Shown here piece after piece: positions 1 through 44,567 of a stretch of DNA of 44,567 nucleotides (the first letter of the stretch is position 1; each line of letters starts with the position of its first letter). The DNA is taken from contig JABSSC010000041.1 in the NCBI GenBank assembly GCA_013214635.1, forward strand, positions 1-44,567, given 5' to 3'. The translations under genes and the position numbers were made by a program. Source of the stretch: Paracoccaceae bacterium. Its GTDB lineage: Bacteria; Pseudomonadota; Alphaproteobacteria; Rhodobacterales; Rhodobacteraceae. The notes beneath the pieces were generated by a model, which was not told the origin of the DNA, made no database searches, and saw nothing but the letters and a program-made list of their open reading frames with translations.

Positions 1-96
1 GGTCATCGGTGGGCCTTTCCGTATGCGGCCCGACCGATATAGCCGACTCAGGGTCCAGTCGCGAGGTTCCTCGCGATACCGTGACAGCCGCCGCCC

Positions 97-522
97 TCAG
101 CGATTGCACAGGTTCCGCGCTTGACTGGCACTCAGCCCAGAGCGACCGGTGGACGAGATCACCGAGATCCCAGGATGGACCGCACCTTCTGCCGACAGGC
201 TGAACGTCACTTCGGAGGCCTGCGGGCGCGGGGGCGGAGGTACGACGCGATAGATACGCGTGTTGCGCGGCAGGTTAAGCTCGCGGATCACGAACTCCCC
301 CGCCGAGCACCAATAGTCATGGATGGCCCGGTCCGCCCGAAAGCTGACCGTAAACCGGTCCGACGTCACGGATTCCACGACTTGGGCTGTATCCGACACG
401 CGCGCCGAGGTTGGCGCCAGGGCTGACAAAGGAGCGCGGCGCGCCCGCAGCAATGCACTCTGACTGCGATGTGACGAGAAACGGAAGACCACGCACGGCC
501 TTGTCAAAACCGGCGTGAACAC
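97..522 (-). CDS. Conserved hypothetical protein, possibly secreted
   Basis: I do not recognise a named family. The C-terminal hundred residues look like a real protein: a compact domain with VTSDRFTVSFRADRAIHDYW, then CSAGEFVIRELNLP, a Pro-rich turn and a final Cys near the C-terminus, so the two Cys could form a disulfide. The N-terminus is uncertain. The longest frame opens with GTG at 522 and its first 35 residues (Arg-rich, no clean signal peptide) are unconvincing; an internal TTG that gives a short hydrophobic leader ending around ALAPTSA is an alternative, as is a frameshifted signal peptide. It lies 67 bp downstream of the hemolysin III-like gene on the same strand, so cotranscription with the gcv operon is possible. 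Confidence 0.5.
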   Translation of the reverse strand: MFTPVLTRPCVVFRFSSHRSQSALLRARRAPLSALAPTSARVSDTAQVVESVTSDRFTVSFRADRAIHDYWCSAGEFVIRELNLPRNTRIYRVVPPPPRPQASEVTFSLSAEGAVHPGISVISSTGRSGLSASQARNLCNR

Positions 523-589
523 CCGTTCAATTCTCTGAATTCATCGCGAGGTTTCGCAAGCGTCCACGCACGTCGGCGTGAAAGGCGCG

Positions 590-1246
590 TCAGGAGGTCT
601 GAATGAGGTGAACCAGCACCGCGGCAAAGAACACGCCCGACGCGGCAAGCACAAAGGCATGCCAGATCGTCGTGTGGAACGGCAAGCGGTGCGACAGGAA
701 AAACGCCACCCCGCTGGTATAGATCACCCCACCCACCATCATCAGGATCAACACGGGCCAGGACAACGTCGACAACAGTGGCCGGCCCAGCACAACGCCC
801 GCCCAGCCCATGCCGATGTAGAGGGACAGCGCCAGCCACCGAAACCGGTCAGGCGCGAGTGCGCGCAGGGAGGTTCCCGCAATCGCCGCACCCCACAATC
901 CGGTCAACAGCATCCATCCGTGACCGCCAGACAAGATGACAAACGGCGTATAAGTCCCTGCAATCTTGAAATAAATCGCGCCATAGTCGAGCCGCATGTA
1001 AAGCCACCGCGCCCGGTGCCGGTACCCCATGTGATAGAGCGCGGAGAAGCCCAGCATCGCAATCAGTGTGACACCGTAAATCGAGGTGGCCACCACAGCA
1101 GGTGCATCCCCGCGCCAAAGCGCGGCAAGCGTGATCAGCACGGGCACGGCCATCAAAGCCGAGACCAGCCCAATCACATGAACCGACGCGTCACTCAAAC
1201 GCTCGGCCCGACTGTAGGGGCGGCTATCGAACTCGGTTTGCAGCAT
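590..1246 (-). CDS. Hemolysin III / PAQR family integral membrane protein
   Basis: A seven-helix membrane protein of the hemolysin III (TrhA/YqfA, PAQR-related) family, about 218 residues, usual for the family. Seen in the sequence: the family motif SALYHMGYRHRARWLYMRLD after the second helix, the GTYTPF segment, and the C-terminal FHTTIWHAFVL; the conserved His and Asp residues correspond to the proposed metal site of the PAQR fold. I chose the ATG at 1246 because the upstream extension to 1300 is not family-like. It follows gcvP by 73 bp on the same strand, with a short GC-rich hairpin (1282-1297) between, so it is probably the last gene of the riboswitch-controlled gcv operon. Members are linked to membrane-lipid homeostasis; true hemolytic activity is doubtful. 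Confidence 0.85.
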   Translation of the reverse strand: MLQTEFDSRPYSRAERLSDASVHVIGLVSALMAVPVLITLAALWRGDAPAVVATSIYGVTLIAMLGFSALYHMGYRHRARWLYMRLDYGAIYFKIAGTYTPFVILSGGHGWMLLTGLWGAAIAGTSLRALAPDRFRWLALSLYIGMGWAGVVLGRPLLSTLSWPVLILMMVGGVIYTSGVAFFLSHRLPFHTTIWHAFVLAASGVFFAAVLVHLIQTS

Positions 1247-1319
1247 AGGCCTCAAGCCTAGCGCCTCATATGGACAACGCAAGGCGCCGAGGCGCCTCAC
1301 GTCGGGTCAAGCGCCGGGG

Positions 1320-4172
1320 TTACTCCGCCGCGTCGAGATATTCGTCCAGAGGCGGACAGGTGCATACGAGATGCCGGTCGCCATAGGCGTTATCGACCCG
1401 GTTCACCGGTGGCCAGTATTTGTCCACGCGGAACGCCCCCGCCGGATAGCAGCCCTGTTCCCGGCTATAGGGCCGGTCCCAGTCGCCGATCAGGTCCTCG
1501 ACCGTATGGGGTGCACGCTTGAGCGGATTGTTCTCGGCATCCACCTCACCCTCTTCGATGGCCCGGATCTCGGCCCGGATATCCAGCATCGCGGTGATGA
1601 ACCGGTCAAGCTCGGCCAAGGTCTCACTCTCCGTGGGCTCAACCATCAACGTCCCCGCCACGGGCCAGCTCATAGTCGGCGCGTGAAAACCGTTATCAAT
1701 CAGACGCTTGGCGATATCATCGACGGTCACACCGGCCTCGGCAAAGGGGCGCGTGTCAAGGATACACTCATGCGCGATGCGACCCTGCTTCCCGGTGTAG
1801 AGGATGTCATACGCCCCCTCCAACCGCTTGGCGATATAGTTGGCGTTCAGGATCGCAACCTTGGTGGCCTGCGTCATGCCCTCACCGCCCATCATCAGGC
1901 AATAGGCCCATGAAATCGGCAGTATCGATGCCGAGCCAAAAGGCGCGCCACTGACCGGCCCCTCACGTCCGCCCGTATCGGGATGACCCGGCAGGAACGG
2001 CGCCAGATGCGCCTTGACGCCAATCGGCCCCATTCCCGGCCCGCCACCGCCATGCGGAATGCAAAAGGTCTTGTGAAGGTTCAGGTGGCTGACATCCGCG
2101 CCCAGTTCCCCGGGTTTTGAGATCCCGACCATCGCGTTAAGGTTCGCACCATCCAGATACACCTGCCCACCATGCGCATGGGTGATCTCACAGACCTCGC
2201 GCACCGTCTCTTCAAACACGCCGTGGGTCGATGGATAGGTGATCATGCACGCCGCCAGACGGTCCCCGGCGGCTTCGGCCTTGGCGCGGAAATCGTCGAG
2301 GTCGATATCACCGTTCTCGGCCGACTTGGTCACGACCACGTCCATCCCCGCCATCTGAGCTGAGGCCGGGTTGGTCCCGTGGGCGGATACCGGAATCAGA
2401 CAGATCTTGCGATCCTCGTCCCCACGTGACCGGTGGTACGCGGCGATGGTCATCAGCCCAGCATATTCCCCTTGCGCGCCTGAGTTCGGCTGCATCGACA
2501 TCGCGTCATATCCGGTGATCACGCAAAGCTGATGCGACAGATCCTCAAGCATCTCCGCATACCCACCCGTCTGCTCGGACGGGGCAAAGGGGTGGATGTT
2601 TGAAAACTCGGGCCAGGTGATCGGCATCATCTCAGCCGCTGCATTCAGCTTCATCGTGCAGGACCCCAGCGGGATCATCGCCCGATCAAGCGCAAGGTCG
2701 CGGTCGGCGAGCCGGCGCATATACCGCATCATCTCGGTCTCTGCCCGGTTCAAGTGGAAGATCGGATGCGTCAGATACGCGCTCCGCCGTGCAAGACCGT
2801 CGGGGAAGTGGCTGTAATCGCCGGGAAAATCGTCGCGCCCATAGTCCAGACCAAAGGCGCGCCAGACGGCCTCCAACGTGGCCGGGCGCACGGTCTCATC
2901 CACGGTCAAACCGATCTTGGTGTCGCCCACTTTGCGGAAGTTGATGCGCTCCCGCCGCCCGGCGTCCATGATCACACCCTGCAGCGCGCCGACCTCGACC
3001 GTGATCGTGTCAAAGAACGCCTTGGGCTGCACGTCAAAGCCACCCGCGACCAGACCATGCGCCAGCCGCTCAGTCTTGCGATGAACCCGCTGCGCGATGG
3101 CTTTCAGCCCCTCGGGCCCGTGGAAGACCGCATAAAACGAGGCCATCACCGCAAGAAGCGCCTGCGCGGTACAGACGTTTGACGTCGCCTTCTCCCGGCG
3201 GATGTGCTGCTCGCGCGTCTGAAGTGCCAGGCGATACGCCTTGTTCCCGCGTGCATCGACGCTCACGCCCACAAGCCGTCCCGGCATCGCGCGCTTATAC
3301 GCGTCGCGGCACGCCATGTAAGCCGCGTGCGGCCCACCATAACCCATGGGCACCCCGAAGCGTTGGGTCGAGCCCACGGCGATATCCGCGCCCATGGCGC
3401 CCGGTTCTTTGAGCAAGGTCAGCGCCAGAGGGTCCGCGATTACAATACCCAAGGCTTTCTCGCCATGAAGCGCCGCAATCTGATCGGTGAAATCGGTCAC
3501 GTGGCCATAAGTGCCGGGATACTGAAAGATCGCGCCATAGACCTGTGTCGGATCCAGATCGGTGGCCGGGTTTCCGACGATCACTTCAATCCCCAACGGT
3601 GCCGCGCGCGTCTGCATCACGGCGATGTTTTGCGGGTGACAGTTCTCGTCAACGAAGAACGCCTTCGCTTTCGATTTCGACACGCGCTGCGCCATGGTCA
3701 TGGCTTCCGCCGCCGCCGTCGCTTCATCCAGAAGCGACGCGTTGGCGATCTCCAGCCCCGTCAGATCGCTGACCATCGTCTGATAGTTCAGCAGCGCCTC
3801 TAGCCGCCCCTGACTGATCTCAGGCTGATAGGGCGTGTAGGCCGTGTACCATGCCGGGTTTTCAAGGATGTTACGCTGGATCGCTGGGGGCGTGACTGTG
3901 CCGTGGTACCCCTGCCCGATCATCGTGGTGAAGACTTCGTTTTTCTGTGCCACCTTGCGCATGTGCCATAGCAATTCACGCTCGGACTTGGGCTTTTTGA
4001 ACTCAAGCGGCGTCTCCTGCCGGATGCTTTCGGGCACCGTCTGATCGATCAGCTCGTCCAGTGAGCCGACACCAAGCGCGGCAAACATCTCGGCCATCTC
4101 GGCCGGGCTCGGACCAATATGGCGGCGATTGGCAAAGTCATAGGGCAAATAGTCTGTGGGCGTAAAACTCAT
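1320..4172 (-). CDS. gcvP: Glycine dehydrogenase (aminomethyl-transferring), P-protein
   Basis: P-protein of the glycine cleavage system: a PLP enzyme that decarboxylates glycine and passes the aminomethyl group to the lipoyl arm of GcvH. It is 950 residues, the single-chain form in which the N- and C-terminal halves are fused. The PLP-binding Lys is K701 in the [16 protein letters not shown] motif; the Gly-rich loop after it and SCTMKLN (about residues 504-510) are typical. The start at 4172 has a GAGGAG ribosome-binding site a few bases upstream. It lies third in the gcvT-gcvH-gcvP operon, 73 bp after gcvH, and that spacer holds one copy of a dispersed intergenic repeat. Confidence 0.98.
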
Positions 4173-4207
4173 GTCTGCTGCTCCTCGAGACGGCTTCTTT
4201 GTTTCCC

Positions 4208-4226
4208 AAATACTCCCGCCGGAGGC
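4208..4226 (-). repeat. Short dispersed intergenic repeat, copy 1
   Basis: On the minus strand the core reads GCCTCCGGCGGGAGTATTT. It sits between the gcvH stop and the gcvP start. A near-identical copy with one inserted base occurs at 12624-12643, also just after a minus-strand gene (nadE). The core can fold a small CTCC/GGAG hairpin. From memory, similar sequences are frequent between genes in Rhodobacteraceae, but I cannot count them here. Confidence 0.55.
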
Positions 4227-4246
4227 GTCCCCGGCGCGACAAGGTG

Positions 4247-4606
4247 TCAGGCGATGTGGTCTTTATAGGCGTCTTCGTCCATGAACCGGTCCATCTGGCT
4301 CAGATCATCGGCCTTGATCTTGAAAAACCACGCCCCGCCCAGCGGGTCTTCGTTGACCATACCCGGCGTATCGGCCAGCGCATCATTGACCGCGACAATC
4401 TCACCATCGATCGGGGCCACAATGTCCGAGGCAGCCTTGACGCTTTCGATCACGACGATTTCGTCGCCCTGCGCCACTTGGGTCTCAAGTTCGGGCAGTT
4501 CCACGAAAACAACGTCGCCCAGCTGCTCTGCGGCATGTTCGGTAATGCCAACAACGACCATATCGCCATCGACGCGCAACCATTCGTGATCTTCTGTAAA
4601 TTTCAT
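4247..4606 (-). CDS. gcvH: Glycine cleavage system H protein
   Basis: Lipoyl carrier protein that shuttles the aminomethyl group between GcvP, GcvT and the L-protein. It is 119 residues, normal for GcvH. The lipoylated residue is K57 in [10 protein letters not shown]. The ATG at 4606 is preceded by AGGGAG at proper spacing, and the protein begins [10 protein letters not shown] as in other H proteins; a longer open frame up to 4831 only overlaps gcvT and is not coding. It starts 22 bp after the gcvT stop. Confidence 0.98.
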
Positions 4607-4628
4607 CTGTTTTGCTCCCTGTTGTTCT

Positions 4629-5759
4629 TTAGCGTTTGTAGGTGGCGGCCCGGAACGGCATCGCCGTGACAGTTGCGGGAAGCCGCTTGCCGCGCACCTC
4701 ACCATAAATCGTTGTCCCAACCCCGGCATAGCCGGTCTCAACATACCCCATCGACATCGGCGCGCCGATGCTCGGGCCAAAGGCGCCGGAGGTGATTTTG
4801 CCAATTTCTGCGTCAGAGGTTTCATCGGCAAAAAGCACGGTCCCCGCCCGCATCGGTGCGCGACCCTCGGGCAACAGCCCGACCCGCAGGCGCTTGGGCG
4901 CGCTGTCCATCTCGCTCAGAATACGGCGCGCACCGGGAAATCCGCCTGCGCGCTCCCCACCGGTGCGGCGGGCTTTCTGGATCGACCAGTTCAGCGCGGC
5001 CTCGATGGGGGTCGTCGTTGTATCAAGGTCCGAGCCATAAAGGCACAAGCCCGCCTCAAGGCGCAGGCTGTCGCGCGCACCGAGGCCGATTGGGGCCACC
5101 CCCTCTTGCGCGAGCAACGTCTCGGTCAGTGCGACGGCATGTTCATTTGCGACGGAAATCTCGTACCCGTCCTCTCCGGTATACCCGGAGCGTGACACCC
5201 ACAGTTCCCCGAACTCGGACGGGAAAATCGCGACATCCATGAACTTCATGTCGGCGGTTCCGGGCACGATTGCTGAAAACGCGGCCTCGGCAAGCGGTCC
5301 TTGCAGCGCGACAAGCGCGCGGTCAGTGATCTCTTCCACGTCGCAATGCTCGGTCACATGCGCCTGCAGATGCGCTATGTCTTCCGCCTTGCAGGCCGCG
5401 TTCACCACAAGGAACAAATGGTCACCCCGATTGGCCACCATCAGGTCATCCAGAATACCGCCCGCGGCGTTGGTGAACAGCGCATAGCGTTGGCGGCCTT
5501 TGGCCAAGGACAGAATGGACGCCGGCACCAACCGTTCCAGTGCAAGCGCCGCATCTGCAACGTCACCTGATTTGGGGCGCAGGATCACTTGCCCCATATG
5601 GCTGACGTCAAAAAGGCCGGCATCGGACCGGGTGTGCAGATGCTCTTTCATCACGCCCATCGGGTATTGAACGGGCATGTCATAGCCTGCGAACGGGACC
5701 ATTTTGGCCCCGAGCCCAACATGCAGATCGTATAGCGGCGTGCGCGCAAGCTCGGCCAT
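4629..5759 (-). CDS. gcvT: Aminomethyltransferase, glycine cleavage T protein
   Basis: T-protein: transfers the methylene group from the aminomethyl-lipoyl arm of GcvH to tetrahydrofolate and releases ammonia. At 376 residues it has normal length, with the N-terminal folate-binding domain (GAKMVPFAGYDMPVQY; DVSHMGQ), the central SRSGYTGEDGYEI motif typical of T proteins, and the C-terminal barrel. The start at 5759 has GGAGG a few bases upstream. It is the first gene of the gcv operon, directly downstream of the tandem glycine riboswitch, so its expression should rise with glycine. The L-protein gene (lpd) is not in the window. Confidence 0.98.
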   Translation of the reverse strand: MAELARTPLYDLHVGLGAKMVPFAGYDMPVQYPMGVMKEHLHTRSDAGLFDVSHMGQVILRPKSGDVADAALALERLVPASILSLAKGRQRYALFTNAAGGILDDLMVANRGDHLFLVVNAACKAEDIAHLQAHVTEHCDVEEITDRALVALQGPLAEAAFSAIVPGTADMKFMDVAIFPSEFGELWVSRSGYTGEDGYEISVANEHAVALTETLLAQEGVAPIGLGARDSLRLEAGLCLYGSDLDTTTTPIEAALNWSIQKARRTGGERAGGFPGARRILSEMDSAPKRLRVGLLPEGRAPMRAGTVLFADETSDAEIGKITSGAFGPSIGAPMSMGYVETGYAGVGTTIYGEVRGKRLPATVTAMPFRAATYKR

Positions 5760-5787
5760 GTATCCTCCTCAGCCGGGCTTGAAACCG

Positions 5788-5826
5788 GCATCGCACAAGG
5801 GCGCGGCGTTGCGCGCCCGACGATGC
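5788..5826 (-). promoter_or_regulatory. Hairpin in gcvT leader, possible expression platform
   Basis: Minus-strand outer arms GCATCG and CGATGC enclose inner arms GGGCGCG and CGCGCCC. It begins right after the P1 helix of glycine aptamer 2 and ends about 28 bases before the gcvT start. No run of U follows, so it is not a standard intrinsic terminator; a role in switching is inferred from position only. Confidence 0.4.
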
Positions 5827-5978
5827 CCCCTCTGTCCTTTCGCCTGAGATCGTTATCCCTTCGGCGCCCCGTTACGGGGTCTCTCCAGAGTTGTCGTTGT
5901 CGGCGGCGGTCCTTGTGGCCTGAGAGTTTACCGGGGCGGTTGCTCCTTCGGCATCGGCTAAACCGATTCTCCCGTCGC
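5825..5978 (-). promoter_or_regulatory. Tandem glycine riboswitch (gcvT leader)
   Basis: On the minus strand two glycine aptamers follow one another. Aptamer 1 (about 5978-5902) has GGGAGA, GCCGAAGGAGCAA, AAACTCTCAGGCCACAAGGACCG in order. Aptamer 2 (about 5893-5825) has CTCTGGAGAGACC, GCCGAAGGGATAACG, ATCTCAGGCGAAAGGACAGAG. The linker is only about eight bases. These are the conserved blocks of the glycine riboswitch class, normally an ON switch for glycine degradation. Between the second aptamer and the gcvT ribosome-binding site lies a strong GC-rich hairpin (5788-5826) without a U-tract, so control at translation or by another terminator-free mechanism is plausible. Confidence 0.95.
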
Positions 5979-6058
5979 TGACCAGTCTTGCATAGGGGCA
6001 GTTGAACATTCGGGCAAGCCCTTGCCTTTCCCCCGCCGGTGCCACAGATCAGGGCATC

Positions 6059-6643
6059 ATGCAGGACCCCTTCTTTTTCGGCTATGGCAGCCTTGTTAAT
6101 CGCGCCACGCATGACTACCCGCAGGCGGCACCGGCGCGCGTCCAAGGATGGCGGCGCGCGTGGCGGCATACGGCAACACGCGGACTTGCATATCTCACCG
6201 CAATCCCTTGTGAGAAAAGCGAAATAGACGGGTTGATCGCTGGCGTTCCAGGATCGGACTGGGCGGCGCTTGATCATCGAGAACGGGCCTATGACCGGGT
6301 TCCCGTCACCGCGATTTCTCACCCCGTAACACCCGCACCGGGCGTCGAGATATACTGGGTCCCAGAAACCAAGCATCCCGCCGCCGATCGCATCTTGCCG
6401 GTGTTGATGAGCTACATTGATGTCGTGGTTCAGGGGTACCTGAACGAGTTTGGGGAACAGGGTGTCCGGGAATTCTTTGCTACGACCGATGGCTGGGACG
6501 TGCCGGTGCATGACGACCGGAATGACCCTGTGTACCCCCGCCACCAGACGCTGAACGCCTCAGAACGGCGGTTGGTGGACCGAACGCTCGACGACTATCG
6601 CGTCGGTGTCGTCACATTGCCCCTCGATCAGCGGCGGTGGTGA
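6059..6643 (+). CDS. Gamma-glutamylcyclotransferase-like protein
   Basis: A GGCT/AIG2-fold protein of 194 residues. The N-terminus FFFGYGSLVNRATHDY carries the diagnostic substrate-loop motif (Y-G-S-L), and LDHRERAYDRVPV holds the Glu that corresponds to the catalytic acid of the family. Such enzymes release 5-oxoproline from gamma-glutamyl compounds or act on related amine adducts; the substrate here is unknown. I chose the ATG at 6059 because the protein motif starts six residues later, whereas the extension to 6002 runs towards the gcv promoter. It is divergent from the gcv operon, and its 3' end overlaps the convergent MATE gene by 16 bp. Confidence 0.8.
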   Translation: MQDPFFFGYGSLVNRATHDYPQAAPARVQGWRRAWRHTATRGLAYLTAIPCEKSEIDGLIAGVPGSDWAALDHRERAYDRVPVTAISHPVTPAPGVEIYWVPETKHPAADRILPVLMSYIDVVVQGYLNEFGEQGVREFFATTDGWDVPVHDDRNDPVYPRHQTLNASERRLVDRTLDDYRVGVVTLPLDQRRW

Positions 6644-8028
6644 AAGAGGCTATGCTGACGCCCCTGCCGCGCAAAGGTCTTGGGGGCCTCCGCTTCGCTT
6701 GACGAAGACGACGCGATCACCCGGTTGGTCAGCCACCCGCCCAGCAGGCCAAAGACGACACCGCCCAAAGCCTGCCCGATCAACACACCGGGCGCTCCAA
6801 AAAGAGCAGCCCCTGCGATAACCGGTGGGATCGTCCCGAGGGTATGCCGGCCCCAGTTGATCCACGTTGAATAGAAGGGATGGCCAAGATTGTTGAAGGC
6901 CGCGTTCGAGACGAAGATCATGCCATTGAAGAACCACAAAAGCGCCAACGGCCCACAGAAGAGGAACACAAGCTCTTCCGCCACGCCGCCATCGATCTGA
7001 AAGAGCCACGCGATGGGCCCCCGCAGTGCGAAGAGCACGGCGGCAACGACCACCGTTACGACGGCCGTAAAGATCAACGCGTCCCGGTAAGCGCCTTTGA
7101 CACGGTCATTTTTTCCCGCGCCATAGTTCTGTCCGATGATCGGACCGACCGCACCGGACAGCGCAAACAGAACGCCAAAGGCCACGGGCGTCAGACGTCC
7201 CACGATGGCCATGCCGGCAACCGCCTCTTCCCCGAACTCGGCCATGGAGCGTGTCACATAGGCCTGTCCAACCGGGGTCGCGAGTTGTGTCAGGATTGCC
7301 GGGAACGCAATCGTGACGATGGGACGCGCATCCTCAACAATGCCCTGCACCGAGGGCTTTGCAAAACCGCCATAGATCCGGATCACCGGGATCAGCGCCG
7401 CGATGGCAATCGCAAATCGCGCGGCGACCGAGGCCAGTGCCGCCCCCGTGAGTTCAAGATCCAGCCCAAAGATCAGGATCGGGTCGAGGACCGCGTTCAC
7501 GACGCCGCCCCAAAGCGTGACATACATTGCGCGGCTGGCGTCGCCATGCGCTCGCAAAATCGCGCTGCCAACCATGCCAACCATCAGCACCGGGAGCGAC
7601 GGTATGATGATCCGCAAATACCCCGTCGCGAGCGCTTGCGTCTCCCCGGAAGCGCCGACGAGGCCTGTTAACTCCGGCACGTAAACCCATACAATCGCGA
7701 CAAAAACAGTGCCAAAGATGATGCCCCATATCATCGACGACGTGGCGCGATGGCGGGCCTTATCCTCGTCCCCTTCACCCAAGGCCTGTGCAACAAGTGC
7801 GCCACCTGCAATCGACATTCCGATCGAAAAGGACGACGTGAAAAACAGGATCGCACCGGCATATCCAACGGCCGCCGCCAGTTCCGCCTTACCCAGCATC
7901 GAGATGAAAATCATGTCGACAAAATCGACAATGAAGATCGCAACAAGCCCGATCGAGGCCGTCAGCGACATGACCGTCACATGCCGCAGCAGGTTACCTT
8001 CGAGAAATTTCGCCTGTTCACTGGCCAT
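6628..8028 (-). CDS. MATE family efflux transporter
   Basis: A 466-residue inner-membrane protein with about twelve predicted helices in two similar halves, the pattern of multidrug and toxin extrusion exporters driven by Na+ or H+. Typical features are LLRHVTVMSLTASIGLVAIF at the start, ILRAHGDASRAMYVTLWGGV with NAVLDPILIF, and in the second half GPIIGQNYGAGKNDRVKGAY. The C-terminal tail is Ser/Glu and basic-residue rich. It is the third gene of a minus-strand run gltX, six-helix protein, MATE with gaps of 25 and 12 bp. The substrate cannot be told from sequence. Confidence 0.92.
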   Translation of the reverse strand: MASEQAKFLEGNLLRHVTVMSLTASIGLVAIFIVDFVDMIFISMLGKAELAAAVGYAGAILFFTSSFSIGMSIAGGALVAQALGEGDEDKARHRATSSMIWGIIFGTVFVAIVWVYVPELTGLVGASGETQALATGYLRIIIPSLPVLMVGMVGSAILRAHGDASRAMYVTLWGGVVNAVLDPILIFGLDLELTGAALASVAARFAIAIAALIPVIRIYGGFAKPSVQGIVEDARPIVTIAFPAILTQLATPVGQAYVTRSMAEFGEEAVAGMAIVGRLTPVAFGVLFALSGAVGPIIGQNYGAGKNDRVKGAYRDALIFTAVVTVVVAAVLFALRGPIAWLFQIDGGVAEELVFLFCGPLALLWFFNGMIFVSNAAFNNLGHPFYSTWINWGRHTLGTIPPVIAGAALFGAPGVLIGQALGGVVFGLLGGWLTNRVIASSSSSEAEAPKTFARQGRQHSLFHHRR

Positions 8029-8040
8029 GGGCGGCGCGCC

Positions 8041-8697
8041 TCACTCAGGGTGTTGACGCACCATGAATGTGCCGCGCCAGAAAAAACAGACAATAAATCC
8101 CAGCCCGAAGACCGCGCCTGCGATATCTCCAAGGGGCGTCACCGTGAGAAAGCCGCCAGCACTGATCACCAGACCAAACCAGCACAGAAGCCGCGGCAGA
8201 CCGCCTGCCAAACCGGCCAAGGACACCGCGAGAATCCAAGCGGCCCCCGCAATCTCATTTCCGCCGCCAATACCGTTTTCGATAAGTTCTGTGGTCTGCC
8301 AAGTCGCTGCGCCACGTGCAGCGTCGGCCACCCCTTGCTCAACCGCCAGACCAAGACCGACATTGGCCGCCATTCCAGCCCCCAGCACAAGCGTCGCCCA
8401 GACCAGCCCCAAGCCCATCGACAGACGCGCCGCAACGGTGGAGCCAGAAGACAAGCGCGCCTCCAGCGCCAGAACCAGCACAACAAGCGCCAAGGCGTTC
8501 AGCACATAAATGACCAGATACCAGATGCTTAGAAGCGTTTCCTGATCCGTCAGCAAGGCCATTGTTTCGGCTGCAGTTCGATCTGGGCGCATAAAGCCGG
8601 CCGGTTCCAGAACCGCCAGCAGAACCACAAACCCAAACACATAACTCAAACCGCAAACCAGCGCGGCGACGCCCCCCAACCGGTTGAATTTGGTCAT
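8041..8697 (-). CDS. Hypothetical membrane protein with about six helices
   Basis: A 218-residue protein with about six hydrophobic segments, starting MTKFNRLGGVAALVCGLSYV. The overall pattern (helix 1, extracellular loop with MALLTDQETLLSIWYLVIY, then Gly/Ala-rich helices) recalls DUF4386-type bacterial membrane proteins, but I cannot confirm a family. The ATG at 8697 has a GGGAGAGG ribosome-binding site; the longer frame upstream overlaps gltX. It sits between gltX and the MATE gene with short gaps, so it is likely cotranscribed with both. Confidence 0.75.
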   Translation of the reverse strand: MTKFNRLGGVAALVCGLSYVFGFVVLLAVLEPAGFMRPDRTAAETMALLTDQETLLSIWYLVIYVLNALALVVLVLALEARLSSGSTVAARLSMGLGLVWATLVLGAGMAANVGLGLAVEQGVADAARGAATWQTTELIENGIGGGNEIAGAAWILAVSLAGLAGGLPRLLCWFGLVISAGGFLTVTPLGDIAGAVFGLGFIVCFFWRGTFMVRQHPE

Positions 8698-8722
8698 GTG
8701 GCCTCTCCCACGTTTCTGCCGT

Positions 8723-10045
8723 TCAGACCTTGGGTTTGCTTTGCAAAAGCGGAAGCACATCGGCCATCTCCGGCCCGCGTGTGCGACCCGTCAATGCATG
8801 GCGCAGCGGCATGAAAAGCCCTTTGCCCTTGCGTCCGGTCTTTTCTTTCACCGCCGCCGTCCATTCGCTCCAGGTCTCCGGTCCATACGGCGGCTCACCG
8901 AGCAGCGCCAACGCCTCGCGCACAAAGTCGATATCCTCGTCTGCGATCATCGGCTTTGCGCCGTCTTTGAACACCTGCCACCACGCGGCAAGGTCGGCGC
9001 GCTTTTCGATGTTTTCGCGCGCCACAGACCAGAACTTCTCAGCAATTTCAGAAGGTACGCCAATGTCTTTAATCTGGTCCGCGACCGCGGAAAATTCCAG
9101 ACCATGCAAGTGACGCGCACTGAGCGGGCCAAGATCGGCCTCATCAAATTTGGTCGGCGCAGCGCCAAAGCGGCCAATGTCGAACCCATCGATCAATTCG
9201 TCCATTGATCCACGCAGTTCAACCGGGTCCGATGATCCAAGCCTCGCCATGAGGCTGAGGATCGCCATCGGCTCTACCCCTGCGGCGCGCAGGTCGCGCA
9301 AGGACAGTGTGCCGAGACGCTTCGATAGCGCTTCGCCTTGTGGCCCGGTCAGCAAGGAATGGTGCGCAAATCGAGGCACAGCACCGCCCAAAGCCTCGAT
9401 GATCTGAATCTGTGTGGCCGTGTTCGTCACGTGATCGGCGCCACGCACAACATCTGTCACGCCCATCTCGGTGTCATCCACGACCGACGCCAGCGTATAA
9501 AGAACCTGCCCATCCTGCCGGATCAAAACCGGGTCACTGACCGAGGCCGCGTCGATAGACACATCACCAAGGATCATATCCGTCCATTCGATGCGGTCGT
9601 GGTCCAGCTTGAACCGCCACACACCCTGCCCGCGCTCGGCGCGCATCGCCTCGCGCTCGGCTTCACTCAATGCCAGCGCCGCACGGTCATAGACGGGCGG
9701 TTTGCCCATGTTGAGTTGTTTCTTGCGCTTGAGATCCAACTCGGTCGGCGTTTCAAACGCCTCATAAAACCGCCCTTCGGCGCGCAATGCGTCTGCTGCT
9801 TCCGCGTAGCGATCCAAGCGTGCCGATTGCCGTTCTTCCCGGTCCCAAGTCAGGCCTAGCCATTCAAGGTCTTCCCGGATGGCATCTACATATTCCTCTT
9901 TCGACCGCTCCGGATCGGTATCGTCGAGGCGCAAAATAAACGTGCCCCCCGCCTTGCGCGCGATCAGAAAGTTGAACAGGGCCGCGCGCAGGTTGCCAAC
10001 ATGCAGGTACCCGGTGGGCGAAGGGGCAAATCGTGTTGTGGTCAT
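8723..10045 (-). CDS. gltX: Glutamate--tRNA ligase
   Basis: Class Ib aminoacyl-tRNA synthetase that charges tRNA-Glu with glutamate in the cytoplasm. It is 440 residues from the chosen start. The HIGH-like motif is HVGN at residues 15-18 in PSPTGYLHVGNLRAALFNFL, and the KMSKS-like motif is ALSKR at 239-243. Three ATG codons stand in a row (10051, 10048, 10045); the third is best spaced from the GAGAG sequence. Alphaproteobacteria often have two GltX paralogues, one of which charges tRNA-Gln for later amidation; which one this is cannot be decided here. It is divergent from the metallopeptidase gene. Confidence 0.93.
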   Translation of the reverse strand: MTTTRFAPSPTGYLHVGNLRAALFNFLIARKAGGTFILRLDDTDPERSKEEYVDAIREDLEWLGLTWDREERQSARLDRYAEAADALRAEGRFYEAFETPTELDLKRKKQLNMGKPPVYDRAALALSEAEREAMRAERGQGVWRFKLDHDRIEWTDMILGDVSIDAASVSDPVLIRQDGQVLYTLASVVDDTEMGVTDVVRGADHVTNTATQIQIIEALGGAVPRFAHHSLLTGPQGEALSKRLGTLSLRDLRAAGVEPMAILSLMARLGSSDPVELRGSMDELIDGFDIGRFGAAPTKFDEADLGPLSARHLHGLEFSAVADQIKDIGVPSEIAEKFWSVARENIEKRADLAAWWQVFKDGAKPMIADEDIDFVREALALLGEPPYGPETWSEWTAAVKEKTGRKGKGLFMPLRHALTGRTRGPEMADVLPLLQSKPKV

Positions 10046-10100
10046 CATCATCTCTCGGATAGGCGTGCTGGCCCTTTCATAAAGGCGTGGCTTTGTCCAT

Positions 10101-10517
10101 ATGAAGCGCGTGACCAACTGGCAAGATACCGAGGCCCCGGATGCCGCTCAGATTGAGGCGCTGGCCCAAGCCGCGCTCGCGCGATTGCCAGACGCTTTTC
10201 AAGGCCCCGCCGCCGATGTCGCCCTGATCATCGCAGAATTTGCACCCGATGCGATCCTGAGTGACCTCGGCATTACAGACGCTTTTGAACTTACCGGGCT
10301 CTATGACGGAATTCCTTTGACCGAGAAGTCCGTGATGGACCAACCCCATCATCCCGATACGATCTGGTTGTTCCGACGCCCTATCCTCGACGAATGGGTG
10401 GCGCGTGGTGATCAACCGCTTGGACACCTCGTTGCGCATGTATTGGTGCACGAGCTTGCCCATCATTTCGGGTGGTCCGATGAGGACATCGCCGCAATTG
10501 ATCGGTGGTGGGAATAG
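10101..10517 (+). CDS. Zincin-type metallopeptidase family protein (DUF1025-like)
   Basis: A 138-residue protein of the small 'metallopeptidase family' (PF06262-type). The zinc motif is HELAHH at residues 117-122, within HVLVHELAHHFGWSDEDI, where the Asp after the helix can act as third ligand as in minimal zincins. No signal peptide is present, so it is probably cytoplasmic. Members are conserved and short, and their substrates are unknown. It starts 55 bp from the divergent gltX start; the two genes share a compact promoter region. Its stop codon runs into the AT-rich control region of the next gene. Confidence 0.88.
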   Translation: MKRVTNWQDTEAPDAAQIEALAQAALARLPDAFQGPAADVALIIAEFAPDAILSDLGITDAFELTGLYDGIPLTEKSVMDQPHHPDTIWLFRRPILDEWVARGDQPLGHLVAHVLVHELAHHFGWSDEDIAAIDRWWE

Positions 10518-10616
10518 ATCGACAAAGATCGATCACGAGAATTTTTATCGATATTTTATGGAAAGCTGGGATCGCGCCTCTAGGTTCAAGCGGGACTTGC
10601 AACACGGAGATATCGC

Positions 10617-11558
10617 ATGTCCACCACTCCAAAAATCTCTCGCCGCGCCGCTCTGGCAGCCGGAGCAGCCCTTCCCCTCGCCGCAGCCGTCGCGCGCCCG
10701 AGCATCGCCATTGCCGACGGCCACGCAGGCACGCCGCCAAACTCGAACAAGTTTTCGTTCCAGATCGGCGACTTCGAAGTATCGACCCTGCTCGTCGGAT
10801 CGCGCATGGTTGAAGAGCCACAGAACATCTTTGGCATGAACGTCTCGGCCGAAGAATTTGCTGCCGCATCGGAAGAGAACTTCATTCCCAGCGACAAAGT
10901 GCAGTTCTTCTTTACGCCAACTGTCGTGAACACAGGCTCTGAAGTGGTGCTGTTCGACGCTGGCCTGAATGCCGCAGGCACAGCCGCAGCGCTTGAAAAT
11001 GCCGGCTACACACCCGACGACATCGACACCGTTGTTATCACGCACATGCACGGCGATCACATCGGCGGCCTGACGGGTGAAGATGGGTCTGCGACCTTTG
11101 CAAACGCATCCTATGTCACAGGCCAGATGGAATTCGACGCCTGGTCGAAAACCGACAACGAAGGCTTCGCCGCAAAAGTTAAGCCACTCGCCGAAAAGAT
11201 GACCTTCATTGGGGATGGCGGGTCTGTGGCCTCCGGGATCACCGGCATGGCTGCGTTCGGACACACGCCGGGTCACATGGTTTACATGTTGGAAAGCGCG
11301 GGTCAGCAGCTTTTGATCACCGCGGACATGACCAACCACTATGTCTGGTCGCTTGCCTACCCCGATTGGGAAGTGCGCTTTGACATGGACAAGCAAGCAG
11401 CGGCTGCGACCCGTCGCAACGTGCTGGGCATGCTGGCGGCCGACAAGGTTCCATTTATCGGGTACCACATGCCGTTCCCTGCAGTCGGCTATGTTGCGCC
11501 GCGCGGAGATGGCTTCCGCTACGTCCCGCACAGCTATCAGACACTGCTGCAGGGCTGA
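10617..11558 (+). CDS. Tat-exported metallo-beta-lactamase-fold hydrolase
   Basis: A 313-residue MBL-fold hydrolase. The N-terminus has a twin-arginine signal (KISRRAALAAGAALPLAAAV) followed by a likely cleavage site near residue 34, so the folded metalloprotein is expected in the periplasm. The dinuclear metal motif is THMHGDHIGG (H143, H145, D147, H148), with H216 or H220 in FGHTPGHMVY, D237 in LITADMTNH and a late His in GYHMPFP. The family includes lactonases, glyoxalase II-like enzymes and others; substrate unknown. The ribosome-binding site GGAG fits the ATG at 10617. An AT-rich upstream segment and a strong terminator (11584-11612) make it a single-gene unit. Confidence 0.9.
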   Translation: MSTTPKISRRAALAAGAALPLAAAVARPSIAIADGHAGTPPNSNKFSFQIGDFEVSTLLVGSRMVEEPQNIFGMNVSAEEFAAASEENFIPSDKVQFFFTPTVVNTGSEVVLFDAGLNAAGTAAALENAGYTPDDIDTVVITHMHGDHIGGLTGEDGSATFANASYVTGQMEFDAWSKTDNEGFAAKVKPLAEKMTFIGDGGSVASGITGMAAFGHTPGHMVYMLESAGQQLLITADMTNHYVWSLAYPDWEVRFDMDKQAAAATRRNVLGMLAADKVPFIGYHMPFPAVGYVAPRGDGFRYVPHSYQTLLQG

Positions 11559-11583
11559 TCACCTGCTATCGCTAACATTTCTT

Positions 11584-11612
11584 ACGGGGCGCATCTTTGC
11601 GCCCCGTTTTTG
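11584..11612 (+). terminator. Intrinsic terminator after the MBL-fold gene
   Basis: A ten-base-pair stem (ACGGGGCGCA paired with TGCGCCCCGT) with a TCTT loop followed by a T-rich tract. It begins 25 bp after the stop codon of the MBL-fold gene. Confidence 0.9.
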
Positions 11613-11658
11613 TTTGTCTAATGTCCGGCGCAATCCATCGATTCGCCGGACCTGAGAC

Positions 11659-12606
11659 ATGCCCGCCATCCTGACCGTTACGCTCAACCCAACCGTTGAT
11701 TTCGCAACCACCGCGCCCGACATCGAAGCCAACGTTAAACTCCGTTGCTCCGAGCCGGACATTGATCCGGGCGGCGGCGGTATCAACGTGAGCCGCGCAG
11801 TTCAGCTTTTGGGTGGTCAATCGACCGCTCTCGTGGCTATCGGCGGCACGACCGGCGCGCAACTTCTTGAGGCGCTCACGCGGGAGGCGGTGGCAACCGT
11901 CGCCATTCAGGGCCCGGGTGAAACGCGCCAGTCGGTTTCCGTGACCGAGGCCTCGTCAGGCGATCAGTTCCGTTTCGTGATGCCCGGCCCGACATGGGCC
12001 GCGGATGACGTCGACCGTGCGCTCGCTGCCATTGAACGCGCCGCAGGCGACGGGGCTTTTGTGGTCTTGTCCGGCAGCCAACCCCCCGGTGTGGCGAAGG
12101 ACTTTCCAGCCATCCTCTCAAACCACCTCGCCGGGCGTCACACGCGTCTAATCGTGGACACGTCTGGCCCAGCGCTGTTCCATCTGGTGGAGAAACCTCA
12201 CGAGGCCCTCTATGTCCTGCGCATGGACGGGGAAGAGGCAGAAGAACTTGCCGGGCGCGCCCTGCCCGAAAAATCTGACACAGCGGGCTTCGCGCAAGAG
12301 CTTATCGCCAAGGGCGTGGCCGAGGTCGTCATTGTCGCGCGCGGGGCCGATGGGTCGATCCTCGCCACCAAGGATGCGTGCTGGCACTCTTACTCACCTC
12401 CCGTTGACGTTGTCTCGACCGTGGGGGCTGGCGACAGCTTTATGGGTGGCTTCACACTCGGCCTCTCCCGCCGGGAAGCGCCGGAAGACTGCCTGCGTCT
12501 GGGCACCGCCTCCGCCGCCGCCGCTGTCATGACAGAAGCCACCCGGCTGTGCACACGCGAAGACGCCGATCGCCTTCTCCCCTTGTGCGCACTCGACCGT
12601 ATCTAA
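11659..12606 (+). CDS. pfkB: 6-phosphofructokinase II (PfkB family hexose-phosphate kinase)
   Basis: A PfkB/ribokinase-fold kinase of 315 residues. It resembles E. coli Pfk-2 closely: LTVTLNPTVDFATTAP at the start, KLRCSEPDIDPGGGGINVSR, QFRFVMPGP, and RLCTREDADR near the end. The catalytic Asp is D259 in TVGAGDSFMGG. The usual metal-related NxxE motif is altered: where Pfk-2 has KPNQKE, this protein has RMDGEE (D190 in place of Asn, E193 kept). Substrate is likely fructose 6-phosphate, although fructose 1-phosphate or tagatose 6-phosphate cannot be excluded. It is convergent with nadE. Confidence 0.85.
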   Translation: MPAILTVTLNPTVDFATTAPDIEANVKLRCSEPDIDPGGGGINVSRAVQLLGGQSTALVAIGGTTGAQLLEALTREAVATVAIQGPGETRQSVSVTEASSGDQFRFVMPGPTWAADDVDRALAAIERAAGDGAFVVLSGSQPPGVAKDFPAILSNHLAGRHTRLIVDTSGPALFHLVEKPHEALYVLRMDGEEAEELAGRALPEKSDTAGFAQELIAKGVAEVVIVARGADGSILATKDACWHSYSPPVDVVSTVGAGDSFMGGFTLGLSRREAPEDCLRLGTASAAAAVMTEATRLCTREDADRLLPLCALDRI

Positions 12607-12623
12607 GACTTCATTGGTCCTGA

Positions 12624-12643
12624 AAATACTTCCCGCCGGAGGC
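12624..12643 (-). repeat. Short dispersed intergenic repeat, copy 2
   Basis: Minus-strand core GCCTCCGGCGGGAAGTATTT, the same as the copy at 4208-4226 apart from one extra A. It lies in the 96-bp spacer between the convergent pfkB and nadE genes. The same spacer also has GC-rich inverted repeats (GCCCGCG/CGCGGGC at about 12648-12666 and GCCGCG/CGCGGC close by) which may serve as a two-way transcription stop, although no T-tract follows. Confidence 0.55.
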
Positions 12644-12702
12644 ACCGCCCGCGTGAAGCGCGGGCCAACAATCGCGTCGCGCCGCGAGGCGCGGCCTTTG
12701 GA

Positions 12703-14361
12703 TCAGCCGGGGTCGCGCCAGCGGTTCACAATCGGATAACGACGATCAAGCCAGAACGCGCGGGGTGTCAATCGCACCCCCGGCGCCGACTGGAAGCGTT
12801 TGTATTCGCTGAGATACACGAGGCGTTCAACCTTGCGCACGACCTCGGCGTCGAAACCGTCCGCGACGAGATCCGCCACCGACGCCTCGCGGTCCACCAA
12901 TCCTTCCAGGATCGCGTCGAGCACGTCATAGGGCGGCAGGCTGTCGTCGTCGCGCTGATCTTCGCGCAGCTCCGCCGAGGGGGGTTTGTCGATCACGCGG
13001 GTCGGGATAACCTCGCCTTCAGGCCCCATCATCCAGTCGCGATGGTTGGCGTTTCGCCAGCGACACGTCTCAAACACCCGCGTCTTATACAGGTCCTTGA
13101 TCGGATTGTACCCGCCCGACATGTCGCCATAAATCGTGGCATAGCCCACCGCGACCTCGGACTTGTTGCCCGTGGTCAAAAGCATCTCTCCAAACTTGTT
13201 CGACAGGGCCATCAACAACAGCCCGCGCAGGCGAGACTGAATGTTTTCCTCTGTGATATCGGGCGTTGTCCCTGCGAAAAGCGCGCTCAAGGCCTCAGTG
13301 ACGGCAGCCCGCGGTCCCGATATCGGCAGATCGTCCAAACGACATCCCAGGCGCTGCGCGACCGCCGCCGCGTCTTCCAGCGACTCCGACGACGTGTACT
13401 CGGACGGCAGCATCACGCAGCGTACATTCTGGGGTCCGATTGCATCCGCCGCTATCGTCGCCACGATCGCAGAATCAATCCCGCCCGACAGCCCCAACAA
13501 GACTTTGGAAAACCCAGCTTTTCCAAGATAGTCGCGCAGCCCCTCGACCATCGCGCGGTAATCCTGTTCCCACGCAGACGGCAAAACATGCCTTTCCCCA
13601 GAAGCGGCCACCCACCCCTCATCGGTTTCCGAGAAATCGACATGCACAATCGTTTCATCGAAGTCGGGGAAAAGGTGGGTCAGGTCTCCCCGCGCATTCA
13701 GCACAAAGCTCGTGCCGTCAAACACCTGATCATCCTGACCGCCGACCATATTGAGATAAATGACCGGCAAACCGGTTTCGACCGTGCGGGCCACCATGTG
13801 GCTCATGCGGGTGTCATGCTTGTTCCGGTGGTAGGGTGAGCCGTTGGGCACCAACAGGATCTGCGCACCGCTTTCGGCCAGCGTCTCGGACACCACCTCG
13901 TGCCAGGCGTCCTCACAGATCGGCACACCAACACGCACCGGTCCCACGGCGACCGGCCCCTGCAACGGGCCTTGGTCAAACAGGCGCACTTCGTCAAAAA
14001 CCGTCTTATTGGGCAAACAGTGTTTGAGAGCGCGGCCCTTAACGACTCCGTTCTCAAGCACCCAATATGCATTATAGAGCTTGTCACCCTCCGCATATGG
14101 GCCACCAACCCCAATCGCCGGGCCATCAGCACAATCGCGCGCAAGTTCCTCAATCACAGCCATCGCATGTTGCGTGAAGGCCGGTTTCATCACCATGTCC
14201 TGCGTCTGATAGCCGGTGATGAACATCTCTGGCAGCGCGACCATGTCAGCGCCTGCATCGCGCGCGGCCTCCCACGCTTGGCGCACCTTGGCAGCATTCC
14301 CGGCCATGTCCCCCACTGTGGGGTTCAACTGGGCCAGCGTCAGTCGGAACGTTGCGCTCAT
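12703..14361 (-). CDS. nadE: Glutamine-dependent NAD+ synthetase
   Basis: Last step of NAD biosynthesis: amidation of deamido-NAD+ with ammonia from glutamine. It is 552 residues with two domains. The N-terminal nitrilase-like glutaminase has the Glu-Lys-Cys triad E45 (LPEMFITGY), K119 (LPNKTVFDE) and C149 (PICEDAWHE). The C-terminal synthetase has the PP-loop SGGIDS at 292-297 and TTGNKSEVAVGYATIYGDMS. The ATG at 14361 has GAGGAG upstream at good spacing; a start eight codons further up is less likely. It is transcribed alone, convergent with pfkB and divergent from the MORN gene. Confidence 0.97.
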   Translation of the reverse strand: MSATFRLTLAQLNPTVGDMAGNAAKVRQAWEAARDAGADMVALPEMFITGYQTQDMVMKPAFTQHAMAVIEELARDCADGPAIGVGGPYAEGDKLYNAYWVLENGVVKGRALKHCLPNKTVFDEVRLFDQGPLQGPVAVGPVRVGVPICEDAWHEVVSETLAESGAQILLVPNGSPYHRNKHDTRMSHMVARTVETGLPVIYLNMVGGQDDQVFDGTSFVLNARGDLTHLFPDFDETIVHVDFSETDEGWVAASGERHVLPSAWEQDYRAMVEGLRDYLGKAGFSKVLLGLSGGIDSAIVATIAADAIGPQNVRCVMLPSEYTSSESLEDAAAVAQRLGCRLDDLPISGPRAAVTEALSALFAGTTPDITEENIQSRLRGLLLMALSNKFGEMLLTTGNKSEVAVGYATIYGDMSGGYNPIKDLYKTRVFETCRWRNANHRDWMMGPEGEVIPTRVIDKPPSAELREDQRDDDSLPPYDVLDAILEGLVDREASVADLVADGFDAEVVRKVERLVYLSEYKRFQSAPGVRLTPRAFWLDRRYPIVNRWRDPG

Positions 14362-14514
14362 ACCAGACTCCTCATTGCGGCGCACCTCTTAGCAGCTTTG
14401 AGCCGGGGGAAAACCCCGCGCTTGGAAAAGGTTGCGACCCCCCGCCCTGTCCCCTAGGTTTGACGGGAAACGAACCAGCGGGCACAAGAATTCCGCGGAG
14501 AGACAACAGGGAAT

Positions 14515-15972
14515 ATGGCTCTGAAACCGATACTTTGTAGACCGCTCTTCGGTCTTGCGCTGGCCGCGCTCGTAGCCGGCTCTGCTGCTGCTCAGGACAA
14601 CGGCACCGTCATCACCAAGCAATATGATGATGGTGGCGTCTACGAGGGCACCTTCAAAGACGGAAAGCAGCACGGCACCGGCACGTATCGTTTGCCGAAT
14701 GGCTATGAGTATTCCGGCGAATGGGTCGACGGTGAAATTCTGGGCCAGGGCACGGCGCGGTTCCCTAACGGTGCGGTCTATGAGGGCAGCTTTGCCGATG
14801 GCAAACCCAGCGGGACCGGCAAGATCACCTTTGCAGACGGCGGCACCTATGAAGGTGACTGGGTCGCCGGCGAGATTACGGGCTCTGGTGTGGCAACCTA
14901 TGCAAATGGCGTCCGCTACGAAGGTGGGTTCGTCAACGCGCTGCACGATGGGAATGGCCGCATGGAAAGTCCAAACGGCTATGTCTATGAGGGCAGCTGG
15001 GTGGCCGGCATCAAAGAAGGCAAAGGCCGCATCGTTTACCCCGACGGCGCCATCTACGAAGGCGACCTCGTGCGCGGCGCGCGCGAAGGCCGCGGCACCT
15101 TGTCCATGCCCGATGGCCTCGTCTATATCGGCGATTGGTCCAACGGCCAGATCAATGGCATGGGCAAACTAACCCAGCCAAACGGGGACATCTATGAGGG
15201 CCAGCTGGTCGAAGGCCAGCGTCAGGGCGAGGGCAAGGTCCTTTATGCCAACGGCGACACCTATGAAGGAACCTTCGACAACGACCTGCGCAACGGCTCA
15301 GGCACCTTCACCGGGACCGACGGCTATGTGTATGTCGGCGCGTGGAGCGACGGAAAGATCGAGGGCCAGGGCCGGGTCACCTACCCCGATGGCAGCGTCT
15401 ATGAAGGGGCCTTTCTCAACGACCTCGCGAACGGGTTGGGCAAGATCGTCTATCCCGACGGCAACACTTATGAAGGCAACTGGACCGATGGCGTCATTCA
15501 GGGTCAGGGTGTGGCGACCTATGCCAACGGCCTGCGCTATGAAGGGACGTTCGTGAATGCCCGCATGGAAGGCACAGGCACAATGACCTTTGCCGATGGG
15601 TACACGTATATCGGGGATTGGAAGGCCGGGCAGCGGGACGGACAAGGTGTTGCAACCTATGCCGATGGCACCGTCTATGAAGGCAGCTTTGTCGCCGGTC
15701 AGCGTGAGGGTCAGGGCACGATCCGTATGCCTGATGGCTTCACCTATTCCGGCGATTGGGCTGATGGCGAGATCAATGGAACGGGCACGGCGACGTATGC
15801 CAATGGGGACATTTACGAGGGCAGCTTCGTGAACGGCCAACGGCAGGGTGAAGGTACGATCCGTTACGCGACGGGCGAGACGGCCTCGGGCGACTGGACT
15901 GCGGGTGAACTTGAAAACGCTGCAACGGACGCCACTGAAGAAAGCACCGAAGAAACGACCGACACGAACTAG
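14515..15972 (+). CDS. Secreted MORN-repeat protein
   Basis: A 485-residue protein with a Sec signal peptide (LFGLALAALVAGSAAAQ, cleavage near residue 26) and then MORN repeats of exactly 23 residues from residue 40 onward: eighteen clear copies and a degenerate nineteenth (GETASGDWTAGEL), followed by an acidic Thr/Glu tail. Repeats alternate between YEGxF and YxGxW types. Repeats 1-9 and 10-18 match one another in order, so the array arose by duplicating a nine-repeat block. MORN repeats make an elongated beta structure and in bacteria are often envelope-associated; no catalytic domain is present. It is convergent with the GST gene, with six bases between the stop codons. Confidence 0.92.
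   Translation: MALKPILCRPLFGLALAALVAGSAAAQDNGTVITKQYDDGGVYEGTFKDGKQHGTGTYRLPNGYEYSGEWVDGEILGQGTARFPNGAVYEGSFADGKPSGTGKITFADGGTYEGDWVAGEITGSGVATYANGVRYEGGFVNALHDGNGRMESPNGYVYEGSWVAGIKEGKGRIVYPDGAIYEGDLVRGAREGRGTLSMPDGLVYIGDWSNGQINGMGKLTQPNGDIYEGQLVEGQRQGEGKVLYANGDTYEGTFDNDLRNGSGTFTGTDGYVYVGAWSDGKIEGQGRVTYPDGSVYEGAFLNDLANGLGKIVYPDGNTYEGNWTDGVIQGQGVATYANGLRYEGTFVNARMEGTGTMTFADGYTYIGDWKAGQRDGQGVATYADGTVYEGSFVAGQREGQGTIRMPDGFTYSGDWADGEINGTGTATYANGDIYEGSFVNGQRQGEGTIRYATGETASGDWTAGELENAATDATEESTEETTDTN
14632..15942 (+). repeat. Tandem 69-bp MORN repeat array
   Basis: Nineteen in-frame 69-bp units inside the MORN gene. Block A (14632-15252, repeats 1-9) and block B (15253-15873, repeats 10-18) are 621 bp each and align unit by unit at protein level; the nineteenth unit is degenerate. 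Long antisense open frames here are a by-product of the repeats. Confidence 0.9.
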
Positions 15973-15978
15973 GTTGGC

Positions 15979-16719
15979 TCAAAGGTCGGCTTCGGTTCCC
16001 GTATCCACGACCTCTGCCGCAACAAAACTGGGGCGCGCCTTCATCCGGGCGTAGTAGCCTTCCAATGGCCTACCAGCCCACTCTTCCGCAAAGCCGTGGA
16101 TCGTGAATCGCGCCAGTGCGGCCGTGGCAAAGCAGTCTGCGACCGAATAGCGCGGACCCGCCAGAAACGCCTGATCCGCCAGCGCCCCTGACATCTGAGC
16201 CAGCAGATCATTGGCCTCGTCAACGAATGGCGCCATCAACGCCGGGTCCTTGAGGATCTTTTGGAACCGCGCGTTCCCGTCGAGCCGTGCGGCAATCAAG
16301 TCTTTCAGATCGGGGCGCTCCGTCGCCAGTTCGCGCAACAGATTGCCCCGTGCGACAACCTGCGGAGCTGTCCCATCGGGATCGAGCCGTTTGCGATAAA
16401 GCAGCACGCCATAATGAAGCGACATGATCCGGTCAAGCCAATCCTGAGCGGTCTCGTCGCCCGACAAGTCGGGTCCTTCAAATTCGTCAATGCGACGAAC
16501 GATCCGTTTGGTGTCTGTGACAATCTCGTCAGCGCCGATCTTCAGCGTTGGAACGACGGCCTTCGGGTTTAGCGCAACATACCACGGCTCGAATTGTTCA
16601 TTCGTCTCCATGATATCGACCGACCGGCGCGTGTGTGGTAGCCCCTTCTCGACCAGTGCGAGACGCGCCATCTGCGAGCAAATCGAGGCGCGGTGGTCAT
16701 AAAGGGTGAGGTCAGCCAT
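15979..16719 (-). CDS. Glutathione S-transferase family protein
   Basis: A 246-residue GST-like protein. The N-terminal thioredoxin-fold domain has LYDHRASICSQMARLALVEK, NPKAVVPTLKIG (cis-Pro motif for glutathione binding) and a later TDTKRIVRRID; the C-terminal helical domain has FLAGPRYSVADCFATAALAR, the usual GST N-capping region. The Ser/Cys pair in ASICSQ is where catalytic residues of several bacterial GST classes lie. The exact reaction is unknown. ATG at 16719 is chosen; a GTG at 16731 would overlap the stop of the preceding XRE gene in a GTGA arrangement, so the two genes are probably translationally coupled. Confidence 0.85.
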   Translation of the reverse strand: MADLTLYDHRASICSQMARLALVEKGLPHTRRSVDIMETNEQFEPWYVALNPKAVVPTLKIGADEIVTDTKRIVRRIDEFEGPDLSGDETAQDWLDRIMSLHYGVLLYRKRLDPDGTAPQVVARGNLLRELATERPDLKDLIAARLDGNARFQKILKDPALMAPFVDEANDLLAQMSGALADQAFLAGPRYSVADCFATAALARFTIHGFAEEWAGRPLEGYYARMKARPSFVAAEVVDTGTEADL

Positions 16720-16727
16720 GGGAGACG

Positions 16728-16952
16728 TCACTTGAGCCGGACGACCATTTCATAGCCATCATCGGTTTCATCCCAGGTGACGCCGTGTTTCTTGAGCGCC
16801 TTTTCAAGCGCGCGCACCGTTGAATACCCCGCGCCCGATCCGCCTTCGAGGCGCTTGAGCGTTTGCACATGCACGCCAGCGGCCTCGGCCAATTCTTTTT
16901 GCTTCAACCCTGCCGCGCGCCGCGCCCGGGAGATCACAACCCCAATCTTCAT
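16728..16952 (-). CDS. Small XRE-type helix-turn-helix transcriptional regulator
   Basis: A 74-residue DNA-binding protein made almost entirely of an XRE helix-turn-helix: IGVVISRARRAAGLKQKELA, then AAGVHVQTLKRLEGG as turn and recognition helix. The short C-terminal part (VRALEKALKKHGVTWDETDD, ending YEMVVRLK) resembles solitary regulators that sense little by themselves. It precedes and abuts the GST gene. Its upstream region is unusually AT-rich and contains a perfect palindrome at 17064-17077 that could be its operator, suggesting autoregulation. Confidence 0.88.
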   Translation of the reverse strand: MKIGVVISRARRAAGLKQKELAEAAGVHVQTLKRLEGGSGAGYSTVRALEKALKKHGVTWDETDDGYEMVVRLK

Positions 16953-17334
16953 GTCTCGTCACTCACTGTCCCCACGATGACGTGCCAGTTAAGCATAAAT
17001 CACGCAACACAAAACGCGAACTATTGTATTTCGAGTATAATTTTGTGCTCTAAATGTACCTACCCAAGTATACTTGGACAAAACTTAGTTCCAGCCGAAG
17101 AGGCCCGGACAGAAGACGATCTTGGCCGGGAACCCCTAGCCCATTTCGCTAAAACGGGTCGGCATCATACGATCGGCGAAGGATTGCTCATGATTGTTCC
17201 CAAAAACGAAACAGTTAAATACCGCCAGTGGGATCTCTTCGACATTTCGGAACGGACAGACCAGATCACAGTCAAACGGCCCAATTCTGATCACATTTGT
17301 CCGCCAAGACGGAGCCAAGACAAAAGGCACCGGT
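16953..17334. other. AT-rich intergenic spacer
   Basis: About 380 bases without a convincing gene. The part from about 16985 to 17085 is clearly richer in A and T than the rest of the window and contains a TATAAT hexamer (17036-17041, plus strand, no good -35) and the palindrome at 17064-17077. The right part has normal composition. Open frames crossing it look like random translations. It holds the presumed promoters of the minus-strand XRE gene and the plus-strand membrane protein gene. Confidence 0.6.
17064..17077. promoter_or_regulatory. Perfect 14-bp palindrome, candidate operator
   Basis: The sequence CCAAGTATACTTGG equals its own reverse complement. It lies about 112 bp upstream of the XRE gene start within the AT-rich spacer. 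Such AGTATACT-type dyads are the size and form bound by dimers of small HTH regulators. Assignment to the neighbouring XRE protein is inference from position. Confidence 0.4.
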
Positions 17335-17745
17335 ATGACCTCTGAGACCACACATTCCACTTTGCGCGGCTTCGACGCACGCTCTGACCAAACGGTCGGA
17401 TCGGAACGTGTGCGCCCTCAGCCGCGTCGGCACAAGCGACTGCCGGATCTTGTCCCGGCGGATGCAGATCTGTCCGCCCCCCGTGGCGCCTTTAGCTCGC
17501 CCGCGCTTCAGGATGAATCCACCGTCTTTACGGAACGGGCGGAATGCGACAGCGAAACTGCAAAGATGACGGTCTATGTTTTGAACGCCATCCTGTTCCT
17601 GATCGCTTTCCCGGTTGGGTTTGGCATGCTGATGTTCAACATCCTCGGCGGTGAGAACCTGCGCACCACGGCGCATGTCATGGCGCTGACGGGTATGGGA
17701 AGTGCTTTGTCCTTCAGTGGCGCAGCGATCCCGCTGATCAGCTAA
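17335..17745 (+). CDS. Hypothetical protein with two C-terminal membrane helices
   Basis: A 136-residue protein of unknown function. The first 80 residues are polar, Arg/Pro-rich and probably disordered (VRPQPRRHKRLPDLVP); the last 60 carry two hydrophobic helices, MTVYVLNAILFLIAFPVGF and TAHVMALTGMGSALSFSGAA, joined by a short loop with GGENLRTT. The ATG at 17335 has AAGG at suitable distance. Its stop region overlaps the 3' end of the convergent DUF3445 gene by eight bases. The clean helix pair argues that it is a real gene. Confidence 0.65.
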   Translation: MTSETTHSTLRGFDARSDQTVGSERVRPQPRRHKRLPDLVPADADLSAPRGAFSSPALQDESTVFTERAECDSETAKMTVYVLNAILFLIAFPVGFGMLMFNILGGENLRTTAHVMALTGMGSALSFSGAAIPLIS

Positions 17746-18529
17746 CAACCTCTAACGCCGCCAGCCCGGCCCGTTGATCGCCGGTCAAATCGCGCGCCCG
17801 GATCACCACTGTGTGGATTGAAAAAACTACGGCGTCGGTTTTGGGCAGCCGAAACAGCGTTTGCCGCTCTGACCGAAGATACGCCGCAGGTGTCGCCCGG
17901 TCGCGCGGCGGTTCATCCTCTCGGCGTGGTTGATAGAGTTCTGCGTCGTTGTACATCAGCGCATTTGATCGCCACAGCGGACGCCCGACGCGGAGCGCGT
18001 CAAACAAGCGCTGAACGCGGCGTTCGACCTCGGGCGTATAGCTTTCGACAGGCGTGTGTATGGCCCCCATGGGCCGCCCGATCTTTTGTTTGAGCGTCCA
18101 GCTTGCCGGAAAACACAGGATCGCCGCGCTCAGCACGTGGCCCGAGGTCGACGGGGTCAGAATACAGAAATCTTCCTGCACCAACCGCCCCAGTGTCACC
18201 AATGGACGCGACGGGTCGAGGTCCACCGCAATGCCGTCGGGCCGCAGTACCTGGCTCGTTCCAAAGGCGTATCCCGGGCACTGGCGCAAAAGCGTGAGGA
18301 TACTCTCATAGAGTTCCGCCGCGCCCCCCTCACCCGCTGGACGCATCTGATGGACATCGTCAAGGCGCTCTGCGATCAGCGCGTCCCGGCGGGCCATTTG
18401 TCCGGCGAACGCATCGTCCTGCAAAACCCAGCTTCCCTCCTCGGCGGGCTGAATGCCGGGCAAGCGCGCGGTGTGGGCCGTCATCCAAGGTGCATGCGGA
18501 AGTTCTGATTGAAGGATAGGCGCAGACAT
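17738..18529 (-). CDS. Heme-dependent oxidative N-demethylase family protein (DUF3445)
   Basis: A 263-residue member of the DUF3445 family (heme-dependent oxidative N-demethylase; includes subunits of bacterial dimethylamine monooxygenase). Family-like segments are LVQEDFCILTPSTSGHVLSA, LCFPASWTLKQKIGRPMGAI with the following HTPVESYTPEVERRVQRLF, and RSERQTLFRLPKTDAVVFSI near the end. No other dmm genes or methylamine genes are in the window, so the substrate is open. It is divergent from dddP with 114 bp between start codons, a pairing that would put two enzymes for methylated osmolyte-type compounds under one control region. Confidence 0.82.
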   Translation of the reverse strand: MSAPILQSELPHAPWMTAHTARLPGIQPAEEGSWVLQDDAFAGQMARRDALIAERLDDVHQMRPAGEGGAAELYESILTLLRQCPGYAFGTSQVLRPDGIAVDLDPSRPLVTLGRLVQEDFCILTPSTSGHVLSAAILCFPASWTLKQKIGRPMGAIHTPVESYTPEVERRVQRLFDALRVGRPLWRSNALMYNDAELYQPRREDEPPRDRATPAAYLRSERQTLFRLPKTDAVVFSIHTVVIRARDLTGDQRAGLAALEVVS

Positions 18530-18643
18530 TCCAACACTCTGTCACGGAAAGCGATGGCGCAAAAGCGACATCGACAAGCGTCGGAATCGGGCGTGACCGC
18601 AAGGTTGCTTCACCCGCATCGTTCCTCTGTCAGGGAGGATGCA

Positions 18644-19972
18644 ATGAATACGCATTACCGGGATACACGCAAAATCGACCCCACACGCGGGGCCATGCTG
18701 GGTGACAACACGCCCAACGATCCCGATCGGATCGAGATCGGCCCAACTGCGTTGGCCTATGGAGAATGGGCGGCGGCCGGGCTTGAACTGCCCGATCTTC
18801 AGGCGATGCGCCGGTACCGGTGGGAGCGGTTGGTCAACCACATCATCGCGCGCGACTATGGTGGGGTGTTGATGTTCGACCCGCTCAACATCCGATACGC
18901 GACTGATTCCACCAACATGCAGCTTTGGAACACCCACAATCCGTTTCGCGCAGTGCTTGTCTGCGCGGACGGGTACATGGTGATTTGGGATTACAAGAAC
19001 TCCCCGTTTCTCAGTTCATTTAACCCGTTGGTGCGCGAAGCGCGGTCTGGCGCGGACCTGTTTTACTTTGATCGCGGCGACAAGGCGGGCCATCAGGCGG
19101 GGATTTTCGCGGCAGAAGTGAAGGACCTGATCGCCCAGCATGGCGGCGGCAATCGCCGGCTGGCGGTCGATAAGGTGATGCTGCACGGGCTCCGCGCGTT
19201 AGAGGCGCAGGGGTTCGAGGTGATGGAGGGCGAAGAGCTCACCGAAAAGGCACGCTCGATCAAAGGGCCCGACGAAATCAAAGCGATGCGATGCGCCGTT
19301 AATGCCTGTGAGGCCGCGGTCTATGCCATGGAACAGGCCTGTGTCGCAGGGAAGTCTGAAGATGAGATATGGTCCGTCCTGCATGCCGAGAACATCAAGC
19401 GTGGCGGCGAGTGGATTGAAACCCGGCTTTTGGCCTCGGGTCCGCGGTCAAACCCGTGGTTTCAGGAGTGTGGGCCGCGGATCGTCCAGCCCAATGAGAT
19501 TGTGAGCTTCGATACCGACCTTGTGAGCAGCTATGGCATTTGTGTCGACATCTCACGCAGTTGGTGGGTTGGCCCGGGCAAGCCGCGCCCGGATATGATC
19601 TATGCCATGCGCCATGCCCACGAGCACATCATGACCAACATGGGCATGCTGCGGCCCGGTGTCGCTATTGAGGATCTGTGCCGCAACACGCATGTCCTCG
19701 ACGACAAGTATCAGGAGCTGAAATACGGCTGTCTGATGCACGGTGTGGGCCTGTGCGATGAGTGGCCGCTTGTCGCCTATCCCGACAAAATGGTCGAAGG
19801 CGCATTCGACTATGAGCTACAGCCGGGGATGGTGCTTTGTGTGGAGGCGCTTGTGGGAGAAGTCGGCGGGGATTTCTCGATCAAGTTGGAGGATCAGGTG
19901 GTCATCACCGAAGACGGATATGAGAACCTGATTTCCTACCCCTTCGACCCAGCTTTGATGGGCGAAACCTAA
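18644..19972 (+). CDS. dddP: DMSP lyase DddP (M24 peptidase-fold)
   Basis: Cleaves dimethylsulfoniopropionate to dimethyl sulfide and acrylate. DddP is a metal-dependent lyase on a creatinase/M24 fold. The protein is 442 residues, as expected. Reported residues of the Ruegeria lacuscaerulensis enzyme (D295, D297, D307, H371, E406, E421 as metal ligands, D377 as catalytic base) appear here as D290, D292, D302, H366, E401, E416 and D372, all offset by exactly five. Key segments: VSFDTDL, GICVDISRSWW, CLMHGVGLCDEWP, LCVEALVGEVGGD. The ATG at 18644 has GGGAGGAT upstream. Its 3' end overlaps the convergent methyltransferase gene by four bases. No acrylate-catabolism genes adjoin it. Confidence 0.95.
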   Translation: MNTHYRDTRKIDPTRGAMLGDNTPNDPDRIEIGPTALAYGEWAAAGLELPDLQAMRRYRWERLVNHIIARDYGGVLMFDPLNIRYATDSTNMQLWNTHNPFRAVLVCADGYMVIWDYKNSPFLSSFNPLVREARSGADLFYFDRGDKAGHQAGIFAAEVKDLIAQHGGGNRRLAVDKVMLHGLRALEAQGFEVMEGEELTEKARSIKGPDEIKAMRCAVNACEAAVYAMEQACVAGKSEDEIWSVLHAENIKRGGEWIETRLLASGPRSNPWFQECGPRIVQPNEIVSFDTDLVSSYGICVDISRSWWVGPGKPRPDMIYAMRHAHEHIMTNMGMLRPGVAIEDLCRNTHVLDDKYQELKYGCLMHGVGLCDEWPLVAYPDKMVEGAFDYELQPGMVLCVEALVGEVGGDFSIKLEDQVVITEDGYENLISYPFDPALMGET

Positions 19973-20604
19973 CCGACACGTGGCGTGCGATAGACGTAGA
20001 CCGCGAATTCGAACGGGAATGCGCCGGGTCGGGTCAGGTAGTCGTGCCGCAGCACCGGGTGCCCTCCGAGTTCGGTCTTGCAAAAGGACAGCACCTCGGC
20101 CGGATCGACATACCAAAGCTCGGGGTCATGAAAGTCCACAAAACGGGTCATCGCATTGAAAGCGATACCTTTTTCGGATGCGTCCCACATGGCCCGCAGT
20201 GACGAGGTCAAAAACCCCCAATTGTCGTCCATCGCGTTGTTAAAGATCCCGGATGCCAGCGCGTAATCGACCGGACCAGGCAGCGCGTTGGGAAGATCGG
20301 ACCGCATGACCCTGACTTGGGTCGCTCCCGCGGCGCGCGCGCGCAAATGGTCCAGAAACTCAGGCACGATGTCGACGCCGGTATAGGCGCTGTAGCCACC
20401 CCGATCTTCGAGATGGTCCCAAAGCGCCCCCAGCCCGCACCCGACATCGAGCACGTGCCCAAGGTCATCGTCTATCCCACACAGTACGCGGAACCGCGCG
20501 AACTGACTGTCCTTGTCGGCCCAGTGCACCGCCTTTGCGCCGGGGCCATGTTCGCGCAGGCGTTCAGCGTAATGCGCGATCATCGGGTTTGTGGACGTCG
20601 TCAT
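19969..20604 (-). CDS. SAM-dependent class I methyltransferase
   Basis: A 211-residue Rossmann-fold methyltransferase. The SAM-binding motif I is HVLDVGCGLGALWDHL, the acidic end of strand 2 is YTGVDIVPEF, and ALASGIFNN corresponds to motif IV. N-terminal AVHWADKDSQFARFRVLCGI resembles methyltransferases found in polysaccharide or small-molecule gene clusters. The start overlaps the stop of the upstream FAD-protein gene by four bases (ATGA), so it is translationally coupled and third in the wbqC-like / oxidoreductase / methyltransferase operon. Substrate unknown. Confidence 0.85.
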   Translation of the reverse strand: MTTSTNPMIAHYAERLREHGPGAKAVHWADKDSQFARFRVLCGIDDDLGHVLDVGCGLGALWDHLEDRGGYSAYTGVDIVPEFLDHLRARAAGATQVRVMRSDLPNALPGPVDYALASGIFNNAMDDNWGFLTSSLRAMWDASEKGIAFNAMTRFVDFHDPELWYVDPAEVLSFCKTELGGHPVLRHDYLTRPGAFPFEFAVYVYRTPRVG

Positions 20605-21959
20605 GCCAAGGCGCCGCGTAGCCGGTCACCAAGCGTGTCTTCAAAGAAGCGCATAAAGGCCAACCGCCCGCGATAGCCAAATGCGATTCCGTGAATGTTG
20701 GGGCTGGCAGCTTGAATGGCAGCTTGGGCAGCGTCGTAGCCGTCACGCCAGCCAGTCTTGGGCAAGGTATAAGCAACCGGATGGCTCCACCCAAACCGGT
20801 CATGCGCCACCGCATCTGCGCGGAGATATCCCACGTCCCGAAGCGCGTCCCACGCGGCCTGCGCGTTATCGTCGGTGATCACGTCGCGCAAATCTTTGGG
20901 GTGCCCGGGCATTTCGCAGGTCACATAAGTGCGCCCATCAGGTTTGGTCTGGGCGCCGTAAACGCCCGCTTTGTTGTACCGAAAGGGAAGCCGCTTGCCG
21001 GAGTAGTCATGCAGGTAATCCGGTCCAACAATCGCGTCCTGATCGACCTCAAACGCAAAGAAGGCGGTTCCGACGGGATGAGCAGAACTCATAAGATCGA
21101 CGTCGGCGCCGATGATCTTCATCAGATGCGTCTCGGGCAGTGACCAGAAGAGCGCCCTGCCCTCAATCCGGTCTTCCCCGACCGTGACGGCGATACCGCC
21201 GTCAATGTGCTCAACCCCATCCACGGGTGCGCCAGTCCGGATCGCGACGCCCAGCGCGCGCAATCTGCGGTCAGCGGCTTCGCAAAAGCCAGTCAGACCT
21301 TTGCGTGCGGGAAAGGCAAAGATCTTGTTTGCATTGAGTCCAATGAAATCCGCGTCTCCGCAATAAAGCGAGACCCCCAACCGATCATCCCAGAACGATG
21401 AGGTGCGTTTGAGCGCCAGCATGTCGTCATCCGTGCCCAACCGGACGCGCGAAAACATTCCCAACAGCCCAGCCGCATCGGCCGAGATTTCAGCCGGGTC
21501 AGCGCCTGTGTACTTTTTGACCATCGGAGACAGACGCGCGGCCAAGGCGGGGCCGAATTTCGCCAGCAAAACGTCAGCATAGGTTTCCGGTGGCGGGCCC
21601 GCGGCCGCGTGCTCAAGCGCGGCCAACTCGGCCAGTGCGCGTGCAGCGAACTCAGGCTCATCCGTGAAATCCGGAAGTTCAAACCCGGAAATCCAGGTTT
21701 TGTCGTTGGTCGTTGCCCATTGCTGATCTTCAAAAACGAGCAGGTCGTTGCCAAGGATATCAGGATAGAACGCCGCCCCGAGATCAGAGCGCATGTCAAA
21801 GTTATGCGTTCCGTTGTCGAGCCAATACCCGTTCCATTCACGGCTGTTGAGGTTTCCGCCCAGCGTCGGCGCTGCCTCGATCAGGTCTACCGCGTATCCT
21901 TCCCGTGCGAGGCGCCATGCGGCATAGATGCCCGCAAACCCGCCGCCCGCGATGATCAT
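20601..21959 (-). CDS. FAD/NAD(P)-binding oxidoreductase
   Basis: A 452-residue flavoprotein-type enzyme. It begins immediately with the dinucleotide fold (MIIAGGGFAGIYAAWRLARE, then DLIEAAPTLGGN), and has FPARKGLTGFCEAADRRLRA and SLPETHLMKIIG, the pattern of the amine oxidase / protoporphyrinogen oxidase / UDP-galactopyranose mutase superfamily. A C-terminal FAD segment reads IHGIAFGYRGRLAFMRFFED. ATG at 21959 is chosen because the Rossmann strand starts there; it lies seven bases after the wbqC-like stop. Together with its neighbours it probably modifies a surface sugar or lipid, but that is inference. Confidence 0.8.
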   Translation of the reverse strand: MIIAGGGFAGIYAAWRLAREGYAVDLIEAAPTLGGNLNSREWNGYWLDNGTHNFDMRSDLGAAFYPDILGNDLLVFEDQQWATTNDKTWISGFELPDFTDEPEFAARALAELAALEHAAAGPPPETYADVLLAKFGPALAARLSPMVKKYTGADPAEISADAAGLLGMFSRVRLGTDDDMLALKRTSSFWDDRLGVSLYCGDADFIGLNANKIFAFPARKGLTGFCEAADRRLRALGVAIRTGAPVDGVEHIDGGIAVTVGEDRIEGRALFWSLPETHLMKIIGADVDLMSSAHPVGTAFFAFEVDQDAIVGPDYLHDYSGKRLPFRYNKAGVYGAQTKPDGRTYVTCEMPGHPKDLRDVITDDNAQAAWDALRDVGYLRADAVAHDRFGWSHPVAYTLPKTGWRDGYDAAQAAIQAASPNIHGIAFGYRGRLAFMRFFEDTLGDRLRGALA

Positions 21960-21966
21960 TTTGCGC

Positions 21967-22713
21967 TCAGCCAACAGGTGTCTCCACTTCCAGTAACTCT
22001 TCGAGATCGTGATGCGCGCCCACGCCTTGGCGCGCGAGCGCTGCAAACCCATCCGGACCGACCGCGGCCAAGGCCTCGACAGCTGACATGTGGGACACGA
22101 AAGCGTCGCCTCCTTGCGCGTATTCCGGGTGGGAATAATTGAATATTTTCAGATCGATACCCGATCCGGGAAAGGCGTTTTCCCTGGCAAGGTAATCGAT
22201 CGCACCCGGGGGCGAGACATAGATTGCACCATCCACAGACCGGCAGAGATCAACAAGCCGGTCCGTTTTGAGTTGTGCAACGGCCGCGTTGCCTTCGCTC
22301 GTGGTGTAGCGCGGTGTCGCGATGCCAGTTGCATCGCAAATCCGGTCTATTATTGCACGGTTGAGCGATGACAGCCGCCCGTCGCTTTCATCGAAGCCCT
22401 GGCGAACAAGATCAACCGCAACGGCCCGGTGGGGCATACCTGACAAAACTTGATCAAGCGCGGCGATCAACCCGGCCTCAAATCCGTCATCCACCACCTT
22501 GGCCTCGGCGATACTGACGCGCGACGGCTTGCGGCGCATTTTGAGGGACAACCATATAGGCGCCCCTCGCCCGCAGATCCGGTTCCGACTTTGCCAGCTC
22601 TGACGTGAGAACTGGACGTCATCGAGGAAAAAGAAGTGGTCCACTGCATCAATCAGCGCGAAATACCCGATCCACGGCAGGAAAGTGGGCTGCATGATGG
22701 CGACGGTCGTCAT
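21967..22713 (-). CDS. WbqC-like family protein
   Basis: A 248-residue WbqC-like protein (PF08889 type). Diagnostic N-terminal block: AIMQPTFLPWIGYFALID, then FFLDDVQFSRQSWQSRNRI, and later YVSPPGAIDYL with NYSHPEYAQ. WbqC-like proteins are found next to O-antigen and capsule sugar genes, but their reaction is not established; a role in transfer or modification of an amino sugar has been suggested from context. ATG at 22713 begins right before the conserved block. It is the first gene of the three-gene minus-strand unit and is divergent from the hydrolase-OsmC fusion gene. Confidence 0.85.
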   Translation of the reverse strand: MTTVAIMQPTFLPWIGYFALIDAVDHFFFLDDVQFSRQSWQSRNRICGRGAPIWLSLKMRRKPSRVSIAEAKVVDDGFEAGLIAALDQVLSGMPHRAVAVDLVRQGFDESDGRLSSLNRAIIDRICDATGIATPRYTTSEGNAAVAQLKTDRLVDLCRSVDGAIYVSPPGAIDYLARENAFPGSGIDLKIFNYSHPEYAQGGDAFVSHMSAVEALAAVGPDGFAALARQGVGAHHDLEELLEVETPVG

Positions 22714-22885
22714 GGGCCGATAATGCGCCAATCCGCGCGCCGCTCAAGCCATTTAAACGCGAGACAGCGTCGGCCAGCAGAGTGTCACACAAAGTCACCT
22801 TGCCGTGACGACCTGTCGCAAAGCTTGCAGTGTGCGATGCAACGCCCACATGGTCGCTTCCAAGGATACCTGAAGGATGCGTGCT

Positions 22886-24106
22886 ATGGGCATGGAAAGA
22901 ATCTCATTTCCCGGACATTCCGGCGGCAAGCTTGCCGCGCGTCTGGATATGCCGGATGGCCCACATCTTGGCACCGCACTGATGGCGCATTGCTTTACGT
23001 GTTCAAAGGATATTCCTGCGTCGCGCCGGATCGCCGGGCGGCTGGCTGCGATGGGTATTGCTGTTCTACGCTTCGACTTCACGGGTCTTGGCCATTCCGA
23101 AGGCGAGTTTGAGAATACGACGTTTTCATCCAACGTGGACGATCTTGTTGCCGCTGCAGGCTACCTTGCAGATCGCGGCATGGCCCCGTCGATGCTGGTG
23201 GGTCATTCGCTTGGCGGTGCGGCCGTTTTGAAGGCGGCAGGACAAATCCCAAGCGTCAAAGCCGTCGTGACCATTGGCGCGCCATTTGACCCCGAACACG
23301 TGACGCACAACTTTGGTGATGCGCTGGACAGCATCAAAACCGACGGCTCGGCTGAGGTGCAGCTTGGCGGGCGGCCCTTCACCATCAAGCAGGATTTCGT
23401 TGAGGATGTCGCCGCCACCGCTTTGGCGCCTGCGATTGGGTCGCTTAAACGCGCGCTCCTCGTCATGCACGCGCCGCTGGACAATGTGGTGGGGATCGAA
23501 AATGCCACCGAGATCTTTCTCGCGGCCAAACATCCCAAAAGCTTTGTCACGCTCGATGATGCTGATCATCTTGTGACCAATCCGCAAGATGCCGAATACG
23601 CTGCAGAAGTCATTGCCGCATGGGCCGGACGGTACATGGATCTTGAGGTACCAGCGCCGCCACCCGGTGCGCCCGAGGGCGTGGTGCGCGTGAGCGAAGC
23701 GGACCCGGCAGGTTTCCTTCAGGATGTGAATTCTGGTCCCTACCATCACACGGTGGCGGACGAGCCGCTCGCCTATGGCGGGACGAACAAAGGCATGTCG
23801 CCATATGGCTTTCTGGCCTCAGGGCTTGGGGCCTGCACCTCGATGACCGTGCGCATGTACGCCCGGCGCAAGGGTTGGCCGCTGGCACATGTTTCGGTGG
23901 ACGTGACCCATGACAAGGTTCACGCGCAAGACGCCGAAGCGGTCAACGGGACCGAGCTTAAAATCGATCAATTCACGCGGGTTGTGCATTTGGTTGGTGA
24001 TTTGACGACCGAGCAACGCCAGAGGTTGCTTGAGATCGCCGACAAATGCCCCGTGCACCGCACTCTGGAGCGCGGTGCAAAGGTCGTCACGTCTCTCGAC
24101 GACTGA
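22886..24106 (+). CDS. Bifunctional alpha/beta hydrolase / OsmC family protein
   Basis: A fusion protein of 406 residues. Residues 1-250 form an alpha/beta hydrolase with nucleophile S108 in LVGHSLGGAAV and a late His (H228, DDADHLV). Residues 265-406 form an OsmC/Ohr-like domain with the two redox Cys C317 (GLGACTSMTVRMY) and C388 (DKCPVHRTLE) that reduce organic hydroperoxides. The combination suggests hydrolysis of an acyl or ester substrate linked to peroxide removal. I chose the ATG at 22886, eight bases after GAAGGA; the ATG at 22877 overlaps that site. Its stop codon directly abuts the convergent lipoprotein gene. Confidence 0.92.
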   Translation: MGMERISFPGHSGGKLAARLDMPDGPHLGTALMAHCFTCSKDIPASRRIAGRLAAMGIAVLRFDFTGLGHSEGEFENTTFSSNVDDLVAAAGYLADRGMAPSMLVGHSLGGAAVLKAAGQIPSVKAVVTIGAPFDPEHVTHNFGDALDSIKTDGSAEVQLGGRPFTIKQDFVEDVAATALAPAIGSLKRALLVMHAPLDNVVGIENATEIFLAAKHPKSFVTLDDADHLVTNPQDAEYAAEVIAAWAGRYMDLEVPAPPPGAPEGVVRVSEADPAGFLQDVNSGPYHHTVADEPLAYGGTNKGMSPYGFLASGLGACTSMTVRMYARRKGWPLAHVSVDVTHDKVHAQDAEAVNGTELKIDQFTRVVHLVGDLTTEQRQRLLEIADKCPVHRTLERGAKVVTSLDD

Positions 24107-24496
24107 TTATCTCAGACGCCCACCGCCGCCAGATGGGCGGCTGGGCCGAGATGGCCGCGTTGTCGCCGGCGGTCGACTGACGCTTGGCGGCTTGGCCACT
24201 GGCGGTTTGTAGATCGGCGGCGTTGGCTTGGGCGGAATCGTCCCGATGGGCGGCACAGGTTTGGCTGGTGGCGGTTCGATCGGATTAACGGGCTTACCCG
24301 GCCGATCAGGCAATTCCGGCGGTGGCCGGTCCGGATCACCCGGATATCCTGGTGGATAGTAGCCGTAGCGCCAGTAGAAGTCGTGCCAATAGAGCGAATC
24401 CGAATAATAGGGCCCTGTTGACGGCTCACAGGCCGCCATAGCGATAAGACCGGAAAGTCCAATGGCGGCGTTTCGCAGAATAGCTTTGCGTCGCAT
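24107..24496 (-). CDS. Proline- and tyrosine-rich lipoprotein
   Basis: A 129-residue predicted lipoprotein: signal sequence with lipobox at LIAMAAC, so acylated at Cys and anchored in the membrane. The mature part starts with an aromatic stretch (YYSDSLYWHDFYWRYGYYPP) and continues as a low-complexity Pro-rich chain with KPxPPI-type units, ending in Arg/Ser/Gly. No enzyme domain is visible; a structural or envelope-linked role is possible. The ribosome-binding site GGGAGG is strong. It starts four bases after the stop of the TAG-interrupted gene, so the two are cotranscribed. Confidence 0.7.
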   Translation of the reverse strand: MRRKAILRNAAIGLSGLIAMAACEPSTGPYYSDSLYWHDFYWRYGYYPPGYPGDPDRPPPELPDRPGKPVNPIEPPPAKPVPPIGTIPPKPTPPIYKPPVAKPPSVSRPPATTRPSRPSRPSGGGGRLR

Positions 24497-24500
24497 GGTG

Positions 24501-25055
24501 TTACCTCCCTGCCTTGATCGAGCGGAAGACGCTGTTGATCTCATCAATCACGCCATCCGCCGCGTCTGGTGTTGCAAGACCGACCATCAGCGCGATGCGT
24601 GATCCCGGCAGATCGACCATGACAATTGAGAAACGGATATTGCGCCCGTTCCGCTCACCGTCCCCGTTGATGACCCTTGACGGCAGACCGCCGAATCGCG
24701 TGTCAAACGTCGCGCCAGCAGTAGGGTTGTCCACAAGGAACTGGCCAATATTCGTTACATAGGTCTGAGCGTCATCCAGTGTCGCAATACCTTCGGGCGA
24801 GGAAAGACCGATCCACGCGTCCTCGTTGGTTTCGGGCTGCAACGCGATGATCCGACGAACCTAAAACTCACCGAAATCGGGATCTTCAAAGACCCTCGGA
24901 CCCCCGCTGCGTGCGAGCCAGAAATCAGGCATTGAGACCGAAAAGATCGCGCCGTCTCCCTGAGAATAGGTGATTGGCGTCTGTGCGAAACTTAGCGTCG
25001 GAAGGGCGATGGCGAGCGCAATCCCCATACCGCGCAGCAGGCGGATAAATTGCAT
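24501..25055 (-). pseudogene. Secreted protein gene interrupted by an in-frame TAG
   Basis: One reading frame of 184 codons before its final stop, broken only by a TAG at 24861-24863. The 5' part encodes a signal peptide (MGIALAIALPTLSFAQ) and the start of a mature domain ending FEDPDFGEF; the 3' part continues in the same frame (VRRIIALQPETNEDAWIGLS and onward to INSVFRSIKAGR) and lacks any start signal of its own beyond a TTG. This is what a single nonsense mutation in a periplasmic protein would look like. A sequencing error or readthrough are alternatives. AGGGA precedes the ATG at 25055, partly inside a small CCTGC/GCAGG hairpin. Function unknown. Confidence 0.75.
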
Positions 25056-25118
25056 GTTTTTGTTCCCTGCTCTTTTTTGCAGGCTGGCCAATCAATTTCG
25101 TTCTGTCCAGCCCCCGCA

Positions 25119-25150
25119 CAAAAAAGAGCGCGGCCGTTAAAGCCGCGCTC
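25119..25150 (-). terminator. Intrinsic terminator after bioY
   Basis: On the minus strand a nine-base-pair stem (GAGCGCGGC paired with GCCGCGCTC) is followed by a run of six T. It begins about 22 bp after the bioY stop and separates bioY from the downstream TAG-interrupted gene, which therefore needs its own promoter. Confidence 0.88.
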
Positions 25151-25172
25151 CTGAACTTCGAGAGACCTTTGA

Positions 25173-25772
25173 CTAGGTGCGGGCTTTGCCAACCAACGCC
25201 CAGAGCGCAGGGAAGATTGCCGCCGCGAGCGCCAGTTTCAGCGCATCGCCGATCAGGAACGGCGTCAGGCCCCAAGCGAGGATCGGTTGATCCCAGCCAT
25301 AAAGCTGCCCGAGCCACAGAAGTCCCGGGACGTAGATAAGGGCGTTGCCGATCAGCATCGCGACGGCCATGCGCACGACAGAACGGTCCCATCCTTGCCG
25401 CGCGAACCATCCCAAGGCGAGTGTGGCAAGGACGTACCCCACAAGATAGCCACCTGTGCCACCCATCATATAGCTCAGGCCAGCACTTTCCGCGGACGAT
25501 CCGGCAAACACGTCAAAGCCCAGAGCGCCGATGATCATGTAGCCAAGAATTGTCGTCAGGCCCAAGCGCGGACCATATGCGGCACCAATCGACAGAACCG
25601 CAAACGTCCCCATCGTCACCGGTACCGGCCACATGGGAATCTTGATTTTCGCAGCGATCGCAAGGGCTGCGATACCGGCGATGACCAGAATGGCCTGTTT
25701 GATACGAAGCGCCGCGCCTTCAGACGGGCCAAAAGCCTCGGTCAAAACGCGATCGGAAGTGGTGGTGGCCAT
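25173..25772 (-). CDS. bioY: Biotin transporter BioY (ECF substrate-binding subunit)
   Basis: A 199-residue membrane protein with about six helices, the S-component for biotin uptake by energy-coupling factor transporters. Family motifs are KIPMWPVPVTMGTFAVLSIG, PRLGLTTILGYMIIGALG, and GGTGGYLVGYVLA; the C-terminal FLIGDALKLALAA is also typical. The ATG at 25772 has GGAGAGG upstream; a longer open frame to 25925 overlaps the DUF6314 gene and is rejected. bioM and bioN (ATPase and T-component) are not adjacent. It follows the DUF6314 gene by 68 bp on the same strand. Confidence 0.93.
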   Translation of the reverse strand: MATTTSDRVLTEAFGPSEGAALRIKQAILVIAGIAALAIAAKIKIPMWPVPVTMGTFAVLSIGAAYGPRLGLTTILGYMIIGALGFDVFAGSSAESAGLSYMMGGTGGYLVGYVLATLALGWFARQGWDRSVVRMAVAMLIGNALIYVPGLLWLGQLYGWDQPILAWGLTPFLIGDALKLALAAAIFPALWALVGKART

Positions 25773-25840
25773 GCGCCCCTCTCCTGAATTGTTTTCTTGG
25801 GTTGCGTTTTGCACCAGCACAGACGCGCGTGCAAGCCGCA

Positions 25841-26266
25841 TCACGCGTGGCGGGCGTAACGGCTTGTCATCGTATAGTCCTTGCGCGGCCCCGTAACGCG
25901 CCAACTGGCTGACCAAGTTGGCCATGTAGTGAAGTCATAATTGACCTCATAGCGATCCGGGTCGCACAGATGTGTTGCCTCAGGGTCTTCGACCGACAGC
26001 GGAATGGCATGAAAGGGACGTCCGTCATCGAAATCGACTTGCAGCCAGCCGCGTTCCTGCCGCCAGATGTAGCCGCGCGTTGCAACCATGGGCGCTGACG
26101 ACCCCAGACGCAGCGTTCCTTCCTCGCGGTACAAGAGGCGTTGGCCCGCGCGCCTGAAGGCTGCCTCTCCAGCAAACTGACCGTCGGGACCGCCCAGATG
26201 ATCCTCAATCACCCGCTCGATTGACCAATTCCCCTCAAAGGCCCAAAGCGTTGCCGGGGCGGCCAT
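25841..26266 (-). CDS. DUF6314 family protein
   Basis: A 141-residue protein matching the DUF6314 pattern: LWAFEGNWSIERVIEDHLGG at the start, GEAAFRRAGQRLLYREEGTL, then a beta-rich body with GWLQVDFDDGRPFHAIPL and CDPDRYEVNYDF, ending WRVTGPRKDYTMTSRY. This suggests a small lipocalin-like beta barrel in the cytoplasm. Function is unknown. It is divergent from purB and lies upstream of bioY on the minus strand. Confidence 0.72.
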   Translation of the reverse strand: MAAPATLWAFEGNWSIERVIEDHLGGPDGQFAGEAAFRRAGQRLLYREEGTLRLGSSAPMVATRGYIWRQERGWLQVDFDDGRPFHAIPLSVEDPEATHLCDPDRYEVNYDFTTWPTWSASWRVTGPRKDYTMTSRYARHA

Positions 26267-26346
26267 TGCGCCTCTCCTTGCTGTTGCCGAAAGGGAAGTC
26301 TAAGACGCCCGCGCGCGCCCCTCAATAAAAGAAAGGTTAACGCCAC

Positions 26347-27648
26347 ATGATCCCTCGCTACTCCCGCCCCGATATGGTTGCGATCTGGTCGCCCGAGACC
26401 AAATTCCGCATCTGGTACGAGATCGAGGCGCATGCCTGTGACGCGATGGCGGATCTGGGCGTCATTCCTGCGGACAGTGCCGCAGCAGTTTGGAAAGCCA
26501 AGGATGTCGAGTTCGACGTCGCGCGCATTGATGAGATCGAGGCGGTCACAAAACACGACGTCATCGCCTTTCTGACGCATCTGGCCGAGATCATCGGAAA
26601 CGAAGAGGCGCGGTTTGTGCATCAGGGCATGACCAGTTCGGACGTGCTTGATACGACATTCAACATTCAGTTGACCCGTGCGGCCGACATTCTCATTGCC
26701 GATATGGAGGGCCTGTTGGCCGCGCTCAAGCGTCGGGCATATGAGCACAAGGACACCATCCGGATCGGCCGCAGCCATGGAATTCACGCCGAACCAACGA
26801 CGATGGGCTTAACATTTGCTCGTTTCTACGCCGAGATGGACCGCAACCTCACGCGCCTGCGCACCGCGCGGGCCGAGATCGCGACTGGTGCAATCTCAGG
26901 CGCCGTTGGAACCTTTGCCAATATCGACCCGGCGGTCGAAGCCCATGTGTGTGAAAAACTGGGGTTGGAGCCCGAGCCGATCTCAACCCAGGTTATCCCG
27001 CGCGACCGCCACGCTGCCTTCTTTGCAGCGCTCGGCGTGATCGCCAGCTCTGTCGAAAACATCGCCATTGAGATCCGCCATATGCAGCGGACCGAAGTTC
27101 TGGAAGCCGAAGAGTTCTTTTCCAAAGGCCAAAAGGGGTCGTCAGCGATGCCGCACAAGCGCAATCCGGTGCTGACCGAGAACCTTACCGGCCTTGCGCG
27201 GTTGGTGCGCATGGCTGTCGTGCCCGCGATGGAGAATGTCGCACTTTGGCACGAGCGCGACATCTCGCATTCATCGGTGGAACGAAACATCGGCCCCGAC
27301 GCGACAATCACGCTCGACTTCGCGTTGGCGCGGCTGACGAGTGTTGTCGATAAACTGGTGGTCTATCCTGACAACATGATGGCCAATCTCAACAAGTTCA
27401 AAGGCTTGGTGCATTCCCAGCGCGTGTTGCTGGCTCTGACGCAAAAGGGTGTCAGCCGCGAGGATGCCTATCGCCTTGTCCAGCGCAACGCGATGAAAGT
27501 GTGGGAAGATGGCGCAGACTTCATGGCCGAACTTAAGGCGGACCCAGAGGTTACGGCGGCCCTGAGCGACGCCGAAATCGAAGAGAAGTTTGATCTGGGC
27601 TATCACACCAAGAACGTCGACACGATCTTTGCACGCGTCTTTGGATAA
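26347..27648 (+). CDS. purB: Adenylosuccinate lyase
   Basis: Acts twice in purine synthesis: SAICAR to AICAR, and adenylosuccinate to AMP, each with fumarate release. The 433-residue protein belongs to the fumarase/aspartase superfamily. Signature segment GSSAMPHKRNP at 264-274 includes the catalytic Ser S266; GRSHGIHAEPTTMG (141-154) holds the general-acid region and GMTSSDVLDT (94-103) the first conserved block. Length is normal. An AAAGG precedes the ATG by ten bases. It is divergent from the DUF6314 gene and is followed by cls. Confidence 0.97.
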   Translation: MIPRYSRPDMVAIWSPETKFRIWYEIEAHACDAMADLGVIPADSAAAVWKAKDVEFDVARIDEIEAVTKHDVIAFLTHLAEIIGNEEARFVHQGMTSSDVLDTTFNIQLTRAADILIADMEGLLAALKRRAYEHKDTIRIGRSHGIHAEPTTMGLTFARFYAEMDRNLTRLRTARAEIATGAISGAVGTFANIDPAVEAHVCEKLGLEPEPISTQVIPRDRHAAFFAALGVIASSVENIAIEIRHMQRTEVLEAEEFFSKGQKGSSAMPHKRNPVLTENLTGLARLVRMAVVPAMENVALWHERDISHSSVERNIGPDATITLDFALARLTSVVDKLVVYPDNMMANLNKFKGLVHSQRVLLALTQKGVSREDAYRLVQRNAMKVWEDGADFMAELKADPEVTAALSDAEIEEKFDLGYHTKNVDTIFARVFG

Positions 27649-27688
27649 CTGTTAGGCTTGGCGGGACTCACGAAGGGGTTTCGCGTTC

Positions 27689-29095
27689 ATGTACGTCCTG
27701 TTCGGCTATGCGTATCTGGCCTTTCAGATTGGGGGGTTCTTTTGCGCCTATCAAGCGGCTGCGCGCGCGCGCACCGCGCAAGGGGCGACGGGATGGGTGA
27801 TTTTCCTCATCGCCGCCCCCGTGCCAGGCGTGATTGCGTACTTGTTTCTTGGGCATAGCCGGATCTCGGACTACGAAGACAGCCGAAGAAAGTCAGAACG
27901 CGTGTCGGAAGGCGTTCGTGAATATGGCGAGCGCTTTGCGCCGGATGCCGCGCTTGGGGCCGCATCGATTGCTTATAGTCGGATCGCGGAACTCCCCCTG
28001 ACCCGCGGCAATCGAACCGAGGTGTTGATCGACGGCACAGCAACCTTTGACGCGATATTTGCCGCGCTGGATGCGGCGGAAAACTACATTTTGGCCCAAT
28101 TCTACATCATCAAGGACGATGACCTGGGTCGTGAGTTTCAGGCCAGACTGATCGCCGCAGCAGAGCGTGGGGTGCGCGTTCGATTGCTGTTTGATCAGGT
28201 GGGCAGTGGCAAATTACCTGCCGCTTGGCGCGACAGACTGGTCGCTGCAGGAGCCGAGGTTCTTGACCCTGCAAAGGGGCGCGGGCCGCGGCAACGCCTA
28301 CAGATCAACTATCGCAACCACCGCAAGACCATCGTGATTGACGGCAAGGTCGGTTTCACTGGCGGGTTGAATGTGGGCGATGAGTATATGGGCCGCAGTG
28401 AAGAGTTTGGTCCATGGCGCGACACGCATATTCGGCTGGACGGTCCCGTCGTCTCGCAACTGCAGCTGCTTTTCGTCGAGGACTGGCACTGGATGATGCG
28501 GGAAAGCATCATCGATGACCTGAACTGGGACGCGACACTGTTTAATGATGGCTCGACCGCCCTGATTGTCGGCACCGGTCCGGCAGATGATTTTGAAACC
28601 GGGGCGCATTACTTTTTCGCGATGGCAACCGATGCACGTGAGCGGCTTTGGATTGCGTCACCCTATTTTGTGCCCGATCTCGATATTCGAACCGCATTGA
28701 AGCATGCCGCGATGCGCGGGGTTGATGTGCGAATACTGGTGCCGGACGTGATCGACCACAAAATCCCCTGGCTCGCGGCCTTCGCCTTTTTCGATCAAAT
28801 GCGCGCGGCAGGCGTGCGAATCTTTCGCTACACCGACAGTTTCATGCACCAAAAAGTGGCTTTGGTTGATGATCGCATTGCCTCTGTGGGGACAACAAAC
28901 CTCGACAACCGGTCGTTTCGCCTGAATTTCGAAGCGACGGCGATGATTTTTGCCTCGGACGTAGCGGCAGAGGTCGAGGAGATGCTGATCCAAGATTTTT
29001 CGCGCAGTTTTGAGCTGGAAAAGCAACTCTCGGAGCAGCCGTGGTATATCAAGCGAATGGCCCCTGTTGCGCGGCTTTTTGCGCCTTTGTTGTAA
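27689..29095 (+). CDS. cls: Cardiolipin synthase (phospholipase D superfamily)
   Basis: A 468-residue membrane-bound enzyme that joins two phosphatidylglycerols, or related donors, into cardiolipin. Two N-terminal helices (about residues 3-22 and 36-54) anchor it. The two HKD motifs are H211/K213/D218 (NHRKTIVIDG) and H387/K389/D394 (MHQKVALVDD), each followed by the usual TGGLN or GTTNLDNRS sequence. It is followed six bases later by an endonuclease/exonuclease/phosphatase-family gene, the same partnership as ybhO (clsB) with ybhP in E. coli. Confidence 0.93.
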   Translation: MYVLFGYAYLAFQIGGFFCAYQAAARARTAQGATGWVIFLIAAPVPGVIAYLFLGHSRISDYEDSRRKSERVSEGVREYGERFAPDAALGAASIAYSRIAELPLTRGNRTEVLIDGTATFDAIFAALDAAENYILAQFYIIKDDDLGREFQARLIAAAERGVRVRLLFDQVGSGKLPAAWRDRLVAAGAEVLDPAKGRGPRQRLQINYRNHRKTIVIDGKVGFTGGLNVGDEYMGRSEEFGPWRDTHIRLDGPVVSQLQLLFVEDWHWMMRESIIDDLNWDATLFNDGSTALIVGTGPADDFETGAHYFFAMATDARERLWIASPYFVPDLDIRTALKHAAMRGVDVRILVPDVIDHKIPWLAAFAFFDQMRAAGVRIFRYTDSFMHQKVALVDDRIASVGTTNLDNRSFRLNFEATAMIFASDVAAEVEEMLIQDFSRSFELEKQLSEQPWYIKRMAPVARLFAPLL

Positions 29096-29101
29096 ACTGA
29101 C

Positions 29102-29794
29102 ATGCGTTTGAGGTTAGCCAGCTACAATATTCACAAGGCCGTCGGGTTGGATCAACGTCGTGACCCCGAGCGCATTCTTCAGGTGATCATGGAAACCGGC
29201 GCAGATGTGATTGCGCTGCAAGAGGTTGATCGCCGCCTCGGGCCGCGTCCGACGGTCCTTCCCCCTGATCTTATTGCGAGCGCAACGGACTATCACGTGG
29301 TGCCGTTTGCCCGCACCGAGGTCAGTCTAGGCTGGCACGGAAACGCGATTTTGGTGAAGCCGAATCTCTCGGTTAAGCGCCTTGTGCGCATACCACTCCC
29401 CGGTCTGGAGCCACGCGGCGCGGTACGTGCGACCGTCTCAGACGGTGAGTTGTCGTTGACGGTTTTCGGTGTGCATTTGGGTCTTTTGCGCGAATGGCGC
29501 ACACGGCAGCTAACCCGTCTGGTAGCCAAGGCTGACGTCGCAGGTGGTCCGGTGGCGCTTGTTGGCGACTTTAACGAATGGTCAACGACGACGGGCTGTG
29601 AAGCGCTTGAGCCAATGTTTGAGGTTCTGGCGCCGGGTCCAAGCTTTCACGCCGCCCGCCCGATCGCCTCACTGGACCGGATTGCCGTCACAAGACAAAT
29701 CACGGTGCCGGCAACCGGTGTTCACGCGACCCCGCTGGCGCGCATGGCATCCGACCACCTGCCGGTCTGGGCGGACCTCGACGTTTCAATGTGA
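29102..29794 (+). CDS. Endonuclease/exonuclease/phosphatase family protein
   Basis: A 230-residue EEP-fold hydrolase. Motifs: LASYNIHKAVG (N9), ALQEVDRRLGPR (metal-binding E41), GDFNEW and the C-terminal SDHLPVWADL with the catalytic His. No signal peptide is present. Members act on nucleic acids or phosphoesters including lipid headgroups; being coupled to cls with a six-base gap suggests a role in phospholipid metabolism, as assumed for E. coli YbhP, but that is inference. Confidence 0.87.
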   Translation: MRLRLASYNIHKAVGLDQRRDPERILQVIMETGADVIALQEVDRRLGPRPTVLPPDLIASATDYHVVPFARTEVSLGWHGNAILVKPNLSVKRLVRIPLPGLEPRGAVRATVSDGELSLTVFGVHLGLLREWRTRQLTRLVAKADVAGGPVALVGDFNEWSTTTGCEALEPMFEVLAPGPSFHAARPIASLDRIAVTRQITVPATGVHATPLARMASDHLPVWADLDVSM

Positions 29795-29861
29795 TCCGCA
29801 GCATTGACCGGTTTCGCGGACGTGCTAGGCTCTTCGGTACAGTGAGGATAAGGAGAGACCA

Positions 29862-30035
29862 ATGAAGAAGACCAAGACCCTTCTGGCCGCTCTGGCCCTG
29901 ACCGTCGCCCCAACTCTGGCGATGGCGATGGGGTGCTCTGGCTACGGACACGAAACGACCGCGCAGTCCTGCATCGCTGGGACGGCATGGGACGCAGACA
30001 AAGGCGCCTGCGTGCCGGTCAACGCCACGTCCTGA
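29862..30035 (+). CDS. Small secreted cysteine peptide (57 residues)
   Basis: A short gene. It starts at an ATG preceded by AAGGAGAG and encodes a signal peptide (MKKTKTLLAALALTVAPTLA, cleavage near residue 22) and a mature peptide of about 35 residues with three Cys. The motif QSCIAGTAWDADKGACV is shared with the TPR protein encoded next (QSCETGQVWDEESKSCV). A strong terminator follows. I know of no assigned function; it is probably periplasmic and disulfide-bonded. Confidence 0.8.
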   Translation: MKKTKTLLAALALTVAPTLAMAMGCSGYGHETTAQSCIAGTAWDADKGACVPVNATS

Positions 30036-30056
30036 TCAAAGATACAGTTTTGGGAG

Positions 30057-30083
30057 AAAGGCGGCCCTGGGCCGCCTTTTTTC
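30057..30083 (+). terminator. Intrinsic terminator after the small Cys peptide gene
   Basis: Stem AAAGGCGGC paired with GCCGCCTTT, loop CCTGG, followed by further T residues, 21 bp after the stop codon. Confidence 0.9.
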
Positions 30084-30136
30084 TTATGCGCCGCGCCCTA
30101 CCCTTGGGGTGAGAGACAAACTTTGGAGCAGAATTG

Positions 30137-30670
30137 ATGCGTTTACCACTTATCGTTGCTGCCTGTGTCCTGCCCACGGCGCTTTTTGCCGCCGGCAGCT
30201 CGAGCGATACACCCCCGCAACCGACAAGCACGACCCAAAGCTGCGAGACCGGTCAGGTCTGGGATGAAGAGAGCAAGTCCTGTGTCTCGCCGCAGGAAAG
30301 CCGTCTCAACGATGACGTTCTCTATGGCGCGGTCCGCGAGTATGCCTATGCGGGCGAGCTTGGTGCGGCCTCTGGTGTTCTGGATGCCATGTCGGATCAG
30401 GCGGATGACCGCGTTCTGACCTATCGCGGCTTTATTGCGCGAAAGTCCGGAGATTTTGCCGCAGCGGAGGCCTTTTATGCAGCCGCGCTGGCGCAGAACC
30501 CCGACAATCTGCTCGCCCGCTCCTATCGTGGGCAAGGATTGGCCGAGATCGGCGACCTTGTCGCGGCGCGCGCTGAATTGACCGAGATTCGCAAGCGTGA
30601 CGGGCGCGGCACATGGCCCGAGCTGGCGTTGCGATTGGCAATCGAAAATGGGCGCGGTTTCTCCTACTGA
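30137..30670 (+). CDS. Secreted TPR-type protein with N-terminal Cys motif
   Basis: A 177-residue exported protein. It has a signal peptide (RLPLIVAACVLPTALFAAG), a short linker with the two-Cys motif QSCETGQVWDEESKSCV, and then two to three tetratricopeptide-like repeats (LTYRGFIARKSGDFAAAEAF, ALAQNPDNLLARSYRGQGLA). TPR domains bind other proteins. I chose ATG at 30137; the TTG directly before it is less likely. It stands alone between the terminator at 30057 and fliG. The Cys motif matches the preceding 57-residue peptide, pointing to a shared module. Confidence 0.82.
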   Translation: MRLPLIVAACVLPTALFAAGSSSDTPPQPTSTTQSCETGQVWDEESKSCVSPQESRLNDDVLYGAVREYAYAGELGAASGVLDAMSDQADDRVLTYRGFIARKSGDFAAAEAFYAAALAQNPDNLLARSYRGQGLAEIGDLVAARAELTEIRKRDGRGTWPELALRLAIENGRGFSY

Positions 30671-30735
30671 CGCGTAGGGCGTCGTTAACCTTGGCAAGGT
30701 TATCTGGTCACTGAGATTCTAACGTCCCGGTGGCC

Positions 30736-31791
30736 ATGCCCAACGACCTGACCCTTCCTACGCCTCCCGGCATTGGTGCGGCGGACTTTCCTGCCGCGCC
30801 AGCCTTAACGCGTCGTCAAAAGGCGGCAATCCTTGTGCAGGCGCTGGTGTCGCACGGCATGCGCCTTCCCCTCAATCGGCTGCCCGATACACTTCAAACG
30901 GACCTCGCCGAGGAGCTGGTGCGCATGCGCCCGGTGGATCAGGCCACGGTGCACGCTGTGTTAGAGGAGTTTGCAGATCAGATTTCATCGATCGGGCTGT
31001 CCTTTCCCAACGGACTAGAAGCTGCGCTTGAAACGCTAAACTCACAAATCAGCGACACGGCGGCGGAAAAACTGCGCCGCCGGGCCGGTGTGCAGTTCCA
31101 CGGCGATCCTTGGGAAGTCATCGGTGGTGCAGACAGCGAACGGTTGGTTCAAATATTCGAGGCTGAAAGCATCGAGATCTGCGCAGTTATTCTGTCCAAA
31201 CTGAAGGTGTCGAAGGCGGCCGAGATCCTGTCGCTGCTGCCGGGGGAACGCGCGCGCCGTACAACCTATGCCGTGTCACGAACCGGTGGCGTTTCGCCCG
31301 CAACGGTGCAGCGGATCGGCGTGTCAGTGGCTCGGCAGCTTCAGGCCCGACCGGTTCATGCGTTCACAGACGGGCCAGTTGATCGTGTCGGCGCAATTCT
31401 CAATTCCGCACCCGCAAGCACGCGAGACACGGTGCTTGAGGGGCTGGAGGCCGAGGATCAGGGATTTGCCGAAGAAGTGCGCAAGGCAATCTTCACATTT
31501 GCCAGTATCCCAAGCCGGATTGATGCACGCGACATCCCCAAGGTTATCCGCGTGGCGGCTCAGGAAGATCTGATCATGGCCTTGGCCGGGGCTGCTGGGG
31601 GTGATCTCGAAGCGGGCGAATTCATTCTCGCCAACATGTCGCAACGCATGGCAGACAACCTCCGCGGCGAAGCGAAAGAGGCAGGAAAGGTAAGCGAGGC
31701 TGATGCCGAAGCCGCAATGTTGCGCATCGTTCAGCAAATCCGAGGGTTGGAAGCGACAGGCGAAATCAGCCTGATCGCGGACGATAGCTAG
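30736..31791 (+). CDS. fliG: Flagellar motor switch protein FliG
   Basis: A 351-residue protein with FliG architecture: N-terminal LTRRQKAAILVQALVSHG, middle domain AVILSKLKVSKAAEILSLLP with ERARRTTYAVSRTGGV, and C-terminal motor domain FTFASIPSRIDARDIPKVIR, LANMSQRMADNLR, IVQQIRGLEATGEI. In the C-ring FliG couples stator force to rotor rotation. The sequence is divergent from enterobacterial FliG but matches the roseobacter type. No other flagellar genes are in the window. Start choice is unsure (ATG 30736 or GTG 30730; no good ribosome-binding site). Confidence 0.72.
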   Translation: MPNDLTLPTPPGIGAADFPAAPALTRRQKAAILVQALVSHGMRLPLNRLPDTLQTDLAEELVRMRPVDQATVHAVLEEFADQISSIGLSFPNGLEAALETLNSQISDTAAEKLRRRAGVQFHGDPWEVIGGADSERLVQIFEAESIEICAVILSKLKVSKAAEILSLLPGERARRTTYAVSRTGGVSPATVQRIGVSVARQLQARPVHAFTDGPVDRVGAILNSAPASTRDTVLEGLEAEDQGFAEEVRKAIFTFASIPSRIDARDIPKVIRVAAQEDLIMALAGAAGGDLEAGEFILANMSQRMADNLRGEAKEAGKVSEADAEAAMLRIVQQIRGLEATGEISLIADDS

Positions 31792-31851
31792 ATCAACGGC
31801 ACATCTGCCCTTGTAAGCGCGGCGCACAGGCCCTAGCTCTGGTCGCGCAAA

Positions 31852-32784
31852 ATGGCCGAGACGAAACCCAAATCCAATGCGCCAGAGCCGCCCTCGCTGA
31901 GCGACCATGTTGTCAACATTGTTGCGCGCGCGGTGCTGGGACTGGCGCGCGCGCTGCCCTATCGTTGGCGTGTGCCAATGGTGGGCTGGTTCATGTCCCG
32001 GATCGCAGCCCCTCTTGTGGGATGGTCAAAGCGCGTGCGCGACAATCTGACCTATGTCTTTCCCGACATGCCAGAAGCCGAAATCCGAAGGCTCATGCGC
32101 GCGGTGCCGGATAATGCCGGGCGCACATTTATAGAGATCTATTCAGGGCAGGATTTCATCAACCGAGTGAAGGACTTACCCCTTGAAGGACCCGGTGCTG
32201 AAGCGCTGACTGCAGCACGCGAAGCGGGCAAACCAGTGGTTCTCGTTACCGGGCATATCGGCAATTATGATGTGGCCCGCGCAGCGCTTTTTGCCCAAGG
32301 CTTTCCCATGGGCGCGCTCTATCGGCCGCTTGGAAACACGCTCTTTAACGAACGCTATGTCGAAGCCATTTCGACAATTGGCTCTCCGGTTTTCCCGGCA
32401 AGCCGTGATGGAATTGGCGCCCTGATGAAGCACATGCGTGGGGGCGGTTGGCTGGGCATTCTGATCGATGTTTACGCAACCCGGGGCGCGGATCTGACAT
32501 TTTTTGGAAAGCCTGCCCCGACCGCGGTGTCAGCGGCGGAATGGGCGCTAAAGTTCGGCGCCACGGTAATTCCTGTCTATGGGCTACGGCAGGATAACGG
32601 GCTCGATTTTCGCATTCACCTGAGCGACCCGATCCCGCCAACCGATCCCAATACGATGACTCAGGCACTTAACGACGATCTTGAACGCATCGCGCGCCAG
32701 CATCTTGAACAGTGGTTCTGGATCCACCGTCGGTGGAAGCCAGAGCGTCAGTTGGCGCGGGCGGCCGCCAACATCGGGCCGTAG
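31852..32784 (+). CDS. Lipid A biosynthesis-type lauroyl acyltransferase
   Basis: A 310-residue member of the LpxL/LpxM/HtrB acyltransferase family, which adds secondary acyl chains to lipid A at the inner membrane. The catalytic HxxxxD motif is H135-D140 in VTGHIGNYD; GALYRPLGN and SRDGIGALMKHMRGGG follow, and the C-terminal QWFWIHRRWKPER is a strong family signature. The hydrophobic segment near residues 20-58 is the probable membrane contact. The 3' end overlaps the convergent DUF1223 gene by 37 bp. LpxL versus LpxM type cannot be decided. Confidence 0.88.
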   Translation: MAETKPKSNAPEPPSLSDHVVNIVARAVLGLARALPYRWRVPMVGWFMSRIAAPLVGWSKRVRDNLTYVFPDMPEAEIRRLMRAVPDNAGRTFIEIYSGQDFINRVKDLPLEGPGAEALTAAREAGKPVVLVTGHIGNYDVARAALFAQGFPMGALYRPLGNTLFNERYVEAISTIGSPVFPASRDGIGALMKHMRGGGWLGILIDVYATRGADLTFFGKPAPTAVSAAEWALKFGATVIPVYGLRQDNGLDFRIHLSDPIPPTDPNTMTQALNDDLERIARQHLEQWFWIHRRWKPERQLARAAANIGP

Positions 32785-33443
32785 TCGGTCGGCTGAACCA
32801 AAACGACAGCGTCTTCATCATTGGGCATGCGGGCCGCAAAGCTTTCGCGCCCTGCGCCATCCCAAACGCCGATCCGCGTCCAGCTTGTCACGATGTTGTA
32901 GTAATCCAACGTCCGCCCTGCGTTTTCACCGCGCCGAATGTCCACTTGGCGGTGCGGGGCGTACGTGACGACGTAAACGCTCGCCTCGCCCACAGGGGCT
33001 GACTTGGGCTCGACTTCGACCGTGATTGTATTGCCGCGGCGCGAGGCATCCACGTCAACGGTATAAGGCTTGGCTTTGTTGGATCGAATCGCCGCTGCCA
33101 GATCATCGGGCTTGAAGCCGACAACGAAGTCATTGCCATGCACAACCATTTGCGGGGTGTAGACCGTCCGCGTGCCACGGGCACGCGCATAGAGCCTTTG
33201 ACGATTGGTATAAGCAGGATCCGCAAACTCGTCCTTCCAACCGATGTAGTCCCAGTAATCCACGTGCAGCGCCAACCCGATTACGTCATCGCGCATCGAC
33301 AGCCCGTGCATCAGAGCATCGGCTGGTGGGCAGGATGAACACCCCTGGCTGGTGTAAAGCTCAACCACCACAGGCTCATCCTCAGCAACCGCGTGCGATG
33401 CGAGTGTGAGAAGAGCGGATGTGAGTAACGTGACAAAGCGCAT
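32748..33443 (-). CDS. Secreted thioredoxin-like DUF1223 protein
   Basis: A 231-residue protein with a signal peptide (MRFVTLLTSALLTLASHAVA) and a thioredoxin-like fold of the DUF1223 family. C35 and C38 form a CxxC in VELYTSQGCSSCPPADAL; LALHVDYWDYIGWKDEFADP and VYTPQMVVHG are family hallmarks. A periplasmic thiol/disulfide role is likely but not shown. ATG at 33443 with AGGAA upstream is preferred over a longer frame that intrudes on the acnA promoter. It is divergent from acnA. Confidence 0.9.
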   Translation of the reverse strand: MRFVTLLTSALLTLASHAVAEDEPVVVELYTSQGCSSCPPADALMHGLSMRDDVIGLALHVDYWDYIGWKDEFADPAYTNRQRLYARARGTRTVYTPQMVVHGNDFVVGFKPDDLAAAIRSNKAKPYTVDVDASRRGNTITVEVEPKSAPVGEASVYVVTYAPHRQVDIRRGENAGRTLDYYNIVTSWTRIGVWDGAGRESFAARMPNDEDAVVLVQPTDYGPMLAAARAN

Positions 33444-33673
33444 GGGGCATATTCCTGTGTTGCCCCTCGTTGCTACCCAACCCGCCCGTAAATGACCAAT
33501 CACCCTTTTGCGAGAGCGCCCCATTCCCCGGTCACCGTCGCGTGACAGACACGTCACCGGTCGCCGAAAGTCGGGAAAATCCTCAGATTGTTTCGAGGTG
33601 ATTGACGCCGTCCGCCTGACACAGTCATTCTTGTCCCAAGCCAGCCACCACATTTCTGAGGGAGCACGTTTTC

Positions 33674-36361
33674 ATGCCTATTGTCGTTGGTCAGGATACC
33701 GCCAAAACTCGCAAGACGCTCACCGTTGGGTCAGCCAGTGTGACCTATTACTCGATCGCCGCAGCGGAGGCCGCAGGATTGGGTGATTTTTCCCGCCTCC
33801 CCGCGGCGTTGAAGGTCGTGTTGGAGAACATGCTGCGTTTTGAGGATGGCAAAACCGTGCATGTCGACGACATCAAAGCCTTCTCAGATTGGGCGACAAA
33901 TGGCGGTAAGGCAGCACGCGAGATTGCCTATCGCCCGGCGCGCGTGCTCATGCAGGATTTTACCGGCGTACCCGCGGTCGTCGATCTTGCGGCAATGCGC
34001 GACGGCATCACGTCTTTGGGTGGCGATCCCGAAAAGATCAATCCGCTCAACCCTGTTGACCTTGTGATCGACCATTCGGTGATGATTGATGAGTTCGGAA
34101 ATCCCCGCGCGTTTCAGTTCAATGTCGACCGCGAATACGAGCGGAACATGGAACGTTACACCTTCCTCAAATGGGGGCAGTCGGCGTTCGACAACTTTCG
34201 CGTTGTGCCGCCGGGCACTGGCATCTGCCATCAGGTGAACCTCGAATACCTCGCGCAAACGGTTTGGACCGACACCGACCAACATGGGGAAACGGTGGCC
34301 TACCCGGACACATTGGTCGGAACGGACAGCCACACGACCATGGTCAATGGCGCAGCGGTTCTGGGCTGGGGCGTTGGCGGGATCGAAGCCGAGGCCGCCA
34401 TGTTGGGCCAACCGATCTCGATGCTGATACCGGAAGTCGTGGGCTTCAAGCTGACCGGAGAGATGATCGAGGGGACGACCGGCACGGACCTCGTCCTCAA
34501 GGTGGTTGAGATGCTGCGCGCCAAGGGCGTGGTCGGTAAATTTGTTGAATTCTATGGCCCGGGCCTTGACCATCTGCCGCTCGCGGACCGCGCAACGATC
34601 GCCAATATGGCCCCGGAATACGGCGCGACCTGCGGCTTCTTCCCCATCGATGGCGAAACCCTGCGCTATCTGCGCAATACCGGACGCGACGAGGCGCGTG
34701 TGGCCCTTGTTGAGGCTTATGCCAAGGAAAACGGGTTCTGGCGAGGCGAGGACTATGATCCAATCTATACCGACACCTTAACGCTCGATATGGGCACAAT
34801 TGTTCCGGCCATTTCGGGGCCCAAGCGCCCGCAGGACTATGTCGCGCTGACAGATGCCAAGGCGGCGTTCGAACGAGAGATGGCGGAGACGTTCAAACGC
34901 CCGATGGGCAAAGAGGTTTCGGTCGCGGGCGAGGATTATACGATGGAATCTGGCAAGGTCGTGATCGCATCGATCACGTCCTGCACCAACACGTCCAACC
35001 CGTATGTCATGATCGGGGCCGGGCTGGTGGCGCGCAAAGCGCATGAACTGGGCCTCAACCGCAAACCATGGGTCAAAACCTCGCTCGCGCCCGGCAGTCA
35101 GGTCGTCTCGGCCTATCTTGAGGCTGCCGAGCTTCAGGATGATCTTGATGCGCTTGGTTTCAACCTTGTGGGCTATGGCTGCACGACGTGCATCGGGAAT
35201 TCGGGACCCATTCAGCCGGAAATCAGCGCCGCAATCGCCGAGGGCGACCTGGTGGCGACGTCAGTCCTGTCCGGTAACCGCAACTTCGAGGGCCGGATCA
35301 GCCCGGATGTCCGGGCCAACTACCTCGCCTCGCCGCCCTTGGTCGTGGCTTACGCCATCGCAGGCACAATGGATATTGATCTGACAACCGAGCCGTTGGG
35401 ACAAGACAAGGACGGCAATGATGTCTTTCTCAAAGACATCTGGCCCTCACAGTCAGAAATCGCGCAGCTTGTCGAAAAGACCGTCACCCGAGAGGCCTTT
35501 CAGGAGAAGTATGCGGAAGTCTTCACCGGCGATGAAAAGTGGCAAGAGGTCAAAACCACAGACAGTCTCACCTATGATTGGCCGACGGCCTCGACCTATG
35601 TGCAGAACCCACCCTACTTTCAGGGTATGACGATGGACACGCACGCGATCGAGAATATCGAGGGCGCGCGGATCATGGCGCTTTTGGGAGACATGATTAC
35701 GACTGACCACATCTCGCCTGCGGGGTCGTTCAAGGCGGAAACTCCCGCCGGGAAATATCTGGTCGACCGTCAGGTCACGCCGCGTGAATTCAACTCGTAC
35801 GGGTCGCGCCGCGGCAATCATGAGATCATGATGCGCGGGACATTCGCCAACATTCGCATCAAGAACGAAATGCTTGATGGGGTCGAAGGCGGGTTCACCA
35901 AAGGACCTGACGGTCGCGAGATGCCGATCTATGACGCCTGCATGGCCTATCAAGAGGCTGGGATTCCGTTGGTCGTGATTGGGGGAGAGCAGTACGGCGC
36001 CGGGTCATCGCGCGATTGGGCGGCCAAAGGGACCGCACTTTTGGGTGTGAAGGCCGTCATCGCGGAAAGCTTTGAGCGCATCCACCGCTCCAACCTTGTC
36101 GGGATGGGGGTGATTCCCTTTGAATTCACCGGTGGCGACACGCGCAAGACCCTGGGCCTAACCGGGGATGAGACGGTGTCGATCCACGGGCTGGAAGGCG
36201 TGCAGCCTTTGCAAGAGGTGCCGTGCACAATCGTCTATGCGGACGGTACCGAGAAGACGATCACCTTGAAATGTCGGATCGATACAGCCGTTGAAATTGA
36301 CTACATCGAAAATGGCGGCGTGCTGCACTACGTGCTGCGCAATCTTGCACGGGCCGCGTGA
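33674..36361 (+). CDS. acnA: Aconitate hydratase A
   Basis: TCA-cycle enzyme that converts citrate to isocitrate through cis-aconitate. It has 895 residues, typical for AcnA/IRP-type aconitases. The 4Fe-4S ligands are C437 (ITSCTNTSNP), C503 and C506 (GYGCTTCIGNSGP), equal to C435/C501/C504 of E. coli AcnA. The swivel domain has GAGSSRDWAAKG. GAGGGAG precedes the ATG. A 230-bp upstream region separates it from the divergent DUF1223 gene; TTGACG at 33602 is a possible -35 element. Its stop overlaps the GTG of the degraded SDR gene. Confidence 0.97.
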   Translation: MPIVVGQDTAKTRKTLTVGSASVTYYSIAAAEAAGLGDFSRLPAALKVVLENMLRFEDGKTVHVDDIKAFSDWATNGGKAAREIAYRPARVLMQDFTGVPAVVDLAAMRDGITSLGGDPEKINPLNPVDLVIDHSVMIDEFGNPRAFQFNVDREYERNMERYTFLKWGQSAFDNFRVVPPGTGICHQVNLEYLAQTVWTDTDQHGETVAYPDTLVGTDSHTTMVNGAAVLGWGVGGIEAEAAMLGQPISMLIPEVVGFKLTGEMIEGTTGTDLVLKVVEMLRAKGVVGKFVEFYGPGLDHLPLADRATIANMAPEYGATCGFFPIDGETLRYLRNTGRDEARVALVEAYAKENGFWRGEDYDPIYTDTLTLDMGTIVPAISGPKRPQDYVALTDAKAAFEREMAETFKRPMGKEVSVAGEDYTMESGKVVIASITSCTNTSNPYVMIGAGLVARKAHELGLNRKPWVKTSLAPGSQVVSAYLEAAELQDDLDALGFNLVGYGCTTCIGNSGPIQPEISAAIAEGDLVATSVLSGNRNFEGRISPDVRANYLASPPLVVAYAIAGTMDIDLTTEPLGQDKDGNDVFLKDIWPSQSEIAQLVEKTVTREAFQEKYAEVFTGDEKWQEVKTTDSLTYDWPTASTYVQNPPYFQGMTMDTHAIENIEGARIMALLGDMITTDHISPAGSFKAETPAGKYLVDRQVTPREFNSYGSRRGNHEIMMRGTFANIRIKNEMLDGVEGGFTKGPDGREMPIYDACMAYQEAGIPLVVIGGEQYGAGSSRDWAAKGTALLGVKAVIAESFERIHRSNLVGMGVIPFEFTGGDTRKTLGLTGDETVSIHGLEGVQPLQEVPCTIVYADGTEKTITLKCRIDTAVEIDYIENGGVLHYVLRNLARAA

Positions 36362-36985
36362 CGGTGCGGCGGGTCGCACTGATCACCGGGGCGGCGCGGG
36401 GTATCGGGCGCGCTTCTTGACCAGTGCCCCACTATCGAAGCCATTCGGGCCGACCTTACGGATCCGGGTTCAGCGGGCAGAATCGTCGACGCGGTGATCG
36501 ACCGGTTTGGCCGTCTCGACACTCTCGTGCTGAACGCAGGTGCCTTGGGCACCGATGAAGTCGAGGATCCTTCAGTGAATTTCGACGTCAATGTGTTGTC
36601 CGCGCATAGGATGTTGACCGCAGCCCTCCCGCACTTGGCGGCCGGGTCATCGGTCGTGGCGATTTCGTCCGTGAACGCGCGCCTGCCCGCGCAATCCGCG
36701 GTCCTCTATTCCGCCAGCAAAGCGGCGCTCGACACATGGGTGCGCGGGACGGCCAAGAACCTTGGCCCCAAAGGTATCCGGGTCAACGCTGTTGCACCGG
36801 GCGCGACTGAGATCCCCGAAAGCCCTCGCCCGGAAGAACTCGTGGCACTCTTTCGGGATCTCACCGCTCTTGGTCGGGTCGGCACGCCACAGGACATCGC
36901 GCGTGTCGTGCGGTTTCTCGCCTCAGATGCCGCTCAGTTCATCACGGGCGAGGTGATCGCCGCGTCCGGCGGATACCGGCTGTGA
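36358..36985 (+). pseudogene. Short-chain dehydrogenase/reductase, deleted and frameshifted
   Basis: The region begins with GTG overlapping the acnA stop and reads VALITGAARGIGRAS, the TGxxxGIG cofactor motif, then meets TGA. The rest of the SDR continues in another frame from about 36410: ADLTDPGSAGRIVDAVIDRF, LVLNAGA, VAISSVNARLPAQSAVLYSA with the YxxxK active site intact, and ITGEVIAASGG. Only about 13 residues separate GIGRA from the ADL motif where SDRs have some 45, so about 100 bp are missing plus a frameshift. Without the Rossmann half the product should not bind NAD(P). A GTG at 36494 could start a truncated protein. Confidence 0.82.
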
Positions 36986-37173
36986 GCACACCGCGGCACT
37001 GATTCTGCCGCCCGTGGCGCCGTTCGGCCGGTCAAAGCCAGCCACTCGTTTCTAATCTGGAAACAGTTGGCGGCATGCGAAAGCGTTGGTGTGGCACGGG
37101 GCAGAAACAGCGAATTTCCTCGCCCTGAACGCCCAAATAAGGCAGAACTAGGGCAGTCACGGGGGGCTTAGTA

Positions 37174-37299
37174 ATGAGTTACGACAGTGTAACTGCGCGT
37201 GTGCGCACGATCGTCAGAGCACTTCCATCGGGTTTGCCACCGATGGAGATGGGAATTCTTCTGATGATGGGACTTTTGGCAATGGCAGGCTCTATGTGA
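37174..37299 (+). CDS. Putative 41-residue single-helix membrane peptide
   Basis: A small open frame, MSYDSVTARVRTIVRALPSG followed by LPPMEMGILLMMGLLAMAGS. The first half is basic and amphipathic and the second is a Met/Leu-rich hydrophobic helix, so it may be a small inner-membrane peptide. A G-rich stretch upstream of the ATG could be the ribosome-binding site. It is convergent with ccmG, with two bases between their ends. No known family is recognised; the 188-bp region before it holds no other gene. Confidence 0.45.
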   Translation: MSYDSVTARVRTIVRALPSGLPPMEMGILLMMGLLAMAGSM

Positions 37300-37301
37300 G
37301 C

Positions 37302-37835
37302 CTAGTTCGCGGCCTCGATCACGGGGCGGATCGTTCCATCGAGCGACCGCTGCGTGATCGGCCCGCGAAAATGATGAACGACCGTCCCTGATCCGTCGAC
37401 GATGACCGTCTCGGGCATGGCGTAAACACCCCAGTCAATCGCATTGCGTCCAGCAAAATCGACACCGTGCCCCGCAAAGGGGTCACCAAGTTCGTCCAGA
37501 AATGCGAGCGCCTTTTCCGGGTCGTCCTTGTAGTTGATGGCGTAGACCGGCACGCCGTCTTCGGCGAGGGCCGTCAGACTGGGATGCTCTGCGCGGCAAG
37601 GCGCGCACCAGCTTGCCCAGAAATTGATGACCTTCACCCCAGGCTCCTGCAAGACGGCAGGATCAAATCCCGGTTTGCCGGGCAATCCCTCTAACGTTAG
37701 TGGCGGAACCGGTTTTCCGACCTGTACTGACGGCAATGCGTCAGGGTCATCGCGCTGCATCCCGGTGAAAAACAATCCTGCCAGCGCAAGAAAGGCCACC
37801 GGCGGGATCAGTACCAGCCAAGACACCTTAGCCAT
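37302..37835 (-). CDS. ccmG: Thiol:disulfide interchange protein CcmG/DsbE
   Basis: Membrane-anchored periplasmic thioredoxin that helps reduce the apocytochrome c CxxCH thiols before heme attachment. It has 177 residues: one N-terminal helix (SWLVLIPPVAFLALAGLFF), then the thioredoxin fold with active site WCAPC (C77, C80) and the acidic CcmG region around AINYKDDPEKAL; the cis-Pro is in YAMPETVIVD. The ATG at 37835 lies inside the end of ccmD (eight-base overlap). It is the last gene of the ccmABCDG run. Confidence 0.94.
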   Translation of the reverse strand: MAKVSWLVLIPPVAFLALAGLFFTGMQRDDPDALPSVQVGKPVPPLTLEGLPGKPGFDPAVLQEPGVKVINFWASWCAPCRAEHPSLTALAEDGVPVYAINYKDDPEKALAFLDELGDPFAGHGVDFAGRNAIDWGVYAMPETVIVDGSGTVVHHFRGPITQRSLDGTIRPVIEAAN

Positions 37836-37977
37836 CGGCGCGCTCCTCAGCCTCCGCCAACTGGCGGCCCACACGCGCGGCACGGGCCGCACTCAAAAGG
37901 ACAATCACAATCAATAGCGCGATGGAAACGCCATAGGCCGACAAGACCTCAACCGCATATTTCCCCAGATCAGGCAT
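37828..37977 (-). CDS. ccmD: Heme exporter protein CcmD
   Basis: A 49-residue single-helix membrane protein that stabilises the CcmABC-CcmE complex. Sequence MPDLGKYAVEVLSAYGVSIA leads into a hydrophobic helix and an Arg-rich C-terminal end (ARAARVGRQLAEAEE), as in other CcmD. It overlaps ccmC by eight bases at its start and ccmG by eight bases at its end, as usual for this operon. Confidence 0.93.
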   Translation of the reverse strand: MPDLGKYAVEVLSAYGVSIALLIVIVLLSAARAARVGRQLAEAEERADG

Positions 37978-38704
37978 CACGCATCCTTTCACGCAGTTCC
38001 AACGCATGAAGTCGGCGCGCCCGAATTTCGGTACGGGTGCGCATGAACACCAAACCGACAAACAACAAGATGAACCCCGCAATGCAGACCAAGAGCGGAA
38101 AGTAGAACACGTCCGAGATGTTCTCTTCTGCATCGAGCGACAGCGTCGCGCCTTGGTGCAGCCCTTGGTTCCAGAAGTTCACGGCATAGCGCGACAAAAG
38201 CGCAAAGACAGACCCGACAAGGCACAGGATCGAGGTCAGATCCGCCGCCGTATCCGGGTCCTCTATGGCCTCCCAAAGCGCCACGTAACCGAGGTAGAAC
38301 AGGAACAGGATCAGGAAGGACGTCAGGCGCGGCTCCCAAGCCCACCATGTGCCCCACATCGGCTGGCCCCAGATCGCCCCAGTGAAAAGCGCAATGAGCG
38401 TGAAAGTCACGCCCACGGGTGCCGCTGCGCGCGCGGCGAGTGCCGAGACGTGATGCCGCCGGATCAGCCATATCAGCGACGCCACCAGCATCATGACCCA
38501 GGCATTGATCGCCATCATCGCCGAGGGAACGTGCAGATAGATGATTTTCACGGTCGATCCCTGACGGAAATCGTCGGGCGTGAAAAAGAAGCCCCAGATC
38601 AGCCCCACGACAAGGCAAATCGCCGACAGCACAAGTGCAACCGGCATCCACCGGTCGGTGAAGGCCATGAACCGGCGCGGATTAGCGAATTCCCAGAGCG
38701 ACAT
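37970..38704 (-). CDS. ccmC: Heme ABC transporter permease CcmC
   Basis: Inner-membrane protein of cytochrome c maturation System I that delivers heme to CcmE. It has 244 residues, six helices, and the two conserved His residues H58 (YLHVPSA) and H183 (NQGLHQGATL). The tryptophan-rich WWD loop reads WGTWWAWEPRLTS (117-129); its usual Asp is Glu (E124). It follows ccmB by 43 bp and overlaps ccmD by eight. Confidence 0.95.
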   Translation of the reverse strand: MSLWEFANPRRFMAFTDRWMPVALVLSAICLVVGLIWGFFFTPDDFRQGSTVKIIYLHVPSAMMAINAWVMMLVASLIWLIRRHHVSALAARAAAPVGVTFTLIALFTGAIWGQPMWGTWWAWEPRLTSFLILFLFYLGYVALWEAIEDPDTAADLTSILCLVGSVFALLSRYAVNFWNQGLHQGATLSLDAEENISDVFYFPLLVCIAGFILLFVGLVFMRTRTEIRARRLHALELRERMRDA

Positions 38705-38747
38705 GAAGCGTATCTAGCCTTGGTGTTGCACGGTCACAAGAGATGGC

Positions 38748-39404
38748 TCAGCGCAGATTGACGCGGAGCGCCCCTGCCCCCGCAAAGGGCAGCAGCGCAA
38801 GCGATCCCAGTGTTATTCCGGCCAGTAGCAAAAGCGGGGTTTGCCACGCCTGCCCTTCGGCTGCGCTGGCCGCGGCGAGCGCGCCAAATATCAGCGTTGG
38901 CACGTATAGCGGTAGAACAAGTAGCGAAAGCAAAAGCCCGCCCCGCTTTAGGCCTACGGTCAAGGCCGCGCCGAATGATCCGATCATCGACAGCGCGGGG
39001 GTTCCAATCAACAGCCCAAGCGTCAGCACCGGAACAGCCTGCACCGGCAGTGCCAGCAAAATGCCCAAAGCCGGCGCCACCAATGCCAGCGGCAGCCCCG
39101 TGGTCATCCAATGCGCAATTGCTTTGGCCAAGACTACCCCCTCCAGCGGCACTGGTGCGGTGGCCATCAACTCTAGCGATCCGTCCTCTGCATCCGTTGC
39201 AAACAGTCGGTCCAGCGACAAAAGGCAGGCCAGAAGCGCACCCAACCAAAGGACGCCAGGCGCGATGACCGACAACCGGTCCGTGTCGGGTCCCACGGCA
39301 AAGGGGACCAGAACGACCACGATCAGGAAGAAGACCAGCGCCAGCCCAAAGCCACCCCCAGCCCGGATGGCTAAACGAAGATCGCGGCGCAAGATCGCGA
39401 TCAT
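38748..39404 (-). CDS. ccmB: Heme exporter protein CcmB
   Basis: Permease subunit of the CcmAB ABC transporter needed to release holo-CcmE. It has 218 residues, six predicted helices, typical segments [20 protein letters not shown] and [20 protein letters not shown], and [14 protein letters not shown]. Its ATG overlaps the ccmA stop by four bases (ATGA), so it is translationally coupled. Confidence 0.95.
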
Positions 39405-40003
39405 GCCAACGGCTCCAGCACGGGAGGTTTTGCGCGAAACTGGGAAATATCCAGCACGCGGGCGTCCAGACCCACGTCGATATGCGTGGCAATCACCGCA
39501 AGCCCGCCCGCGCCCACGTGGTTGCGCACAGCCTCGGCGAAACGCGCGACCCCGTCCGTATCAAGCGACACCGTCGGCTCGTCCAGCAACCAGATAGGCC
39601 GCCGTGAGACGAGCAAACGTGCCAGCCCCAGCCGACGCTTTTGACCTGCAGAGAGTTTTTGCGCAGGGCGATTTACTAGCGTTTTGAGCCCAAAGGCCGT
39701 AAACGCTGGCCCGATATCGCGATACCCATAGAGCGCGGCCCAGAATTGCAGGTTCTCCGCGACGCTGAGCGTCCCCTTAATCCCGTCTGCGTGCGCGGCA
39801 TAGATCATGCTGTCCTCAGGCGCCTTCACCGAGCCTTCGGTTGCGGGTTGCAGGCCAGCCAATGTGCGCAAAAGCGTCGTCTTCCCTGAACCGTTCGGAC
39901 CGCGCAGGATCAAAGCCTCACCCGCCGCGACCGAAAATGACACGTCGCTCAACACCGGCATCCCGGATCGGACGCAAGCCAGAGACTCGACTTTAAGTTC
40001 CAT
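39401..40003 (-). CDS. ccmA: Heme ABC exporter ATP-binding protein CcmA
   Basis: ATPase of the CcmAB complex of cytochrome c maturation. It has 200 residues with Walker [10 protein letters not shown] (35-43), signature LSAGQKRR and Walker [13 protein letters not shown]. The ATG at 40003 is chosen; an open frame to 40078 overlaps the Mth938-domain gene and is not family-like. It begins the ccmABCDG run and follows the Mth938-domain gene by eight bases. Confidence 0.95.
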
Positions 40004-40011
40004 GATTGGGA

Positions 40012-40365
40012 TCAGACCGACAACAGGGCCAGACCGATGCGCCGCCCCTCGGACAACAGCACGTTGTAGGTCCGGCACGCGGTGGGAGAGGCCATGGGTT
40101 CAATCCCCATGCCCGCGTCTTCAAGCGCTGTGCGAAAGCTCTCAGGCACATGCGCAATTTCAGCGCCGGTTCCCACAAACATCACATCGACCTGCCCTGC
40201 CGCCTTCAAAAGCGTCTCAGTGTCGTCAAACCCGCCCCAAGGTGTGACACCAGTCGGCAAAACGGCCAGCGGAGCGTCATGGACCTCACCGCCGAGACGA
40301 AAAAAGCCCGGACCATAGCCCTCAATAGGCACAAGGTCCGAATATGTGATTTCGGTCATCCGCAT
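40012..40365 (-). CDS. Mth938-like domain protein (DUF498, NDUFAF3 family)
   Basis: A 117-residue protein with the DUF498/Mth938 fold: [40 protein letters not shown], and [20 protein letters not shown] match the family. The mitochondrial relative NDUFAF3 assists complex I assembly, and bacterial members are often found next to protein-translocation genes, as here between secF and ccmA. The function in bacteria is not known. ATG at 40365 has AGGG upstream at moderate distance. Confidence 0.85.
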
Positions 40366-40429
40366 GGGCGCGACCCTAGGGGCAAGGCGGCGCGGCTGCA
40401 AGGCGCGTCACCGTAAGCCTCCAAAGAGA

Positions 40430-41398
40430 TCAGGCGTCAATATTGCCGAACTGATTTCCAGCGTTTGCATCCGGTTTGGACCAGTCGCGTTTCACGCCCA
40501 GCGCCAGCAGGATCGCCGAGGCGACAAAGATCGACGAATAAGTCCCGACGATCACGCCCCAGATCATTGCAAAGACAAAGCCACGGATCACATCGCCGCC
40601 GAGTACATAAAGCGAGATGAGCGCGATCAGCGTCGTGACCGAGGTCATGACCGTCCGGCTCAATGTCTCGTTGATCGACAGGTTCATGACGTCTTTGAGG
40701 TCTTTCTTTTTGTATTTGCGCAGGTTCTCACGGACCCGGTCAAACACAACGACCGTATCGTTGAGCGAGTAACCGACGATGGTCAAAAGGGCTGCAATGA
40801 TCGCAAGATCAAAACGGATCTGCAGTTCTGAGAAGATACCAATGGTCAGGATCACGTCGTGTACAAGTGCAGCCACCGCGCCCACGGCAAACTGCCACTC
40901 AAACCGAAGCCAGATGTAGATCAGAACAGCTCCAATCGCGAGGAGAACCGCAATGATCGCGGCTTGGATCAATTCGCCCGACACCTTGGGCCCGACCGAC
41001 TCCACCGATGTGAACTCAATATCCGGAACAAGCGCGGTGAGCGCGATGCGCACCTCTTCGATCATTTGTGTGGTGACGGCCTCTTCGCCTTCTTGCGCCT
41101 GAATACGGACCATCGCCACGTTTTCATCAGGGCCAAATGTTGGATCAAAGACCTCGGTGATCGATACATCACCCAATTCCAGAGGCGCGATGGCATCCCG
41201 ATAGGCGCCGACGTCCACGGGCTGAGCGCTTTCCGTCCGGATCGTCGTACCACCGCGGAAGTCGATTCCGAAGTTCAGCCCCTGGATCATGAAGGACGCA
41301 AAGGCGACAACCATCAAAAGGCCCGAAAACCCAAGCCAAAGTTTGGCGCGTGCGAAAAAGTCGATGTTGGTTTGTTGAGGAACAAGTCTCAGTCGCAT
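40430..41398 (-). CDS. secF: Protein translocase subunit SecF
   Basis: Inner-membrane partner of SecD that uses the proton gradient to complete protein export. It has 322 residues and six helices. GLNFGIDFRGGTTI is the typical N-terminal motif after helix 1, and VGYSLNDTVVVFDRVRENLR contains the conserved core; NETLSRTVMTSVTTLIAL follows. The ATG at 41398 lies four bases after the secD stop. Confidence 0.97.
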   Translation of the reverse strand: MRLRLVPQQTNIDFFARAKLWLGFSGLLMVVAFASFMIQGLNFGIDFRGGTTIRTESAQPVDVGAYRDAIAPLELGDVSITEVFDPTFGPDENVAMVRIQAQEGEEAVTTQMIEEVRIALTALVPDIEFTSVESVGPKVSGELIQAAIIAVLLAIGAVLIYIWLRFEWQFAVGAVAALVHDVILTIGIFSELQIRFDLAIIAALLTIVGYSLNDTVVVFDRVRENLRKYKKKDLKDVMNLSINETLSRTVMTSVTTLIALISLYVLGGDVIRGFVFAMIWGVIVGTYSSIFVASAILLALGVKRDWSKPDANAGNQFGNIDA

Positions 41399-41402
41399 GG
41401 GC

Positions 41403-43064
41403 CTATACCTCAATCGTGCGCGGACGGCGCCGCTCAAACCACAAAACGATCAATAGACGCGTCACGAAGATTGCTGTGAAAACCGACGTGATGATCCCGA
41501 GCCCCAGGGTGATCGCAAACCCACGCACGGGTCCGGATCCCATCGCAAACAGGATCGCCGCCGTAATGAACGTTGTGACGTTGGCGTCCAGAATGGCCGA
41601 GAGCGCCTTTTCGTAGCCAAGCTCGATCGCGCGGGCCGGTCCCTTGGCGGTCTTTAATTCTTCCCGTATGCGCTCAAACACCAGCACGTTGGCGTCCACC
41701 GCCATACCGATGGTCAAAACAATCCCCGCGATCCCCGGCAAGGTCAGAGTGGCCCCGATCAGCGACAGCAGTCCAAAAATCAGCGCCACGTTTATGATAA
41801 GTGCCACGTTCGCGAACAGTCCGAACAAGCCATAACTGAGCGCCATGAAGACAAGCACGCCAGCAAAGGCGACCAACGTTGCGGTCGACCCGGCGTCGAT
41901 ACTGTCCTGACCAAGTTCTGGACCAATCGTCCGCTCTTCGAGGAAGATCATCTCAGCCGGCAAGGCACCGGCGCGCAGGAGTACGGCGAGATTCGTGGAT
42001 TCTTCAACCGAAAACCGGCCCGTGATGATACCCGACCCCCCCGGAATGTGGTCCTGAATGACCGGGGCCGAAATAACCTCTTCGTCAAGTATGATGGCGA
42101 AAGGCGACCCAATATTTTCGGCAGTATAGTCCCCGAATTTACGGCCACCGCTGGGGTTGAACCGGAAACTCACCGCTGGACGCCCGTTTTGGTCGAACGA
42201 GGGTTGAGCGTCGGTCAATTCCTCACCGGTCACGACGGGGGTTTGTTCGACGATATAGAACACGCCCTCTTCATCCAGTGATGGAAGAAGCTGTTCGCGC
42301 CCGCCAACCTGTGCATCCGGGTCAGAACTGCGCCCAACGACAGGGTTAAACGTCAGTTTCGCCGTGGTTCCGATCAGTGCCTTGAGCTCTGACGCTGATC
42401 CAATGCCCGGCACCTGGATCAGAATGCGGTCCTCACCCTGGCGCTGGATCGTAGGCTCACGCGTGCCGACCTCGTCGACGCGGCGGCGGATGATCTCAAG
42501 CGATTGCTGGATCGTCCGATCATCGGTCAGGCGTTGTTCTTCTTCAGACAAACGCACGATGATCTCGTCGCCGTCCCCGGAAACAACGATATCCGTTTGC
42601 CCGACGCCCGAGAATGTTACGATAGGTTGCGCCAGTTCCCGCACGGCGGCGAGAGCGGCATCCATCGCCTCAGGCTGAGAAATGCGCACGCGCAACTCAT
42701 CATCTGCGCTGGGTTGACGACGGATCGTCCCAACAGTGTCACGCTCGTCGCGCAGACGGTCACGAACCGCAGGCCATAGCCCGTCCATCCGATCGGCGTA
42801 GACATCCGCGACCTGCACTTCGGCAAGAAGGTGCGCCCCACCCCGCAAATCGAGCCCCAGATTCACCAGCGAAGACGGCATCCATGACGGCCAAAGCGCC
42901 AAATCCGCCTCGCGCTCGGGCGTCGCGCCCTGAGCCTCAATCAGCGCGGCGGCGTCATTGTGGCTTTCGACCCGCCCGTAAAACAGGTTCGGCAGCGCAA
43001 GAACCAGTCCTGCGATGACAACCAGAAAGATCAGGACCCGTTTCCAGGCGTCGATTTGCAGCAT
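41403..43064 (-). CDS. secD: Protein translocase subunit SecD
   Basis: RND-type subunit with a large periplasmic P1 domain and six helices, 553 residues. Motifs: LGLDLRGGAHLLAEV, RRRVDEVGTREPTIQRQGED, AGALPAEMIFLEERTIGPEL and MAVDANVLVFERIREELK. It works with SecF and YajC to pull exported proteins through SecYEG. One base separates it from yajC. A start at 43064 (MLQIDAWKRVLIF) is standard. Confidence 0.97.
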   Translation of the reverse strand: MLQIDAWKRVLIFLVVIAGLVLALPNLFYGRVESHNDAAALIEAQGATPEREADLALWPSWMPSSLVNLGLDLRGGAHLLAEVQVADVYADRMDGLWPAVRDRLRDERDTVGTIRRQPSADDELRVRISQPEAMDAALAAVRELAQPIVTFSGVGQTDIVVSGDGDEIIVRLSEEEQRLTDDRTIQQSLEIIRRRVDEVGTREPTIQRQGEDRILIQVPGIGSASELKALIGTTAKLTFNPVVGRSSDPDAQVGGREQLLPSLDEEGVFYIVEQTPVVTGEELTDAQPSFDQNGRPAVSFRFNPSGGRKFGDYTAENIGSPFAIILDEEVISAPVIQDHIPGGSGIITGRFSVEESTNLAVLLRAGALPAEMIFLEERTIGPELGQDSIDAGSTATLVAFAGVLVFMALSYGLFGLFANVALIINVALIFGLLSLIGATLTLPGIAGIVLTIGMAVDANVLVFERIREELKTAKGPARAIELGYEKALSAILDANVTTFITAAILFAMGSGPVRGFAITLGLGIITSVFTAIFVTRLLIVLWFERRRPRTIEV

Positions 43065-43065
43065 G

Positions 43066-43398
43066 TCAGCTTGCCGGCTCGGTTTTGTTCAGCACCTGCG
43101 CCACGGTCGACCGAACGACGCGCACTTTCACGCCATCGGCGACTTCGACTTCCAGCTCGGGAACCTGCCCCTCGGCTTCTTTCACCTTGACCACTTTGCC
43201 AATCAGCCCGCCTTGCGTGACGATCTGATCCCCGCGCCGCAGCGCTTCGACCATATTCTGATGCTCTTTCACCTTCTTTTGCTGTGGGCGAAAGATCAGG
43301 AAGTACATGATCGCAAAGATCAGAATGAACGGTACGATGCTGGTGATGGCGGCAGCACCGCCCCCGGCCGCTTGCGCATATGCAGGCGTGACAAACAT
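43066..43398 (-). CDS. yajC: Sec translocon accessory protein YajC
   Basis: A small single-helix membrane protein that associates with SecDF, 110 residues. ITSIVPFILIFAIMYFLIFR is the membrane segment with the family RPQQKK motif, followed by RRGDQIVTQGGLIGKVVKV. It opens the yajC-secD-secF operon on the minus strand and is divergent from the protease genes. Confidence 0.96.
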   Translation of the reverse strand: MFVTPAYAQAAGGGAAAITSIVPFILIFAIMYFLIFRPQQKKVKEHQNMVEALRRGDQIVTQGGLIGKVVKVKEAEGQVPELEVEVADGVKVRVVRSTVAQVLNKTEPAS

Positions 43399-43541
43399 TG
43401 AAAGACCCCGTGATAGTGGCGCGCAAGAGACCCTGCGCAGCGTTGGCGCGCACCCTATATAGGATGCGTGGCGATTGGCAAGAAGACCTGCCGGGGGAAT
43501 CGCGTTACTGTTGCGGCAATAATCACCACAAAGGTCATTTC

Positions 43542-44225
43542 ATGCGGTTTTTTCTGTTTCTTTTCGCCGTCTCTCTCGCTCTCGCCGCGCCCGCGGTCCA
43601 AGCGCAGGGACAGCGCGAGATGTCCAAGTCCGAGCACACAAAATGGGCAGCGATTGGCCGTGTCTTCATTCAACCGCAAGACGGGGATCCCGCGCGCATT
43701 TGCACGGGAACACTCGTCACTCCCGACACCGTCCTGACCGCTGGCCACTGCGTCCATACCGCAAATGGCAAACGCCGGTTGAGACCGGAAAACGTGTCGT
43801 TTCAGGCGGGGCTCTATGATCAAAAACCCATCGTTATTCGAACCGCAGGTGTTCTTCGCCCCGCCAATGGCTGGGTGTTGCCGACGGATGAAGAAAGCCT
43901 TCGGCGCGACATCGCTCTGATCAAACTTACCGCGCCCGTGCCCGGTATCACGCCCATTCCAATCGTCGGAGAGTTGGGAAATGGACCATTTCAGGTCATC
44001 GGGTACCGGTTCGATAACAGAAGTCGCATGACAGACTACAGCCCCTGCCACCGCACGGCACCGGCATCGATCATTTTGCTTGATTGCGACGCGGTTGAAG
44101 GCACTTCCGGCGCACCGATCATGCGCCGAAACGGACGCGGGTGGGCCGTTGGGGGCGTCATGACGGCGGTTTCGCAGTCTTTTGACGCCATCGGTGCAAC
44201 ATATGACCCCGCGCTCTTTCGGTGA
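43542..44225 (+). CDS. Secreted trypsin-like serine protease
   Basis: A 227-residue chymotrypsin-fold (S1) protease. Signal peptide MRFFLFLFAVSLALAAPAVQ is cleaved near residue 22. The catalytic triad is H69 (VLTAGHCVH), D123 (RRDIALIKL) and S189 (GTSGAPI). Four Cys outside the signal could form disulfides. The ATG at 43542 has AAGG upstream; the longer frame reaching 43398 runs into the yajC start. The gene is immediately followed by a paralogue whose GTG overlaps its stop. Confidence 0.92.
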   Translation: MRFFLFLFAVSLALAAPAVQAQGQREMSKSEHTKWAAIGRVFIQPQDGDPARICTGTLVTPDTVLTAGHCVHTANGKRRLRPENVSFQAGLYDQKPIVIRTAGVLRPANGWVLPTDEESLRRDIALIKLTAPVPGITPIPIVGELGNGPFQVIGYRFDNRSRMTDYSPCHRTAPASIILLDCDAVEGTSGAPIMRRNGRGWAVGGVMTAVSQSFDAIGATYDPALFR

Positions 44226-44567
44226 TCCGACTGGCGGCGGCCCTAGCGATCAGCGCAGCCCCGCTTTCTGCGCAAGACGCCCGTATCCTGAGCGCCGACG
44301 ATCACGCGCGCTGGCAGGCCATCGGGCGCGTCAATATCGCGGGACTTTTGTCGACCCGCCTTTGTACCGGCGCTCTGATCGCGCCTGATCTGGTACTGAC
44401 GGCTGCCCATTGCACCTTTGCGCACCGCCCGGACACGCCGCACCCGGCTGAGGAAATACACTTTGTCGCCGGATGGTTTCGCGGCGAATACACGGCGCAT
44501 TCACCCACGGCTGAGGTCATTTTGCCCAACGGCTGGACGCCTCAAGGAACAAACGGTGCTGATATCA
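44222..44567 (+). CDS. Second trypsin-like serine protease, cut by the window edge
   Basis: Starts with GTG overlapping the previous stop codon (GTGA). The visible 115 residues contain a signal peptide (VIRLAAALAISAAPLSAQ), then HARWQAIGRVNIA, CTGALIAPDLVLTAAHCTFA with the catalytic His and the first Cys pair, and NGWTPQGTNGADI, where the last Asp aligns with the catalytic Asp of the upstream protease. The Ser region lies beyond the window. The match with the upstream gene (xHxxWxAIGRV..., CTGxL) shows a tandem duplication. Confidence 0.88.
   Translation, partial: MIRLAAALAISAAPLSAQDARILSADDHARWQAIGRVNIAGLLSTRLCTGALIAPDLVLTAAHCTFAHRPDTPHPAEEIHFVAGWFRGEYTAHSPTAEVILPNGWTPQGTNGADI

Follow-up and report, generated by a model that had tools for sequence, protein, structure and literature searches.

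The stretch of DNA analysed here (the window, 44,567 nucleotides) carries a gene that by its sequence is an ordinary, intact member of the DddP family, an enzyme of an already-known kind, and a functional chromosomal dddP is, with high confidence, the best overall explanation of the locus. DddP is used by marine bacteria to convert the algal compound DMSP to the climate-active gas dimethyl sulfide (DMS). The part of the locus that we consider worth following is a dyad upstream of the gene. The features discussed below are as follows.

17738..18529, minus strand: gene next to and divergent from dddP, coding for a short HODM-like (PF11927) protein (PF11927, 165.6 bits; synteny)
18561..18586, no strand assigned: operator-like dyad AAAAGCGAC-N10-GTCGGAA, approximately 80 bp 5' of dddP (single match in the window; cross-genus conservation)
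18632..18638, plus strand: AGGGAGG, ribosome-binding-site-like, 5' of the dddP ATG (read from the sequence)
18644..19972, plus strand: dddP, DMSP lyase with an M24 peptidase fold, 442 aa (NF043017, match to 4rzy, active-site residues)

Identity and active site of the window DddP

The dddP open reading frame begins with the ATG at 18644 and runs without interruption to a stop codon that ends at 19972. A longer frame starting from the TTG at 18509 was rejected, as the homologous start MNxHYRDTRKIDP and the ribosome-binding-site-like AGGGAGG both favour the ATG. Comparison of the translation with NCBIfam returned 863.2 bits for NF043017, the equivalog model for the DMSP lyase DddP, which has a cut-off of 600 bits. 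The runner-up was the ectoine hydrolase DoeA (47 bits, cut-off 575), and no NCBIfam model for another M24 family reached its cut-off (PepQ, 39.7 bits vs 630). The top match in the PDB was RlDddP from Ruegeria lacuscaerulensis (4rzy, 822 bits over residues 1-440), a crystallised enzyme to which the window protein is 78% identical over its full length. Prolidases in the PDB scored 45 bits or less, and creatinase and prolidase relatives fall roughly 20-fold below the DddP matches. An AlphaFold2 model built from 19 aligned sequences (mean pLDDT 76.8) superposes on 4rzy with a TM-score of 0.94, compared with at most 0.70 for the other M24 enzymes listed. Parts of the active-site region (residues 270-276 and 367-376) are modelled with a confidence below 50, so for the geometry of the active site we rely on the homologous crystal structures. 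The initial annotation had called a complete DddP at these positions, and the profile, PDB and structural comparisons all bear this out, grouping the protein with DddP rather than with the creatinase, prolidase or ectoine hydrolase lineages.

In DddP from Roseobacter denitrificans (RdDddP) the metal ligands are D295, D297, D307, H371, E406, and E421, and D377 is favoured as the base with Y366 as the second candidate (PMC4108388). All six ligands are present in the window protein (D290, D292, D302, H366, E401, and E416), together with the catalytic aspartate D372 and the conserved tyrosine Y361, and each of these residues carries the RdDddP number minus five. This is the arrangement that the initial annotation had given for the ligands and D372. 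The shift in numbering results from a single five-residue loop deletion near residue 236 (about 236-240), which is common to L008, L033, L036, and L042; on the alignment, the offset is a minor variant. None of these eight active-site positions varies among the 80 sequences counted, one further row of the alignment being incomplete.

It is highly improbable that the window protein merely resembles DddP and is an M24 enzyme for some other substrate (of peptidase, creatinase, or ectoine hydrolase type), for although the fold and metal site are common to M24 enzymes and many genomes of the family contain DddP-like M24 paralogues below the DddP cut-off, the margin of the NF043017 score over its cut-off and over the next model, the retention of D372 and Y361, and the identity to a crystallised DMSP lyase argue against it.

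DMSP metabolism in the genome and in the family

A profile scan revealed only one DddP in the window's genome. Among the window genes scanned, no acrylate-use gene, DMSP gene, or second ddd gene adjoins dddP, in agreement with the initial annotation, which had concluded that downstream carbon use must be encoded elsewhere. Candidates for this role are indeed found on other contigs: an AcuI on C66 (TIGR02823, 449 bits; 427.7 bits with the NCBIfam equivalog, slightly below the cut-off of 440) and a PrpE-like ligase on C313 that scores below the PrpE cut-offs. Tight linkage of acuI and dddP was reported in none of the roseobacters, so the lack of acrylate genes beside dddP follows the rule for this group (PMC3338564).

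The search outside the window also located a DddL-like cupin on C331 (G000:C331:6725-7414, L126). This protein scores 127-128 bits against PF16867 (cut-off 27), contains the motifs HxHx4Ex6G and Gx5PxGx2H as read from its sequence, and is 48.8% identical to a plasmid protein annotated as DddL, which makes it a candidate and probable second DMSP lyase. The dddL-like and acuI genes lie on separate contigs; neither acuR nor acuI is found beside the dddL-like gene, and there is no TetR-type gene among the scanned neighbours of either.

DmdA was not found above its cut-off in a profile scan of the whole genome (assembly 96.5% complete, 348 contigs). GcvT-like matches were rejected as DmdA, with best scores of about 70 bits against the DmdA model vs a cut-off of 410; one-by-one scans covered the GcvT-like hits other than L086, L089, L091, and L094. 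DddD was likewise rejected, since none of its four matches is a DddD-length open reading frame with tandem CoA-transferase domains, and a search of the genome for BCCT transporters found none. With lyase genes present and no DmdA found, the genome looks to be cleavage-only with respect to DMSP.

Across a family sample of 151 genomes, DddP exceeds its cut-off in 83 and DmdA in 62. The two co-occur above expectation (dmdA in 49 of the 83 genomes with dddP vs 13 of the 68 without, by statistics that ignore kinship), and dddP is present without dmdA in 34 genomes. A cleavage-only genome is therefore not exceptional, and the window gene represents one further dddP host, apparently of this type.

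The release of DMS by the window DddP, as expected in the initial annotation, is predicted from sequence. Given a DddL-like cupin with both motifs in the same genome, DddP might instead be intact yet marginal for DMSP in vivo, with the DddL-like lyase cleaving most of it and DddP serving mainly for DMSOP or another substrate. DMSOP is a further substrate of DddP enzymes, with DMSO as the product, and the R. nubinhibens enzyme shows a slight preference for it (PMC10686828) and low apparent activity (PMC4108388). In addition, dddW but not dddP responds to DMSP in R. pomeroyi chemostats (PMC9769926). However, the majority of DddP enzymes tested preferred DMSP (PMC10686828), and the window gene is conserved with all of its catalytic residues and its upstream element. 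We consider a marginal role unlikely and retain a functional DMSP lyase as the preferred reading.

The upstream dyad and the neighbouring genes

The match at 18561-18586 is the only occurrence of the dyad in the 44.6 kb window, where 0 would be expected. Its consensus, AAAARCGAC-N9/10-GTCGCAA, lies approximately 80 bp before the dddP ATG, and comparison between genomes revealed conserved half-sites separated by freely variable spacers. Using a leave-one-out matrix on the window and 79 close relatives, the dyad exceeded the 99% shuffle threshold in 58 of the 80, and 57 of these 58 sites were located between -95 and -65. A second, nearly independent set contained one genome per genus (n = 78; the training site shared by three of the 78 was removed). 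Here 39 genomes were above threshold, all 39 with the site between -95 and -65, and the best match fell in that interval in 62 of 78. Column-permuted matrices placed their best matches there in 19 genera on average and in 37 at most, and gave a mean score of -3.3 vs 10.1 for the real matrix. A strict dyad was present in 28 of 48 dddP genomes with the HODM-like gene and in 11 of 26 without it, and was absent before the HODM-like gene in 15 genomes that lack dddP. As it occurs with or without the HODM-like gene and is absent before that gene when dddP is missing, the dyad belongs to dddP.

The dyad is probably an operator; no operator of dddP is described in the literature searched. No recognisable dyad lies upstream of dddP in R. 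nubinhibens ISM (L052), and the R. pomeroyi gene is not DMSP-responsive (PMC9769926); for these reasons we do not claim an inducer. We judge the chances to be evenly balanced that dddP is controlled throughout the Rhodobacteraceae via this conserved operator and an undescribed regulator, which possibly also controls an AraC-linked transporter of peptide/nickel type. If true, this would amount to a regulatory link that spans the family and concerns a very abundant DMSP lyase gene of marine bacteria. Since about 65% of the ddd genes recorded in ocean metagenomes are dddP (PMC10686828), its control bears on oceanic DMS release, and the dyad, if an operator, provides a practical starting point in the search for the regulator of this gene.

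A tight scan for the dyad pattern across the 151 genomes produced nine matches, two of them before dddP, and as a search for further regulon members it led nowhere. Two of the seven remaining matches, from two genera, are positioned between an AraC-type gene and a gene for a NikA/DppA-like solute-binding protein. The half-site AAAARCGACAT is present in this intergenic region in 28 of 70 genomes, while shuffles gave 0; the copies are often direct repeats with a spacing of about 22 bp, which is known for AraC-family sites. In the window's own genome an AraC-type regulator gene is followed by the NikA/DppA-like binding-protein gene (G000:C1:41847-42629 and downstream, L266), and the sequences GTGTCGGTTTT and ATGTCGCTTTT, which resemble the dddP half-site, form direct repeats 22 bp apart at this locus. 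These observations would fit binding of the dddP dyad by the AraC-type regulator. However, the regulator is missing at E <= 1e-20 from five of the genomes whose dddP dyad is strong, two of the best (G098 and G038) among them (association of regulator and dyad, p = 0.058), and for this reason we treat the link only as a lead. The half-sites moreover form an inverted repeat at dddP and direct repeats at the transporter gene, and the identification of this protein as the dddP regulator is doubtful.

The divergent neighbour of dddP belongs to PF11927, the haem-dependent oxidative N-demethylase alpha-like family. An HODM-like gene lies near dddP in 54 of 80 named relatives, divergent and upstream in most of these. 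When both genes are present (71 family genomes), they are within 1 kb of one another in 61, and divergent in all 61; their co-occurrence has an odds ratio of 5.0 (p = 2.8e-5, uncorrected for phylogeny). While the two genes could act as a single functional unit through the intergenic region that they share, the HODM-like gene persists without dddP in 37 genomes, in several of them at the same PurB or ABH-OsmC locus, and is missing from 12 genomes with dddP. The HODM-like gene was consequently dropped as a dddP-specific partner. Considering also that the dyad tracks dddP, an inherited gene order in which dddP was lost or gained is the better explanation, and a functional unit appears quite improbable. 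The literature searched contained nothing relevant to a link between dddP and HODM.

Other genes of the window were noted in passing. A fused alpha/beta hydrolase and OsmC domain protein is encoded at 22877-24106, and 65 of 80 relatives have a counterpart close to dddP. Directly adjoining dddP on the opposite strand is a block of methyltransferase, FAD oxidoreductase, and WbqC-like genes (19969-22731), for which a search at E 1e-15 detected no counterpart near dddP in any of the 80 relatives. Positions 14515-15972 encode a 485-aa protein that consists mostly of MORN repeats (PF02493, 356 bits).

Proposed mechanism and comparison with known systems

We propose that the window protein most likely folds as a DddP-type enzyme of the M24 fold with two metal ions. 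The metal ions, held by D290, D292, D302, H366, E401, and E416, would bind the carboxylate of DMSP, and D372 would act as the general base that triggers beta-elimination of DMSP to DMS and acrylate. The enzyme probably cleaves DMSOP to DMSO as well. The PrpE-like ligase and AcuI from the other contigs may then process the acrylate, and transcription of dddP is probably controlled by a regulator acting via the dyad at 18561-18586.

The closest characterised enzyme, RlDddP (PDB 4rzy, 4rzz, 4s00, and 4s01), shares all of the metal ligands, the catalytic aspartate, and the tyrosine with the window protein, which differs in having a loop near residue 236 that is five residues shorter. RdDddP (PDB 4b28) has the same fold and six ligands (74% identity and a TM-score of 0.93 for the model), and here too the difference in the window protein is the five-residue loop deletion. 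With respect to gene organisation, acuR, acuI, and dddL form one operon in R. sphaeroides (PMC3017554), whereas the dddL-like and acuI genes of the window's genome lie apart. That operon, which encodes a DMSP lyase, likewise has a dyad upstream, the AcuR operator (PMC3017554). It differs from the dddP dyad in both sequence and position: the AcuR operator is TAATAGAC-N6-GTCTATTA and precedes acuR, whereas the dyad with the AAAARCGAC and GTCGCAA half-sites precedes dddP itself.
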